DNA of 64,000 nt from Myxococcus stipitatus (GTDB lineage: Bacteria; Myxococcota; Myxococcia; Myxococcales; Myxococcaceae), in the NCBI RefSeq assembly GCF_021412625.1, contig NZ_JAKCFI010000005.1, positions 434,001 through 498,000 of the forward strand, given 5' to 3'. A program made the position numbers and the translations under genes. Numbering within the stretch: position 1 is the stretch's first letter; every line of letters starts with the position of its first letter. The notes under the pieces were generated by a model. That model saw only the letters and a list, made by a program, of their open reading frames with translations, ran no database searches and had not been told where the DNA came from. Positions 1 to 64,000 of this stretch are shown piece by piece.

Positions 1-147
1 AAGGAGCGCCTGCTCGAGCTGTTCCAGCTCGCCCGGGAGATGCCCCTACAGTCCCCCACAGACAAGGCGCTCCCCAAGGCGGCCCAGCCCCGGCTGCAGG
101 CCCTGTTGGATCGGGTGGCCGCTCGGCGCCGCCTCAAGCGGGACTGA
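1..147 (+). CDS. C-terminal end of an unidentified protein (partial)
   Basis: Frame 1 is open from the first base and ends in TGA at 145-147, giving the last 48 residues of a protein that begins outside the window. The tail is amphipathic and rich in Leu, Arg and Lys (KERLLELFQLAREMP at the start, RRRLKRD at the end). Codon use has the strong third-position G/C of the neighbouring genes, which supports real coding. No family can be assigned from 48 residues. The pfk promoter candidate lies about 50 bp beyond the stop, so this gene probably ends its own transcription unit. Confidence 0.6.
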   Translation, partial: KERLLELFQLAREMPLQSPTDKALPKAAQPRLQALLDRVAARRRLKRD

Positions 148-198
148 TGGAAGGGCCCGTTTCCACTCGGCAAACCGACCCGTCACGTGATTCGCGCG

Positions 199-228
199 TT
201 GCACCCTGGCGCGTGGGGCTCCTACAAT
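199..228 (+). promoter_or_regulatory. Candidate housekeeping promoter of pfk-pkn4
   Basis: A -10 box TACAAT (223-228, five of six consensus bases) is preceded at 18 bp by TTGCAC (199-204), a weak -35 box. The predicted start near 235 would give a leader of about 50 nt before the pfk ATG at 288. Assignment is by eye only. Confidence 0.45.
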
Positions 229-287
229 CCGCCCCGACTCGGCTGTCATGGTGAAGCACCTTCCCTCTGACACCCGCGTCCGACCTT

Positions 288-1385
288 ATGGCCCGTGCAC
301 TGAGACTCGGAGTTCTCACCGGCGGCGGAGACTGCCCCGGACTCAACGCGCTCATCCGCGGCCTCGTGAAGCGGGGCACGCACGAGTTCGGCCATGAGTT
401 CGTGGGCATCGAACATGGCTACATGGGCCTGGTGGAGCCGGGGCTCGCGCGTCCGCTGACCGAGGAGGACACGCGGGGCATCCTGCCCAAGGGCGGCACC
501 ATCCTCGGCACGTCGAACAAGGCCAACCCCTTCGCCTACGCGTTCCGCGAGGGCGACCACTGGGTCGAGCGCGACGTCTCCGACACGGTGCTGCGCCGCT
601 TCGAGGAGCTGAAGCTGGACGGGCTGGTCGCGGTGGGCGGCGACGGGACGCTGTCCATCGCCCACCGGCTGAGCGAGAAGGGCCTCAAGGTGGTCGGCTG
701 CCCGAAGACCATCGACAACGACCTGAGCGGGACGGACCAGACGTTCGGGTTCGACACCGCGCGGCTCATCGTCACCGAGGCGCTGGACCGGCTGCACTCC
801 ACCGCGGAGGCGCACGACCGGGTGATGCTGGTGGAGATCATGGGCCGGCACGCGGGCTTCCTGACGCTGGAGAGCGGCATCGCGGGCGGCGCGGACGTCA
901 TCCTCCTCCCGGAGATTCCCTACCGGGTCGAATCCATCGTGGAGAAGCTGCGCCGCCGCGCCACCCGCCGCCGCAGCTTCTCCATCATCGCCATCTCCGA
1001 GGGCGCCTTCCCGGTGGGCGGCACGCTCGCCGTGCTCGACCGGGCCGAGGACGTGCCGGGGCGCGGCGTGGTGCGGCTGGGCGGCTCCGGGAAGGTGTGC
1101 GCGGACCTGCTCGCGCGGCACGTGGACGCGGAGATCCGCGTGACGGTGCTGGGCCACCTGCAGCGCGGCGGCAGCCCGAGCGCCGCGGACCGCGTGCTCG
1201 CCACGCGCTACGGCTGCAAGGCGCTGGACCTGGTGCGGGATGGACAATGGGACCACATGGTGGCCCTGCGGGCCGGGGACGTCGTCGCGGTGCCGCTGAG
1301 TGAGTCGCGCAAGGAGCGCCGGGTGGATCCCAACGGGGACCTGGTCCGCTTCGCCAAGAGCATGGGAATCAGCTTCGGGGACTGA
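288..1385 (+). CDS. pfkA: 6-phosphofructokinase, Pkn4-regulated type
   Basis: A 365-residue phosphofructokinase that phosphorylates fructose-6-phosphate in cytoplasmic glycolysis. The phosphate-binding GGGDCPGLN motif is at 12-20, GGDGT at 117-121 and the catalytic PKTIDND at 139-145 (Asp143 is the likely base). Gly120 corresponds to E. coli Gly104 and points to ATP as donor. Lys140 replaces the glycine of bacterial ATP-PFKs (E. coli Gly124) and is the PPi-PFK state; this G/K combination is known from actinomycete ATP-PFKs. Thr226 sits in LRRRATRRRS. Published work on Myxococcus xanthus reports that Pkn4 phosphorylates PFK at Thr226, and the numbering matches exactly. The kinase gene follows 27 bp downstream. 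No strong Shine-Dalgarno precedes the ATG. Confidence 0.93.
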   Translation: MARALRLGVLTGGGDCPGLNALIRGLVKRGTHEFGHEFVGIEHGYMGLVEPGLARPLTEEDTRGILPKGGTILGTSNKANPFAYAFREGDHWVERDVSDTVLRRFEELKLDGLVAVGGDGTLSIAHRLSEKGLKVVGCPKTIDNDLSGTDQTFGFDTARLIVTEALDRLHSTAEAHDRVMLVEIMGRHAGFLTLESGIAGGADVILLPEIPYRVESIVEKLRRRATRRRSFSIIAISEGAFPVGGTLAVLDRAEDVPGRGVVRLGGSGKVCADLLARHVDAEIRVTVLGHLQRGGSPSAADRVLATRYGCKALDLVRDGQWDHMVALRAGDVVAVPLSESRKERRVDPNGDLVRFAKSMGISFGD

Positions 1386-1412
1386 GGGAGGGGGAGGCAT
1401 CCGCCGCACACC

Positions 1413-3404
1413 ATGACGCTCGTCGGCCGCCATATCGGTCGCTACCGCATCCTCGAGCAGCTGGGCTCGGGGGGGATGAGCGTCGTGTACAAGGGGCTCG
1501 ACACCGCCCTGGACCGCGAGGTCGCGGTGAAGGTGCTGCACCCGCACCTGGCCGGCAAGGACGAGTCGCGCCGCCGGCTCGCGCGCGAGGCGCGCGCGGT
1601 GGCCAAGCTGCACCACCCCAACATCCTGGAGGTCTTCGACTTCTCCGCGGCGGACGCGCAGGACGCGTTCATCGTCACCGAGTACATCCGCGGCCAGACG
1701 CTCAAGGCGTTCCTCGACGAGGGGCCCATGGAGCCGCCGGAGCTGGCGGCGATGATCATCCATGAGCTGGCCGCCGCGCTCGCCCACGCCCACGAGGCCG
1801 GCGTCATCCACCGCGACCTGAAGCCGGAGAACGTCATGGTACGCGAGGACGGCGTCCTCAAGCTCATGGACTTCGGCATCGCCCGGCTGCTCGACATCGA
1901 GGAGCGGATGACGGTGACGGGCACCCTGGTGGGCTCGCCCGCGCACATGTCGCCCGAAATCATCGAGGGCCTGGAGGCCGGCCCGGAGGCGGACGTCTTC
2001 AGCGTGGGCATCATGTTCTACGCGGCGATGACGGGGCGGCTGCCCTTCTCCGCGCCCAACACCACCGCCACGCTCAAGCGCATCCTCGACGGCGACTACG
2101 AGGACCCGCGCCGCCGCGTCCACTCGCTGTCGGACGAGCTGGCGGACATCTGCGCGCGCTGCCTCCAGCGGGATCCCCGCCAGCGCTACCCGGACGCGGG
2201 CAAGCTGCGCGACGCGCTCGCGGACTACCTGGCGGGCCTGGGCTTCTCCCGCGTGGGCGAGGAGCTGGTGTCCTTCTTCGCCGACCCGCCCTCGTACAAG
2301 AAGCTGGCCCGCCAGCGCATCGTCGCGGCGCTGCTGGAGCGCGGCGAGCGCCTGCTCGCGGAGAAGCGCACGCCCCGCGCGCTCGGGTGCCTCAACCAGG
2401 TGCTCGCGCTGGACGCGCAGAACGCGCGCGCGCTCGGCCTGCTCAAGAACATCCAGCGCGCCCAGCGCGTGAAGACCTGGCGGCGGCGCGGCATCCGGCT
2501 GGGGCTCGGGCTCGCCACGGCCATCGCGCTCGGCGTCTCCGGCTGGAAGGTGTACCAGTCCCCGGCCAACGCGGACCCCGGCGCCGCCACCCCGCCCGGC
2601 CCCGCCACGGCGAGCGACGCCGCGAGGCCCCCCGTCGAGACGCCCCCTCCCCGCCCCCTGCCCCCCGAGCTGGTCGAGGGTGGCCCCGACTCGCGGGCGC
2701 TCGTCCCCGCGGGCAACCAGACCGCGACCCCGTCGCCCTCACGGGGCACCGGAGCATCGGGCGCCTCCCGCACGCCGCCCCCGGGCGCCGTGACGACGCG
2801 CCCGCCCCCCGGGGGACTCGCCGCCCCGACGGAGGCGCAGTCCTCCGCGTCCGGAGGCGTCGCGAAGGCCGCGGCGAAGCCCGTGGGAGGGACCGCCGCG
2901 GAGGAGACCAAGGGGACTGGCGATGGCGCGCGCAAGGGAGGCCCCAAGCCGGTGTCCGTGTCCATCCTCGTGCGCCCCTTCGGGCTCATCCGCGTGGACG
3001 ACGGCGCGCCCAGCGCCCAGGCGCTCCAGAAGCACGACGTGGAGATCCTCCCGGGCCGCCACACGGTCACCATCTCCTGCGACTACTGCGAGGACGTGGT
3101 GGACACCATCGACGTGCGCGCGGACGCGGAGAACGTCTTCCACCTGCGCGCCCAGCCCAAGTCCTCGGCGCTGACCATCGACTACGAGCCGGCGGAGGCC
3201 ACCGTGCGCGTGGGCGACCAGGTCCGCACGGCGAGGGAGAGCCTCCAGCAGCCCTTCGAGGTCCGCGCCCCCCGCGGCCCGGCGGGCTTCCAGAACTCCG
3301 CCACGGTGGAGATCTCCCACCCGGGCTACAAGACGGAGCGCAGGCAGGTCCACCTGAGGCCTGGAGAGCCCATGCTGATCCGAGGGAGCCTGCGTCCCGA
3401 ATGA
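1413..3404 (+). CDS. pkn4: Membrane Ser/Thr protein kinase, Pkn4-like
   Basis: A 663-residue Hanks-type kinase. The catalytic domain covers about residues 8-275: glycine loop LGSGGMSVVYKG at 17-28, Lys40, HRDLKPEN with Asp135, and DFG with Asp153; the APE motif reads SPE. One transmembrane segment lies near 363-382. It is followed by a Pro/Ala/Thr-rich linker and, from about residue 510, a PEGA-like beta-rich region with a Cys pair (CDYC). The kinase domain is therefore cytoplasmic and the C-terminus probably periplasmic. It lies 27 bp after pfk, as in the M. xanthus pfk-pkn4 operon, where Pkn4 activates PFK to control glycogen use in development. The stop overlaps the next ATG (ATGA), so at least three genes are likely co-transcribed. 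Orthology with Pkn4 is inferred from this context. Confidence 0.88.
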   Translation: MTLVGRHIGRYRILEQLGSGGMSVVYKGLDTALDREVAVKVLHPHLAGKDESRRRLAREARAVAKLHHPNILEVFDFSAADAQDAFIVTEYIRGQTLKAFLDEGPMEPPELAAMIIHELAAALAHAHEAGVIHRDLKPENVMVREDGVLKLMDFGIARLLDIEERMTVTGTLVGSPAHMSPEIIEGLEAGPEADVFSVGIMFYAAMTGRLPFSAPNTTATLKRILDGDYEDPRRRVHSLSDELADICARCLQRDPRQRYPDAGKLRDALADYLAGLGFSRVGEELVSFFADPPSYKKLARQRIVAALLERGERLLAEKRTPRALGCLNQVLALDAQNARALGLLKNIQRAQRVKTWRRRGIRLGLGLATAIALGVSGWKVYQSPANADPGAATPPGPATASDAARPPVETPPPRPLPPELVEGGPDSRALVPAGNQTATPSPSRGTGASGASRTPPPGAVTTRPPPGGLAAPTEAQSSASGGVAKAAAKPVGGTAAEETKGTGDGARKGGPKPVSVSILVRPFGLIRVDDGAPSAQALQKHDVEILPGRHTVTISCDYCEDVVDTIDVRADAENVFHLRAQPKSSALTIDYEPAEATVRVGDQVRTARESLQQPFEVRAPRGPAGFQNSATVEISHPGYKTERRQVHLRPGEPMLIRGSLRPE

Positions 3405-4423
3405 ACCGAGGTCTCTCGCTCATCCTCCTCTGCCTGGCGCTGTGGGCTCCGGTGACCTCCCTCGCCCAGGGAGACGCCGGGGATCCGGAGGTCGCCGCGC
3501 TGCGCGCCAGCTTCGAGTACGGCAAGTACGCGGAGGTGCTCGAGCGCGCCGGGGCCCGCATCGACCGCGGGGGGCTCGTCGAGGACGACCTGGTGGAGCT
3601 GCACAAGCTGGCCGGCCTGTCCGCCTTCAACCTGGGGCGCACCGAGGAGGCCCAGCGCCACCTGCGCGCCCTGCTGCGGCTGGACCCCGACTTCAGCCTG
3701 GACCCCTTCGTCGTCCCGCCGCCGGCAGTGGCCTTCATGGAGGGCATCAAGGAGGAGATGAGCACCGAACTGGAGTTCCTCCGCCAGGAGCGCCGGCTGC
3801 GCCAGGAGCGGGAGAAGACAGAGGCCGAGCGCCGCGAGCGCGAGCGCGTGGAGGCCGAGGTCCAGCGCCGCCGCGCCGAGGAGCTGGCCGGTCAGGTCGT
3901 CGTGCGCACCGTGGAGAAGCGCAACTTCCTGGTCAACTTCGTCCCCTTCGGCGCGGGCCAGTTCCAGCAGGGCCGCAACAGCCTGGGCATCGTCTTCGCC
4001 GCGACGGAGGGCGCGCTCGCGGTGACGAGCATCATCTCCTACTTCGCCTACGAGTCGCTCTTCGAGGAGCGCCCCATCGTGCTGGACAACGTGCTCGACG
4101 AGGACGGGCGCGCGTCCATCACCATCCGCTACATCCCCACCAGCCGGGAGCGGCAGCGCGACACCTGGCAGCTGCTCAAGCTGGCGTCGGCCGCGGGCTT
4201 CTACACCATCTACGCGCTGGGCGTGGTGGACGCGCTCTACCACCACGAGGACCAGGTCGTGCGCACCACGGTGGAGACGCGCGAGACGCAGTCCTCCGGC
4301 ACGTCGAAGTCCAGCACCTCCGTCTCCGCCCCCGCGCGCGCCCGGGCTCCCCGTCCCGCCGCGAGCGTGGGGCTCTATCCCACGGCCGGCGGCCTCGGCG
4401 CCGGTCTCACCCTCTCCTTCTGA
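3401..4423 (+). CDS. Exported coiled-coil protein with two hydrophobic segments
   Basis: A 340-residue protein whose ATG overlaps the kinase stop, implying translational coupling. It has a signal peptide (residues 1-23, hydrophobic core then SLAQ), a TPR-like helical region (about 30-110, with a pattern of leucines and EEAQRHLRALLRLDP), and a charged Glu/Arg coiled coil (about 125-175). Two hydrophobic stretches follow, near 190-225 (VPFGAGQFQQG, then an apolar run) and near 265-285. The last 50 residues are Ser/Ala-rich with a glycine-rich end. I do not recognise a named family. Position in the pfk-pkn4 operon suggests an envelope role linked to the kinase, which is inference. Confidence 0.8.
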   Translation: MNRGLSLILLCLALWAPVTSLAQGDAGDPEVAALRASFEYGKYAEVLERAGARIDRGGLVEDDLVELHKLAGLSAFNLGRTEEAQRHLRALLRLDPDFSLDPFVVPPPAVAFMEGIKEEMSTELEFLRQERRLRQEREKTEAERRERERVEAEVQRRRAEELAGQVVVRTVEKRNFLVNFVPFGAGQFQQGRNSLGIVFAATEGALAVTSIISYFAYESLFEERPIVLDNVLDEDGRASITIRYIPTSRERQRDTWQLLKLASAAGFYTIYALGVVDALYHHEDQVVRTTVETRETQSSGTSKSSTSVSAPARARAPRPAASVGLYPTAGGLGAGLTLSF

Positions 4424-4451
4424 GCCTCCTTCCCCAGGTACGTGAAGCCCT

Positions 4452-6347
<1,896 letters not shown>

Positions 6348-6372
6348 GGCGACTCGTGGACGACACCGGGTG

Positions 6373-6960
6373 ATGAACGCGACGAAGCGGCCAGACGAGA
6401 AGCGATGGCGCACCGGCCGTGCGTGGCCGACGTGCGCGCTCGCCGTGGGCCTGGGCCTGGTCGCCGGCTGCCTGCTGCCCCAGGACGACACGCTGCTGGA
6501 CGACGTGCCGCGCTTCATGAACCGGCCGCCGCGCATCATCGAGACGCTGGTGCTGCCCCAGGAGCGCATCATCCGGGACTTCGGCCTGGGCCGCTGCGAG
6601 CTCACCTTCGAGGTGGCCGTGGAGGACCCGGACGTCGACGACCGCATCAAGGTGCACTGGTACATCGACTACAACCCGCAGGATCCGCGCGGGCCGTACC
6701 GGGAGATCGCCCTCACCAACAACGGCGAGGCGCAGCGCCCCGACCGGGGGACCTTGCGCATCAACCTGTCCTCCGCCAACGCGGAGCTGAGCACCCCGGG
6801 TCAGCACCTGGTGGAGGCGCTGGTGAGCGACGCGGAGCTGACCGACCGCCAGCCGGAGTCGCAGGTGGTGAACCTGCCGGACGGGGGCTCCATCATCGAC
6901 CCGGGCTTCGTCGTGAGCTACTCCTGGGTGGTGAACACCGTCTCCGGAGACTGTCGATGA
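6373..6960 (+). CDS. Lipoprotein of unknown function
   Basis: A 195-residue protein with a basic N-terminus, a hydrophobic stretch and a lipobox ending at Cys33 (GLVAGC), so a lipid-anchored protein is expected. The mature part is acidic and looks like a single beta-sandwich: VEDPDVDDRIKVHWYIDYN and later a HLVEALVSDAELTDR segment resemble Ig-like or cadherin-like folds. A GTG directly precedes the ATG (6370), so the start is uncertain by one codon. The stop overlaps the next gene's ATG. No named family is recognised. Confidence 0.8.
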   Translation: MNATKRPDEKRWRTGRAWPTCALAVGLGLVAGCLLPQDDTLLDDVPRFMNRPPRIIETLVLPQERIIRDFGLGRCELTFEVAVEDPDVDDRIKVHWYIDYNPQDPRGPYREIALTNNGEAQRPDRGTLRINLSSANAELSTPGQHLVEALVSDAELTDRQPESQVVNLPDGGSIIDPGFVVSYSWVVNTVSGDCR

Positions 6961-8588
6961 CGCCCCGCTCCGCCGCGCGCGTGCTCGCGGTGGTGGCGCT
7001 GCTTGGAGGCCCGGGCTGCGCGCTGCTGGACAACGAGCCCGAGGAGAGCCTGCTGGTGTGCCGCACCGACGCCGACTGCGGCGCCAACGAGGTGTGCTTC
7101 ATCGACGGCTGCGGCGACCCGGGCACGGACATCGTCGTGGAGGTGACGCCCAACCCCGGCCTCGGTGAGTACGCGCAGGACTTCCCCGTGGACCGGCTCC
7201 GCGCGGAGCAGAACCTGGAGCTGTTCGGCGAGGCGACGGTGCGGGGGCTGACGGAGCGCGCCACCGGCGGCGTGACGCCCGACGGCGGCGTGGCCACCCG
7301 CCCCTATTCGGAGACGATGTTCGTGCGCGCCGTCGGCACCAGCGCGCTCATCCCGGGCGTCGCGCGCTACCACGAGGCGCTGGTGACGCCCGACAACGGC
7401 GAGTGGAAGATGCCGGTGGCCGCCGGCCGGTACGAGGTCATGCTCATCCCCGGGGACCGGGACGTGCCGCCCACGCCGAAGACGGGCGTGGTGGGGCCGG
7501 GGCAGAAGCTGTCCCTGGCGTGGGTGCTGCCCGCGCCGGCCTCGCTCGTCCCGGTGTCCGGCCGCGTCGTCCGCCAGGGCACCACGCGCGTGGACGCCAA
7601 CCTCTCCGTGCAGGCGCTCGACGCGGAGCTGCGCCCGCTGTCCCAGCGCGTGCCGGTGGCGCCCGCCACGGGGGACTTTTCGCTCCAGCTGTCGCCGGAG
7701 GCCGCGACGGTCGCCACCGTGCTGCTGCGGGTGTCGGCCACCGACGAGGGCTCGCTCGTGCCGACGAAGACCTTCACGGTGGATCCACACGCGCCGCCGA
7801 GCACGCCCCTGGAGATGGGGAACTTCGGCGCGCCGGTGCGCGTCTCCGGGCGCGCCGTCGACGCGGACGGCTCTCCCGTCTCCCAGGCGACGGTGTCGCT
7901 CGCGGGACGCGTGGGGGGCGGGGGCACCTTCCAGAGCGCGGTGGTGGTGACGGGACCAGACGGTCGCTTCGAGCTCGACTCGCTCCCCAGCGCGGCCGAC
8001 GCGCCCCTCACCCTGGTGGTGATGCCGCCGGCGGGCGCGGCCGCGGGCCTGACGCTGGATTCGGCCGTGGTGCACGCGACCGACACGGAGCTGCCGGACG
8101 TGGTGTGCACGACGCGGCGCCTGGTGCGGGGCCAGTTGCGACAACCCGACGACACGACGCCCGCCGCGGGTGTGCGCCTGGTCGCGGAGCCCGTGGCCGC
8201 CGTGCCGGGCCGCCCGCTGCCCGCGACCCAGCTCACCGAGACGGTCACCGACTCCGCTGGCGGGTACGTGCTGCGCCTGGACCCGGCGCAGTACCGGGTG
8301 GACGTCGTGCCCACGGAGAACCTGCCGCGCGTCAGCCGCTTCGTCACCGTGCAGCCCTCGGACCAGCCCGAGCAGGAAGTCGCGGCCTTCGCCCTCCAGC
8401 GCGGCCGTACGCTGCGGGGCCAGGTCCTGTCGAACCTGCGCGAGCCGCACCTGCCCCAGGGCCTGCCGTACGCCTCGGTCCGCTTCTATCGCGTGGTGAA
8501 CGTGGAGGGCCGCCCCGCCTCCGTGCTGCTGTCCGCGTCCGTGACGGACACCCTGGGCCGCTACACCGCGCGGCTGCCGGTGCGCTGA
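6957..8588 (+). CDS. Probable lipoprotein with carboxypeptidase-regulatory-like repeats
   Basis: A 543-residue exported protein coupled to the preceding lipoprotein by an ATGA overlap. The signal peptide ends at Cys21 (LGGPGC), a weak lipobox. A short Cys-rich segment follows (CRTDADCGANEVCFIDGCG), of the Dickkopf-like type common in myxobacterial lipoproteins. From about residue 185 there are repeated beta-sandwich units with the pattern VSGRAVDADGSPVSQATVSLAG and PDGRFELDSLP, typical of carboxypeptidase regulatory-like domains that act in cell-surface binding. It ends one base short of the convergent gene's stop. The substrate is unknown. Confidence 0.82.
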   Translation: MTPRSAARVLAVVALLGGPGCALLDNEPEESLLVCRTDADCGANEVCFIDGCGDPGTDIVVEVTPNPGLGEYAQDFPVDRLRAEQNLELFGEATVRGLTERATGGVTPDGGVATRPYSETMFVRAVGTSALIPGVARYHEALVTPDNGEWKMPVAAGRYEVMLIPGDRDVPPTPKTGVVGPGQKLSLAWVLPAPASLVPVSGRVVRQGTTRVDANLSVQALDAELRPLSQRVPVAPATGDFSLQLSPEAATVATVLLRVSATDEGSLVPTKTFTVDPHAPPSTPLEMGNFGAPVRVSGRAVDADGSPVSQATVSLAGRVGGGGTFQSAVVVTGPDGRFELDSLPSAADAPLTLVVMPPAGAAAGLTLDSAVVHATDTELPDVVCTTRRLVRGQLRQPDDTTPAAGVRLVAEPVAAVPGRPLPATQLTETVTDSAGGYVLRLDPAQYRVDVVPTENLPRVSRFVTVQPSDQPEQEVAAFALQRGRTLRGQVLSNLREPHLPQGLPYASVRFYRVVNVEGRPASVLLSASVTDTLGRYTARLPVR

Positions 8589-8589
8589 C

Positions 8590-9102
8590 TCAGGGCGTGG
8601 ACCGGGCCGCCGGGCTGGCGCTCGCGGCCTGGAAGGCGGCGTGGAACGAGTCCACCGTGCCCCCCACCTCGTCCGCGTACTGCACCGCGTGCGTGGTGTA
8701 GAGGTCCATGACGTTCTCCAGCCGGCGGAACACCGTGCGCAGCGGAGCGCGCTCGCGGGCCCGCAGGTCGCACTGGGACTCCTTCACGCGCAGCCGCTCC
8801 AGCCACGCGGTGCGCAGCCGCATCCATTCCTGGTCCGTGTCCCGCGCGGGGGACACGCGCACCAGCTTCTCGCGCTCCGACTCCAGCTCCGCCCACAGCG
8901 CCTGCACCCCGTCCAGACACTCGCGGACGGTGAGCTGCTGGGGCGCCGGGGGCAGCCGCTCCGGCGTCATGGCCGCCACCGAGCGGCTCACGCTCAAGAG
9001 GACCCACAGCGAGAAGACGGCGGTGAGCGCGATGTAGATCCCATACGCGGCGGCGCGGTAGCGGCGGAAGCGGGGATCTTTCCGGGGGTCGGGAGCGGAC
9101 AC
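8590..9102 (-). CDS. Single-pass membrane protein, unknown function
   Basis: A 170-residue protein with a short basic cytoplasmic N-terminus (RKDPRFRRYR), one transmembrane helix near 18-42 and a helical, charged C-terminal domain with two cysteines. It has no signal cleavage site and no motif that I recognise. It lies convergent to the lipoprotein pair and downstream of the TPR membrane gene, from which a hairpin separates it. Confidence 0.7.
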   Translation of the reverse strand: MSAPDPRKDPRFRRYRAAAYGIYIALTAVFSLWVLLSVSRSVAAMTPERLPPAPQQLTVRECLDGVQALWAELESEREKLVRVSPARDTDQEWMRLRTAWLERLRVKESQCDLRARERAPLRTVFRRLENVMDLYTTHAVQYADEVGGTVDSFHAAFQAASASPAARSTP

Positions 9103-9180
9103 GGGGTCCAGGTCTTACGACCGAGGCCCCCGCGAGGCAACGCTTCCGTGTCACTCCCCGTCTGCCGACAGGTGGGATGA

Positions 9181-9206
9181 CCGGGCGACCTGGTCGCGTC
9201 GCCCGG
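9181..9206 (-). terminator. Hairpin after the TPR membrane gene
   Basis: A perfect 9-bp stem (CCGGGCGAC / GTCGCCCGG) with an 8-nt loop lies 24 bp beyond the stop at 9230. There is no T tract, as is usual for terminators in this high-GC DNA. Confidence 0.5.
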
Positions 9207-9208
9207 CC

Positions 9209-9234
9209 GGTGGGGACTACCGGTGGGGACTACT
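9209..9234. repeat. 13-bp tandem duplication across a stop codon
   Basis: GGTGGGGACTACC (9209-9221) is followed directly by GGTGGGGACTACT (9222-9234), identical in 12 of 13 bases. The second copy contains the stop codon of the minus-strand TPR gene (9230-9232). The unit length is not a multiple of three. Confidence 0.85.
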
Positions 9235-10195
9235 GGGCCGTCGGCCCCGCCGTCTGCGCGGGGGCGGCGGGGGCGCCGGCCGCGGGCGCGGGGCCCGCCT
9301 CCGTGTTGCCGCTCATCATCCGCTTCACGATGGAGATGCGGGTGCGGAACTGCTGCTGGTACTGGCTGTTGAGGTAGGCGCCGGCCGCGTCGCGAGCCGT
9401 CTCCAGCGCCTTCTCCAGCTGTCCGACCTCCTGGTACGACTGGGCCAGCAGCAGCATGGCGTAGTCACGCGTCTTGGACGAGCGGTCGCCTTCCACGAAG
9501 CGCGCCAGCAGCGGCACGGCCTTGTCGTGCTTGCGCAGCTGGTTGTACGCGGTGCCCAGGAAGAACGACGCGTCCAGCGCCTGCTCCTGCGGCGGGTTCA
9601 TGGCGAGGAAGCGCTCCATCTCCGAGACGACCTGGTTCATCTCGTTGCGACGGAAGGCGATCTTCCCGCGCTCGTAGGCCGCGTCGCCCGTCTCGCGGCG
9701 CAGGACCGCGGCGCGATCGTTCAGCGCCTGCCGCTCGAGCATGCTGAGCCGGGAGGTGTCGAGCTTCATCAACGCGTCGATGCCCTTGAGCCGCTCGTCG
9801 CCGGGCAGCGAGGTCATCATCTTGTAGACCTCCGCCGCGCCGCGCTGGGCCGTCTGGTGCGCGGACGCGTCCGAGCGCTGCTTCTCCAATTGCGCGGTCA
9901 GGTCGGTGACCATCTTCTCCAGCCGCTCCCGCTCGCTGGTGGCGCTGGAGCTGCGCGCGCTGGTGATCATGATGGCCGCGCCCACCGCGATGAACGCGAA
10001 GAGCACGTACGCGGCAGCGGAGGAGATCCATTGCCGCTTCTGGAAATCCTCGTGGCGCTTGCCCACCGCCTTCACCTCCGCATGGAGGTTCTTCAGCAGG
10101 TTGTCACTCTTGATGACGAGGTTGCGCGCCTCGACCACCTCACGGCGGAGCTCCGCCAGTTCCTTATCAACCTCGGTCTTCGCCTGCTCTGGCAT
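9230..10195 (-). CDS. TPR-containing membrane protein with coiled coils
   Basis: A 321-residue protein with an N-terminal coiled coil (about 8-45), one transmembrane helix near 56-78, a second short coil, then helical TPR-like repeats (about 150-290, including LDASFFLGTAYNQLRKHDKAVPLLARFVEGD and YAMLLLAQSYQEVGQLEKALETARDA, each quoted only to show the repeat pattern in part). The tail is Ala/Pro-rich. The start is set at the ATG at 10195, which has AGGA 8 nt upstream; in-frame starts at 10201, 10240 and 10309 are possible but less well placed. The topology resembles TolB-associated or YbgF-type scaffold proteins. I assign no specific role. Confidence 0.78.
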   Translation of the reverse strand: MPEQAKTEVDKELAELRREVVEARNLVIKSDNLLKNLHAEVKAVGKRHEDFQKRQWISSAAAYVLFAFIAVGAAIMITSARSSSATSERERLEKMVTDLTAQLEKQRSDASAHQTAQRGAAEVYKMMTSLPGDERLKGIDALMKLDTSRLSMLERQALNDRAAVLRRETGDAAYERGKIAFRRNEMNQVVSEMERFLAMNPPQEQALDASFFLGTAYNQLRKHDKAVPLLARFVEGDRSSKTRDYAMLLLAQSYQEVGQLEKALETARDAAGAYLNSQYQQQFRTRISIVKRMMSGNTEAGPAPAAGAPAAPAQTAGPTAQ

Positions 10196-10350
10196 GGACA
10201 TCTTCCTGGGTCCGGAAACGATCTCGGCGGACTCACGCATCGTAAGGAGTTCTCCCGGTCTTACGGCGACAAATTTCCGCTGCGGAACAGCGCAGGGAAT
10301 CGCTCGCATTTCCGAAAGAGAACGTCCCCTCTCCCGCTCGCCTGGACGCC

Positions 10351-11079
10351 CTAGAAGCCCAGCCCCCGGCCCGTCATGGAGCGCGAGGGGTCCGGCGGGA
10401 AGGTGTACGTCACCCCGAGGGACATCCAGTTACCACCCAGGTTGAATGATCCAACACGCGCGTCCTGGGGACCGACTGGACCTCGCAGGTAGACGAAGCG
10501 GTACTCGGCGGTGAGGCCCCAGTTGGCGGACAGGCGCCAGGTCGCCCCGAGCGACGCGGCGTAGGCGCGCGTGGTGTCGTCCTGCACGCCCTCCCCCGCC
10601 CGCTCCGAGCTGACGAGCGCCGGCCCGAGGAACAGGCCCGCGAAGGGCACGAGGCCATAGGGGCCCACCTCCGGCAGCACGGTCTGGAAGCGCAAGCCGA
10701 TGAGCGCGCCGTAGCCGAACGTCTTGATGCTCCGCTCGAACGGGGCGTCGGCCGGGGTGGCGCCGGGCTGGGTGACCTGGAGCGTGGAGCCGGTGGCGAA
10801 CAGGTCGATGCCCACCTCCACCATGTCCGTGAAGGCGTAGGCGAACGTCGCCGTCCCCAGTGGGCCGCCGCCCGCCCTGGCCGCGCGAGCCAGGCCTTCG
10901 TTGCCGGGCCTGCCGTACCAGCGCTCGTAGAAGGTGTTGTTGGAGGTGACGCGCCAGCCCGCCTGGACGGTGATGCGTCCCACGCCGTCGAGCGACGTGG
11001 GGACGTCCTCCTCTTCATCCTGGGCGACGGCGGGAGCGGCGATGAGCAGGGCGAGCAACGACAGGAGGCGACGGGGCAT
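10351..11079 (-). CDS. Outer-membrane beta-barrel protein
   Basis: A 242-residue protein with a clear signal peptide (cleavage after AVAQ, about residue 20). The mature part is made of alternating aromatic/apolar beta strands (for example TATFAYAFTDMVEVGIDLF, ASLGATWRLSANWGLTAEYRF) and ends in Phe, as outer-membrane barrels do. Function is unknown. It follows a small 51-residue gene by 27 bp and probably shares its promoter. Confidence 0.78.
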   Translation of the reverse strand: MPRRLLSLLALLIAAPAVAQDEEEDVPTSLDGVGRITVQAGWRVTSNNTFYERWYGRPGNEGLARAARAGGGPLGTATFAYAFTDMVEVGIDLFATGSTLQVTQPGATPADAPFERSIKTFGYGALIGLRFQTVLPEVGPYGLVPFAGLFLGPALVSSERAGEGVQDDTTRAYAASLGATWRLSANWGLTAEYRFVYLRGPVGPQDARVGSFNLGGNWMSLGVTYTFPPDPSRSMTGRGLGF

Positions 11080-11106
11080 CGAACCGAGGGGGCGAGAGGG
11101 CGAACG

Positions 11107-11262
11107 TCAGGGACGCCTGGGGCGCACGGCGATTTCGAGGAACGTGGTCTGTCGCCCGCGCAGGGAGGCGACGAGACAGCGAACCACGCACAGCGCGCCG
11201 AATTCGCGGAGCACCACGCCGAGGTTGGACACCACGTCCCGCAGGGTGATCACACCGCGCAT
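11107..11262 (-). CDS. Conserved-looking 51-residue basic protein
   Basis: Starts at the ATG at 11262, preceded by GGGAG at good spacing. The protein begins MRGVITLRDVVSNLGVVLRE and ends in an Arg/Pro-rich tail; it is a mix of short amphipathic helix and beta stretch with two cysteines. A promoter-like pair lies about 65 bp upstream. Combined with the good ribosome site this supports a real small gene, but I recognise no family. A longer in-frame start at 11301 lacks a ribosome site. Confidence 0.5.
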   Translation of the reverse strand: MRGVITLRDVVSNLGVVLREFGALCVVRCLVASLRGRQTTFLEIAVRPRRP

Positions 11263-11328
11263 GTGCCACTCCCTCGCGTGCGTCGCGTTCGTCCGTGTCA
11301 CGTCCGCCCGGTGCTACAGGCGTGTGGC

Positions 11329-11356
11329 ACCGTACCAGCGACCTCCCACGCGTCAA
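11329..11356 (-). promoter_or_regulatory. Candidate promoter for the 51-residue gene and beta-barrel
   Basis: On the minus strand TTGACG (11351-11356) and TACGGT (11329-11334) are separated by 16 bp. The -35 box matches five of six consensus bases and the -10 box three. Confidence 0.4.
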
Positions 11357-11416
11357 CTTTCCAGCCGCGTAAGGGCGCGAAGGGACTGCGGGATTCCAGG
11401 TGCGGGGGCACGGAGG

Positions 11417-13288
11417 TCAGCGCGCCCGCCGCTCCAGTTCGAGCAGGGGCATCTCCAGCACCACGACCGTGCCGTGGATGCAGGGCGGGTGGAAGTCGGC
11501 CCGGTCCAGTTCGCCCAGGAGCGCGCGCAGCTGCGCGTCCGTGAGGGGCGCGGCCCCCGCCCTGCGCGCCGCGTGGCAGGCCATGACCCGGATGGCCTCG
11601 GCCAGCGTCACCGCGTCCAGCGCGGCGCTCCTCGGCGGCAGCGCGCGGGCGAGCGCCTCCAGCAGCGCGCGGGCGTCCACGCCTTCCAGTCCCGGGGGCA
11701 CCGTCTTGAGCGCGAGCGTCGTCCCGCCGAACGGCTCCACGTCGAAGCCCAGCCGGGAGAGCGCCTCGCGGCCCTCGACCAGCGCCTTCGCGGCCTGGAG
11801 CGGCAGCTCCAGCGTGGTGCCGAACAGCGACGGTGGCGGAGGGCCCTTCGCGTCGTCGAGCGCGCGCAGGTAGGCCGTGAGCCGGGCCCGTTCGAGGGCG
11901 GCGTGCGGGTCGAGCACCACCAGCGTGCCGCCCGGGCCCTCGCAGACGTGGAAGCGCCCGCCCAGCATGCCCATGGGCCGCAGGGCGCCGAAGTAGCCCG
12001 GAGGGGGCGCCTCGTTGAGCTGCGGCTGGGCCTCGCCGAACGCGGGGGCCCGGCCCGGCGCGCCCGCGAAGGGCAGCGGCGTGGGGATGGCCCCCATGGG
12101 CGCGGGGGCTCCGGACAGCGGCGGCGCGCCGGACGTGGCGCCTGGCGCCGGCGCGTCCATGGCGGTGGGCAGCGGGGCGCCCCAGGACGCCTCCTGCGCG
12201 CGGGTGAGGAAGCGCTCGACGGCGAGCGCGTAGTGGGCGGCGTCGCGGGGCTGGGGGGCGCCCGTCGAGGCCGGGTCCACGCCCGCGCCCAGCCAGGGGG
12301 CCGCGCGCAACATGCGGTTGAGCGCGGCGCTGATGGCCTCGTAGACGCCCCGGGCGTCGGCGAAGCGGACCTCCAGCTTCTGGGGGTGGACGTTGACGTC
12401 CACCGCCACCGGGTCCACGTCGATGTTGAGCACGACGACGGGCTGGCGCCCCGCCGCGAGGAAGTCCTGGTAGGAGCGCTGGATGGTGCCGATGAGGCCC
12501 CGGTCCCTCACGAAGCGGCGGTTGACGAAGGTGTAGAGGCCGCGCGCGTTGGGGAAGGTGAACTCGGGCGAGGCCGCGTAGCCGGTGACGCTGACCCCCA
12601 GGCGCCGCTCCTCCACCGGGAACAGGTGCGGATGGACCGCGGGCCCCAGCGCCGCGGCGATGCGCTCGCGCGGGTCCTCCGGGCACGCGGGGCTGGAGAA
12701 CAGCTCGTTGCCATCATGGGTGGCGAAGAAGCCCACCTCCGGGTTGGCCAGGGCGAGCCGGACGACGGCCTCCTCGGCGTGCTTCAGCTCCGTGTCGCTG
12801 CGGCGCAGGAACTTGCGGCGGGCGGGCACGTTGAAGAAGAGGTCCTCCACGGTGATGACGGTGCCGGTGCGCGGCGGCGCGTCCTCGATCACCGGGTCCA
12901 GGCCGCCCTCCAGCGACACCCGCGTGCCCACGTCCGCGCCCACCTCCGCGGTGTGGATGGAGAAGCGCGACACGGAGGCGATGGCCGGCACCGCCTCCCC
13001 CCGGAAGCCCATGGAGTCGATGTGGAAGAGGTCGTCCAGTTCGCGCAGCTTGCTGGTGGCGTGACGCTCCAGACACAAGGCGGCGTCGTGGCGGCCCATG
13101 CCGTGGCCGTCGTCCGACACGATGATGCGGTCCACGCCCCCACCCGACAGGTCCACGCGCACGGTGCTGGCGCCGGCATCCAGCGAGTTCTCCATCAGCT
13201 CCTTCACCACGGACGCGGGGCGCTCCACCACCTCGCCGGCGGCGATCTTGTTGATGAGGACGTCACTGAGGCGTGCGATGCGGGCCAT
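11417..13288 (-). CDS. mutL: DNA mismatch repair protein MutL
   Basis: A 623-residue MutL, the ATP-dependent mediator between MutS and downstream repair. The GHKL ATPase domain is intact: IAAGEVVERPASVVKELMEN near 15-34, DDGHGM near 59-64, GFRGEA near 93-98, followed by the DFFNVPARRKFL-like motif (LFFNVPARRKF). A long Pro/Ala-rich linker (about 340-420) leads to the dimerisation domain. There the endonuclease motif DQHA(X)2E(X)4E reads DPHAALERARLT from Asp460: Gln and the last Glu are missing. The C-terminal CPHGRP-type motif reads CIHGTV. The nicking activity may therefore be lost or altered. The gene is divergent from the SDR gene. Confidence 0.95.
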   Translation of the reverse strand: MARIARLSDVLINKIAAGEVVERPASVVKELMENSLDAGASTVRVDLSGGGVDRIIVSDDGHGMGRHDAALCLERHATSKLRELDDLFHIDSMGFRGEAVPAIASVSRFSIHTAEVGADVGTRVSLEGGLDPVIEDAPPRTGTVITVEDLFFNVPARRKFLRRSDTELKHAEEAVVRLALANPEVGFFATHDGNELFSSPACPEDPRERIAAALGPAVHPHLFPVEERRLGVSVTGYAASPEFTFPNARGLYTFVNRRFVRDRGLIGTIQRSYQDFLAAGRQPVVVLNIDVDPVAVDVNVHPQKLEVRFADARGVYEAISAALNRMLRAAPWLGAGVDPASTGAPQPRDAAHYALAVERFLTRAQEASWGAPLPTAMDAPAPGATSGAPPLSGAPAPMGAIPTPLPFAGAPGRAPAFGEAQPQLNEAPPPGYFGALRPMGMLGGRFHVCEGPGGTLVVLDPHAALERARLTAYLRALDDAKGPPPPSLFGTTLELPLQAAKALVEGREALSRLGFDVEPFGGTTLALKTVPPGLEGVDARALLEALARALPPRSAALDAVTLAEAIRVMACHAARRAGAAPLTDAQLRALLGELDRADFHPPCIHGTVVVLEMPLLELERRAR

Positions 13289-13390
13289 GCGGATCCACCA
13301 CCCTCCGCCAGCGGGACGACGTTGTCCAGCAAGACGCGACCGGACCGGGCTGACATTCGGGAGCGGCTGGGCTAACAGGAGTGCCTGCGT

Positions 13391-14356
13391 ATGGACGTGT
13401 CACGACCAGGCAAGGGGCGGTTGCGCGTCGCGGTCACCGGAGCCAGCGGCGAGTACGGGAAGCTGTTGCTCCCGCTGCTCGAGCGGGATCCCGACGTGGA
13501 GAGCATCCTCGTGCTCGACGTCGCCCGGCCGGAGGGCGACAAGGTCGACTTCCATCGGGTGGACCTCACCCGCCACGACGCCGAGGCGGAGCTCACCGAC
13601 GCGCTGACCGACCAGCCCGTCGACGCGCTCTACCACCTGGCGTTCCTCTTCGGCCCCATCCGCAACGGCTCGCTGGCGCACGAGCTGGAGGTCATCGGCA
13701 CGATGAACGTGCTGACGGCGGCGGGCCGCGCGAAGCTGCCCCGGCTGGTGGTGCCCTCGCTGACGGCGGTCTACGGGGCGCGCGGCAACAACCCCGCCCT
13801 GCTGCGCGAGGACTCGCCGCTCCAGGGCTGCCCGAACAGCCGCTTCGTCACCGACAAGGTGGAGGTGGAGGGCCAGGTGCGCGCCTTCCGCGAGCGTCAC
13901 CCGGACATGCGCGTGCTGGTGCTGCGCTTCGCGCCCGTGCTGGGCCCCACCATCGAGAACCCCGTCACGCGCCTGCTCACGCGCACCGCGGTGGTGCCCA
14001 CGCTGCTCGGCTACGACCCGCTGTGGCAGGGCATCCACGAGGAGGACGCCGGCCGGGCGCTGCACCAGGCGCTGCGGGCGGACGCGTCCGGCGAGTTCAA
14101 CATCGTGGGCCGGGGCGTGCTGCCGCTCTCCGGCCTCATCCGCCAGGCGGGGGCCCGCCCGCTCCCCCTCCCGGGGCCTTTGTTCCGTGGCGCACTCCAC
14201 ACGCTGGATGTGGTGGGCGCGGACATGTTGCCGGTAGCCCTTCTCGACTACATCCATTACTCCTGGGTGGCGGACGGCAGGCGTGCCGAAACCGCGCTCG
14301 GCTTCACTCCCATCCACCACGTCAGGGACGCCGCGGCGGCGCTCAGGAGGAGCTAG
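13391..14356 (+). CDS. NAD-dependent epimerase/dehydratase-family (SDR) protein
   Basis: A 321-residue extended-SDR protein with a Rossmann glycine motif TGASGEYG at 16-23 and the usual acidic residue at the end of beta-2 (VLDVARPEGD). At the catalytic site the YxxxK motif reads FVTDK (Phe152, Lys156), so the catalytic tyrosine is replaced. It may bind a nucleotide without classical redox chemistry, or use a different acid. An AGGAG lies 9 nt before the ATG. The acyltransferase gene begins 2 bp after the stop, so the two are co-transcribed and probably act together in lipid modification (inference). Confidence 0.85.
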   Translation: MDVSRPGKGRLRVAVTGASGEYGKLLLPLLERDPDVESILVLDVARPEGDKVDFHRVDLTRHDAEAELTDALTDQPVDALYHLAFLFGPIRNGSLAHELEVIGTMNVLTAAGRAKLPRLVVPSLTAVYGARGNNPALLREDSPLQGCPNSRFVTDKVEVEGQVRAFRERHPDMRVLVLRFAPVLGPTIENPVTRLLTRTAVVPTLLGYDPLWQGIHEEDAGRALHQALRADASGEFNIVGRGVLPLSGLIRQAGARPLPLPGPLFRGALHTLDVVGADMLPVALLDYIHYSWVADGRRAETALGFTPIHHVRDAAAALRRS

Positions 14357-14358
14357 TC

Positions 14359-16395
<2,037 letters not shown>

Positions 16396-16407
16396 GGCGG
16401 GGCCGCG

Positions 16408-17283
16408 TCAGGCGATGACGCGGTTGCGCCCCGTCGACTTCGCCTCGAAGAGGCGCTCGTCCGCCGCGCGCACCAGGTCGCCGGGCTCGCGGTGCAGCGC
16501 CTCCAGCACGGCCACGCCCAGGGAGACGGTGACCGGAATCGCCTGCCGGTCGAACTCGAAGCGCTGCTTCTCCACCAGCCGCCGGACCTTCTCTGCCAGC
16601 TGCTTCGCGCCGGGGAGCGACACCTCCGGCAGCAGGATGCCGAACTCCTCGCCGCCATAGCGGGCGAAGACGTCCTCCCGGCGGATCCGCGTGCGCACCG
16701 TGGACGCCAGCTGCTTGAGCACCGAGTCCCCGGCGAGGTGGCCGAACTTGTCGTTGACGGCCTTGAAGTGGTCGATGTCCATCAGCACCAGCGACAGCGT
16801 CCGCTCGTAGCGGCGGCTGCGGGAGATCTCCCGATCCAACTGCTCGTCGAAGTAGCGGCGGTTGTAGATCTGCGTCAGGCCGTCCATCGTGGTCAGCCGG
16901 TAGATCTCGTCGTGGTAGGCCGCCTCGATGTTGCCGCCCGCGATGTACTTGAAGATGGTGCGGCCGATCTTCACCAGGTCGCCGTTGCGCAGCTCTCGCT
17001 CGCCCTCGACCAGCTCGTCGTTGATGAAGGTGCCGTTGGTGGAGCCCGCGTCGCGGATCCTCACGCCCTCGCGCGTGGCGGTGATGGCCGCGTGGTTGCG
17101 GCTCACCGACTCCTGATCGATCTGGATGTCGCAGCGGGACGAACGCCCGATGAGCGTCTCCTCGCGCGTCAAATCGAACTTCCGCCCCAGGTCCAACCCG
17201 TAGATCACCACCAGCGCCGCGTCGAGGTTGACCGGCCGGTCGGAGATCTTCGAGATGACCGTGACGACCGTCTCCTTCTGCAC
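16408..17283 (-). CDS. FHA-GGDEF diguanylate cyclase
   Basis: A 291-residue protein with an FHA domain (about 40-110: [18 protein letters not shown]) and a GGDEF domain (about 130-291). The active site is GGEEF (210-214), a catalytically competent variant, and the inhibitory site RRED (201-204) lies five residues ahead, so product inhibition by c-di-GMP is expected. The GTG at 17283 is chosen because GGAGG lies just upstream; an in-frame ATG at 17325 would add 14 residues but lacks a ribosome site. FHA suggests control by phosphothreonine on a partner, fitting the many Ser/Thr kinases here. Confidence 0.93.
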
Positions 17284-17342
17284 CGTGCCTCCAACAAGCC
17301 CTGACGGAACGCTACCACCCAGCAAATCCCGAAAGCGAGCAA

Positions 17343-17381
17343 CTCAATGGGAGCGCAGGTGGGGAAATCCCACCCATTGAG
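17343..17381 (-). terminator. Two-part hairpin after the large lipoprotein gene
   Basis: An outer stem CTCAATGG / CCATTGAG encloses an inner GGTGGG / CCCACC stem with a GAAAT loop, 26 bp past the stop at 17407 and before the GGDEF gene. It may also be read as an operator of the latter. Confidence 0.55.
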
Positions 17382-17406
17382 AGCCGACCTGCCACGTCAT
17401 CCCCCT

Positions 17407-19998
17407 TCAAGGAATGTCCACGCCCCGGGTGGCGACGACGGGTGGAACGAGCAGCTCGCCTTGTGCGTCCTCGAGCGCCGCCACCAGCGAGACACCGAGC
17501 CCCGAGCAGTCCTTGGGGAGCTGAAGCTCCAGTTCGCCCTGGGTCGAGGCCACGGGGGTGTCCGCCACCAGGACAGTCCCCGCGCAATCAGTAGCACCCA
17601 GCATCGTCACGCGCACGCGGCCGTCGGCGCCGGGGCGGAAGCCGGAGACCTTCACCCGGATGGCGCTCCCCCGGCTCAGCCGCTGCCCCTCCAGTTCCGG
17701 GTAGAGCCAGGACACCTCGGGCCGGCCCACGTCGAGCACGGAGGCCGCGCGCGTGAGGTCACCCACATGCTCCAGCCCGGGGCCCTCCGCGGAGACCAGC
17801 CGCGAGGGGCCCAGCGCGTCCCGCGCGTCGCGGCCCACCACCTGGAGGAGCTCCGCGCGCAGCAGGGCGCGCGTCCCCAGGTGGTCGCCGAAGTAGGTGC
17901 GGTCCGCGAACCCCTCGGGCGGAGACGGGACGCGCAAGCCCTTGCGGGCGTCATCGGGCGAGGCCAGCACGGTCCAGCGGCGGCCCTCCCGGTTGGTGAA
18001 GATCACCCGCAGCAACGTCGCCGGGGCCTCGACGTCCGCGATCAGCTGACGCCCCGCCAGGTCGCCCACCGGGGCGGCGTGGAAGTTGTAGGCCACGGCC
18101 TCGGGGATGGGGAGGAAGCCGGTGGGAGGCTCCACGGGCCGCTCTCCCGCCGGGTCGAACGCCAGCCCGGGCAGGTCCGCGACGACGAAGCTGGAGGCGA
18201 ACCCCGCCGTGGCGTCGTCCCGCGCCGACCGCGACACCGCGCCCACGAGGAGCCGGTAGGGCTGGCCCTCGAGGCCGTGGTGCGCGGGGGCCATGCGCAC
18301 CGACACCACCCCGGGGCGGCCCAGGGGCGAGTCCGCGTCCGTGTTCGGGTCCGCGGGCGAGACGTTGGCGGCGGCGCCCAGGCCCAGCGGCACCAGCCCC
18401 CGTCCAGGCACGGCGACGGTGCTCAACACATAGGCCCGGTCGAGATACGTCCCCTGGTAGCGCGGGAGCGCGGGGACCTTCACCGCGAAGGGGAACGCGA
18501 GGCGGACGCCCTCGAAGTCATGCGTCACGCCCTGCGCGTACTCCACGGCCGCGACGTCCGGAGCCCCCGTGTCGAGCCCCGGCGTGGGCACGAGCGAGAA
18601 GGCGGCGTCGCGCGTCACGGACGAGAAGTAGCGCGTCGACAAGGGCAGCATCCGTCCCAGCACCAGCAGCGGATCCGCGCCGGGCGCCAGGGACGCCAGG
18701 GGCAGCTCGGCCAGGGACATGCTGCCGGTCAGCGCCCACGCCACGCGCGTCCCGCACAGCCCCGCGAGGATGGACGCCTCCGGATCCACCACGCCCGTCA
18801 GCGAGCGATCACACGTCCCCGCCACGCCAGGCGACGACACGGAAGGGGGCTCCGTGCCCTGCAGCCACACCGCGGCGGCCGCCGGCAACGAGAGGCGCTG
18901 CGCGCTCCCCACGTTCAGCTCCACCTCGCGCTCCACCCCCAGCAGCGACTCCAGGGACAGCTCGGAGAAGAGCCCAGGCACGGACAGCCCCGTCACCCCC
19001 AGCTGCAGCGTGGGCGCCGCCGCGTTCCCCATCCCCGTGCCCGTGAACTCCGCGCGCACGCCGCCGGAGGCATCGAGCGGGTTGCGCCGCAACGTGAACC
19101 GCAGGTCCCGGCCCCCATCCCGCATCGAGTGCCGGGCCAGCGTGAGGTAGCCATAGTCCGGGTGGAAGACGGACACGCCCACGTCCCCCGCCGCCGGCAC
19201 CCAGGTCGTGCCATCCGCTCCGGTGAGCCCCAGGCCGCGCCCCACCCCTTCCGAGGTGGAGATCGCCACGGCCGCCCCGCTCACGGGCCGCCCGGTCAGC
19301 TCGTCCACCACGAGCACCCGCAACCCGCCAGGCGCCACCTCGCGAGGCAGCACGGCGACGCGCGCCCGACACCGCGCCGTCCCCACCCGCACCTCCACCG
19401 CGTCCTCCAGGCCCCCCGGCTCACCGAGCACGAAGACGGCGCGGGTCCCGGAGCCGCTCCCCTCCACCGCCTCCGACAGCGCGCCCCACTCCACGCCTTC
19501 GCGAGGCACCACCGGCTGGCCCGACGCGTCCTGCACCCACACCCCGAAGCTCACCGTCGCGCCCGCGGTGCCCACCACGACGTCCGGTGTCACCTGACAC
19601 GACGCCGCGAGGTTGGACGGCGGGGGGAGGACGCAGGCGCCATTGCGGCAGACCTGGTCGACGCCACACTCGACGTCCGTGGCGCACACCGCCACCACGC
19701 AGCGCTGCATGTCGCACTGGCAGCCGAGCACGCCGTTGTCGCACATCGACAGGGCATACCCGCCGCGCCGCGCCGCGCCACAGTCCTCCCGGGTGCGACA
19801 GGCGGGCTCACAGCGGGATAGGGCCGTGTTGCAGATGAACAGCGAGGGGTCCGGGCAGTCCTGGTCGACCGTGCACGGGCCGGGGTTCGACACGCCGCCG
19901 GGGATGAGGGGGATGTCCGCGGAGCTGTCCCCACAGGCAACCAGCATCGCGGCCCACACGGCGCCTGTCAGCAGGAGGAGTCGGAGCGAGGGGGTCAT
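17407..19998 (-). CDS. Large Cys-rich lipoprotein with beta-sandwich repeats
   Basis: An 863-residue protein with a signal peptide and lipobox ending at Cys22 (MLVAC). Residues about 40-130 hold some fourteen cysteines in short CxxDxxC and CxTREDC patterns, like Dickkopf-type cores of myxobacterial surface proteins. The rest is beta-rich, with an Ig-like segment and a carboxypeptidase-regulatory-like unit near 240-300 (VVDELTGRPVSGAAVAIS). No enzymatic motif is seen. It is expected to be attached to the outer membrane. A hairpin follows the gene. Confidence 0.83.
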   Translation of the reverse strand: MTPSLRLLLLTGAVWAAMLVACGDSSADIPLIPGGVSNPGPCTVDQDCPDPSLFICNTALSRCEPACRTREDCGAARRGGYALSMCDNGVLGCQCDMQRCVVAVCATDVECGVDQVCRNGACVLPPPSNLAASCQVTPDVVVGTAGATVSFGVWVQDASGQPVVPREGVEWGALSEAVEGSGSGTRAVFVLGEPGGLEDAVEVRVGTARCRARVAVLPREVAPGGLRVLVVDELTGRPVSGAAVAISTSEGVGRGLGLTGADGTTWVPAAGDVGVSVFHPDYGYLTLARHSMRDGGRDLRFTLRRNPLDASGGVRAEFTGTGMGNAAAPTLQLGVTGLSVPGLFSELSLESLLGVEREVELNVGSAQRLSLPAAAAVWLQGTEPPSVSSPGVAGTCDRSLTGVVDPEASILAGLCGTRVAWALTGSMSLAELPLASLAPGADPLLVLGRMLPLSTRYFSSVTRDAAFSLVPTPGLDTGAPDVAAVEYAQGVTHDFEGVRLAFPFAVKVPALPRYQGTYLDRAYVLSTVAVPGRGLVPLGLGAAANVSPADPNTDADSPLGRPGVVSVRMAPAHHGLEGQPYRLLVGAVSRSARDDATAGFASSFVVADLPGLAFDPAGERPVEPPTGFLPIPEAVAYNFHAAPVGDLAGRQLIADVEAPATLLRVIFTNREGRRWTVLASPDDARKGLRVPSPPEGFADRTYFGDHLGTRALLRAELLQVVGRDARDALGPSRLVSAEGPGLEHVGDLTRAASVLDVGRPEVSWLYPELEGQRLSRGSAIRVKVSGFRPGADGRVRVTMLGATDCAGTVLVADTPVASTQGELELQLPKDCSGLGVSLVAALEDAQGELLVPPVVATRGVDIP

Positions 19999-20174
19999 GG
20001 GGTGCGGCTCCCGGGGGGCGGAACGGCCTGGACCTTACAGGCACGACGCGTGACGCGCGACGGTGCGGAAGGCACATTCCCTTCCACGGAACACGTCGGG
20101 CCCGGCCACCCGCCTCCCCCCGCCACGCAACGGAGGGTTGGCTTTCAGGATGGCACGAATCATCATCGCGCGCG

Positions 20175-20474
20175 ATGGCCCGAAGCGAGCCCAAGTCCCT
20201 CCAAAGCCTCCTTCCCCGTGTCCTCGTCAGGCTGGCCGGTGAATCGGGGCGTGGCCACGCCCTCGCACCTGTCTGGGAAGCCGTGGTGGGCCCCCACATC
20301 GCCCGCCATGCGACGCCACGTGCCCTGGAGGGCGGGACGCTGGTCGTGGCGGTGCTCGGCGAGGAGTGGGCCCGGACGCTGGAGGCCGAGTCGGCCTCGC
20401 TGTGCGCCCGACTCAACGAGCAGCTGGGGGCCGGCACGGTGAGGGCCCTGGCCTTCCGGCTGGAGGGGCGATGA
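20175..20474 (+). CDS. DUF721/DciA-like protein
   Basis: A 99-residue protein with the DUF721 pattern: LLPRVLVRLAG, then VWEAVVGPHIARHATPRALEGGTLVVAVLG (partly quoted) and WARTLEAES. DciA, the studied member, loads the DnaB helicase; many DUF721 proteins are uncharacterised, so helicase loading is only one possibility. The start has no clear ribosome site. The stop overlaps the next gene's ATG (ATGA), so the two are translationally coupled. Confidence 0.8.
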   Translation: MARSEPKSLQSLLPRVLVRLAGESGRGHALAPVWEAVVGPHIARHATPRALEGGTLVVAVLGEEWARTLEAESASLCARLNEQLGAGTVRALAFRLEGR

Positions 20475-22039
20475 TCCTCGCGCTCGCGCTCGCCGCGCTC
20501 CTGGCGGGGGCGCCTCCCGCCGCGCAGCCCGCGCGTCCCCCGGCGCCCCCTCCGAAGCCCGTGGTCCTGACGCCGTCGGAGGCCATGGAGCACAAGGCCG
20601 CCGAGCACGTGGTGCGCGAATTCGAGCGCGTCGGCCGCAGGGCGCCGACGAAGGACGGGCCGTTGGACGCGGCGGCGCGGAGGCTGGCCCGGGAGGCCCT
20701 CGCCGGCACCATCACCGGAGCGCCGGACCTGTTCACGCTCACGGAGGCCATCAGCGACGCGGAGGCCGCGGACCCCGCGCCCCGGGCGCTCGTCATCCGC
20801 GCCTGGGCCCACGCGCACGCGCTGGAGTCGCTCCAGGCGCGCACCGACCTCAACACGGAGCGCGCCTCCCACTTCGGCGTGGGCGTGGCCCTCCAGGACA
20901 AGCGCGCGGCGCTGGTGCTGCTGCTGTCGGACCGCAAGGCGGAGCTGAGGCCGTTCCCGCGCGTCATGCCGGGGGAGCGCGCCGTCCAGACGCTCTGCGG
21001 CACCCTGTCGCCGCCGCTGGGTCGCCCGGAGATCTACGTCACCCGCCCGGATGGCGAGGTCGTCAGCGTGCCGCTCACCCGCCGGGGCACTGCGGGCGCG
21101 GACTTCTGCTCGCGGCTCGACTTCATGGGGGCCGGGACGTACACCGTGGAGGTGGTGGCGCACGGCGACGCGGGGCCGGAGGTCACCTCGCTGTTCCTCA
21201 CCCAGATTGGCGAGGTCCGCCGGCGCGGCGAACGCGAGAGCAGCATCGAACCCACCACGCTCGAGGACGCGCGCCAGCTGCTCTACGAGCGCATCAATGC
21301 CTTGCGGCGCGCGCACGGCCTGGCGGAGCTGACCCCCGACCCCGTCCTGGAGCGGGTGGCCCTGGCCTACAGCCAGCGGATGTCGACGGAGGGCTTCTTC
21401 GCGCATGTCGCGCCGGATGGCTCCACGCTGACGCGCCGGCTCCCCCCCGGCACGCGCTACGGGCGGGCTGGCGAGAACCTGGGACAGGCCGCGGGGCCGC
21501 TGGCCGCGCACTTCGGCATCGAGCACAGCCCCGGCCACCGCCGCAACCTGCTGGACCCGGGCTTCCGGTTCGTGGGGCTCGGCGTGACGTTCCAGCAGGT
21601 GGGCGGACGCAACGAGGCCATCGTCACCGAGGTCTTCACCGCGTCCTCGCCCGCGGCGGCGGACCCGGAGAACCCCCGACAGGACGCCTACGACTCACTG
21701 GCCCGCTGGCGCACGGCGAAGAAGCTGCCGCCCCTGGCGCGCAGCGCGGCCCTCGAGGCGCTCGCCCAGGCCCACGCGCGACGGGCGCTGGAGCTGGACC
21801 AGCCCGCGGCCCAGCCGGGCGAATCTCCCCTGCACGAGCGGGTGTTCCAGGTGCTGCCCGACGCGGGCACGGCCGCGGTGGACTTCTTCGTGGTGTCGGA
21901 TCCGTCGACCCTGCCCGAGTCCCGCAGCGTCACCGACGCCACCAACAACCGCGTGGGCGTGGGCGTGGTGCGGGGCGACTCGAGGCGATTCGGCGCGAAG
22001 CAGTACTGGGTGGCGGTCATCTACGCCGCCGTGCACTGA
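20471..22039 (+). CDS. Exported CAP-domain protein
   Basis: A 522-residue protein with a short signal peptide (cleavage near residue 15-20) and a Pro-rich start. The central CAP (SCP/PR1-like) domain lies near 275-400: LLYERINALRRAHGLAEL, a FFAHVAPDG segment, and GRAGENLGQAAGP with HSPGHRRNLLDPGF. The usual His-Glu pairs of the fold appear (His in FFAH, Glu in AGEN, His in SPGHR). The N- and C-terminal thirds are not recognised. CAP proteins are secreted and bind lipids or divalent metals; no function is proved. It shares an operon with the DUF721 gene. Confidence 0.83.
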   Translation: MILALALAALLAGAPPAAQPARPPAPPPKPVVLTPSEAMEHKAAEHVVREFERVGRRAPTKDGPLDAAARRLAREALAGTITGAPDLFTLTEAISDAEAADPAPRALVIRAWAHAHALESLQARTDLNTERASHFGVGVALQDKRAALVLLLSDRKAELRPFPRVMPGERAVQTLCGTLSPPLGRPEIYVTRPDGEVVSVPLTRRGTAGADFCSRLDFMGAGTYTVEVVAHGDAGPEVTSLFLTQIGEVRRRGERESSIEPTTLEDARQLLYERINALRRAHGLAELTPDPVLERVALAYSQRMSTEGFFAHVAPDGSTLTRRLPPGTRYGRAGENLGQAAGPLAAHFGIEHSPGHRRNLLDPGFRFVGLGVTFQQVGGRNEAIVTEVFTASSPAAADPENPRQDAYDSLARWRTAKKLPPLARSAALEALAQAHARRALELDQPAAQPGESPLHERVFQVLPDAGTAAVDFFVVSDPSTLPESRSVTDATNNRVGVGVVRGDSRRFGAKQYWVAVIYAAVH

Positions 22040-22057
22040 CGGACGCGGCGCCCATGT

Positions 22058-22088
22058 GGGGTGCCCCTCTCCACGACGGGGCCTCCCC
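22058..22088. terminator. Hairpin between convergent genes
   Basis: GGGG-T-GCCCC and GGGGC-CT-CCCC form a 9-bp stem with a small bulge and a 10-nt loop between the two convergent stops. Confidence 0.4.
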
Positions 22089-22111
22089 GCACACGGTGGA
22101 GCGCTGCGAAC

Positions 22112-22345
22112 TCAGACCGGACGACGCTGCGTGGCGTAGGCCTCCAGCCCCATCTGGGGAGGCGCCACATGCTGGTACATCGGGCACTTCATGCACGTGA
22201 AGGACTGCCAACCGCGCCGGACGGCTTCATCCAGACAGTTGTCATACTGGTGGCAGTTCAGATTGCGGTGCGTCTCGACGCCGGCACGCTTGGGCCCGGC
22301 CTCGGGATTGATGGTTTGCGGCAGATCGGCTGGACACGGCTTCAT
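22112..22345 (-). CDS. Small Cys-rich protein, likely metal-binding
   Basis: A 77-residue protein starting at the ATG at 22345, with GGAGGG 5 nt upstream. Cysteines occur as NLNCHQYDNC and TCMKC, four of them well placed for a zinc or iron-sulfur site. A Trp/Phe core (RGWQSFTC) lies between. There is no signal peptide, so it is cytoplasmic. I recognise the layout as common in myxobacteria but know no function. The start region at 22513 that is in frame is Arg/Pro-rich and is unlikely to be translated. Confidence 0.7.
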   Translation of the reverse strand: MKPCPADLPQTINPEAGPKRAGVETHRNLNCHQYDNCLDEAVRRGWQSFTCMKCPMYQHVAPPQMGLEAYATQRRPV

Positions 22346-22564
22346 GGAGCCCTCCCTCTGTGCTGTTTCCCCCCCGAGCGCTGGAACAAGCAGTGTTTCC
22401 GGACGACAAAGCCCGCCTGGAAGACAGCGGACCGGAGTAGCGCGAAACGGCCGCGCAAAGTAGTGATGCACCCCCGGTGACGCAACGGGTCGCCTGCTTC
22501 GACCCAAGAGCACGTAATCGCCTGAACGCGTTCAGCGAATGCGACGGGTGACGAACACTTCGGA

Positions 22565-22604
22565 CCGGCCCGATGGCGCGCGGATTTAGGACTTGTCGGG
22601 CCGG
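22565..22604 (+). repeat. Inverted repeat upstream of the lytic transglycosylase
   Basis: CCGGCCCGA (22565-22573) and TCGGGCCGG (22596-22604) are perfect 9-bp arms with a 22-nt spacer, about 95 bp before the gene at 22697. It could be an operator or a leader stem. Confidence 0.5.
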
Positions 22605-22696
22605 CTGTCAAACCACCCCCTCTCCCGCGAGGGGAATGCCACACTCGCGCATCCCGTTGGCAAGCCGCAAAGCCGCGTCGTGAAAGGAAGAAACAC

Positions 22697-24832
22697 ATGA
22701 GCTGGACGGGGTGGGTCGCGGGGTGGCTGGTAGGGGTGTCTCTCGGACAATCCCCGACAACCCTGGAGGCCGTGCGACTCCACAAGCCGGAGGCGACCCT
22801 GCTGGCGCGGCAGGAGCTGGAGGCCTGCGTGGCGCGCGGGTGCCCGGACGCGGGGAGGCTCGCCCTGCTGGCGGGCACGCTGGCCTTGTCGGACGGACAG
22901 GCCGCGGAGGCTCGCGACGTGCTGGCGTCGACACCGGCGCCCGCGCTGCTGGAGCCCTATCGCGCCTTCTACCTGGGGCAGGCGCGCTTCTACTCCGACG
23001 ACGCGGAGGGCGCGGCGCGCGAGTTCTCGCGGGTGGTGGAGGCAGGCGCGCCGTCGGTGCTGACGGCGCGGGCCCGCGCGCGGCTCGGCGAGGCCTTGTT
23101 GAAGGCGGGCAAGGCGAAGCAGGCGCTGGGCGTGCTGGACGCGGCGCTGAAGGCCACCCCGTCCCCGGAGCTGCTCTTCCAGCGCGCCCAGGCGCGAGGC
23201 GCCACGGGCAACCTCGCGGGCCAGCAGGCGGACCTGCTGGCGTTGGCGCTGCGCTCTCCGCTGCACCCCTACGCTGACGAGGCGTTGAAGTGGCTCACCG
23301 AGACGCGCCGGCCGGCGGTGAAGCTGGGCCTCGCCGAGCGCACGCGACGGGCGGAGGGGTTCCTGGACGGTGGCGCCCCCCAGCGCGCGCTCGACGAGCT
23401 CGACGCGCTCGGCGACGCGAAGCAGCCGAAGGACGCGGCGGCGAAGGTGGCGCTGCTGCGCGCCAGGGGGCTGTTCGCGGTGGGCCGCGAGCAGGACGCG
23501 CTGAAGGTGCTCGAGGTGGCGCGCAAGGGCCCTCCCGAGGTGGCGGCGGACGCGGCGCTCCTGCTCGCGCGCCGGGCGCTGAAGTCCGACGACAACGCGA
23601 AGGCGCGCGAGCTGATGGCGGCGCTCGACCAGAAGTACGCCTCGCAGTCCGCCGGGGAGGAAGGCGCGTTCTTCGCGGGCTGGCTGGACCTGCAGGCGGG
23701 TCGCTTCGCGGACGCGGCGAAGGCCTTCGCGGCGCACGGCGAGCGGTACGCGCGCTCGCGCCGCCGCGACGAGGGGCTGTGGTTCCGCGCGCTGGCGCAG
23801 CTGCGCCTGGGCGAGTTCACGCAGGCGCGCGCGTCGCTGGAGTCGCTGGTGACGACGTTCCCGCGCAGCTCGCTCGCGCCGCAGGCGCGCTATTGGATGA
23901 CGCGCAGCCGGGAGCTGGCCGGCGCGGGCGCGGCGGAGGTGGGTCCGGAGTACGAGCGCATCATCGCCGTCGCCCCGGCCTCGTTCTACGCGCTGCTGGC
24001 CACGGAGCGGCTGAAGGAGCTGGGGCGCGCGGCCCCGGCGCTCTTCCCGAGTCCGCCGCGGGCCCTCGCGCTGCCGCGTCCGCCGGAGCTCGAGCTGGCG
24101 GTGGAGCTGACGCGCGCGGGGCTGTTCCGGGACGCGGCGGACGAGGTGGAGGCCCACGCCGCGCGGCTGCGCTCCGCGGACCAGGCCCTGCCCTTCGCGC
24201 ACGCGCTGTTGAGCCTGGGCGAGTTCGGCCACGCGCACGCGGTGGCGGCGCGGCACCTGTGGGGCCGGGCCTTCGGCGCCCGCGAGCCGGACGCGCTGGC
24301 GGCCTTCTACCCCCGGGCCTTCTCCAACGCCGTCGAGGAGGCGGCGAGCGCCCACAAGGTCGACCCGTTCCTGGTGTGGGCCATCATGCGGCGGGAGAGC
24401 GCCTTCAAGCCGGAGGTGATGAGCCTGGCGGACGCCCGCGGGCTGATGCAGATCATCCCCAAGACGGCGACGGCCATCGCCCAGAAGCTCGCGGAGCCGG
24501 CGCCCGCGCCCGCGGACCTCTTCTCACCCGAGCGCAACATCCGCTACGGCGCCTGGTACCTCGCGAAGCTCATGGAGCGCTTCTCGCACCCGGTGCTGGC
24601 CGCCGCGGCCTACAACGCGGGCCCGGGCGCCGCGGTGAAGTGGGCTCGCGAGCGCGGCGACCTGCCCCTGGACCTGTTCGTCGAATCCATCCCGTTCCGC
24701 GAGACGCGCGGCTACGTGAAGCAGGTGGTGGCCGACCTCTTCCTCTACCACGCCTTCTACGACACGAAGGGCGAGCAACCCCGGCTCCCGCTGGTGGTGC
24801 CCGCCCCCGCCTCGGACGGCGTGTCGTTCTGA
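22697..24832 (+). CDS. Soluble lytic murein transglycosylase (Slt family)
   Basis: A 711-residue periplasmic enzyme that cleaves peptidoglycan to 1,6-anhydromuropeptides. It has a short signal peptide (residues 1-19), a long helical TPR-like superhelix (about 30-530) and a C-terminal SLT domain (about 545-690). The catalytic glutamate is Glu567 in MRRESAF; the downstream GLMQIIPKTA and AAYNAGPG motifs are intact. Ribosome site AAAGGAAG lies 6 nt before the ATG. Overall arrangement and length match E. coli Slt70 but are a little longer. Confidence 0.93.
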   Translation: MSWTGWVAGWLVGVSLGQSPTTLEAVRLHKPEATLLARQELEACVARGCPDAGRLALLAGTLALSDGQAAEARDVLASTPAPALLEPYRAFYLGQARFYSDDAEGAAREFSRVVEAGAPSVLTARARARLGEALLKAGKAKQALGVLDAALKATPSPELLFQRAQARGATGNLAGQQADLLALALRSPLHPYADEALKWLTETRRPAVKLGLAERTRRAEGFLDGGAPQRALDELDALGDAKQPKDAAAKVALLRARGLFAVGREQDALKVLEVARKGPPEVAADAALLLARRALKSDDNAKARELMAALDQKYASQSAGEEGAFFAGWLDLQAGRFADAAKAFAAHGERYARSRRRDEGLWFRALAQLRLGEFTQARASLESLVTTFPRSSLAPQARYWMTRSRELAGAGAAEVGPEYERIIAVAPASFYALLATERLKELGRAAPALFPSPPRALALPRPPELELAVELTRAGLFRDAADEVEAHAARLRSADQALPFAHALLSLGEFGHAHAVAARHLWGRAFGAREPDALAAFYPRAFSNAVEEAASAHKVDPFLVWAIMRRESAFKPEVMSLADARGLMQIIPKTATAIAQKLAEPAPAPADLFSPERNIRYGAWYLAKLMERFSHPVLAAAAYNAGPGAAVKWARERGDLPLDLFVESIPFRETRGYVKQVVADLFLYHAFYDTKGEQPRLPLVVPAPASDGVSF

Positions 24833-24841
24833 CGCCCCCGG

Positions 24842-24864
24842 CGCGCGGGCGCGCTACCCGCGCG
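24842..24864 (+). terminator. Hairpin overlapping the convergent cmk end
   Basis: CGCGCGGG / CCCGCGCG, an 8-bp perfect stem with a 7-nt loop, starts 9 bp after the transglycosylase stop and runs over the last codons of cmk. Confidence 0.4.
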
Positions 24865-25546
24865 CGGCCATGCGGCGGAGGATCTCCGCCTCCATGGAGT
24901 GGACGACGACGGACAGCGGCATGCTGCTGGAGTCGACGCGGATGGCGTCCTCCGCGGCCTTGAGGGGGGCCACGGCGCGCGCGGAGTCGTCCTTGTCGCG
25001 CTTGGTCTGGTCCGCCAGCACGTCGTCCAGGCTGCTCTCCACGCCCTTCTGGAACAGCTCCTCGAAGCGCCGCCGCGCGCGCACCTCGGGGCTCGCCTCC
25101 AGGAAGAACTTCGCGTCCGCGTCCGGGAACACCACCGTGCCGATGTCGCGCCCCTCCAGGATGGAGCCCTTCGCGGACTCCAGCGCGAGCCGGCGCTGGA
25201 GCTGGAGCAGCCCCGCGCGCACCACCGGACGGCTGGAGACCTGCGAGGCGGCCATGGAGATCTCCGGCGAGCGGATCTCCCCCGACACGTCCTGGCCCCC
25301 GAGGAACACGCGGTTCTCCTCGCCCACCACCAGGAAGTGGATGTGGACGCGGCCGAGCAGCTCGCCCAGGCGCGCGTCGTCGTCGTAGGCGATGCCCTCG
25401 CGCGTCGCCATCAACGCCACGCACCGGTAGATGGCGCCGGTGTCCACCAGCGAGAAGCCGAGCCGCCGCGCCAGGAGCTTGGACACGGTGGACTTGCCGG
25501 CGCCCGCGGGGCCGTCGATGGCGACGATGAAGCACCGCTGACTCAC
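24854..25546 (-). CDS. cmk: Cytidylate kinase
   Basis: A 230-residue kinase that phosphorylates CMP and dCMP with ATP. The P-loop GPAGAGKST is at 12-20; DTGAIYRCVAL and the GRDIGTVVFPDADAKFFLEAS motif of the CMP-binding/lid region are present. Length is normal for the family. It is the last gene of the accA-hisC-cmk run; its ATG overlaps the hisC stop by 4 bp. Confidence 0.95.
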   Translation of the reverse strand: MSQRCFIVAIDGPAGAGKSTVSKLLARRLGFSLVDTGAIYRCVALMATREGIAYDDDARLGELLGRVHIHFLVVGEENRVFLGGQDVSGEIRSPEISMAASQVSSRPVVRAGLLQLQRRLALESAKGSILEGRDIGTVVFPDADAKFFLEASPEVRARRRFEELFQKGVESSLDDVLADQTKRDKDDSARAVAPLKAAEDAIRVDSSSMPLSVVVHSMEAEILRRMAARG

Positions 25547-26634
25547 GCGAGCACCTCCTTCAACGCCCGCACGCAGCGCTCGTTCTCCGCGGGGGTGCCC
25601 ACGGAGATGCGCAGGCAGGTGGGGAAGCCGCCGCCCGCGAACGGACGCACGATGACGCCCTTGCGCAGCAGCAGCTCGTACAGCTCCGTGGACGAGCGCT
25701 GGAAGTCCGCGAACACGAAGTTGGCGTGGCTGCGCGTCAGGCGGATGCCCAGCTTGGGCAGCTCCGCCTCGAAGTACCGCAGCCCGTTCCGGTTGTTCTC
25801 GCGCGTGCGCTGGACGTGCTCGACGTCCTCGAGCGCCGCCAGGCCCGCCGCCTGCGCCACCACCGTCAGGTTGAAGGGCATGCGCGTGCGCTGCACGTAC
25901 GTCGCCAGCTTCGCGTCCATCACCCCGTAGCCCAGGCGGATGCCGGCCAGGCCGTGGATCTTGCTGAAGGTGCGCAGCGCCACCAGGTTCGGGAAGCGCC
26001 GGAACAGCTCCACGCCGCTGACGTACTCGGGCCAGTCCACGAACTCGAAGTAGGCCTCGTCGTAGGCGACGAGCACCTCCGGGGGGACCTTCGCCAGGAA
26101 GGCCTCCAGTTCCGCGCGGCCGAACGCGGTGCCCGTGGGGTTGTCCGGGTTGGCCAGGAACACCAGCCGCGTGCGCGGCGTCACCGCGCGCGCCATGGCC
26201 TCCAGGTCATACTGGAAGCCCTCGCGCATGGGCACCTCGACGAAGGGGCGGCCATGGGCCTGCGCGGAGATGCGGTAGGCGGAGAAGGAGTTCCGGCACA
26301 GGAGGATTTCGTCCTCCGGCGTGGTGAAGGTGCGGATGAGCAGCTCGATGAGCTCGTTCGAGCCGCTGCCCAGCACCACCTCCTGCGGCTGCACGCCCAG
26401 CGACTCGGCCAGACGGCGCACCAGGTGGAACGACGTGGCGTCGGGGTACAGGTGCACGTTGGCGGACGCGCGGCGCATCGCCTCCAGGGCCCGGGGAGAG
26501 GGCCCCAGCGGGTTTTCATTGGAGGCGAGCTTGATGACGCCCGTCAGGCCGAACTCGCGTTCGGTCTCCTCGATGGGCTTGCCCGGAACGTACGGCTTGA
26601 GCGTCTCGACGTGAGGAGGAACCAGGGGTCGCAT
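25543..26634 (-). CDS. hisC: Histidinol-phosphate aminotransferase
   Basis: A 363-residue class I/II PLP aminotransferase of histidine biosynthesis. Landmarks are GSNELIELLI, NPDNPTG, AYDEAYFEF and the PLP lysine Lys225 in TFSKIHGLAGIRLGYG. Length is typical. The gene follows accA by 27 bp and overlaps cmk by 4 bp, so it is co-transcribed with both; no other his genes are nearby. A related substrate (for example another aromatic amino-acid precursor) cannot be excluded from sequence alone. Confidence 0.92.
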   Translation of the reverse strand: MRPLVPPHVETLKPYVPGKPIEETEREFGLTGVIKLASNENPLGPSPRALEAMRRASANVHLYPDATSFHLVRRLAESLGVQPQEVVLGSGSNELIELLIRTFTTPEDEILLCRNSFSAYRISAQAHGRPFVEVPMREGFQYDLEAMARAVTPRTRLVFLANPDNPTGTAFGRAELEAFLAKVPPEVLVAYDEAYFEFVDWPEYVSGVELFRRFPNLVALRTFSKIHGLAGIRLGYGVMDAKLATYVQRTRMPFNLTVVAQAAGLAALEDVEHVQRTRENNRNGLRYFEAELPKLGIRLTRSHANFVFADFQRSSTELYELLLRKGVIVRPFAGGGFPTCLRISVGTPAENERCVRALKEVLA

Positions 26635-26661
26635 GGAGGAGTCCGCCAGGGAATGGGTGCG

Positions 26662-27630
26662 TCAGCGCCCGGAGAACATGCCGAACGCGCGGAACTTCGC
26701 GTACCGGTCCTTGACCAGCCCGTCCGGAGACAGCTCCGACAACTGGGTCAGGTGCTTGCGCAGGACCTTGCCCAGGGACTCGGCCGTCCTGGCCGGGTCG
26801 CGGTGCGCGCCCCCTGGCGGCTCGGGGACGACCTCGTCGACGATCTTCATCTGGAGCAGGTCCGCCGCGGTGGGCTTCATCGCGTCCGCCGCCTTGTCCG
26901 CCTTGCCCGCGTCGCGGAAGAGGATGGAGGCGCAGCCCTCCGGGGTGATGACGGAGTAGACGCTGTTCTGGAGCATCAGCACGCGGTTGCCCACGCCAAT
27001 GGCCAGCGCGCCGCCGGAGCCACCCTCGCCCACCACCGTGGAGATGATGGGCACGCGCAGCCGGCTCATGACCTCCAGGTTGACGGCGATGGCCTCCGCC
27101 TGACCGCGCTCCTCCGCGCCCATGCCCGGGTACGCGCCCGGCGTGTCCACGAAGGTGAGGATGGGCTTCTCCATGCGCTCGGCCAGCTCCATGAGCCGAC
27201 ACGCCTTGCGGTAGCCCTCCGGGCGCGGCATGCCGAAGTTGCGCGCCATGTTCTCCTTGGTGTTGCGCCCCTTCTGGTGGCCAATCACCATCACCGGCTT
27301 GCCGTCGAAGCGCGCGAAGCCACCGACGATGGACGGGTCCTCCCCGAAGCGCCGGTCGCCACACAGCTCCACGAAGTCCGTGAACAGGTGGTTGACGTAG
27401 TCCAGGAAGTACGGCCGGGCCGGGTGGCGCGACATCTGCACCACCTGCCACCGCGACAGGTCGCTGAAGATCTCCGTCTGGAGCTTCTTCGCCTTCTTCT
27501 CGAGCTTGGAAATCTCCGAGGTGAAGTCCACCGAGCCGCTGGTGGACAACGCCTTGAGCTCATCGATCTTCTTCTCCAGTTCGATGAGCGGGCGCTCGAA
27601 GTCGAGCGCGAAGCCAATACCGGTTGCCAT
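26662..27630 (-). CDS. accA: Acetyl-CoA carboxylase carboxyltransferase subunit alpha
   Basis: A 322-residue subunit of acetyl-CoA carboxylase that moves the carboxyl from carboxybiotin to acetyl-CoA, the first step of fatty-acid synthesis. It begins with the typical helical N-terminus ([17 protein letters not shown]), then [13 protein letters not shown]-like text ([17 protein letters not shown]), [33 protein letters not shown] and [15 protein letters not shown]. Length is normal. It heads the accA-hisC-cmk operon. Confidence 0.96.
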
Positions 27631-27636
27631 GGCGCC

Positions 27637-27666
27637 GAACTAGCACCAGCGTAAGGCGGCTTTCAA
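27637..27666 (-). promoter_or_regulatory. Candidate promoter of accA-hisC-cmk
   Basis: On the minus strand TTGAAA (27661-27666) and TAGTTC (27637-27642) are 18 bp apart. The -10 box ends only 6 bp before the ATG, so the transcript would be almost leaderless. Confidence 0.3.
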
Positions 27667-27722
27667 CGCGCAAGCGGTTACGCACCGCACCGAATTTCGG
27701 CCGGCCCACACCTGGGAGAGCC

Positions 27723-28409
27723 ATGCTCCATGCCCTGTCGCTGCTCGTCCTGGCGTTGACCGCCACCCCGCCCCCTCCCTCGGCGCGGGCCCTCAACACG
27801 GAGGGCTTCCGCCTCTACCAGGCGGGCCGCTACCCGGAGGCGCTGGAGAAGTTCCAGAAGGCCGCCCGGGACGCCCCGGAGTACGCCCTGGCCCGCTACA
27901 ACGTCGCGGCCACCCTGGGCGTGCTGCGCAAGCAGGGCCGGGTCTGCGAGTTCGGCGCCCACCGGGACGTCATCGTCGAACACCTCACCCAGGCCGTGAA
28001 GCAGGATGCCCGCAGGCTGGCGCGAGCCCGCCAGGACGCGGACCTGGACCCCATCCGCGACACCCTGGGCTGGCAGCGGCTGCTGGGCCGCTCCCCGGAG
28101 CGGGAGACGGACGTGCCCACCCTGCTGCGCGCCGTGTCCTGGTACGGCCCGGCGACGGGAATCCACGGCAGCACCCGGGGCCTGCGCTTCCTTTCCCGGG
28201 GCCGCGTCCGCGCGTGGACCCTCTCCGTGGACGACGAGGGCCGGGGCCGGCGCGTGGAAGTCCCGGGCACCTACGCGGTGCGGGGCAGGACGGTGGTGCT
28301 GAACCTGGAGGGCCAGCCCCGCAGCGAGGGGACCCTCACCGCGGCTGGCGCCCTCACCTTCCCCGACCTGGGGACCTTCACCGACTCGCCCGCCGAGTGC
28401 GACGCCTGA
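27723..28409 (+). CDS. Exported TPR protein, unknown function
   Basis: A 228-residue protein with a short signal peptide (cleavage near SARA, about residue 20) and one and a half TPR motifs (LNTEGFRLYQAGRYPEALEKF, YALARYNVAATLGVL, quoted in part). The C-terminal half is beta-rich (VRAWTLSVDDEGRGRRVEVPG) and resembles a lipocalin-like or DUF-type fold. GGGAG precedes the ATG. It is divergent from accA. Confidence 0.75.
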   Translation: MLHALSLLVLALTATPPPPSARALNTEGFRLYQAGRYPEALEKFQKAARDAPEYALARYNVAATLGVLRKQGRVCEFGAHRDVIVEHLTQAVKQDARRLARARQDADLDPIRDTLGWQRLLGRSPERETDVPTLLRAVSWYGPATGIHGSTRGLRFLSRGRVRAWTLSVDDEGRGRRVEVPGTYAVRGRTVVLNLEGQPRSEGTLTAAGALTFPDLGTFTDSPAECDA

Positions 28410-28433
28410 GGACGGGGAGGCAGGAAACGACGA

Positions 28434-28474
28434 AGGGCCACGGACCGGCGCACGGCGCCTGGCTCCGCGGCCCT
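28434..28474. terminator. Hairpin between convergent genes
   Basis: AGGGCCACGG (28434-28443) pairs with CCGCGGCCCT (28465-28474) in 9 of 10 positions, and a smaller GGCGC / GCGCC stem lies within the loop. It sits between the TPR gene and the ATPase gene. Confidence 0.5.
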
Positions 28475-28493
28475 CGCTCGGCGGGAGGCCGGA

Positions 28494-30464
28494 CTACGCC
28501 GTCGCCTTGATCTTCGCCGCGGGCGCGGACAGCGCGTACCACGCGGTGCGGAACGCCTTCAGCTCACGCAGCCCCGCCGGGTGACGGCCCAGCGCGGGCG
28601 CCATGGTGACGGGCAGGCCGATCTTCTTCTCGATGGCCTTGGCCGCGTTGAACTCCAGCTTGCGGCGGTTCTCGCACTTCTCGCACGTGGACTTGGGGCC
28701 CACGCGGTTGACGAGCACGCGCTCCACCGGGAGCTTCTTCTCCTTCAGGTACTCCACCACACGCTCGGTACGGGCGGCCGCCAGCTCCTCGCCCCGCGTG
28801 ACGACGACGAAGCGCGCCTCGGTGGGCGACGCCAGCGCCTCCTCGAAGCGCTTGGCGTGCTTGATCATCCCCGCGATGTCGTCCGCCAGCTCGCCCAGGC
28901 CCTTCGCGCGGTGCTTCTGCAGCACGGCGTGCAGCGCGCCCAGCCACGTCTTCGCCGTCTGCGCCAGCTCCACCACGCGGACCGAATTCACCACCGGCGA
29001 CGAGTCCACCACGATGCGCTTGAACCGCTCCTGCACCAGCGCGTCCGTGAGCACGCTCATCGCGGCCAGCTCGTCGATGCCCGGCGGCGCACACTCCAGC
29101 AGATTGCGCAGGTAGAGCAGGTCCGCCGGCACGTCGTTGCCCGCCTTGGGCGCGCCCTCGAAGGCCTTCTCCGCCTTCTCCTTCAGCCGCTTGCGCAGGG
29201 CGTTGAACCAACCCGCCATGTCCAGCTCGCGCGCGTACAGGCCCTTGGTGCCCTTCACCTGCGTCTCGGTGTCCGTCAGCCGGCTCTGCAGCACGTCCGA
29301 CAGCGAGTGCGCCGGATCCGTGGAGATGAGGAGCACGGGCCCCTCCTTCTCCGTCAGCGTCACGGCGGCCGCGGCCGCGCAGGAGCTCTTGCCCACGCCG
29401 CCCTGGCCCACGAAGAAGATGAGCCGCGTGGGCGGCAGCGGCGGCGCGGCGATGGGCGGCATGGACGGCGCGCGCACCAGGGCCGGCGGCCCCTCGGCGG
29501 CGGCGAACTCCAGCGCCTTCGTCTCCTTGCCACCCGACCACGCCTCGGCGAACAGGGCCAGCCCGTCCAGCCCGCGGGGCGCGACCTCGCGCCGACCCAG
29601 CAGGTGGACCGGCACCGCCTTGTCCAGCGCCTGGAACTTGCGCACGTGCGGCGCCTGGAGCCCCCGGCGCCCCTGGCACGCGGGACAACCGCCCCGCTCC
29701 TCGACCTGGTTGACGACGATCTCCGTCACCGGGATGCCGCGCTCGCGCAGCTGGGTGAACAGCAGGCGCGTCTGCGCCTCCGGCACCGGCTCCGCCAGCG
29801 CCACCAGGTGGAACGCGGTGCGCGAGGCGTCCTTCAGGAGCCCCAGCAGCTTCTCCGCCTTCTGGCCCAGCGACTCCAGGTAGCCCGGCTCCGCCGCGGT
29901 GGCCTCGGCCTTCTTGCCCTTGCCCGTCGTGGGCGCCGGCTTGTCGCCGCCCGCCTTCACCAGCCCCAGGAACTTGCGCAGGCCCACCGGCAGATCGAAC
30001 AGCCGCAGCGTGTGGCTCGTGGGCGAACAGTCGACGACGATCCGGTCGAACGACTCGTCCTCGAGCAGCTCCACCACGTGGAACAGCGCGACGAGTTCCT
30101 CCAGCCCCGGCACCGCCTGCTGGTACAGGCTCCCCAGCTCCTCCTCCGTGAAGTGCGTGCCCTTCGCCGCCGCCTTCTTCAGCGCCGGCAGGTAGTCCGC
30201 CAGGAAGGGCTTGAGCAGCGCGGCGGGCTCCAGCTCCACGCCCCACACGCCGCCGTCGCCCTTGCCGGGCACCAGCTTCGAGGGCTTCGCGGAGAGCTTC
30301 TTCTTCACCAGATCCGACAGCGAGCGCACCGGATCCAGCGACACCAGCAGCACGCGCTCCTTGGGCGCGGCCTCCGACAAACGCAACGCGTACGCCGCCG
30401 CGAGCGTGGTCTTGCCGACCCCGCCCTTGCCGCCGAAGAAGTGAAGAACTCGCGCGTCGCTCAT
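28494..30464 (-). CDS. Tandem Get3/ArsA-family ATPase
   Basis: A 656-residue cytoplasmic protein made of two fused Get3/ArsA halves. Half 1 has P-loop GGKGGVGKTT, switch I DPVRSLSD and switch II DCSPTSHTLRL. Half 2 has P-loop GQGGVGKSS, switch I DPAHSLSD and switch II DSSPVVNSVRV. Each half carries one CxxC (CPACQGRR; CEKCENRR), placed as in Get3, so an intramolecular zinc site is likely. Half 2 lacks the signature lysine (Gln instead), while half 1 has an altered switch I, so the two sites are probably unequal. Bacterial members are little studied; tail-anchored-protein or metal roles are guesses. Start ATG 30464 with AAGGAAGG upstream. Confidence 0.9.
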   Translation of the reverse strand: MSDARVLHFFGGKGGVGKTTLAAAYALRLSEAAPKERVLLVSLDPVRSLSDLVKKKLSAKPSKLVPGKGDGGVWGVELEPAALLKPFLADYLPALKKAAAKGTHFTEEELGSLYQQAVPGLEELVALFHVVELLEDESFDRIVVDCSPTSHTLRLFDLPVGLRKFLGLVKAGGDKPAPTTGKGKKAEATAAEPGYLESLGQKAEKLLGLLKDASRTAFHLVALAEPVPEAQTRLLFTQLRERGIPVTEIVVNQVEERGGCPACQGRRGLQAPHVRKFQALDKAVPVHLLGRREVAPRGLDGLALFAEAWSGGKETKALEFAAAEGPPALVRAPSMPPIAAPPLPPTRLIFFVGQGGVGKSSCAAAAAVTLTEKEGPVLLISTDPAHSLSDVLQSRLTDTETQVKGTKGLYARELDMAGWFNALRKRLKEKAEKAFEGAPKAGNDVPADLLYLRNLLECAPPGIDELAAMSVLTDALVQERFKRIVVDSSPVVNSVRVVELAQTAKTWLGALHAVLQKHRAKGLGELADDIAGMIKHAKRFEEALASPTEARFVVVTRGEELAAARTERVVEYLKEKKLPVERVLVNRVGPKSTCEKCENRRKLEFNAAKAIEKKIGLPVTMAPALGRHPAGLRELKAFRTAWYALSAPAAKIKATA

Positions 30465-30753
30465 TGCGTTGTGGCCTTCCTTATGCCCCCCGGAGGCACC
30501 CAGATTCACACTCCTGCGTTCCCGATGTGGCGAGGCGTCGGAGTCGCCCGGTGCGTGAACCTGTCCGGCCGGGCCCTCCATGTGGGTGGGAGGCGACCGC
30601 AGAATCCCCCGTCCAGAGGTCAAAAGTCAAGAATTGACGCGGGGTTTCGCGACTGGTCGGCCCCTGCAGACACCTCCTGCCGGGGCCTCTGGCGAGCCCC
30701 CTCCGAGCCGCTCCAAGAGCGCGGAATCCGGAGGGGATTTCCTACCTGTCAGG

Positions 30754-32199
30754 TCAGCGGGCGACCAGGCTGCTGGCGCTCAGGGGCCCCTCCCCACCCT
30801 GGCCGCCCAGCGGGCCGCTGTCCCGGGGTGGGCCCCCCTGCTGGGTCCGGGCCTCGGCGGCGTACCGGTTGAGCTTGTTGTAGAGCGTCTTCTCGCTCAC
30901 CCCCAGCACCTCCGCCGTCCGGGCCTTGTTGTTCCCGTTGCGCTGGAGGCTGCCCAGGATGTACTCCCGCTCCACCGCGTCCAGGCTCAGGCCGAACGGC
31001 AGCCGGAAGGTGTGGCGCTCCGGGCTCTTGCCCGCCATGTCCGGCGGCAGGTGCTCGCGGGTGATCAGCTCCCCGTCGCACAGGATCACCGCGCGCTCCA
31101 CGGCGTTGCGCAGCTCGCGGATGTTTCCCGGCCACTCGTAGTTCTTCAACACCTCCATCGCCTCCGGGTGGACCCCGGACACCCGCTTGGCGGAGTCCCC
31201 GCGGAACTTGTCCACGAAGTGCTGGACCAGGATGGGCACGTCCTCGCGGCGCTCGCGCAGGGGCGGCAGGTGGATCTGGAACACGTTGAGGCGGAAGTAC
31301 AGGTCCTCGCGGAAGCGCCCGTTCTTGATCTCCTGCTTCAGGTCGCGGTTGGTGGCGCACAGCACGCGCACGTCCACCTCGATCTCCACCTTCCCGCCCA
31401 ACCGCCGCAGCCTCCCCTCCTCCAGCACGCGCAGCAGCTTGGCCTGCAGGTCGATGGGGATCTCCCCCAACTCGTCCAGGAACAGCGTGCCGCCGTGCGC
31501 CAGCTCGAACACGCCGGGGCGGCGTTGATCCGCGCCGGTGAACGCGCCGCGCTCGTGGCCGAAGATCTCCGATTCGATGAGCGTGGCGGGGATGGACGCG
31601 CAGTTGATGGCGATGAAGGGCTTGTCCCGGCGCAGCGACAGGTTGTGGACCGCGCGCGCCACCACCTCCTTGCCCGTGCCGGACTCGCCGCTGATGGACA
31701 CGCTCGCCTTGGACGGGGCGACCTTCTCCACCAGCTCGATGACCTTGCGCATGCCCGCGGACTGGGCGATCAGGTCCGACGACCCCAGCTGCTTGAGCCG
31801 CCGGCGCAGCGTCTGCACCTCGCGCAGGGTCTCCTTCTTCTCCAGCGCCCGGTCGATGCAGACCTTGAGCCGCGCGGTGTCCAGCGGCTTGACGATGAAG
31901 TCGTAGGCGCCCTCGCGGATGGCCTCCACCGCGGCGTCGATGGTGCCCCGCCCCGTGAGGAACACCACCGGACAGTCCGGCAGCTCCTCCTTGAGGTTCC
32001 GGAGCAGCCACAGGCCGTCCGTCTCGGGCATCGCCAGGTCGGAGAGGACGACATCCGGGCGGAACTCGCCCGCCTTCCGCAGGGCGTCGTGCCCGTCGAA
32101 AGCCGTTTCCACCTTGTGCCCCCAGGCGCCGAGCATCTCCGCGAGCGCCTCGCACGTGTCGCGTTCGTCGTCCACGGCCAGGATTCGTGCGCTACCCAA
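30754..32199 (-). CDS. NtrC-family sigma-54 response regulator
   Basis: A 481-residue regulator with a receiver domain (phosphoacceptor Asp54 in VLSDLAMP, Lys104-like in IVKPLD), a sigma-54 AAA+ domain with Walker [15 protein letters not shown] loop ([12 protein letters not shown]) and Walker B LFLDELGE, and a C-terminal Fis-type helix-turn-helix ([20 protein letters not shown]). The tail is Gly/Ser-rich. It lies 78 bp after the histidine kinase gene at 32278-32958, so the two are a two-component pair. Its targets are unknown; inverted repeats in front of the kinase gene are possible binding sites. Confidence 0.94.
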
Positions 32200-32277
32200 G
32201 ATGAAGACCTCCGGTACTGCGTCGTGACGCTGAAGTGGAAAGACTGTGAAGGAGAACCCCGGCGCTCGGTACAGCCC

Positions 32278-32958
32278 TCAAGCGCGAGGGAAGATGAGCC
32301 GGCAGGTACCGGCGCGAAGGTGGAGGTCCACGCCCAGCTGCGCGCAGCGCAACCCCAGCGCGGCCACGGTGTCCGGCGGGTCCATGGGGCCCTCGCCCCC
32401 GGAGTCCTCCACCTCCAGCACCGCCACCGCCCCCTCCGCCCGGACCGTCACGCGCACCGAGCCCCCCGACTCCACGCGGCGGAAGGCCCGCAGCAGCGCC
32501 TGCACGAGGAAGAACCCCAGCTCCGAGGTGTCCGCCAGCCGGACCTGCACCCCCGCCTCCACCGCCACCTGCGTCTGGATGCGGCGCTTGCGCGCCTCGT
32601 GGGACATCACCCCCAACGCGCGCGTCGTCGCCTCCGACAGGTCCATCTCGCCCGCCGCCGCGCCACGCGACACGATGAAGTCCGAGAACAACCGCAGGAT
32701 GCCGTCCACGCGCTGGATCTGCTCGCGCATCGCCTTCAGGTTCTTCTCCTGCGACGCCGGCACCTGTCCCGTCTCCGCCTTCAGCTTCTCCGACAGGACC
32801 TCCAGGTGGATGGCCATGGCGTTGAGCGGGTTGCGCACATCGTGCAGCAGGCTGTCCATCAGCGCCTGGACGGCCCCATAGCGGGCGGCCCCCACCACGA
32901 GATCGGACGCATCATGGCCCCGCGTGACGCTACTGGACACTGCCGTTGAGCTAACCAA
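32278..32958 (-). CDS. Histidine kinase with HisKA and degenerate ATPase domain
   Basis: A 226-residue protein. The H-box LLHDVRNPLNAM (His39) is intact. The ATPase part lacks the asparagine N-box (reads ELGFFLVQALLRAF) and the G boxes are reduced to DSGGEGP, so ATP binding is doubtful. It may act as a phosphotransfer or dimerisation partner, or be phosphorylated by another kinase. There is no transmembrane segment or sensor domain. The TTG at 32958 is chosen as start because GAGGAG lies 6 nt upstream. It precedes the sigma-54 regulator. Confidence 0.8.
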   Translation of the reverse strand: MVSSTAVSSSVTRGHDASDLVVGAARYGAVQALMDSLLHDVRNPLNAMAIHLEVLSEKLKAETGQVPASQEKNLKAMREQIQRVDGILRLFSDFIVSRGAAAGEMDLSEATTRALGVMSHEARKRRIQTQVAVEAGVQVRLADTSELGFFLVQALLRAFRRVESGGSVRVTVRAEGAVAVLEVEDSGGEGPMDPPDTVAALGLRCAQLGVDLHLRAGTCRLIFPRA

Positions 32959-33007
32959 CGGAAACTCCTCGGTTTTTCGTCTCCCTCCGCCCCTCGCCGC
33001 CCTACCG

Positions 33008-33067
33008 CCGGCAAGAGTTAGGGAGCACGGTCCACATCGTCAACCCTGGGGCGGTAATTCTTGCCGG
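33008..33067. repeat. Paired 13-bp inverted repeats flanking a promoter
   Basis: CCGGCAAGAGTTA (33008-33020) and TAATTCTTGCCGG (33055-33067) are inverted copies identical in 12 of 13 positions, with starts 47 bp apart. The left arm overlaps the candidate -10 box of the two-component pair, so the arms look like regulator-binding sites. Confidence 0.6.
33015..33043 (-). promoter_or_regulatory. Candidate promoter of the two-component pair
   Basis: On the minus strand TTGACG (33038-33043) and TAACTC (33015-33020) are separated by exactly 17 bp, about 60 bp before the kinase TTG start. Confidence 0.45.
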
Positions 33068-33159
33068 AAGTGGCAAATTCCCCAGTTGGAACGCCCACTT
33101 GAAGGGGCTCCCGAGTGTCGTTCAGGCGACGATTCCGAGGCGTGGATGATCCGCGTGCG

Positions 33160-33612
33160 TCAGGTCGTCGACGCGGGGGGACGGGCCGCTTCGCCCAGGC
33201 CGACCAGCTCCAGGTTGAGGCGCGAGGCGATCTCGAAGATGCGGGGGTCCCGGTAGAACTCGCCGTAGACGATCCGCACCAGCCCCGCGTTGGCGATCAA
33301 CTTGAAGCACGGCCAGCACGGACTGGCGGTGGTGTAGATGGTCGCCCCGTCGATGCCCACGCCGTTGGTCGCCGCCTGGATGATGGCGTTGGCCTCCGCG
33401 TGGACGGTGGCCACGCAGTGGCCGTTCTCCATCATGTGGCCCACGTCGTCGCAGTGGGGCAGGCCCCGGATGGAGCCGTTGTACCCCGTGGACAGGATGG
33501 TCCGTCCCCTCACGATGACGGCGCCCACGTGCTTGCGATCACAGGTGGCGCGCGTCGCCACCTGCTTCGCGATGTCCATGAAGTACTGATCCCACGACAC
33601 ACGTCCGGCCAT
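33160..33612 (-). CDS. dCMP deaminase family protein
   Basis: A 150-residue zinc-dependent cytidine/deoxycytidylate deaminase. The active-site HAE motif is at 71-73 (His71, Glu73), with zinc ligands Cys99 and Cys102 in PCWPC. It converts dCMP to dUMP for thymidylate synthesis; ComEB-like proteins share the fold. AGGAGG lies 8 nt before the ATG at 33612. The gene's neighbours suggest no pathway link. Confidence 0.9.
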   Translation of the reverse strand: MAGRVSWDQYFMDIAKQVATRATCDRKHVGAVIVRGRTILSTGYNGSIRGLPHCDDVGHMMENGHCVATVHAEANAIIQAATNGVGIDGATIYTTASPCWPCFKLIANAGLVRIVYGEFYRDPRIFEIASRLNLELVGLGEAARPPASTT

Positions 33613-33679
33613 CGCTCGAACCTCCTGGCGGAGGTGTAGCGCGGCGCTCCCGCAAGTCGACAAAAATGGCGCGCGCCCT

Positions 33680-34555
33680 TCAGCGCCCCGCCGCGTGCGC
33701 CACGCCGCCCTCGCCCGGCAGGCTACGCTCCAGCAGCCGCGCGTAGCCCTTGGCCTGGAGGAACTGGCGCACCTTGGTGCTCGGCGCGGCGAAGGTCTCC
33801 CCGGGCATGGGCACGTCGAAGCTGTAGCTCTCCTGCTGCACCGCGAAGTCCACCTGCGCGGTCCGGTAGCCCTCGACGATGGCCAGCAGCCGCCCCGTCT
33901 CCAGGCTGAAGATGCCACCGCCGGACGCGCCATAGCCGATGGGCGCGTCCGTCTTCACCGTCCGTGGACGGCGCGTCTGGGGGTCCCACTCCACCTGCGA
34001 CACCATGCCCCCGGACAGCGACAGCGCCCGGCCGAACGGCGACGCCGCCACCACCACGTCCTCGCCCAGCTCCAGCTCGGCCTCGTCGGCGAGCTGCGCC
34101 GCGGGCAGGTCGAGCCCCGGCACGCGCACCAGCGCCAGGTCCAGGTCCGGCACCTGCCCGGAGGCCACCACCTCGCCCACGTGCGTCACCGAGTCCGCCT
34201 TGCGGTCCACCAGCACCCGCAACACCGGCGACGCGAGGTCGTCCATCACCACCGCGTGCGCGTTGGTCACCACCCACGCCACCACGGCCTCGCCGTCACG
34301 CTCGGAGCCCACCACCACGCCGGACGCCGTGCGCCGTACCTTGTCTCCTTCGGAGATCTGCAGGCGCACGTTGTGCGGGAGGATGCGGCGCACCAGCTCC
34401 TTGCGCGACGGACGCGACGCCTCGCGCACGACGACCTCCCGCGCCACCCCGGGCGCTGGAGGAGCCGCGGCGCCCTGGGCGTTCGGCGTGGAGGCGCCCG
34501 CGCACGACGCGAGGGCCAGCAGGGCGACGGGAGCGCCCAGGAGCAAGCGGGTCAT
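33680..34555 (-). CDS. Trypsin-like serine protease lipoprotein
   Basis: A 291-residue protein with a signal peptide and lipobox ending at Cys18 (LALASC). The chymotrypsin-fold triad is His100 (TNAHAV), Asp139 (DLDLALVRV) and Ser211 (GYGASGGGIF). This is the S1C/HtrA-like core without a PDZ domain. It is predicted to be in the periplasm, anchored to a membrane, and could act in envelope quality control. The ATG at 34555 is chosen with GGAG upstream; the in-frame region to 34627 is Arg-rich and lacks a ribosome site. Confidence 0.87.
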   Translation of the reverse strand: MTRLLLGAPVALLALASCAGASTPNAQGAAAPPAPGVAREVVVREASRPSRKELVRRILPHNVRLQISEGDKVRRTASGVVVGSERDGEAVVAWVVTNAHAVVMDDLASPVLRVLVDRKADSVTHVGEVVASGQVPDLDLALVRVPGLDLPAAQLADEAELELGEDVVVAASPFGRALSLSGGMVSQVEWDPQTRRPRTVKTDAPIGYGASGGGIFSLETGRLLAIVEGYRTAQVDFAVQQESYSFDVPMPGETFAAPSTKVRQFLQAKGYARLLERSLPGEGGVAHAAGR

Positions 34556-34638
34556 CGACTCTCCGGAAAGGGGAACGGCCACGAGACTGCGAACTCGCTT
34601 TCTGCTCCCATCTTCCCGGGCCCGCACGCCGAATGAAA

Positions 34639-34669
34639 GCAGGCGTCCGAGCGGGCCACGGCCGCCTGC
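34639..34669 (-). terminator. Hairpin after prkA
   Basis: GCAGGCG / CGCCTGC, a 7-bp stem with a 17-nt loop, lies 19 bp beyond the prkA stop (34688) on the minus strand. Confidence 0.35.
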
Positions 34670-34687
34670 ACGCTCCCTGGCGAGCGC

Positions 34688-36934
34688 TCAGCCGTAGCGC
34701 TTCTTCATGAGGAAGAGGATGGCGTCCTTCGCGCAGTGCTCGCAGTAGCCGTAGCGCTCCGCCATCGTCTTGAGCGTGCTCTGCACCTGGGTCTGCTCGC
34801 GCGGGGTGAGCTGGTTGCGGTCCTCGGAGAGGTACTTGAGGACGTTCTCCTTGTTCTTGCGCAGCACCCGCTTGCGCTCCTCGAAGTAGTGGTCGCGCAG
34901 GCGCTTGAACATGTCCGGGAAGATGCGCGGGTAGTCCATGTCCGCGTCCGGGTTGTCCAGCCGGTGCGCGCCGATGGAGGCGATGAGGCCCCGGCGGAAG
35001 TCGGCCGCCTGCTCACCTCGCGGCATGACGATGGCCTCCACCTCCTGCATGCGCTGCTCGTCCGGCTTCTCCATCTCCCCGGTGACGCGGTTGCGCATCT
35101 TCTCGCCGCGCACCCAGTGGCTGACGCTCTGGATGTAGCGCTCCACCAGCTCGCGGTACTGGCCCTCGGACACCAGCCCCATGGACTCGCGCACCTCGGT
35201 GTCCACGCGGTCCAGGTATTCGGCCTCCGCCACGCGCACGAAGGATTCGTGGTCGTGGTAGCCGTCCAGCACCTCCTGGAGCAGGAACTCGTAGACGCTC
35301 TTGTCCTTGCAGATGGCCTCCAGCTCCTCCAGGACGGCCAGCGCGTTGAGGCACTTGTAGTCGGGGTTCTGCGCGGCGTTGAACAGCGCCGTCTTGATTT
35401 CGCGCGCGCTCGCCCCCACGCGCCCCTCGTAGTTGGGGTACGCGTCCGACTCCGTGAAGAGGTCCTCGCGCAGCTTGCGCAGCTCCTTGGTGTTGGCCAG
35501 GCTGAGCCGGTCCGGCGGCGCGCCCTCCTCGTACAGGTGCAGCTTCTCCACCGGCGAGACGTGGTCGATGAGGTCCTTGACGTCGTTGGCGTAGCGGTCC
35601 GGGATGGGCTTCTTCAGGCGCGTGAGCACCGCCCACATCGCGGCCACGCTGGTGGCGTGCGGCGCCACGTGCTTGCCCACCGTGGTGGCGGACACCTGCG
35701 CGTCGTAGATCTGCTGCTCGGTGCGGTAGCGGCGCAGGTAAGGCACGCGCACCAGCTCGATGCGCCCCTTGAACGACGCGAAGTCCGGCAGCTCCTTGAA
35801 CGCGCCCAGGTGCTTCTCGTTCGAGGACGCGATGAGCACCTCGTCGAGCTGGAGGACGAAGGGCTCGAGCGGCACCTCGCCGGTCTCGCTGAAGCCCAGC
35901 AGGTACTTGAACGCCTCCAGGGGCCGCTTGAGCAGGTCCGAGTACTCGATGAGGCCCCGGTTGGCGTGCACCAGCGGGCCGTGGGGTTCGTAGAGCACGG
36001 TGCTGTGCAGGGGGGCGGGCACGTTGAGCTGGGTGCGGTCCGCGGTGATCTGCTGGACGACGGCGTCCACGCTCATCTGCGGCTCCACCGTCACCGTGGC
36101 CACCTGGTAGCGGCGCGACACGTAGAAGCGCTCCACCTGCACGTGGCGCAGCACCTTCAGCCAGTCGCCGTTGTACGAGTTGAGCAGCGCCGTGTAGATG
36201 CGGCGGCACTTGGAGCACAGCTCCCCATCGCGGACGTACTCGGAGAGGATGAAGTCCCCCGTCTCGCCGTCGCCGTTGCCCAGCCCCTTCTTGCGCAGCG
36301 CCGTCTCCAGCATCTTGCGCCGCTCCCCCGGGGGCACGGCGAAGAGCGGGTGATCCCTCAGCTCGCACGGCATGCGCAGGTCGATGGACTCCGCGTCCAG
36401 GTGCGCGAACGTCGTCAGCTCGCCCTCGCCGCTGGCGCGCTCGCCGAAGCCGATGGAGCCCTTGATGAGCTTCTCCGACGGGAACACCCAGGCGATGCGG
36501 TACAGCGCGCCCTGCGGCAGCCGCGAATAGTTCTCCATGCCCAGCTTGAGCGCGTTGACCAGCGAGGACTTCGCGCTGCCGTTGGGCCCGTGCAGCAGGA
36601 TGAGCTTGTTGATGCGGCCGGCGCGCACGAAGTTGCCGAGCACCCGGTAGATGTTGTTCTGGACCTCCTCCTGGCCGGCCACCCGCCCCTCGCGCTCGGA
36701 GACCTCCGCGTCGAAGACCTTGAAGCGGCGGATGGTGCCCGTGGGGTGCGGCACCGTCTCCGTGCCGAAGTGGTCCATCACGTCCCGCAGGTACTGGGCC
36801 GCGTTCCGGGCCTGCGCGCGCGGATCGTTGAAGAAGAGCGACAGGTACTCCTCGAAGGACAGGATCGAACGGTTCTTGACGAAGTCGGCGCTCACCTGAG
36901 CGCCCACCTCCTGCAGGTACCCCTTCGCGTCCAC
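34688..36934 (-). CDS. prkA: PrkA-type serine protein kinase
   Basis: A 748-residue protein of the PrkA/YeaG family, which couples an AAA+ domain to a C-terminal PrkA kinase-like region. The P-loop GPNGSAKSS is at 116-124. Cys pairs CSKC and CEHC are seen near residues 240 and 735. The family has about 640 residues in E. coli, so this one is longer. The GTG at 36934 has GAGGAG 6 nt upstream and gives MDAKGYLQEV. In many bacteria prkA is linked to yeaH (DUF444) and spoVR genes in stress or sporulation operons; neither partner is in this window. It is divergent from the Hsp70-like gene. Confidence 0.92.
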   Translation of the reverse strand: MDAKGYLQEVGAQVSADFVKNRSILSFEEYLSLFFNDPRAQARNAAQYLRDVMDHFGTETVPHPTGTIRRFKVFDAEVSEREGRVAGQEEVQNNIYRVLGNFVRAGRINKLILLHGPNGSAKSSLVNALKLGMENYSRLPQGALYRIAWVFPSEKLIKGSIGFGERASGEGELTTFAHLDAESIDLRMPCELRDHPLFAVPPGERRKMLETALRKKGLGNGDGETGDFILSEYVRDGELCSKCRRIYTALLNSYNGDWLKVLRHVQVERFYVSRRYQVATVTVEPQMSVDAVVQQITADRTQLNVPAPLHSTVLYEPHGPLVHANRGLIEYSDLLKRPLEAFKYLLGFSETGEVPLEPFVLQLDEVLIASSNEKHLGAFKELPDFASFKGRIELVRVPYLRRYRTEQQIYDAQVSATTVGKHVAPHATSVAAMWAVLTRLKKPIPDRYANDVKDLIDHVSPVEKLHLYEEGAPPDRLSLANTKELRKLREDLFTESDAYPNYEGRVGASAREIKTALFNAAQNPDYKCLNALAVLEELEAICKDKSVYEFLLQEVLDGYHDHESFVRVAEAEYLDRVDTEVRESMGLVSEGQYRELVERYIQSVSHWVRGEKMRNRVTGEMEKPDEQRMQEVEAIVMPRGEQAADFRRGLIASIGAHRLDNPDADMDYPRIFPDMFKRLRDHYFEERKRVLRKNKENVLKYLSEDRNQLTPREQTQVQSTLKTMAERYGYCEHCAKDAILFLMKKRYG

Positions 36935-37261
36935 GGTGCGCTCCTCTGTTCCCGGGTCAAGACGATCTAGCCATGCCACCGGGCCGCCGCAGGCCCCAGT
37001 GTCCTGGGCCGATCTTTCCCCGGCGCGCCGCCCCTTTCCAGGCGTCCCGGCCGGCCCGAGGGCCCGGGCGTCGCCCGCCCCCTCGCCCAGGAGGTACCCG
37101 GGATGGACTTTTCGCTCGATACGGTGCGGGTTTCGGCCCTCCAAGGCCCGAGTGTCCACGAAGTGGCGGGAGGGGACTGGGTGCCAGCATACTCGCGTAG
37201 GGGGGCGGGGTGAGATACGGTCGCCTCCTTCCCTTCGGCGCCCATCCGGAGTCCACACACG
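36935..37261. other. 327-bp divergent intergenic region, prkA / Hsp70-like gene
   Basis: Apart from the prkA ribosome site I see no gene here. The region has short GC-rich repeats (GGCCCGAG occurs twice) and a possible -10-like ATACTC near 37190 for the plus-strand gene, without a good -35 box. It presumably holds the promoters of both divergent genes. Confidence 0.5.
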
Positions 37262-38782
37262 ATGCACAAGGAGCCCATCATCGGCATCGACCTCGGCACG
37301 ACCAACTCGTGCGCGGCGATCGTCGAGGACAGCGGGAACGTCAAGCTCATCCCCTACAAGGGGGGCGAGTACACCATCCCCTCGATCTTCGCGATCGACG
37401 ACAAGGGGAACGAGCTCATCGGCTACGAGGCCAAGCGCCAGTGGCAGCTCAACCCACGAAACACCGTCTATGGCGCCAAGCGCCTGGTGGGCCGGGGGTT
37501 CGGCAGCGACGTCGTGGAGACGATGAAGAAGGTCGTGGCGTACAACATGCGCCCCGGCAAGAAGAACGACGTCACGCTCGACGTGGGCAAGAAGGAGTTC
37601 ACGCTCCAGGAGGTGAGCGCGAAGATCCTCGGGAAGATCCGCGAGGTCGCGTCCAACTACCTGAAGATGCCCATCAAGCGCGCGGTGGTGACGGTGCCGG
37701 CCTACTTCAACGACCGGCAGCGCCAGTCGGTGAAGGACGCGGGCAAGCTCATCGACCTGGACGTGGTGCGCATCATCAACGAGCCCACCGCGGCGGCGCT
37801 CGCCTACGGCGTGGGCAAGGGCCTCAAGGAGAAGGTCGTCATCTACGACCTGGGCGGCGGCACCTTCGACGTCTCCATCATCGAGATCCGCGACCGCGTC
37901 TTCGAGGTGAAGTCCACCGGCGGTGACGTGTTCCTGGGCGGCATCGACTTCGACAACGCCATCATCCACCACGTCCTCAAGGACTTCGCGGCCAAGACGG
38001 GCATCGACCTGGCCACGGACCCGGTGGCCATGCAGCGCATCAAGGACCTGGCCGAGCGCACGAAGATCGACCTGTCCGCGCGCGACGAGGTCCCCTTCAA
38101 CATCCCCTTCATCACGATGACGTCCCAGGGCCAGCCCCTGAACATCGAGATGAAGTTCACGCGCAAGATGCTGGAGCAGCTCACCAACCACCTGGTGGAC
38201 CGCACGCTGCAGATGGTGGCGCGCGTGCTGGTGGACTCGGGGTTGTCCACGAAGGACATCGACGAGGTGATGCTGGTGGGCGGCCAGACGCGCATGCCCG
38301 TCGTCCAGGACCGGCTGACCAAGTTCTTCGGCAAGCCGCCCAGCAAGGGCGTGCACCCGGACGAGGCGGTGGCCATCGGCGCGGCGCTCTACGCGCACTC
38401 GCTCCAGGACGACACCAACCTGCGCATCCAGCTGCTCGACGTGATTCCCATGGCCATCGGCCTGGAGAAGGCCGGCGGCGCGTTCCACGTCGTCTTCCCG
38501 CGCAACGCCCCCATCCCCAACGCCAAGCAGCTGCTGGCCACGACGAGCATGGACAACCAGACCGAGCTGGCCATGCGCATCTACCAGGGTGACCACGAGG
38601 TGGTCGCGCGCAACGACATGCTCGGCGAGTTCACCTTCTCCGGCATCCAACAGGCCCGCGCGGGCGGCGTGCAGGTGGAGATCACCTTCGACGTCAACGT
38701 CGAGGGCATCCTCACCATGCGCGCCCGCGACCCGGCCACCGGCCGCGAGATGAAGACCACGGTGCGCGTCACGCAGAGCTGA
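37262..38782 (+). CDS. Hsp70 (DnaK)-family protein without the lid
   Basis: A 506-residue Hsp70. The nucleotide-binding domain is complete: IGIDLGTTNSCAAI, VPAYFNDRQRQSVKDAG, DLGGGTFDVSI and VGGQTRMP. The beta-sandwich substrate domain follows to the end (DVNVEGILTMRARDPATG). The helical lid of about 100-120 residues is missing and the stop is normal, so this is a shortened family form and not a truncation by mutation. M. xanthus has several DnaK homologues, including SglK and StkA with roles in exopolysaccharide and motility; which this resembles I cannot tell. It is divergent from prkA. Confidence 0.92.
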   Translation: MHKEPIIGIDLGTTNSCAAIVEDSGNVKLIPYKGGEYTIPSIFAIDDKGNELIGYEAKRQWQLNPRNTVYGAKRLVGRGFGSDVVETMKKVVAYNMRPGKKNDVTLDVGKKEFTLQEVSAKILGKIREVASNYLKMPIKRAVVTVPAYFNDRQRQSVKDAGKLIDLDVVRIINEPTAAALAYGVGKGLKEKVVIYDLGGGTFDVSIIEIRDRVFEVKSTGGDVFLGGIDFDNAIIHHVLKDFAAKTGIDLATDPVAMQRIKDLAERTKIDLSARDEVPFNIPFITMTSQGQPLNIEMKFTRKMLEQLTNHLVDRTLQMVARVLVDSGLSTKDIDEVMLVGGQTRMPVVQDRLTKFFGKPPSKGVHPDEAVAIGAALYAHSLQDDTNLRIQLLDVIPMAIGLEKAGGAFHVVFPRNAPIPNAKQLLATTSMDNQTELAMRIYQGDHEVVARNDMLGEFTFSGIQQARAGGVQVEITFDVNVEGILTMRARDPATGREMKTTVRVTQS

Positions 38783-38796
38783 ACCGCCCGTCTGGT

Positions 38797-38821
38797 GAGG
38801 CCGCCCACGCCCGGCGGCCTC
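38797..38821 (+). terminator. Hairpin after the Hsp70-like gene
   Basis: GAGGCCGCC / GGCGGCCTC, a perfect 9-bp stem with a 7-nt loop, lies 14 bp past the stop. Confidence 0.55.
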
Positions 38822-38889
38822 CCACGCCCCCACGACACAGTCATCCCCACGGGGACTCGCATGCCGGGTTCGACGGCGACGCGGCCGGT

Positions 38890-38911
38890 CCGGGCGCCAC
38901 GTCGCGCCCGG
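38890..38911 (-). terminator. Hairpin after the kinase-cyclase gene
   Basis: CCGGGCGC / GCGCCCGG, a perfect 8-bp stem with a 6-nt loop, lies 19 bp beyond the minus-strand stop at 38930. Confidence 0.5.
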
Positions 38912-38929
38912 CGCGGATGACGCGCGTAT

Positions 38930-40939
<2,010 letters not shown>

Positions 40940-41118
40940 GTGTGGGTCGCCCCGAGGGAGCAGGATGATGACACAAGGGGTCCACACCCGGTACTCCGCG
41001 CCAGCCACTCCCTACCCTGCCGGACGGGCGACCGTAACAAGTCCTCATGCATGCGCGTGTTAACGTGCACGTCCCGTTCCCCCCGACTCGCTGCCCCCGC
41101 ACTACCCGTGGAGGCGTC

Positions 41119-43317
41119 ATGCCCGAAGCGACCTTCCCTCCCAGAATCCCCGTCTCCGACCTCCGTCCGGACCTCGACGCGCCGCCGCACGAGCCGGATG
41201 GGACGCAGTATCCAGGCCTCACCGTGCTCCCGGGACCACGGCCCGGCATGCCGCGCAACACGATGACGTCCAACCGGACGCCGTTCGTGAAGGAGCCGCT
41301 CAAGGTGCTCGCCGGCAAGCTGCCGCCGGACCTCCATGGGCACGTGTTCGTCGCGGGCCCGAGCGTCCATGCGGGTTCCCCCGCGCTCGCGTCCGACGGG
41401 CTCGTGTTGCGGCTCGACTTCGACGGCGCGCAGGCCACCTTCAGCTCCAACATCATGGAGACGCCGTCGTACTTCGCGAGGGGGCCGGTCAATGACGGCG
41501 CCACGTCGCGGGGTCCCCTCACCCGCTACCTCAACGAGTTCCGGGACACGACGCTCTCGGACGTCTCCATCGCCCTGGGCGCCCAGGAGGCGCCCAACAC
41601 GGCGCCCTTCCTCGTGGAGGGCGAACGGATGTTGCTGGTGACCACGGACGCGGGCAGGCCGTGGGCCATCCACCCGACGACGCTGAAGCCGTACACGCCG
41701 CTGGGCTACCTGCGCGAGTGGAAGCCCGCCATCTCCACGCCGTGGGCCTTCCCGCTGCTGCAGACGACAGCGCACCCGGCGTTCGCGCCCGAGCCTCCCC
41801 AGCCCATCACCCCGGAGGACGAGTCGCAGCAGAAGCCGCGCCTGTTCTTCACCAACCACGCGCCCAAGTGGCCGCTCGGCGACGGCTGGACGCAGCTGGT
41901 CGCGTGGGACACGTGGGAGAACCGGCTGCACCACTGGGAGTTGATGGACGCGTCCAGCGGCAAGCCGGTGGTCACCCAGTCGCTGCATCAGATCGCCGTC
42001 ACGCGCGACTACGTGGTGCTGCTCGACAGCAACTTCCCGGTGAACTTCTGGAACATCGCGGTGCAGGCCGCGCTGCCAGGCATGAAGCGCGTCCAGCGCT
42101 GGGTGGACATCCTGACGTCCAAGGCGACGTATCCCCAGGCCGTGTTCTGGGTGGTGCGCCGCGCGGACCTGCGGCCTTCACCGGGCACGCTGTCGCGGGA
42201 GAGCCCGCCCAAGGTGCCGGCCTACCGCTTCCAGTCCGGCGGAGGCGGCCTGCACTTCGCGGCGAGGTACGAGAACCCGGATGACGTCATCACGCTGGTG
42301 GCGGGGCACTCGCCGTCCGAGGACCTGTCGCACACCATCCGCGAGGGCGACCTGCTCATCAACGGGAACCGGGCCCAGGCGTATCAGGAGGGCATGCCCA
42401 CGGCCGTTCCGGTGACGCGCAGCTCGTTGGGCGTGCACCGCATCGACATGCGGCGGCTGCGCCTCGAGTCGAAGCTGTACTCGAACGACGACTACACCTG
42501 GGGCCTCACCGTGTTCTCCAACGCGGGCCTCATCAACGGCGAACTGGAGACGAACCTGCGGTTGTTCCTGCGGGAGGTGCCTCGCCCTCCGGGCAACGAC
42601 GGCACGCCGAACTGGGGCATCCCGGACGACCAGCTGGCCATCTACTTCAACTCGGATGGGTTCACGGCGGACATGGTGCCGGAGTACGTGTACCGCCTCT
42701 ACGAGCCCATCGTCGGCAGCCGCGACGGTCTGCCCATCCGCGAGGGGCGCGCCGCCAGCTTCTTCAAGTTCTTCGTCAACACGGGGCGGTTCGAGGGCTA
42801 CGTGCTGCCCACGGGGTGGTTCGGCTTCGCGCCGCAGTTCGTGCCCAGCATCAAGCTGCCGAAGGTGCCCTACTGGAAGGGCTACCTGGTGGCCCTCGTC
42901 GTCTCCGACCCGACGCCGGACCTGCCGCCGGACTCCACCGGAGACGAGGTGTGGATCTTCGACTCGGAGAACCTGGGCAAGGGCCCCATCTGCCGCCTGG
43001 GCAGCAAGAACTTCGACGTGGGCATGACGCTGCACACGACCTTCCTGCCCCCCGGGCTGGGCGACATCCTCACGGGCCACGTGCCCGACGACCCGCCCTA
43101 CAGCGTGGACGTGGCGGAGGACTATGACGTCGACGCGATGGAGAAGACCTACGCGGACTGGCTGCCCGGCCTGTTCCCGCGCGTCCCCGAGGCCCTGTTC
43201 TTCCCCTGGCGGCTCGGCGTGCGCTGGGTGCTGAACTTCCCCAAGCTGCGCAAGGTGTTCGAGCAGTCCGTGTACCCGAACTTCAACGCGCACTCCGGCA
43301 AGCGTCGGCGGGAGTAG
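41119..43317 (+). CDS. Carotenoid oxygenase family protein
   Basis: A 732-residue member of the carotenoid cleavage dioxygenase/RPE65 family, longer than the usual 480-550. Four histidines in family-like settings are candidate iron ligands: His247 (TNHAPKW), His290 (SLHQIAVTRDYVVLLD), His397 (VAGHSPSED) and His639 (LHTTFLPPG). Family enzymes split carotenoids or stilbenes with O2 at a non-haem iron. GGAGG lies 4 nt before the ATG at 41119. A CrtI-type desaturase gene is 2 kb away on the other strand, consistent with carotenoid metabolism. The substrate is unknown. Confidence 0.87.
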   Translation: MPEATFPPRIPVSDLRPDLDAPPHEPDGTQYPGLTVLPGPRPGMPRNTMTSNRTPFVKEPLKVLAGKLPPDLHGHVFVAGPSVHAGSPALASDGLVLRLDFDGAQATFSSNIMETPSYFARGPVNDGATSRGPLTRYLNEFRDTTLSDVSIALGAQEAPNTAPFLVEGERMLLVTTDAGRPWAIHPTTLKPYTPLGYLREWKPAISTPWAFPLLQTTAHPAFAPEPPQPITPEDESQQKPRLFFTNHAPKWPLGDGWTQLVAWDTWENRLHHWELMDASSGKPVVTQSLHQIAVTRDYVVLLDSNFPVNFWNIAVQAALPGMKRVQRWVDILTSKATYPQAVFWVVRRADLRPSPGTLSRESPPKVPAYRFQSGGGGLHFAARYENPDDVITLVAGHSPSEDLSHTIREGDLLINGNRAQAYQEGMPTAVPVTRSSLGVHRIDMRRLRLESKLYSNDDYTWGLTVFSNAGLINGELETNLRLFLREVPRPPGNDGTPNWGIPDDQLAIYFNSDGFTADMVPEYVYRLYEPIVGSRDGLPIREGRAASFFKFFVNTGRFEGYVLPTGWFGFAPQFVPSIKLPKVPYWKGYLVALVVSDPTPDLPPDSTGDEVWIFDSENLGKGPICRLGSKNFDVGMTLHTTFLPPGLGDILTGHVPDDPPYSVDVAEDYDVDAMEKTYADWLPGLFPRVPEALFFPWRLGVRWVLNFPKLRKVFEQSVYPNFNAHSGKRRRE

Positions 43318-43330
43318 GCGGCCGCGGCCC

Positions 43331-43360
43331 GACCCGCCTCGGAGCCCTCCGGGGCGGGTC
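43331..43360 (+). terminator. Strong hairpin after the carotenoid oxygenase gene
   Basis: GACCCGCC pairs with GGCGGGTC around an inner CGGA / TCCG stem with a GCCC loop, 13 bp past the stop. Confidence 0.6.
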
Positions 43361-43581
43361 CATCGCTCGGCGCGAGGCGGCCCGCGCTTCACCGGACGTC
43401 AACGACAGCCGCAGCGCAACTCCTCACACGCGACGCAATCCACCTCATCAATCCCTCGCGGCAACGCCATCGCGCTCGCCGTCACGCTCCAGTCACGCCC
43501 ATGTCCTATCCAGCACCAACGGCGGGGACTCCCCCGGCCGGACGCTGGCAACTGGCGTCCCTCATCTTGGGAGCGTTCAAC

Positions 43582-44574
43582 GTGTTCAAGAAAGCACTGG
43601 TCGCGGCATTGTTCCTGGCCCCAATCGCGAGCAGCGAAGCTCGCGATGGCATCTCGCATGGCAGCGACACGACGGCGGATGTCACGGGTGACGGGCTGGA
43701 CGACTTCATCTATTTCGAGTCGGACCGCACCCTCAAGGTCGCCGCCTCGAACGGGACGACCTTCACCTACAAGACCACGTGGAGCTCGACGGCTTTCGAT
43801 GAGTCCTTTGGCGCCTGGTTCGCGGACGTGACCGGGGACGGGCGAGCCGATGCCATTGGCATTCGAGACTACAATGACGGGACCGCGATCCGGGTCATCG
43901 TCCGCCGTTCGAATGGCTCGTCATTCCTCCCCGAGGAGGAGTGGTACAACGAGACCGGTTGGAGTGGTTGGACCCGGTTCGACTTCAAGGACGTCACGGG
44001 CGACGGCAAGGCCGACTTCATCCTGAACCGCAACATTCCGGGGGGCGATGGCCTCAACGTCGCCATCTCGAATGGAAATGGCTTCAACACCCGGACCGCG
44101 TGGACGCTCGACGCGGTCGTCGCCGACCGGGAGATCTACTACGAAGACGTGACGGGCGATGGCAAGGCGGACGCCGTCGTCCACCACGTCAACAGCATCC
44201 TGGTGCGCCCGTCGACGGGGACCTCGTTCGGTCCGGAGTCGACATGGCTCTCGGTGGCCTTCAATGGCACCAAGGGCGTGTGGGTCTCCGATGTCACGGG
44301 TGATGGGCGGGCGGATTTCATCGTCGAGAACGCGGATGGCGTCCAGGTCCGAGCCTCGAGTGGAACGTCGTTCCTCGGCAGCGGCTATTGGACCGCCCCG
44401 CTGGGAGGGAACCTCCCGACGTGGATCGCCCGAGTGAACAACGACAACAGGAGCGACATCATCTATCGCTACTACCTGCTCCAGAACTGCATCCCGCAGC
44501 CGACGTGCAATGGCTGGGGTCGGGTCCGCCACTCGGACGGCGCGACCTTCCTCTCGACGGTCCACTGGTACTGA
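43582..44574 (+). CDS. Secreted FG-GAP/VCBS-type repeat protein
   Basis: A 330-residue exported protein starting at GTG 43582, which has GGGAG 8 nt upstream and gives the clean signal peptide MFKKALVAALFLAPIASSEA. An in-frame ATG at 43501 would prepend a less likely leader. The mature protein has five DVTGDG-type calcium-binding turns (for example DVTGDGRADAIGI and DVTGDGKADFIL) about 45-60 residues apart, typical of a beta-propeller. Such proteins bind surfaces or carbohydrates, or form adhesin parts. Its codon use is somewhat less GC-biased than that of its neighbours, hinting at horizontal origin; no numerical test was done. Confidence 0.85.
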   Translation: MFKKALVAALFLAPIASSEARDGISHGSDTTADVTGDGLDDFIYFESDRTLKVAASNGTTFTYKTTWSSTAFDESFGAWFADVTGDGRADAIGIRDYNDGTAIRVIVRRSNGSSFLPEEEWYNETGWSGWTRFDFKDVTGDGKADFILNRNIPGGDGLNVAISNGNGFNTRTAWTLDAVVADREIYYEDVTGDGKADAVVHHVNSILVRPSTGTSFGPESTWLSVAFNGTKGVWVSDVTGDGRADFIVENADGVQVRASSGTSFLGSGYWTAPLGGNLPTWIARVNNDNRSDIIYRYYLLQNCIPQPTCNGWGRVRHSDGATFLSTVHWY

Positions 44575-44587
44575 CGACCGCCTCACG

Positions 44588-44622
44588 CGAGCCGCCCGCC
44601 GTCCCAGGCGTCGGGCGGCTCG
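44588..44622. terminator. Hairpin between convergent genes
   Basis: CGAGCCGCCCG / CGGGCGGCTCG, a perfect 11-bp stem with a 13-nt loop, lies between the stops at 44574 and 44633. Confidence 0.6.
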
Positions 44623-44632
44623 TGGGGACTCT

Positions 44633-45457
44633 TCAGTCATCCGCGGCGATACGGGCCATCACGGCCCGCGCGGCCGCCTCGAAGTGGGCGTCCGGGACGG
44701 AAGCGAGGACCTCGTCGCGCCCTCCTCTCACCCACGTCCATGCGCGGCCGAGCTTCGTCACCAGCCCCAGCGAGCCGTCCCCCAACCGCGCGATGAAGTG
44801 ACGCGCCTGCCGTCCACCGTCGGCGCTTCGCCAGAGGACCTCGGCCACCTCCGGGACGGGAGTCCGCGCCGGCAGTCGCACCTCGATGGCCGCGCGACAC
44901 TCCAGCCGCAGCAGGCGCGCATCGAGCTCCCGGAGGAAGTCCCGCACGGACATCCCGGTCCCCGGCGGGGCCTCTCGCAGGAAGTCGATGACACGAACCA
45001 CCGCGGGGGCGAGGTGCGAGAGGAGGTTCGTGCCCCGCGCCATCGCCACGGCGGTCCCCGCGGCGAGCCGCAGCACCGCCACCGGCGTCGGGTCCGAAGG
45101 GCCCGGCTTCGAGTCCATCAGCAACCGCTGGCACAGTCGCCCCGCGCGGCTCGTCGGCCCTTGCCCTCGCCCCAGGGCCTGGAGCTCCGCGGGAGGAAGG
45201 CGCTGAGCGCGCGCCAGGAAGGCACGCACGTCGCCCGTGATGCGCTTGCCCAGCCCCAGGTCGAAGACTCCGGAGAGCGAAGGCTCGAGCAACGACGCGA
45301 ACCAGAGCCCCAGCTCGACCAGCCCGGCCGGGGGACACACCGGGGCCGGCCCCCCGAGCGCGAAGGGACCTGGAGGACGCTCGGCCGGAAGCGCGGCGTC
45401 GAGCGCCGCCCTCAGGAGGGCGTGACATGACGAAGGCGTGTCATCGGCGCCCGTCAT
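44633..45457 (-). CDS. Unknown protein coupled to the CrtI-like desaturase
   Basis: A 274-residue protein, Ala/Arg/Leu-rich and mainly helical, with no signal peptide, transmembrane helix or motif I recognise. Its ATG at 45457 overlaps the stop of the desaturase gene (ATGA), so the two are co-translated. The C-terminal half has a mixed alpha/beta pattern (AIEVRLPARTPVPEVAEVLW). A role in carotenoid metabolism can only be inferred from this coupling. Confidence 0.7.
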   Translation of the reverse strand: MTGADDTPSSCHALLRAALDAALPAERPPGPFALGGPAPVCPPAGLVELGLWFASLLEPSLSGVFDLGLGKRITGDVRAFLARAQRLPPAELQALGRGQGPTSRAGRLCQRLLMDSKPGPSDPTPVAVLRLAAGTAVAMARGTNLLSHLAPAVVRVIDFLREAPPGTGMSVRDFLRELDARLLRLECRAAIEVRLPARTPVPEVAEVLWRSADGGRQARHFIARLGDGSLGLVTKLGRAWTWVRGGRDEVLASVPDAHFEAAARAVMARIAADD

Positions 45458-47016
45458 CCCGCGTGACTCCGCGCCGCCGCGAGCCTCCCGTCGGGGCTCA
45501 GCCGCTCCGTCATCACCTGGTCGACGATCTTCGCCGAGCACAGCACCGCGGGCAGCCCCGCTCCCGGGTGCGTCCCCGCCCCCACCAGGAAGAGGCGCTC
45601 CACGTCCTCGCTCCGCGCCTGCGCGCGCAGGAACGTCGTCTGGAGCAGCGTCGGCGCGAAGCTGAACGCGGCTCCCCGGTACGAGCGCAGCTCGTCTCGG
45701 AAGCCGTCGGGGGTGAAGATCCGCGACGTCACCACCTGGGCGCCCAGCCCCGGGAGCACCGTGCGCGACAGTCGCTCCTCCAGCTCGCGCCGGAACGACT
45801 CCGCGCGCAGCGGCCACTCCGAGACATCCCCCAGATGCGGGACGGGGGCGAGGACGTAGAAGGCATCACACCCCGGAGGCGCCAGGCCGGGGTCCGTCGC
45901 GGTGGGACGGTGCAGGTACAGCAGCGGCTCCTCGACCGGCGCGCCGGCTCCCGAGGACAGGCGCTCGAACATCCCCCGGAAGTCCCGGCCGAACAGCAGC
46001 GTGTGATGGGCCACCTCGGGATACTGGCGTCGCGTCCCGAAGTACCAGAGGAACACGCTCATGGAGTAACGCGCGCGCTGGATGCGTGCGTCCGTCCAAT
46101 GCGTGCGTACGCCGCGCGGCAAGAGGTAGCGGTACGTCCAGGCCGCGTCCGCGTTCGACACCACCGCGTCGGCGGAGAGCCACGCCCCTCCGCTCAAGCG
46201 CACGCCCGTGGCACGGCGCCCCTCGACGGTGATCTCCGTCACGTCACAGCCGTAACGGACCTCTCCGCCCAGGGACTCCAGCAACGACACGAGCCCCCGG
46301 ACCAGGGCCCCCGTCCCGCCCACGGGGAAGAAGCCGCCCCAGCGGCGTTCGACGAACTGGATGGACGTGTACACCGCGCTCGCGGGCGCGAACGGGCTGC
46401 CTCCGATGAGCAGCGGATGGAAGCTGAGCGCCTGGCGAAGCCGCTCGTCCCGCACGTGCCGGGACACCAGGCCGTGCATCGAGCGGTAGGCCTCCTCGCG
46501 CACCAGCGTGGACGTGAAGGGCACGAGGCTCAGCACATGGGGCACCGGCGAGCTCATCAACGGGCCGATGCCCGCCTCGTACATCCGCGCCACTCGGGCG
46601 CTCAGCGCCAGGTAGCCCGCCTCGTCCGACGGAGACAGCCGACGCACCGACTCCCGCATCGCCTCGCTGTCGCTGTGGTAGTCGAACGTTGAGCCGTCCG
46701 GGAAGCGCATCCGGTACAGCGGCGTCACCGGGCGGAGCACCACGTGGTCCGACATCCGCTGGCCCGCCAGCGCCCACAGCTCCTCCAGCAGCTGGGGACA
46801 GGTGATGACGGTGGGCCCCGCATCGAAGGTGAAGCCCTCTTGCTCGAAGACATTGGCGCGTCCGCCGGGCCCCTGCCGGCGCTCCAGCACGGTGACACGA
46901 AAGCCCCGGGCGGCCAGCCGTATCGCCGCCGCCAATCCACCGAAGCCACTGCCGATGACGAGCACGCGCCCGCCGTCTCGGGGAGTGTCGGGAGCTACCC
47001 TGGCCAATGGTCTCAT
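45454..47016 (-). CDS. Phytoene-desaturase (CrtI)-like FAD oxidoreductase
   Basis: A 520-residue flavoprotein with an N-terminal dinucleotide fold (VLVIGSGFGGLAAAIRLA, then GPGGRANVFEQEGFTFDAGP) and the CrtI C-terminal signature FLVGAGTHPGAGLPAVL. Family members desaturate, isomerise or oxidise carotenoids at the membrane. The start is uncertain: the ATG at 47016 is taken because the glycine motif follows at the usual distance; a GTG at 47064 would add 16 residues. Neither has a clear ribosome site, so a leaderless transcript is possible. A carotenoid oxygenase gene lies nearby. Confidence 0.85.
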   Translation of the reverse strand: MRPLARVAPDTPRDGGRVLVIGSGFGGLAAAIRLAARGFRVTVLERRQGPGGRANVFEQEGFTFDAGPTVITCPQLLEELWALAGQRMSDHVVLRPVTPLYRMRFPDGSTFDYHSDSEAMRESVRRLSPSDEAGYLALSARVARMYEAGIGPLMSSPVPHVLSLVPFTSTLVREEAYRSMHGLVSRHVRDERLRQALSFHPLLIGGSPFAPASAVYTSIQFVERRWGGFFPVGGTGALVRGLVSLLESLGGEVRYGCDVTEITVEGRRATGVRLSGGAWLSADAVVSNADAAWTYRYLLPRGVRTHWTDARIQRARYSMSVFLWYFGTRRQYPEVAHHTLLFGRDFRGMFERLSSGAGAPVEEPLLYLHRPTATDPGLAPPGCDAFYVLAPVPHLGDVSEWPLRAESFRRELEERLSRTVLPGLGAQVVTSRIFTPDGFRDELRSYRGAAFSFAPTLLQTTFLRAQARSEDVERLFLVGAGTHPGAGLPAVLCSAKIVDQVMTERLSPDGRLAAARSHAG

Positions 47017-47102
47017 CACCGGATGGGTTGCATCGCACACCCTGGGCGGAGGCTCCAGTATCACCGAGCAGGCAACCCCACTGACAGGTAGTCCTCGCGG
47101 TG

Positions 47103-47131
47103 TTGCGAGCCCTTGGAGCCACGGCTAGCCT
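47103..47131 (+). promoter_or_regulatory. Candidate promoter of the giant histidine kinase gene
   Basis: TTGCGA (47103-47108) and TAGCCT (47126-47131) are separated by 17 bp, about 50 bp before the ATG. The match to consensus is only moderate. Confidence 0.25.
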
Positions 47132-47179
47132 CCACCGACCAAAGGGGGGTGCGGCGCCCCTGCGCGCACGGGTTCAGCA

Positions 47180-50100
47180 ATGATCGAGGTCCCTGGCTTC
47201 CGAAGCGACGGCGCACTCTCCACCTCCGGCCCGTTCCAGCTCCTGCGCGCCACGCGCGTCCAGGATGGCGCCTCCGTCACCCTCAAGGTCGCGGACGCCT
47301 CACGGCCCCAGCTGGCCGCCCAGCTGCGGCACGAGTTCGAGCTCACCCACGCGCTGCACCTCGAGGGGGTCATGCACCCGCTCGCGCTCGAGGAGCCGCA
47401 CCCCGGCCTCCAGGTGCTGGTGCTGGAGGGCTTCGGCGAGACGACCCTCGCCGCGCGCCTGGGGCATGGGCGGCTCGACCCGCGGACGGGGTGCCGGCTC
47501 GCCGTGGCGATGGCGCGCGCGCTGGGGAAGCTGCACGCCGCGGGCATCCTCCACCGCAACCTCCATCCGGGCGTCGTCCTCATCGGCGCGGATGGCGCCT
47601 CCGTGAAGCTCACCGGCCTCACCCAGGCCACGCGCCGGGCCCGCGCGGAGGTGGCGCCCATCGCCCCCGAGCGGCTCGAGGGAGCGCTCGAGTACCTCTC
47701 CCCCGAGGGCACCGGCCGCACACACCGCAGCGTGGACTCGCGCAGTGACTTCTACTCGCTCGGGGTGATGCTCTTCGAGGTCTTCACCGGCCGCCGGCCC
47801 TTCGCGGACGCAGACGCCCTGGGGCTCGTCCACGCGCACGTCGCCGTCCCGCCACCACCGCCGCGCTCGCTCGAGCCCGTGCTGCCGGCGCCGCTGTCGG
47901 ACCTCGTCCTCAAGCTGCTCGCCAAGTCCCCCGAGGACCGCTACCAGAGCGCGTATGGCCTCGTCGCGGACCTGCAGCGCTGCCTCGACGCGCTGGAGGC
48001 CACCGGCGACGCGCCCGCCTTCGAGCTGGGGACGAAGGACGTGCCCGAGCGCTTCACCCTCCCCGAGCGGCTCTACGGGCGCGAGGTGGAGCAGCTGTCC
48101 CTGCGGGAGGCCTTCGACCGGGCGGCCTCCGGACGCGCGGGCTTCGTGCTCGTCACGGGCGCCGCGGGCCTGGGCAAGTCCGCGCTCACCGGGACGCTCA
48201 AGCGCTCCGTCTCGCGGCGACACGGCCTGTTCGTGCGCGGCAAGTACGACCAGCTCCTGCGGGACACGCCCTACAGCGGCGTCTTCGAGGCGTTCCGCGA
48301 AGTGGCTCGCAGCCTGTTGGGCGAGGAGGACCTGGAGCAGTGGCGAGCGCAACTGCTGGACGGCCTCGCGGGGATGGGGCGGCTGGTGGTGGACGCGGTG
48401 CCGCGCCTGGGGCTCGTGCTGGGGGAACAGCCCCCGGTGCCCGAGCTGGGGCCCGCCGAGTCCGAGCTGCGCTTCCAGCTCGTCTTGCGCAAGTTGGTCG
48501 GGGCGCTCGCCACGCCCGAGCACCCGCTCGTCATGGTGCTCGACGACCTGCAGTGGGCCGACAGCGCCAGCCTCCAGTGGCTCCGCTCCCTGTTGACGGA
48601 CAAGGGCCTCCAGCACGTCCTCGTCATCGCGGCCTGCCGCGCGGAAGAGCTGGGGCCTGACCATCCGGTGGAAGCGCTCACGCAGGCGCTGGGCGAGGGC
48701 GGGACGCCGGTGCAGCGCATCGCGCTGGCGCCGCTGTCTCCCGCGGACCTGTCCCGCCTGGTGGCGGACGTGTTCCCTCCGGCGACCGGACAGCCGGACA
48801 CCCAGCTGGGCGCGACGGTGCTCTCCCTCACGGAGGGCAACCCCTTCTTCGCGGTGCAGCTGCTGCGCGCGTTCTACGAGCGCGGCCTCGTGCGCTTCGA
48901 CGCGGAGGGCGGCGGCTTCCGCTGGGACGGCGGCGCGCTGAGGGGCCAGGACTTCAGCGACGGCGTCGTGGCGCTGCTCACCGCGCGCATCCGCGAGCTG
49001 AGCCCCGGCGCCCAGGCGCTGCTCCCCGTCGCGGCGGCGCTCGGCCACACCTTCTCGCTGCGCAGCCTGGCCATCGTGCTCGAGCACCCCGTGCGTCAGG
49101 CGGAGTTCGAGCTGGAGGAGGTGCTCCAGGCGGGGTTGGCGGCGCCCGTGGGCGGGCCCCACGGCGACTCGGAGGCCGCGGACACCTTCCAGTTCGCGCA
49201 CGACCGGGTGCAGCAGGCCGCGCTGGAGCTGCTGCCGGTGGAGGCGCGCGTGGAGCTCCATGCGCGCATCGGCAGGCTGCTGCTGCGCCATGCGCCGCCC
49301 GAGCTGCTGGACGAGCAGCTCCCGGACATCGTCAGCCACTTCCACCTGGCGCTTCCCGTCCTGAAGGACGCGGAGGAGCGGCACCGCGTGGCGGCGCTCG
49401 ACCTGCGCGCGGGGCGCGGGGCCAAGTCGCGGGGCGCCTGGGCCGCGGCGCTGCGGCTGCTGCTCACCGGGCGACAGCTGCTGGGCGACGAGGGCTGGAG
49501 GCGGGATCGCCTCCTGTCCTTCGACCTGCACGTCGAGGCGTGCGAGGCGGCCTACCTCGCGGCGGACTTCGAGCAGATGGAGCGGCTGGCCACCACGGCC
49601 CTCGCCCACGCCGTGGACCGGCTGGAGCAGGTGCGCGTCCACCTGGTGCGCCTGCAGTGCCACTCGCACCGCGGCGAGCACGAGCGCGCGGTGGACCTCG
49701 GGCTCCAGGTGCTGGGCGCGCTCGGTCAGCACTTCCCCTCGCGCCCCATCCAGCCCCACGTCCTGGCCGCCGTGGCGAAGACGAAGGTGCTGCTCGGGCT
49801 GCGCAAGCCGGAGGACCTGGAGTCGCTCCCCGAGCTGACGGACCCGCTGATCCTCGCCACGTTGCGGCTGATGATGAAGCTGGCCACGGCGGCGTTCATG
49901 GCGCGCCCCCTGCTCTTCCCGCTCGTGGTGCTGCGCACCCTCCAGCTCTCCATCCGCCACGGCGCGACGGGGACGGCCGCCTTCGGCTACGTGGGCTACG
50001 GGTTGATGCTCAGCGTCCACCTCGGCAACCCCGAGGAGGGCTTCCGCTATGGCCGGCTGGCGCTGAAGACGGTGGACAGGTTCCAGGCGGAGAGCCTGCG

Positions 50101-52498
50101 GGCCATGGTCAACTTCCTCTTCAACCTCTTCATCCGCCACTGGAAGGAGCCGCTCGCCCCCTGCGTGGACGACTTCTTCTCCGGCGCGCGCAAGGGCCAG
50201 GAGACGGGCGACATCGAATACTTCGCCTTCAGCGCCAGCGCCGGCAGCGCGGTGTCGCTGGTCGCGAAGGACGGGCTGTCGGAGCATGGCCCCCGCATCG
50301 ACCGGTACCTGGACGCGCTCGACGCGCACCGGCACCCCAACGTCCCGTTCCTCCAGTACACGCGCCACACGCTGGACGCGCTGACCGGGGTGGCGCACGG
50401 AGACCCGACGCCGCGTGAGCAGGAGCTGCTCGCCATCTACCACCGCCAGGGCTACGCGAACGGCATCGCCACCTGCGAGGTGCTGCGCGCCATGCGCCGC
50501 TGGCTGTGGGGCGACGCGCAAGGCGCCGCGGCGAGCGCGGCCGAGGTGGACGCCCGCGTCGAGCTCATCGCCGGGCAGATCTACCTGCCCTGGTACAAGT
50601 TCTTCCAGGGCCTGGCCCTCATCGCGCTCCACCCCCGGAAGGGGCCGCTGGAGCGACTGCGGGCCTCGCGCGCCATCGACGCCATCCGCAAGCAGATGCG
50701 CGCCTGGGCCCACAACGCGCCCATGAACTATGGCGCCCGCGCGGAGCTGCTGGACGCGGAGCGGGCGCGCCTGGACGGCCGCGCCGACGAGGCCTCGGAC
50801 GGGTATGACCGGGCCATCCGGCTGGCGCGGGAGCACGGGCTGTCGCTCGACGAAGGCGTGGCGTGCGAACAGGCGGCCCGCTTCCACCTGGGGGCCGGTC
50901 GCGAGCGCGTGGCGCGGGCGTACCTGGAGGAGGCCCGGGCCGCGTTCCTGCGTTGGGGGGCGAAGGCCGTGGCCGCGAGGCTGGAGCGGGAGCACCCGCG
51001 CCTGCTGGCCTCCCGGCCGGAGCCCGTGCGCGTCGAGGACCCGAGCGGGACGCCGCTGGCCGCGCTCGACCTGGAGTCGGTGCTCAAGACGGCGCGCGCG
51101 CTGTCGGGCGAAATCGTGCTCGACAAGCTCCTGCGCAAGCTGATGACGCTGCTCATCGAGAACGCGGGCGCCCGGCGCGGCTACCTCATCCTGAAGAAGC
51201 ACGAGGGCCTCTTCATCGAGGCGGAGGGCTCCGTGGATGGCGCCCGCGTGGTGGTGGAGCAGGCCATGCCGGTGGAGTCCTCCACGGCGCTGCCGGTCTC
51301 CATCATCCACTACGTGGTGCGCACCGGGGAGACGGTGCTGCTTGACGACGCGACGGCCGAGGAGCCCTTCTCCGAGGACCCGTACGTGCGCGCGGCGCGG
51401 CCGAAGTCGGTGCTGTGCAGTCCGCTGTTGAAGCAGGGCTCGCTGACGGGCGTGCTGTACCTGGAGAACGACGCCACGCGCGGCGCCTTCACCCCCGAGC
51501 GGCTGGAGGTGCTGCGCCTCCTGTCGTTCCAGGCCGCCATCTCCCTGGAGAACGCGGGGCTGTACGCCAGCCTGGAGGAGTACAGCCACACGCTGGAGCG
51601 GCGGGTGGAGGAGCGCACCGTGGAGCTCCAGACGAAGAACGTCGAGCTGGCGGACACGCTGACGCGCATCCAGGAGATGCAGCGCCAGTTGGTGGCGCAG
51701 GAGAAGCTCGCGTCGCTGGGCGCGCTCACCGCGGGCATCGCCCACGAGCTGCAGAACCCGCTCAACTTCGTGAACAACTTCTCGGAGCTCTCCGTGCGGC
51801 TGGCCGGAGAGCTGGGCACCACCCTGCAGGGCCTGTCCGGCAAGCTCGCCCCCCAGACGGAGGAGGAGGTGCTGGAGGTGCTGGAGGACCTGAAGCAGAA
51901 CTCCCAGCGCATCCAGTCCCATGGCCGGCGCGCGTCGGACATCATCAAGACGATGCTCCGCCACTCGCGGCGCTCCGAGGGTTCGCGCAGCCGCGCGGAC
52001 CTGAACCTGTTGATTCGCGACAGCGTCAACCTGGCCGTGCAGGGCCTGCGGGCGCGGCAGGGTGCCTCCACGGTGCAGACGGAGTCGGACCTGGACCCGG
52101 GCGTCGGGACGGTGGAGGTGGTGGCGGGCGACATCAGCCGACTGCTCATCAACATCCTCGACAACGCCTTCTACGCCACGGTGCAGAAGCAGAAGGGGCT
52201 CGGCGCCGACTACATCCCGAACATCCGCGTCAGCACCCGCCGCGTGGGCGAGCGCGTGGAGCTGCGCGTGCGGGACAACGGCCCGGGAATCCCCGCGGAG
52301 ATTCGAGGCCGGCTCTTCGACCCGTTCTTCACCACCAAGCCCGCGGGCTCCGGCACGGGCCTGGGCCTGTCGCTCTGCCACGACATCGTCCAGGAGCACC
52401 AGGGGGAGATCCGCGTGGAGAGCACGCTCGGAGAATCCACCGAGTTCATCATCAGCCTCCCCGCCACGCGCGTGCCCTCCGCGGGCGCGGCGGCCTGA
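47180..52498 (+). CDS. Pseudokinase - AAA ATPase - GAF - histidine kinase protein
   Basis: A 1772-residue cytoplasmic signalling protein of the HstK type. The N-terminal Hanks domain (about 15-265) keeps Lys36, but the catalytic HRD reads HRN (Asn127) and DFG reads TGL (from Thr145), so it is probably a pseudokinase. It is followed by an AAA/STAND ATPase (about 295-600: Walker A GAAGLGKS with Lys333, Walker B LVMVLDDLQWAD), a long helical TPR-like region (about 700-1280), a GAF domain (about 1300-1450), a coiled coil, and a histidine kinase with His1522 (AGIAHELQNPL), an N-box (LDNAFYA), and G boxes DNGPGIP and GTGLGLS. No partner response regulator is adjacent. Confidence 0.93.
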   Translation: MIEVPGFRSDGALSTSGPFQLLRATRVQDGASVTLKVADASRPQLAAQLRHEFELTHALHLEGVMHPLALEEPHPGLQVLVLEGFGETTLAARLGHGRLDPRTGCRLAVAMARALGKLHAAGILHRNLHPGVVLIGADGASVKLTGLTQATRRARAEVAPIAPERLEGALEYLSPEGTGRTHRSVDSRSDFYSLGVMLFEVFTGRRPFADADALGLVHAHVAVPPPPPRSLEPVLPAPLSDLVLKLLAKSPEDRYQSAYGLVADLQRCLDALEATGDAPAFELGTKDVPERFTLPERLYGREVEQLSLREAFDRAASGRAGFVLVTGAAGLGKSALTGTLKRSVSRRHGLFVRGKYDQLLRDTPYSGVFEAFREVARSLLGEEDLEQWRAQLLDGLAGMGRLVVDAVPRLGLVLGEQPPVPELGPAESELRFQLVLRKLVGALATPEHPLVMVLDDLQWADSASLQWLRSLLTDKGLQHVLVIAACRAEELGPDHPVEALTQALGEGGTPVQRIALAPLSPADLSRLVADVFPPATGQPDTQLGATVLSLTEGNPFFAVQLLRAFYERGLVRFDAEGGGFRWDGGALRGQDFSDGVVALLTARIRELSPGAQALLPVAAALGHTFSLRSLAIVLEHPVRQAEFELEEVLQAGLAAPVGGPHGDSEAADTFQFAHDRVQQAALELLPVEARVELHARIGRLLLRHAPPELLDEQLPDIVSHFHLALPVLKDAEERHRVAALDLRAGRGAKSRGAWAAALRLLLTGRQLLGDEGWRRDRLLSFDLHVEACEAAYLAADFEQMERLATTALAHAVDRLEQVRVHLVRLQCHSHRGEHERAVDLGLQVLGALGQHFPSRPIQPHVLAAVAKTKVLLGLRKPEDLESLPELTDPLILATLRLMMKLATAAFMARPLLFPLVVLRTLQLSIRHGATGTAAFGYVGYGLMLSVHLGNPEEGFRYGRLALKTVDRFQAESLRAMVNFLFNLFIRHWKEPLAPCVDDFFSGARKGQETGDIEYFAFSASAGSAVSLVAKDGLSEHGPRIDRYLDALDAHRHPNVPFLQYTRHTLDALTGVAHGDPTPREQELLAIYHRQGYANGIATCEVLRAMRRWLWGDAQGAAASAAEVDARVELIAGQIYLPWYKFFQGLALIALHPRKGPLERLRASRAIDAIRKQMRAWAHNAPMNYGARAELLDAERARLDGRADEASDGYDRAIRLAREHGLSLDEGVACEQAARFHLGAGRERVARAYLEEARAAFLRWGAKAVAARLEREHPRLLASRPEPVRVEDPSGTPLAALDLESVLKTARALSGEIVLDKLLRKLMTLLIENAGARRGYLILKKHEGLFIEAEGSVDGARVVVEQAMPVESSTALPVSIIHYVVRTGETVLLDDATAEEPFSEDPYVRAARPKSVLCSPLLKQGSLTGVLYLENDATRGAFTPERLEVLRLLSFQAAISLENAGLYASLEEYSHTLERRVEERTVELQTKNVELADTLTRIQEMQRQLVAQEKLASLGALTAGIAHELQNPLNFVNNFSELSVRLAGELGTTLQGLSGKLAPQTEEEVLEVLEDLKQNSQRIQSHGRRASDIIKTMLRHSRRSEGSRSRADLNLLIRDSVNLAVQGLRARQGASTVQTESDLDPGVGTVEVVAGDISRLLINILDNAFYATVQKQKGLGADYIPNIRVSTRRVGERVELRVRDNGPGIPAEIRGRLFDPFFTTKPAGSGTGLGLSLCHDIVQEHQGEIRVESTLGESTEFIISLPATRVPSAGAAA

Positions 52499-52520
52499 GG
52501 CCCGGGGGCCGGACATGCGA

Positions 52521-52554
52521 AGGCCCCTCGTCCCGCGAACGGAAGGAGGGGCCT
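52521..52554. terminator. Bidirectional hairpin, histidine kinase / clpX
   Basis: AGGCCCCTC / GAGGGGCCT, a 9-bp perfect stem with a 16-nt loop, lies between the two convergent genes. Confidence 0.6.
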
Positions 52555-52603
52555 GAAGGGGCGCCGGGGACGGGGCCCCGAGCGCCAGGAGCCAGACGCG
52601 CCG

Positions 52604-53881
<1,278 letters not shown>

Positions 53882-54103
53882 TGCCGCCTCCGAGTTCGCC
53901 GACCCCGGTGCCCCCGGAGCCACTTCGCCGTCCACCGCTCCCCTACCCAGACGAGCTGCCCACGTCTCGAACAGCCGTCAGGCCCACCTACATGGAGCCC
54001 ACAACCACTATAGGGCCCTCCTCCTCGGGCAGGAAGCCCGGCGGTGCGGGCCCGTTACGGAGCGTACAGCCTCCATAACAGGTCAGCGTTCAGTAACAGC
54101 GGC

Positions 54104-54742
54104 TCACGCGTCAGTCACGCCCGAGGCAACTTCTTCGACGTCATCCGCCAGGGCGGCCGCTCGCTCGGCGACGGCGTTCGGTATCTTCCGACACCCCGCC
54201 AGCTCGCTGGCGAGCTTGCGCGCCATCGACGCCAGCTTGCGGACCTGGAGGCTCTCCGACGGGGGCTCCGGCGGCGGCTTCGGGAAGCGCTCCGTGAACT
54301 CCTTCTTCAGCTCGGTCGGCGACTTCTCCGGGCTCCAGATGCTGTCACGTAGGGATTTGTATTCAGTGGGAGACAGCTGGCCCCGCTCCTCCGCGTCGGC
54401 CAGGACCTCGATGACCTCGAAGGCGGGGGCCTTCTCGGGGAACTCCTGCGCCTTGAGCTCCTCCTCGTCCTCGTGCTTGGCGAGGAAGCTGAAGGAGCGG
54501 GTGAGCTTGAGGGCGGTCTGCTTCTTGATGTGCAGCTCCTTGAGGCAGTAGGCCTCGAAGGAGGGATAGCCCCACTCCTCGAACTTCGCCTCGTCCCGCA
54601 CGGTAACGAGCAGCTTGCCCAGCTCGGCCCAGGTGGACTTGAAGCGCTTGGCGGCCAGCAGCACGGTGTGGCGGAAGGTCCCCGGGGGGACGCTCATCGC
54701 CTTCTTCGCGATTTCGGTCTCGGCAACGGATGCGGCGGACAT
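54104..54742 (-). CDS. Conserved helical protein, unknown function
   Basis: A 212-residue cytoplasmic protein with no signal or transmembrane segment. The N-terminal half (RFKSTWAELGKLLVTVRDE, YPSFEAYCLKELHIKKQTAL) looks like a helix-turn-helix-type or Fis/ParB-accessory domain; the middle and C-terminal parts are charged and partly Pro-rich (FPKPPPEPPSE). Two starts are possible (54742, 54760). I recognise no characterised family. Confidence 0.68.
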   Translation of the reverse strand: MSAASVAETEIAKKAMSVPPGTFRHTVLLAAKRFKSTWAELGKLLVTVRDEAKFEEWGYPSFEAYCLKELHIKKQTALKLTRSFSFLAKHEDEEELKAQEFPEKAPAFEVIEVLADAEERGQLSPTEYKSLRDSIWSPEKSPTELKKEFTERFPKPPPEPPSESLQVRKLASMARKLASELAGCRKIPNAVAERAAALADDVEEVASGVTDA

Positions 54743-54787
54743 GGCCCCGGTATGAGGCATGCCCGGGATGTGGGCAAGAAAGTGGCC

Positions 54788-55705
54788 CTACCCCCGCCTG
54801 CCGATGTTGAAGGACAGGCCCACGGTGGCCCGCTCGCCTTCGTACGCGCGGAACGGCCACTTCTGCAGCTCCGAGAGCAGGCAGTCGTAGAGTGGACCCT
54901 TCTTGAACTGCGGGTTGTCCACCCACAGCTTGCTCACCCGCCCGTCGTTGCCGATGACGAACTCCAGGGGGACCTTCGCGGCGAGCCCGGGGCTTCGCTC
55001 GGCCTCCTCCTTGAAGCAGCGGAAGAGCGACGACTTGTTGCCGGCGACCACCCGGTTGATGGCGGACTGGTCGAACTGCTGCGCCACCTCCATGCCGTCC
55101 GGGTCCGTGGCCACGGCGCCCGTCGGACGCGGGGGCTTGCGGTCCTCGGCGCGCGAGGCGACCGCCGTCGGCTTCGCGCCCGCCCCCGGCTTCGGGGGCG
55201 CCTCGCCGGCGGGCCTGCCGGATGGACGCGCCGCGCCGTTGGTGGGGTACTCGAAGAGCTCCTCGTCGTCCTGACGGGCCTGGGCCAGGCGGATGACGGG
55301 GGCCTCCATCTCGATGCCCTCGAACTCCTCCTCGCCCAGCCAGCCGTGGATGGCGGCGTTGCGCGCCAGGAGGAACCCGCCGCTGCCGAGCACCAGCACG
55401 AGGCCACCGGCCACGCCCGCCAGAATCATCATCCGCTTGCGGTTCTTCTCCTGCTCGACGAGCACCGTCGCGTCCACGCGGGCCCTCGCCTCCGACAAGG
55501 CCACGTGGACCTTGAAGGCCTCCACGTCCCGCACCTTGTGGAAGTCCCGCTCTCCCGCGGGCGCAATCAACGAGTCGGGCGTCAGCTCCCCGCCCTGGAG
55601 CTTCTCGACGATCTGCCGCCCACTCACCGGTCCGAGGACCAGGTCACCATGACGGAAGAGCCAGTGGCCCTCCACGTCCGCCGCGAGTTCTTGTCCAGCC
55701 ACCAT
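54788..55705 (-). CDS. GYF domain - membrane anchor - AgmX/PglI C-terminal domain protein
   Basis: A 305-residue protein. Residues about 12-55 form a GYF_2 domain (HWLFRHGDLVLGPVSGRQI, PDSLIAPAGE), one transmembrane helix lies near 93-113, a Pro/Ala-rich linker follows, and the last 90 residues are an AgmX/PglI (TonB-like) domain with SLFRCFKEEAERSP and LPYDCLLSELQ-type text (GPLYDCLLSELQKWPFRA). In M. xanthus, proteins of this kind (GltJ/AgmX, GltG/PglI) work in the gliding-motility machine that spans the periplasm. This gene is not next to other glt/agl genes here, so it may be a paralogue with another job. Confidence 0.88.
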   Translation of the reverse strand: MVAGQELAADVEGHWLFRHGDLVLGPVSGRQIVEKLQGGELTPDSLIAPAGERDFHKVRDVEAFKVHVALSEARARVDATVLVEQEKNRKRMMILAGVAGGLVLVLGSGGFLLARNAAIHGWLGEEEFEGIEMEAPVIRLAQARQDDEELFEYPTNGAARPSGRPAGEAPPKPGAGAKPTAVASRAEDRKPPRPTGAVATDPDGMEVAQQFDQSAINRVVAGNKSSLFRCFKEEAERSPGLAAKVPLEFVIGNDGRVSKLWVDNPQFKKGPLYDCLLSELQKWPFRAYEGERATVGLSFNIGRRG

Positions 55706-55749
55706 TTCGCGCGCGAGTATCCCGTGTTACCCCGCGCAATCGCAACGAC

Positions 55750-56601
55750 GTGTCCCTCTCGACCTCCAACAAGCGGATTCCTGTCGCACTGTGGATCTGG
55801 TACCGCGGTGGAAACTTCCGCGGCTTCCAGCGCCAGCCGGAGGGGCCCACGGTGCAACAGGCCCTGGAGGACGCGCTGAGGGCGGAGGGTGTCCCGGCCA
55901 CGGTGATGGCCGCGGGCCGGACGGACCGGGGCGTCCATGCGCGGATGCAGGTGGTGAGCGTCCGGCTGGAGCCAGGGGACTCGCCTTCCGCGTTGGAGGC
56001 CCGGCTCCCCGCACGGCTGCCGCCGGGACTGGGGCTGTGCCGGGTGCGGGCGCCCCGCTCCTTCCATGCCCAGTGGAGCGCGAGCGGCAAGGAGTACCGG
56101 TACCGGCTCTGGCTGGGGGGCGCGAAGGCTCCCGAACCCTGGGCGCCGTTCGTCCTGGACGTGGCCCGGGAGCCGGGTTTCGAGTCGGCGCGCGTGGAGC
56201 CCGATCGGCTCGAGGCGCTGCTCTCGCTGGCGACGGGGACGCGGGACTTCATCGCCTTCCACGAGAAGTCCAGCCCCCGGAAGCCGCGCACCCTGGAGTC
56301 CGCCGCCCTGCACGCGCTGGGAGCGGACCTCTACGAAGTGCGGCTGAAGGGAGATGGATTCGCGCGCTATCAGGTGCGCTACCTCATGGGCAGCGCGCTG
56401 AAGGTGGCCGCGGGGCGGCTCCCGGAGGAGCACTGGCGCGCGGCGCTGGAGACGGGTGTCGCCATGGAGGGCTTCAAGGCACCCGCGCATGGCCTGGTGC
56501 TCTGGGAGGTCCACTACCCTCCGGAGCTGGACCCCTTCACCGTCGGGGAGCGTCTCCACCCCCCGGGGCTTCCGCTCGAGCCACCCTTCCACTTCGGGTG
56601 A
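55750..56601 (+). CDS. truA: tRNA pseudouridine(38-40) synthase
   Basis: A 283-residue TruA that converts U38-U40 of the tRNA anticodon arm to pseudouridine. The catalytic aspartate is Asp59 in AAGRTDRGVHA; FHEKSS, GFARYQVRYLMGS and the ending ALETG motif agree with the family. Start GTG 55750 has no clear ribosome site. It is convergent with the small ribbon-helix-helix gene. Confidence 0.93.
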   Translation: MSLSTSNKRIPVALWIWYRGGNFRGFQRQPEGPTVQQALEDALRAEGVPATVMAAGRTDRGVHARMQVVSVRLEPGDSPSALEARLPARLPPGLGLCRVRAPRSFHAQWSASGKEYRYRLWLGGAKAPEPWAPFVLDVAREPGFESARVEPDRLEALLSLATGTRDFIAFHEKSSPRKPRTLESAALHALGADLYEVRLKGDGFARYQVRYLMGSALKVAAGRLPEEHWRAALETGVAMEGFKAPAHGLVLWEVHYPPELDPFTVGERLHPPGLPLEPPFHFG

Positions 56602-56625
56602 CGCGCGGTCGGGCCCGGACGGCCG

Positions 56626-56790
56626 TCAATCGACGAGCCGCTCCTCGTACTTCGCCAGCAGATCCGAGATGGCTTCCCGGAGGTACTCGCTCTGGCGGAT
56701 GCGCGTGGAGCGCGACAGCTCCTTCAGGGCGTCGAGCTTCTCGCGGTTGAGCCGGAAGACCACCGAGGTGAGGCGGGGATTCATGTCCAA
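56626..56790 (-). CDS. Ribbon-helix-helix DNA-binding protein (54 aa)
   Basis: A 54-residue gene too short for most gene callers. From the TTG at 56790, which has GGAGG 8 nt upstream, it reads MDMNPRLTSVVFRLNREK and onward; an ATG two codons later (56784) has the same site 14 nt away, so TTG is preferred. The pattern of a short beta strand (SVVFRLNR) and two helices (LDALKELSRSTRIRQSEYLREA) is the CopG/Arc/MetJ fold, which binds DNA as a dimer. An inverted repeat lies about 45-70 bp upstream. No toxin partner is adjacent. Confidence 0.78.
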   Translation of the reverse strand: MDMNPRLTSVVFRLNREKLDALKELSRSTRIRQSEYLREAISDLLAKYEERLVD

Positions 56791-56835
56791 GTGCGCGACC
56801 TCCTACAGATACACACACCATCTCACAGGCTTGGT

Positions 56836-56861
56836 GGATCACAAGATTTCTACCGTGATCC
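56836..56861. repeat. Palindrome GGATCAC-N12-GTGATCC upstream of the RHH gene
   Basis: Perfect 7-bp arms at 56836-56842 and 56855-56861 with a 12-bp spacer; it covers the last codons of the neighbouring beta-barrel gene. It is a candidate operator, possibly autoregulatory, or the hairpin that ends the barrel gene. Confidence 0.5.
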
Positions 56862-57428
56862 GCCGACCGGGAAGATCCACTGCACCCCGGTGAAGGCCTC
56901 GGCGTCCCCGCGCAGTCCGGATCCGAACCCGAGCGAGAACCCGAGCCCCCCGTACACCGCGATTCTTTCCGAGAAGGTGTGACGCAGGCCCAAACCTACG
57001 CGAGGCCCCAGCCACGGCCCAGAAAACGGCCGCACGACGGCGCCGAGGTCGAAGAAGGTCTGCCATTCGTCCCGTCCGAAGACGCTCCGGTAGCCCCCCA
57101 CGAGGCTGAGATCCGGCTCCCGGGCGCTCCCGCGGATCAGCAGGAAGACCTCATCCCCCTCGTACCCCACCGTGAGGCTGGCCCCCACGTCGAGGATGGC
57201 GTCGAGTCCCTGGATCACCTCCTCGTCGGAGCGGTTGATCAGCTCCGTGTACGAAGCGCCGGGGCCGAGGATCAGCGAGAAGGCCCTCCGGTCCTGGTAC
57301 GGCGTGTCCACGTACTCGGCCGCCCCGGCCGGCGCGGAGGCCAGGAGCGCGAGGACCGGGAGCCCCCGGCGCGCGGTGGCTGTCAGGCCCTCCCGCCATG
57401 CTGACGTCGTTGAAGGTTCGCGAGCCAT
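56850..57428 (-). CDS. Exported beta-barrel-like protein
   Basis: A 192-residue protein starting at the ATG at 57428. A signal peptide ends near APAGAA (about residue 35). The mature part alternates glycine- and aromatic-rich beta strands (LIRGSAREPDLSLVGGYRSVFG, GLGFSLGFGSGL, quoted in part), fitting an outer-membrane barrel. Function is unknown. The ribosome site is weak. Upstream in-frame sequence to 57548 is Arg/Thr-rich and is unlikely to be translated. Confidence 0.7.
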   Translation of the reverse strand: MAREPSTTSAWREGLTATARRGLPVLALLASAPAGAAEYVDTPYQDRRAFSLILGPGASYTELINRSDEEVIQGLDAILDVGASLTVGYEGDEVFLLIRGSAREPDLSLVGGYRSVFGRDEWQTFFDLGAVVRPFSGPWLGPRVGLGLRHTFSERIAVYGGLGFSLGFGSGLRGDAEAFTGVQWIFPVGGSR

Positions 57429-57570
57429 CTCGACCGTCGTTTCTACCAGCGTTCCGGGGGACGCGTGGTCCGCGAGACGGCAGATCCTGCGTGCTGGAGA
57501 TCCCCGGGGCCTGGCCCACGCAGGCATCGACGCGACGGTGCGCGCCACCGGCTCGAGACAATCCGCGTCG

Positions 57571-58464
57571 TCAGCTGACGACGGGCAGTGCGAAGCCCGT
57601 GGCCCCCTGGGTCGCGGGCTTCGTCACGCCCGCCGCCTCGTTCATGCGGCCGGAGCGGAACGGCTCCAGGTCCAACGCCACGAACTTGAACCCCAGCGAC
57701 AGGAACGCGGCGTTGATCCGCTGGCGCACGTCCGCGGACAGGAACCGCTCGTACTCCTCCGCCGCGACCTCCAGCCGGGCGACCTCGCCGTGGTAGCGCA
57801 CCCGGAACTGCCGGAAGCCCAGCTTGCGCAGCTCCGACTCCGCCGCGGCGATCTGCAGCAACCGGTCCCGCGTCACCGCCGTGCCATAGGGGATGCGCGA
57901 CGCCAGGCACGCCATCTGCGGCTTGTCCCACGTGGGCAGCCCGAGCGACTGGCTCCACGCGCGGATCTCCTCCTTCGTCAGCCCCGCCGCCGCCAGCGGC
58001 GACACCACCGCGTGCTCCCGCGCGGCCTTGTGCCCCGGCCGGTGATCCTTGAAGTCGTCCGCGTTGAAGCCGTCCAGCACCACCGCCAGCCCCAGCTCCT
58101 GGCGTCGGGCCTCGCACAGGTCGTACAGCTCCGTCTTGCAGAAGTAGCAGCGGTTGGTGGGGTTGGCCGCGTACTGCGGATTGGCCAGCTCGTTGCTGCT
58201 CACCACCACGTGCCGGGCCCCCAGCCGCTCCGCCAGCGCCCGGGCCTCCTCGGCCTCCTCCGGCGCCACCGAGGCCGACAGCGCCGTGAGCGCCAGCGCC
58301 CGCTCGCCCAGCTCCTCCACCGCCACCTTCAACACGAACGTCGAATCCACCCCGCCGGAGAACGCGACCAGCGCGCTGCCATGGGCCCGCAGCGCCGCGC
58401 GCATGGACTCCAGCTTCGGACGGGACGACTCACACAGGACCTGGATTCGCTCGGGGCTCAACAT
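57571..58464 (-). CDS. larE: LarE-type ATP-dependent sulfurtransferase
   Basis: A 297-residue PP-loop ATPase with SGGVDS at 36-41. LarE adenylates the nickel-pincer precursor of lactate racemase and supplies sulfur. Three cysteines are placed as in [4Fe-4S]-type LarE: Cys106 and Cys109 (RCYFC) and Cys186 (MACLASR), the last matching the sacrificial Cys of single-Cys enzymes. No larA, larB or larC gene is in the window, so it may serve another thiolation. AGGAG lies 7 nt before the ATG. It lies between an APS-kinase-like gene and a barrel gene, all on the minus strand. Confidence 0.9.
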   Translation of the reverse strand: MLSPERIQVLCESSRPKLESMRAALRAHGSALVAFSGGVDSTFVLKVAVEELGERALALTALSASVAPEEAEEARALAERLGARHVVVSSNELANPQYAANPTNRCYFCKTELYDLCEARRQELGLAVVLDGFNADDFKDHRPGHKAAREHAVVSPLAAAGLTKEEIRAWSQSLGLPTWDKPQMACLASRIPYGTAVTRDRLLQIAAAESELRKLGFRQFRVRYHGEVARLEVAAEEYERFLSADVRQRINAAFLSLGFKFVALDLEPFRSGRMNEAAGVTKPATQGATGFALPVVS

Positions 58465-58574
58465 GAGGGCACTCCTAAAACGGAAGGGCCCCGGATTGCA
58501 CGCGCATCGCGCGGCAACCTGGAGCCCCTTCGGACAGTGTAATCACGGGCCCCCGACGAGGCCCGGAGCCCGGC

Positions 58575-59348
58575 TCAGCGCGCCTTGCGCTTCGCGGGCT
58601 TCTTGGCCGCCGCCGCCGGCTTCGCCACGCGGGCCGCCCGGGTCGCCGGACGCGCCTTCGCGCCCTTGTCCGTCTTGGCCGCCTTCGCGCCACCCGAGGC
58701 CTTCGGCGCCGCCTCCGCGCGCCGCGCCTTGGCGTCCGCCTTCTCCGCCTTCTCGCCCTTCTCCGGCAGCGGGTTGGCCTTCATCTTCTTGCCGGTGATG
58801 ATCTTCAGCTCCTCCGTCGACATGTAGCCGAGGTCGAGCAGGGACTGGAAGATCTTCGCCGCGCCCTCCTCCACGGACTCCACGTCAGAGTGGATCGTCA
58901 CCTCGGGCGACGTGGGCGGCTCGTACGGCTCCGTGATGCCGATGAAGTTGGGGATCTCCCCGTTGAGCGCCTTCTTGTAGCGGCCCGTGCTGTCGCGCTC
59001 GATGAGCTTCTCCGTGGGGCAGTCGACGTAGACCTCCACGTACCGGCCGATGCTGCGGCGGTTCTCCTCGCGCTTCGCCTTGTACGGGCTCACGCAGGGC
59101 ACCAGCGCCGCCACGCCGTTGCGGGTCAGCAGATTGGCCACGAACCCCAGGCGCCCCGCGATGGTGTTGCGCTCCTCCTTCGAGTCGCCCAGCCCCGCCC
59201 ACAGCTCATCCGCGAGGTCGCCCTCGTCGAGGATCTCCACATTGCGACCGACCTGCCGGAGCCGCGCCGCGATGTAGGCGGCGGTGGTGCTCTTCCCGGT
59301 ACCAGACATGCCGGTCAGCCAGAGGGTGAATCCAGTGTTGGAGGCCAT
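58575..59348 (-). CDS. APS-kinase-like protein with histone-H1-like tail
   Basis: A 257-residue protein. Residues 1 to about 185 match adenylylsulfate kinase (CysC): P-loop GMSGTGKST near 13-21 and the substrate segment GRYKKALNGEIPNFIG. The conserved DGDNVR motif reads DEGDLAD and the FISPYR motif reads CVSPYK, so APS binding may be altered. Residues about 195-257 are Lys/Ala/Arg-rich with AKK and KPA repeats, like histone H1 tails. Such a tail could bind nucleic acid; it is not part of the family. The ATG at 59348 is preferred. A good promoter lies 78-107 bp upstream, so it is transcribed separately from the sulfur-carrier operon. Confidence 0.87.
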   Translation of the reverse strand: MASNTGFTLWLTGMSGTGKSTTAAYIAARLRQVGRNVEILDEGDLADELWAGLGDSKEERNTIAGRLGFVANLLTRNGVAALVPCVSPYKAKREENRRSIGRYVEVYVDCPTEKLIERDSTGRYKKALNGEIPNFIGITEPYEPPTSPEVTIHSDVESVEEGAAKIFQSLLDLGYMSTEELKIITGKKMKANPLPEKGEKAEKADAKARRAEAAPKASGGAKAAKTDKGAKARPATRAARVAKPAAAAKKPAKRKAR

Positions 59349-59425
59349 AAGGGTTTTCAACTCCCTGCGCCCGGAGCGCTTCTTGCACGTCGCGTTGGGA
59401 CGCCGCAGATCCGAAGATGGCCGTG

Positions 59426-59455
59426 GTTATAGACGAAAACCCACGCACTTGACAA
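59426..59455 (-). promoter_or_regulatory. Promoter of the APS-kinase-like gene
   Basis: On the minus strand TTGTCA (59450-59455) and TATAAC (59426-59431) are 18 bp apart; each matches five of six consensus bases. This is the best promoter match in the window. The predicted leader is about 70 nt. Confidence 0.6.
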
Positions 59456-59486
59456 TTCACACACACCTTTCCGCAGGTGGGGGGAA

Positions 59487-59504
59487 CAGGCAGTCAAGTG
59501 CCTG
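59487..59504 (-). terminator. Hairpin after the sulfur-carrier operon
   Basis: CAGGCA-GTCAAG-TGCCTG lies just past the JAMM-protease stop (59508). It would end the five-gene operon before the APS-kinase promoter. Confidence 0.5.
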
Positions 59505-59507
59505 CCG

Positions 59508-59969
59508 TCACTCGGCTTTTTCGTTCTTGAAATGGTCTTTTCCGACCCGTTGCGCTTGAAAATCTCCGTCCCGCCAGACGTACTCGGACACCGAGCTCAC
59601 ACAGCCTCGGTGTACGGATGCGATGAGGTAGGAAACGTCAGGCAGCAGTGGCTGCCCGTCTGGCGCAGCTAAATCACGGTCCGTCCGAGAAAAAGTCGCA
59701 GGTGCATCCACATGGGAGTGGAAGACGGACACGACCCGCTCTCCCCGCGTCTCGGCCTGCATGCAGAGCGCGAGCCACTCCTCGTCCGCGAAGGCGTACG
59801 CCGTGGCCGGGTGCGGGGAGGCGTTGCGCAGGGGGTGCACGCGCGAGTCACCCGTGGAGGCGGACAGGAGGATGACCCCGCATCCCTCCTCCGGGTAGGT
59901 CGCCTCGAGGTGTCGGAGGACCGCCTCGCGCACGGGCGCGGGCCAGCGTCCACCCGGCCACGGACTCAA
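59508..59969 (-). CDS. JAMM/MPN (Mec-like) metalloprotease
   Basis: A 153-residue zinc protease with the full JAMM signature: Glu28, His84-Ser-His86, Ser94 and Asp97 (HSH-x7-S-x2-D). In mycobacteria the homologous Mec removes cysteine from the CysO carrier after cysteine synthesis; JAMM enzymes also remove ubiquitin. The start is the TTG at 59969, which overlaps the previous stop and has AGGG 5 nt ahead; a GTG at 59999 is an alternative. It is the last gene of the five-gene sulfur-carrier operon and is expected to act on the Gly-Gly carrier. Confidence 0.9.
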   Translation of the reverse strand: MSPWPGGRWPAPVREAVLRHLEATYPEEGCGVILLSASTGDSRVHPLRNASPHPATAYAFADEEWLALCMQAETRGERVVSVFHSHVDAPATFSRTDRDLAAPDGQPLLPDVSYLIASVHRGCVSSVSEYVWRDGDFQAQRVGKDHFKNEKAE

Positions 59970-60607
59970 GGGGTCCCTGGCTCCACCTTCGAGGCGCACC
60001 GGTTGCAGCGACGCAGGGCCATGTCCTCCAGCGCGCCCGGGGCCATCAGCCACACGCCCCCCAGCGACGGCCCGAGCCCCAGCCGCAGCCGCTGGAAGAC
60101 GAGCGCGCCCAGCGCCCCCACGGCCACGCCCAGCGCGCCGTCGGGAGGCGAATCCAGGTGCCGCACCGTCTCCCCGAAGCACCAGAGACAGCCCTCGGGC
60201 CCGCGGTAGACGACGCCCGCGCGCATGCCATCACCACACAGGGCCACCCAGGGAGCCTCGCCGCTCCACGCCGTGGGCAGCTCCGCGACCAGCCCCTCGC
60301 CCCGCCCGGTGGGGGCCGCGTCCGGGTTCAGGGCCGGCACCTCGCGCGCCAGCGTCGTCGTCACCGGCTGGCCCACGTCCCGGGCCGCCACGAGGAAGCC
60401 CGGGGCCCACGGCCCCAGCGTCAACGTCCCCATCCCCGACACCGGCGTTCCCCCGCCCGCGAGGTACGCGGCCGCGGTCATCCCCGCCGCCCCCGTCGCG
60501 TCCACGCGCGCGCCCGCCGACAACAGGGCCTCCTGGCCCCGTCCCCCCACGTCCTTCAGGAGGATCTGCCGTGAATAGCGGAGGATCTGATCTTCACGCA
60601 GGGCCAT
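59966..60607 (-). CDS. Degenerate E1-like (ThiF/MoeB) protein with intact N-terminal arm
   Basis: A 213-residue protein with the E1 N-terminal arm REDQILRYSRQIL (Arg13 matches MoeB Arg14) and VGGRGQEALLSAGARV. The following nucleotide loop, GxGGLG in MoeB, reads GAAGMT, and the acidic and basic ATP-binding residues beyond it are not found. Two CxxC pairs (CLWC, CNRC) remain and could bind zinc. It starts 6 bp after the carrier stop and overlaps the JAMM gene. I infer that it cannot adenylate on its own but may complete the active site of the E1-like protein encoded at 61179-61958. Confidence 0.82.
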   Translation of the reverse strand: MALREDQILRYSRQILLKDVGGRGQEALLSAGARVDATGAAGMTAAAYLAGGGTPVSGMGTLTLGPWAPGFLVAARDVGQPVTTTLAREVPALNPDAAPTGRGEGLVAELPTAWSGEAPWVALCGDGMRAGVVYRGPEGCLWCFGETVRHLDSPPDGALGVAVGALGALVFQRLRLGLGPSLGGVWLMAPGALEDMALRRCNRCASKVEPGTP

Positions 60608-60613
60608 GGCGCC

Positions 60614-60886
60614 TCAGCCTCCCGCCATCGCGGGGATGAGGGTGAGCCGGTCCGCGTCTCGCACCGGCGTGTCCAGATCGGCCAGGGCCCGGATGTCCTC
60701 GTCGTTGAGGAAGACGTTCACGTAGCGCCGCACGGCGCCGCGCTCGTCCAGCAGGCGTGCCCCCAGGCCGGGGTAGCGCGCGTCCAGGTCCTTCAGCACC
60801 TCGCGCACGGTGGCGCCCATGGCCACCACCTCCGCCTGGTTCCGCGTCAGCGCGCGCATCGTCGTGGGAATGCGGATGGTCGCCAT
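60614..60886 (-). CDS. CysO/ThiS/MoaD-family sulfur carrier with Gly-Gly end
   Basis: A 90-residue ubiquitin-like protein ending PAMAGG. The segments RRYVNVFLNDEDIR and DADRLTLIPAMAGG closely match mycobacterial CysO (FVNIYVNDEDVR, SVTILPAVAGG), which carries a C-terminal thiocarboxylate as sulfur donor for cysteine synthesis. The E1-like enzyme in the same operon would activate its end and the JAMM protease would release the product. No cysM is present in the window. It lies 3 bp after the TusA-like gene and 6 bp before the degenerate E1-like gene. Confidence 0.92.
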   Translation of the reverse strand: MATIRIPTTMRALTRNQAEVVAMGATVREVLKDLDARYPGLGARLLDERGAVRRYVNVFLNDEDIRALADLDTPVRDADRLTLIPAMAGG

Positions 60887-60889
60887 GGC

Positions 60890-61189
60890 TCAGCGCCCCT
60901 GCTTGCGGAGCACCAGCCGGTGCGTCCCGTCCGGGCGGGCGTCGAGCGACACGACGACGTGTCCCTCCTCGCTCGCGTTGCGTGGCACGTTCTTCAACGG
61001 CTCCGTCCCCTTCAGGATGATCTCCAGCAGGGCCCCGGCCTCGAGCGACTCCAGCTTCAGCTTGGTGCGCACATAGGTCATGGGGCAGACCTCCCGGGTG
61101 ATGTCCAGCGTCGCGTCCACGGACGCCTCGGGCCCCGCGCCGTGTTCGGCGCCGTCACGGCCCGCCTTGTCGCCCTCGTCAGCGCGCAC
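60890..61189 (-). CDS. TusA-like sulfur-relay protein
   Basis: A 99-residue protein starting at GTG 61189 (GGAGG 6 nt upstream), overlapping the end of the E1-like gene by 11 bp. A short charged N-terminus leads to a TusA fold with DITREVCPMTYVRTKLKLES; the persulfide cysteine sits in CPMT, where TusA has CPxP. The ending GHVVVSLDARPDGTHRLVL fits the last strand. TusA proteins take sulfur from cysteine desulfurases and pass it on, so it is a likely sulfur donor to the carrier in this operon. Confidence 0.88.
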   Translation of the reverse strand: MRADEGDKAGRDGAEHGAGPEASVDATLDITREVCPMTYVRTKLKLESLEAGALLEIILKGTEPLKNVPRNASEEGHVVVSLDARPDGTHRLVLRKQGR

Positions 61190-61958
61190 AGGTCGCCTCC
61201 TCGCCCGCGCCTGCCGGGAAGGGCGGCACGTCTGTGACGAGACAGCCGGGACAGCCCTCCGCCCGGGTGACCCGCACGCGCCGCCCCGCCAGCGCCCCCG
61301 CGTCGAGCACGTGCAGCGTGGACTCGCCCGGAGCGCGCCGGGCGGCCCCCGCGAGCAGCTCCAGCGCCAGCAGCGCCTGCACCGCGCCCACCAACCCCGC
61401 GAGCGACCCGAGCACCCCGGCCTGCGCGCACGTGGGCACCGCGTCCGGCGGCGGGGGCGCCTCGTAGAGGCAGCGCAGACAGGGGCCACCGGGCTCCACC
61501 CGCATGGCCTGCCCCTGCATCCTCAGCACCCCGCCATAGACGAGCGGCACGCCGGTGAGCACCGCCACGTCCGACAGGAAGAACTTCGTCGCCACGCCGT
61601 CGGTCGCGTCGATGACGACGTCATGCGCGCGGAACAGGCCCTCGACGTTGTCCGCGTCCACGCGCTCGGGCACGACGTCCGTCGCGAGCGCGGGGAAGGC
61701 GCGCGCCAACCCCTCCGCCGCGGACTCCGCCTTGTTGCGCCCCACGTCGTCCGGCCGGTGCCACAGCTGGCGGGGGAGGTTCGTGACGTCCACCCGGTCC
61801 GGGTCCGCGAGCGTCAGGTGGCCGACACCCGCCTGCGCGAGCGCCAGCGACGCGGGACAGCCGAGCCCCCCTGCTCCCACCACGAGCACGCGGGCGCGCT
61901 CGATGCGGGAGGCCTGGGGGATGCGGGGGTGGTGGTGCTCTTCGTCGTGGCCGTGCAT
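61179..61958 (-). CDS. E1-like (ThiF/MoeB/MoeZ) adenylating enzyme lacking the N-terminal arm
   Basis: A 259-residue E1-like enzyme that should adenylate the carrier's C-terminal glycine. Nucleotide motif GAGGLG is at 28-33; LTLADPD, NLPRQ, GRNKAESA and VIDATD supply residues matching MoeB Asp62, Arg73, Lys86 and Asp130. A CxxC pair is seen near 170 (CLRC) and another near 240 (CPGC), with PTCAQAGVLG between. The arm that precedes GxGGLG in MoeB (RYNRQ) is missing: the protein starts MHGHDEEHHHPRIPQASR, a His-rich tail. There is no in-frame start upstream that would add it. It is the first gene of the operon. Confidence 0.92.
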   Translation of the reverse strand: MHGHDEEHHHPRIPQASRIERARVLVVGAGGLGCPASLALAQAGVGHLTLADPDRVDVTNLPRQLWHRPDDVGRNKAESAAEGLARAFPALATDVVPERVDADNVEGLFRAHDVVIDATDGVATKFFLSDVAVLTGVPLVYGGVLRMQGQAMRVEPGGPCLRCLYEAPPPPDAVPTCAQAGVLGSLAGLVGAVQALLALELLAGAARRAPGESTLHVLDAGALAGRRVRVTRAEGCPGCLVTDVPPFPAGAGEEATCAR

Positions 61959-62083
61959 CGGATTGCTGCTCCGCGGGGGCGGATGCGAATAACGTACGGT
62001 CCCCTGCGTCGCACCAGGCAACAGTCGGGCGCAGGTGCCCTTCCACCGTCCCGCTTCGCGGCGGACCCCACGTGCCAGGACAT

Positions 62084-62629
62084 ATGAGAAACCTGACCGG
62101 CGTGCTCGTCTTTTCCACCACCCTCCTGCTCGGAGCGGGCTGCCACAAGAACACCGGGGAGAGCTCCGGCCCGGCGGACGCATCGTCCTTCCCTCCCGGC
62201 GCCCAGACCGACGCCTCCCCTCCAGCCCCGCCCGAGGAGGCGCCCGCCGCCACGCCGGACGCCGCCGCCCCGCCCCTCGCCGAGGCCGCGCCCGTCGAAC
62301 CGCGGCCGACGAGCCCTCCTCCCACCCCCGACAAGGGCGCCCAGGAGCCCCCCGGCAAGAACACGGGCTCCCCCGACGCCGCCGCCACCGCAGGGACGAA
62401 GAAGGACAAGGACGCGGGCGTGGACGCCGCGACCCTCGAGTCCTGCGTGGACCGCTGGCTGAAGAAGAAGAACCTCGACGCCTACGGCCACCCGGAGGGC
62501 ACCATGTACGCGGGCGGCACGCCCCTGTTCGACGAGCGCACCGGCGAGTCCACGGACCGGCTGACGTACGTCTTCAACCAGCACCCGGAGGTCCGCAAGG
62601 CCTGCATGGCCCCCCCGCGTCACCGCTGA
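62084..62629 (+). CDS. Lipoprotein with Pro/Ala-rich linker
   Basis: A 181-residue protein with a signal peptide and lipobox ending at Cys20 (LLLGAGC). A long Pro/Ala/Thr-rich linker (about 25-110) is followed by a small charged domain with two cysteines (ESCVDRWLKKKNLDAYGHPEG). The linker would let the domain reach away from the membrane. No family is recognised. AGGA precedes the ATG; a GTG at 62072 is an alternative. It is divergent from the sulfur-carrier operon. Confidence 0.75.
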   Translation: MRNLTGVLVFSTTLLLGAGCHKNTGESSGPADASSFPPGAQTDASPPAPPEEAPAATPDAAAPPLAEAAPVEPRPTSPPPTPDKGAQEPPGKNTGSPDAAATAGTKKDKDAGVDAATLESCVDRWLKKKNLDAYGHPEGTMYAGGTPLFDERTGESTDRLTYVFNQHPEVRKACMAPPRHR

Positions 62630-62726
62630 GGGCCCACGCCGGGCGCCTCTCCCGCCTGCCTGGAGGGGAGGAAGGCCCACCTCGGGATTCCCGGCCCCCC
62701 GGCTGCTCTCGTAAGCTGGGGGGCCC

Positions 62727-64000
62727 ATGGATTCGAATCTCGCCCTCGGCGAGGAAACCCCGGCCAGCAGCGACCTGCGCGCACGCGTGCGCGAGGTGCT
62801 CACGCGCCGCAAGCTGACGGACTCCGTCTCCGCCGAACAGGCCGCCGCGTCCTGGGAGCAGGATCGGTTCGTGGCCCGTGCCCGCGCGCTGTTCTACGCG
62901 CGGATGATGTTCCTCACGCTGGGCCTGCTCATCCTCGCGGTGCCCACGTGGAGCGGCTACTTCGGCCTCACCGGCGCCTTCTCCTTCCTGGGCTACTTCA
63001 CGATGCTGCTCTACAGCGTCGCGAACCTGCTCGTCATCGACCACCCCAGGGCCGGCCGCTGGGTGACGTACACCACGCTGTGCATGGACCTGGTCATCCT
63101 GGTCGTGCTCATCGCCAAGCCCCAGGTGGGCGGCGGCCTGCAGAGCCCGCTGCTCGCCACGCAGCTGCTGTTCACCACCCTCTTCTCCATCCTCTACCCC
63201 AAGCCGCTGGCCATCCTGCCGCCGCTGCTCGCGCTGCCCATCACCACGCGGTTGGACCTGCTGCTCAACCGCTCCGTGACGGCGGTGGAGCTGCTCACGC
63301 TGCTCTGGTACCTGGCGCTCAACTTCATCATCGTCTACGTGCTCGTGTACCTGAACGAGCGCGAGGCCGCCGCCCACCGGGAGGTCGTCGCGCTCCAGGG
63401 AGACCTCAAGGAGCTGGCCGTGGTGGAGGAGCGCAACCGGCTGGCGCGGGAGATCCACGACGGCCTGGGCGCGTCGCTCTCGTCGATGATCATCCAGGCC
63501 GAGTTCATCATGAACCTGGCGCGCGAGGAGGGCCTGCGCTCGGAGATCCGCGAGCTGAAGGCCACCGCCGAGGAGTCCATCGAGGAGCTGCGCCGCTCGC
63601 TGCGGATGATGCGCGAGGACTTCGAGCTGTCCCAGGGGTTGGAGGACTACGCCAAGACGTTCAACGACCGCACCGGCCTGCCCGTGCGCTTCGAGCGCAC
63701 CGGCAGCCAGCGCAAGCTGTCGCCGGACGCGCAGCTCGCCCTCTTCCGCATCCTGCAGGAGTGCCTCTCCAACGCGGTGAAGCACGCCCAGGCCCGCACC
63801 GTCCAGGTGCGGCTCGACTACACCGAGGATCGCGTGCACCTCATCGTCCAGGACGACGGCAAGGGGTTCGACCCCCAGAACACGCCGCGCGGACACTACG
63901 GCCTTCTGAACATGCGCGAGCGCGCCATGAAGCTCGGCGGCCAGCTCATCGTGGACTCGTCACCGGGCAATGGCGCCCAGGTGGCCTTCTCCCTCCCCTG
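62727..64000 (+). CDS. NarL-type (HisKA_3) membrane histidine kinase, partial
   Basis: The gene begins at ATG 62727 and is still open at the window's end, with 424 full codons here. Five or six hydrophobic segments (about residues 60-220) form a membrane sensor. The dimerisation domain has EERNRLAREIHDGLG with the phosphorylated His near 245, and the ATPase domain has QECLSNAVKHAQ and DDGKGFD, followed by YGLLNMRERA. The kinase would pair with a LuxR-type response regulator, probably just beyond the window. The missing end is short, since the ATPase domain is nearly complete. Confidence 0.9.
   Translation, partial: MDSNLALGEETPASSDLRARVREVLTRRKLTDSVSAEQAAASWEQDRFVARARALFYARMMFLTLGLLILAVPTWSGYFGLTGAFSFLGYFTMLLYSVANLLVIDHPRAGRWVTYTTLCMDLVILVVLIAKPQVGGGLQSPLLATQLLFTTLFSILYPKPLAILPPLLALPITTRLDLLLNRSVTAVELLTLLWYLALNFIIVYVLVYLNEREAAAHREVVALQGDLKELAVVEERNRLAREIHDGLGASLSSMIIQAEFIMNLAREEGLRSEIRELKATAEESIEELRRSLRMMREDFELSQGLEDYAKTFNDRTGLPVRFERTGSQRKLSPDAQLALFRILQECLSNAVKHAQARTVQVRLDYTEDRVHLIVQDDGKGFDPQNTPRGHYGLLNMRERAMKLGGQLIVDSSPGNGAQVAFSLP

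Follow-up and report, generated by a model that had tools for sequence, protein, structure and literature searches.

Does a bacterial operon encode an activating enzyme of the E1 type whose two halves are divided between two genes? The question is raised by the window, the whole stretch of 64,000 nucleotides of Myxococcus stipitatus analysed here, which comes from a host genome of 10.1 Mb and high GC. Two E1-like reading frames, called chain A and chain B below, lie in one operon of this window together with genes for a sulfur carrier, a ubiquitin-like carrier and a JAB enzyme (Table 1). A first-pass annotation had described A as holding a MoeB-type ATP site without an arm and B as holding the arm with a degenerate loop, and had proposed that the two share one active site; both frames, on the minus strand, and their residues were found as it had placed them. 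The genes are closely packed, as the GTG start of the TusA/SirA-like gene, read from the sequence, overlaps the 3' end of the A gene, and the JAB/JAMM gene, whose start codon is uncertain, touches the stop of the B gene. A MoeB-like protein that has the arm and a further domain upstream is encoded in the same genome (L001/L122).

Table 1. Genes of the operon, in coordinates of the window.
Feature	Coordinates	Strand	Evidence
Chain A, active armless E1/ThiF-like subunit, 259 aa	61179..61958	minus	PF00899 208.2 bits; ATP-site residues conserved in relatives; no arm
TusA/SirA-like sulfur carrier	60890..61189	minus	PF01206 43.3 bits
Ubiquitin-like carrier, MoaD/ThiS/SAMP1-like, 90 aa, ends AMAGG	60614..60886	minus	PF02597 60 bits; NF041918 SAMP1 60.8 bits, cut-off 60
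Chain B, degenerate E1 subunit with arm RYSRQ (Arg13), 213 aa	59966..60607	minus	MoeB N-terminus match; AF2 model
JAB/JAMM metalloprotease	59508..59966	minus	PF14464 68.5 bits; HSH...SxxD motif in sequence
CysC, APS kinase	58575..59360	minus	TIGR00455 163 bits, cut-off 138.7; gene order same in relatives
LarE-type ATP-dependent sulfur transferase	57571..58464	minus	TIGR00268 319.6 bits, cut-off 150; gene order same in relatives

In chain A, the GAGGLG loop and residues D52, N60, R63/Q64, K76 and D120 align with the nucleotide-site residues of MoeB. About 22 residues precede the first strand, with no RYxRQ among them. Residues 17-237 form one ThiF domain scoring above the curated PF00899 cut-off of 28.1 bits, and neither cysteine half-domains nor a ubiquitin-fold domain were found in the 259-aa chain. 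The cysteines are C160/C163/C236/C239, of the zinc type, and C177. Comparison of 31 A proteins gave 25 invariant columns, among them those of the ATP residues and of three cysteines, with D52, D54, N60, R63, Q64, K76, D117 and D120 kept throughout. An RYxR arm of its own, the trait of a self-complementing homodimer, is absent from A of the window and aligned in none of the 89 informative A rows of related operons; these rows remain from 94 first scored, after exclusion of two armed MoeB-rhodanese proteins outside the operon (L116 and L146) and of three rows that end before the arm position (L012, L044 and L094). A looser motif scan flagged a single row (L089), whose AFTRA, on the N-terminal side of the loop at a distance of about 33 residues, is unaligned to the arm and is taken as chance. 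An unannotated upstream start that would give A an arm was rejected, as relatives show no conserved arm upstream; the in-frame ATG at 62183 sits within a divergent ORF (62072-62629).

Chain B starts MALREDQILRYSRQILL, its loop reads GAAGMT, and the other ATP residues are missing. Its score of 19.3 bits is below the Pfam ThiF cut-off, and a profile built from B relatives still matches ThiF (8.9e-15). Among 91 B rows of related operons, in which genome G059 is counted twice, the equivalent of MoeB Arg14 is present in 89. The nucleotide-site residues are not kept in these rows: the Gly41 equivalent is mostly A or P, and the K86 and D130 columns are gapped in 82 and 89 rows, respectively. Across 29 diverse B proteins, invariance is confined to the columns R10, R13, G21, G24 and Q25, all of them in the arm region. 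At six loci (L113, L126, L145, L147, L144 and L139) B comprises just 88-123 aa and retains the arm, these being lengths as read, with some of the genomes in draft. Estimates from 18 close B genes gave a dN/dS of 0.09 for codons 1-32 vs 0.23 elsewhere, the latter divided into 0.31 for codons 33-110 and 0.18 for the remainder. B is under purifying selection, which is strongest in the arm.

The fold of B was examined with an AF2 model (mean pLDDT 74.4, pTM 0.74), in which the first 30 residues reach block means of 93-97. The best structure match was MoeB (1jw9_B; Z 15.0, rmsd 3.6, 203 aligned), followed by ThiF, Uba4 and then the inactive halves SAE1 (1y8q_C; Z 13.8, rmsd 3.4, 194 aligned) and APPBP1 (3dbh_A; Z 13.5, rmsd 3.6, 192 aligned); yeast Tcd1 (9hmp_B) matched with Z 10.6, rmsd 3.8 and 168 aligned. 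Since the alignment behind the model (49 rows, mostly MoeB) favours the MoeB fold, these matches indicate compatibility rather than proof, and the absence of SAE2 and UBA3 among the best 50 structure matches excludes nothing.

The distribution of arm and glycine loop was compared with that in E1-like controls, taken from a pattern scan of genome contigs with generic patterns that lie outside the arm; among the matches listed, the scan gave mostly ordinary MoeB/ThiF. Aligned to the control profile, 76 of the 77 controls drawn from the matches listed have the Arg14 equivalent and the glycine loop in one chain. The sole one of these 77 without the Arg is an armless E1 from a Bacillota MAG (L162), around which no RYxRQ/H-type motif occurs within the 5.7 kb examined, so that an armless E1 may exist alone. 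In the related operons, B is armless only in the genomes G076 and G078, and only in these has A lost the N70, R73 and D130 equivalents; A of one of them lost the K86 and Q74 equivalents too, and no TusA match was found in the operon stretch of either. As both bear the same genus code, this decay was probably one event. Operon-type A and B are both absent from nine family genomes (G044, G046, G047, G072-G074, G077, G079 and G090), which are 99-100% complete and, with only the best candidates of the initial search scored, hold weaker E1-like matches at most. One genome has A at a contig end and B not found (G053), and another has B at a contig end and the operon A not found (G099).

The loss of the arm together with the ATP site also bears on what B would do in a pair with A. 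It is unlikely that the heterodimer is real and B acts as a fold-stabilising scaffold, with an arm that serves packing and a non-catalytic Arg13. Such a role would agree with the yeast pair Tcd1-Tcd2, for which the available part of one report describes that the stability of Tcd2 requires Tcd1, that R59A in Tcd1 has no significant effect, and that the matching Arg is non-essential in MoeB and ThiF (PMC13139853); APPBP1 has likewise been argued to be mainly a scaffold in the accessible text of another (PMC6031683). However, nearly all of B except the arm varies or is deleted in some lineage, and among the rows seen the arm is lost only where the ATP site of A is lost. The findings given in the former report (PMC13139853, as far as its text is available) suggest that the catalytic role of the arm Arg may be weak, and a mild effect of mutating Arg13 would be compatible with the heterodimer.

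The split operon is present in families f1, f2, f4, f5, f6, f7, f8 and f9 of the order, seven of them beyond that of the window, and outside the order in two genomes tagged only as the same phylum, G121 (L138) and G165 (L153). A single armed E1 adjoins TusA in a further genome, G166 (L151), and is the expected unsplit form. Natural fusions tie the operon parts together; these include A-TusA (L127), A-carrier (L129), carrier-B (L148) and B-JAB (L088 and L112). The B-JAB and carrier-B fusions, as well as the armed MoeB-like protein of the same genome, would also suit a B that serves as an adaptor for the carrier, JAB or TusA without contacting A, which would then work alone or with the MoeB-rhodanese protein of the genome. 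However, such an adaptor leaves unexplained the loss of the arm from A where B exists, the conservation of the arm of B and the fused proteins of Bacillota described below, and we regard it as very improbable. That B is a functionless decaying duplicate of A is hardly credible, for although it has lost most E1 motifs, the dN/dS values given above, both outside and within the arm, reject a pseudogene, and several families of the phylum retain B at its place in the operon.

An analogue with both kinds of half in one chain was found in another phylum. In a Bacillota MAG named Sedimentibacter sp. (L205), one protein of 465 aa consists of an armed N-terminal E1 half without a glycine loop, followed by an armless active half. 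Judged by match extent, whole-length matches to this protein occur in 14 of 27 Sedimentibacter-family genomes, 13 of them as one piece and one (G213) as two pieces in one frame, and, in a class draw of 291 genomes, in four more. Each of the 16 fused loci fetched (12 from the family and four from the class draw) has a frame of >400 aa whose first half carries Y-x-R and whose second half carries a single glycine loop; Y is preceded by R in 11 loci and by H in five. The class draw gave 20 further matches that extend over the active half alone or scarcely beyond it, with the match in G399 cut by the contig end. A cysteine-synthase-like gene adjoins the fused gene at two loci (L252 and L253). The fused protein of about 465 aa has a UBA1-like layout. 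In a model of the L205 protein, the active half is confident and matches MoeB (1jw9_B; Z 34.0, rmsd 1.8, 224 aligned) and the eukaryotic E1 halves UBA3 (1tt5_D; Z 29.6) and SAE2 (3kyc_B; Z 28.0). The B-like half has low confidence, so that dimer geometry and arm placement are unreadable from this model. In a careful tree, the fused active halves group with the MoeB-like controls, apart from the split A (96/90; bootstrap unsettled), and an AU test did not reject one clade of Bacillota fusions and split A (p 0.194); the larger tree was built by a quick method only. It appears probable, on balance, that bacteria evolved an asymmetric E1 at least once and perhaps twice: in Myxococcota as two chains, with a dead half eroding towards an arginine-arm donor of 88-123 aa, and in Bacillota as one protein in which the inactive and the active half are fused. 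In either case the change would resemble the path that led in eukaryotes from a MoeB-like homodimer to SAE/NAE and to UBA1.

The gene content of the operon is that of a sulfur pathway, with a carrier ending in GG, a JAB enzyme, an E1 and a sulfur donor together, as in systems of the CysO-CysM-Mec type. In seven relatives inspected, a cysteine-synthase-like frame lies between B and JAB; two of these were scanned, and their best model was cysM, at 322.5 and 324 bits, below the cut-off of 394.2. cysM is absent from the operon of the window, and the cysM-like genes elsewhere in the genome reach 282 bits at best, none of them over the cut-off. The carrier was undetected in the operon of several relatives (such as L088-L090 and L101-L109 except L103). 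By analogy, the cysM-like gene in the operons of relatives points to a possible CysO/CysM/Mec-type cysteine synthesis. A LarC-type gene (PF01969) is also present in the genome, so that the nickel-pincer cofactor may be what LarE serves. Membership in an anti-phage E1 system was rejected, since with PADLOC A matched E1-E2 domains only and B matched nothing.

The interpretation put forward by the first-pass annotation, two chains sharing one active site, is the best-supported reading. Several patterns support it: A and B show complementary loss and are present or absent together, both have decayed in the same two genomes, selection on B centres on the arm, and fusions of the B-A type occur in another phylum; the loss, the joint inheritance, the decay and the selection on the arm are read directly from the genes. 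A and B are most likely obligate partners that would form a heterodimer with one ATP site, in which the arm of B would lie in the site of A. That Arg13 is chemically essential is clearly less certain than this pairing. The evolutionary evidence for a bacterial asymmetric E1 is unusually clear.

From these patterns we infer how A and B would bind, where the arm would be placed, and how nucleotide and sulfur would be handled. The two chains would be halves of a heterodimeric activating enzyme derived from a MoeB-like homodimer. A would bind MgATP together with the GG tail of the ubiquitin-like carrier encoded nearby, and would make the acyl-adenylate. B, presumably no longer able to bind ATP, would pack on A via the ancestral dimer surface and thread its N-terminal arm (Arg10/Arg13, RYSRQ) into the ATP site of A, like the other protomer of MoeB and the inactive halves of the SUMO, NEDD8 and ubiquitin E1s. 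Each A-B pair would hold one active site, not two. The adenylate might then be converted to a thiocarboxylate, with sulfur arriving via TusA and the crossover-loop Cys of A. In the ancestral operon, the thiocarboxylate may have fed CysM-type cysteine synthesis, and the JAB enzyme may have freed cysteine from the carrier.

One half of a eukaryotic E1 is live and the other dead, and the usual account of how this arose starts from bacterial homodimers. The available part of one source describes MoeB and ThiF as homodimers (PMC12355090), the accessible text of another calls the question of single versus heterodimeric E1s a mystery (PMC6031683), and a bacterial intermediate is named in neither. No bacterial precedent for a split asymmetric E1 was found in the open-licence literature searched, preprints left aside; the 2009 paper of Burroughs et al. 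on E1-like proteins as a superfamily, or subscription papers, could mention dead E1 halves. The step from a homodimer to live and dead halves appears to have been taken in a living clade of bacteria, and natural stages stand side by side in this clade and its analogues: the lone armed E1 next to TusA (L151), dead halves of full length and of half length, fusions and decayed forms. These small proteins could be used to probe the purpose of the dead half, and the role of the arm arginine is testable where almost everything else is lost.

Among known systems, the MoeB/ThiF homodimers and Uba4 share with A/B the fold, the ATP residues and an in-trans Arg, which in the available part of a report on Uba4 is Arg18 of the second subunit (PMC7527816). 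In the MoeB/ThiF homodimers both sites are active and one gene is involved, whereas A/B has two genes with complementary loss. At the level of the operon, the same kinds of parts (carrier, E1, JAB, SirA/TusA and APS kinase) are known from CysO-MoeZ-CysM-Mec of Mycobacterium (PMC3227635) and from the ThiS/MoaD-JAB-E1-SirA-sulfate operons that Iyer 2006 placed in class 4e (PMC1779556), with a cysM-like gene present in deep relatives; in the available parts of both sources these systems have a single E1-like protein, and a split is not described.

An asymmetric ThiF-type pair outside the canonical E1s is already known in the eukaryotic Tcd1-Tcd2 of yeast, the ct6A tRNA dehydratase. According to the available text, the dead ThiF-type Tcd1 gives the arginine finger Arg59 to Tcd2, with none returned (PMC13139853). 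Like A/B, it is a ThiF-type pair with one dead site; unlike A/B, it is eukaryotic, acts on tRNA and has no ubiquitin-like carrier, and Tcd1 keeps AMP binding and the full fold (PMC13139853, same part). The SUMO E1 (SAE1-SAE2), the NEDD8 E1 (APPBP1-UBA3) and UBA1 are alike in joining an active half that holds the ATP site to an inactive armed half, and in A/B an active armless half and an inactive armed half were found likewise. The inactive half of the eukaryotic E1s bears a YxRQ-type arm, and Arg57 of UBA1 is located in the N-terminal inactive half. Arg57 and Arg515 of UBA1 lie at a gamma-phosphate/sulfate site, as described in the accessible part of PMC12355090. Unlike the eukaryotic E1s, A/B has no cysteine half-domains or ubiquitin-fold domain, belongs to a sulfur-carrier pathway, has no E2 seen in its operon and includes a far smaller inactive half in B. 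By its lack of cysteine half-domains and its sulfur-carrier context A/B stands outside that family, yet it would resemble the asymmetric eukaryotic E1s in its working.

In two relatives of the Myxococcus operon, L080 (genome G076) and L081 (G078), degraded forms were found, with several catalytic residues gone from the active armless E1-like subunit (A) and the arm gone from its degenerate partner (B). No match to TusA was obtained in either locus; the reading frames of the ubiquitin-like carrier, JAB protease, CysC and LarE are still present. In a further set of operons (L088-L090, L101, L102, L104-L109 and others), no carrier gene was detected by profile between TusA and B. The carrier of the operons listed may be encoded elsewhere or lie beyond the profile's reach through divergence.

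Features described in the window and in other genomes
Feature	Location	Strand	Remarks
CysC (APS kinase)	window 58575-59360		about 80 additional C-terminal residues
LarE	window 57571-58464		often adjoins the operon in relatives
Carrier-B fusion	L148:2831-3745	+	single open frame
Armless E1	L162:1799-2695	+	Bacillota MAG JA1.bin10; GAGGLG intact
Fused E1	L205:448-1842	+	Sedimentibacter MAG; further loci L238-L253

The C-terminal extension of the window CysC is rich in Lys and Ala and looks like a histone-like tail. Two roles are open to LarE, as sulfur acceptor from the carrier or as part of the nickel-pincer cofactor route; the same genome encodes a LarC-type gene.

In L148, a locus near a contig end in one fragmentary genome, no stop separates the GG end of the carrier from the B arm. 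If this fusion is real, the carrier would need cutting free, for which the JAB enzyme is perhaps a candidate. Other natural fusions join B to JAB (L088, L112), A to TusA (L127) and A to the carrier (L129).

Around the armless E1 of L162, an RYxRQ/RYxRH-type motif was not found in the 5.7 kb of sequence covered, and this enzyme possibly acts alone or with a partner encoded far off. Some copies of the fused E1 gene have a NifU-like gene nearby (L205, L253), and some a gene resembling cysteine synthase (L252, L253); the sequence of L254 is truncated by the contig end. In L205 and L238-L253, a single bacterial E1 chain begins with the degenerate half, which bears the arm, and continues with the active half, which has none, a domain order resembling that of UBA1.
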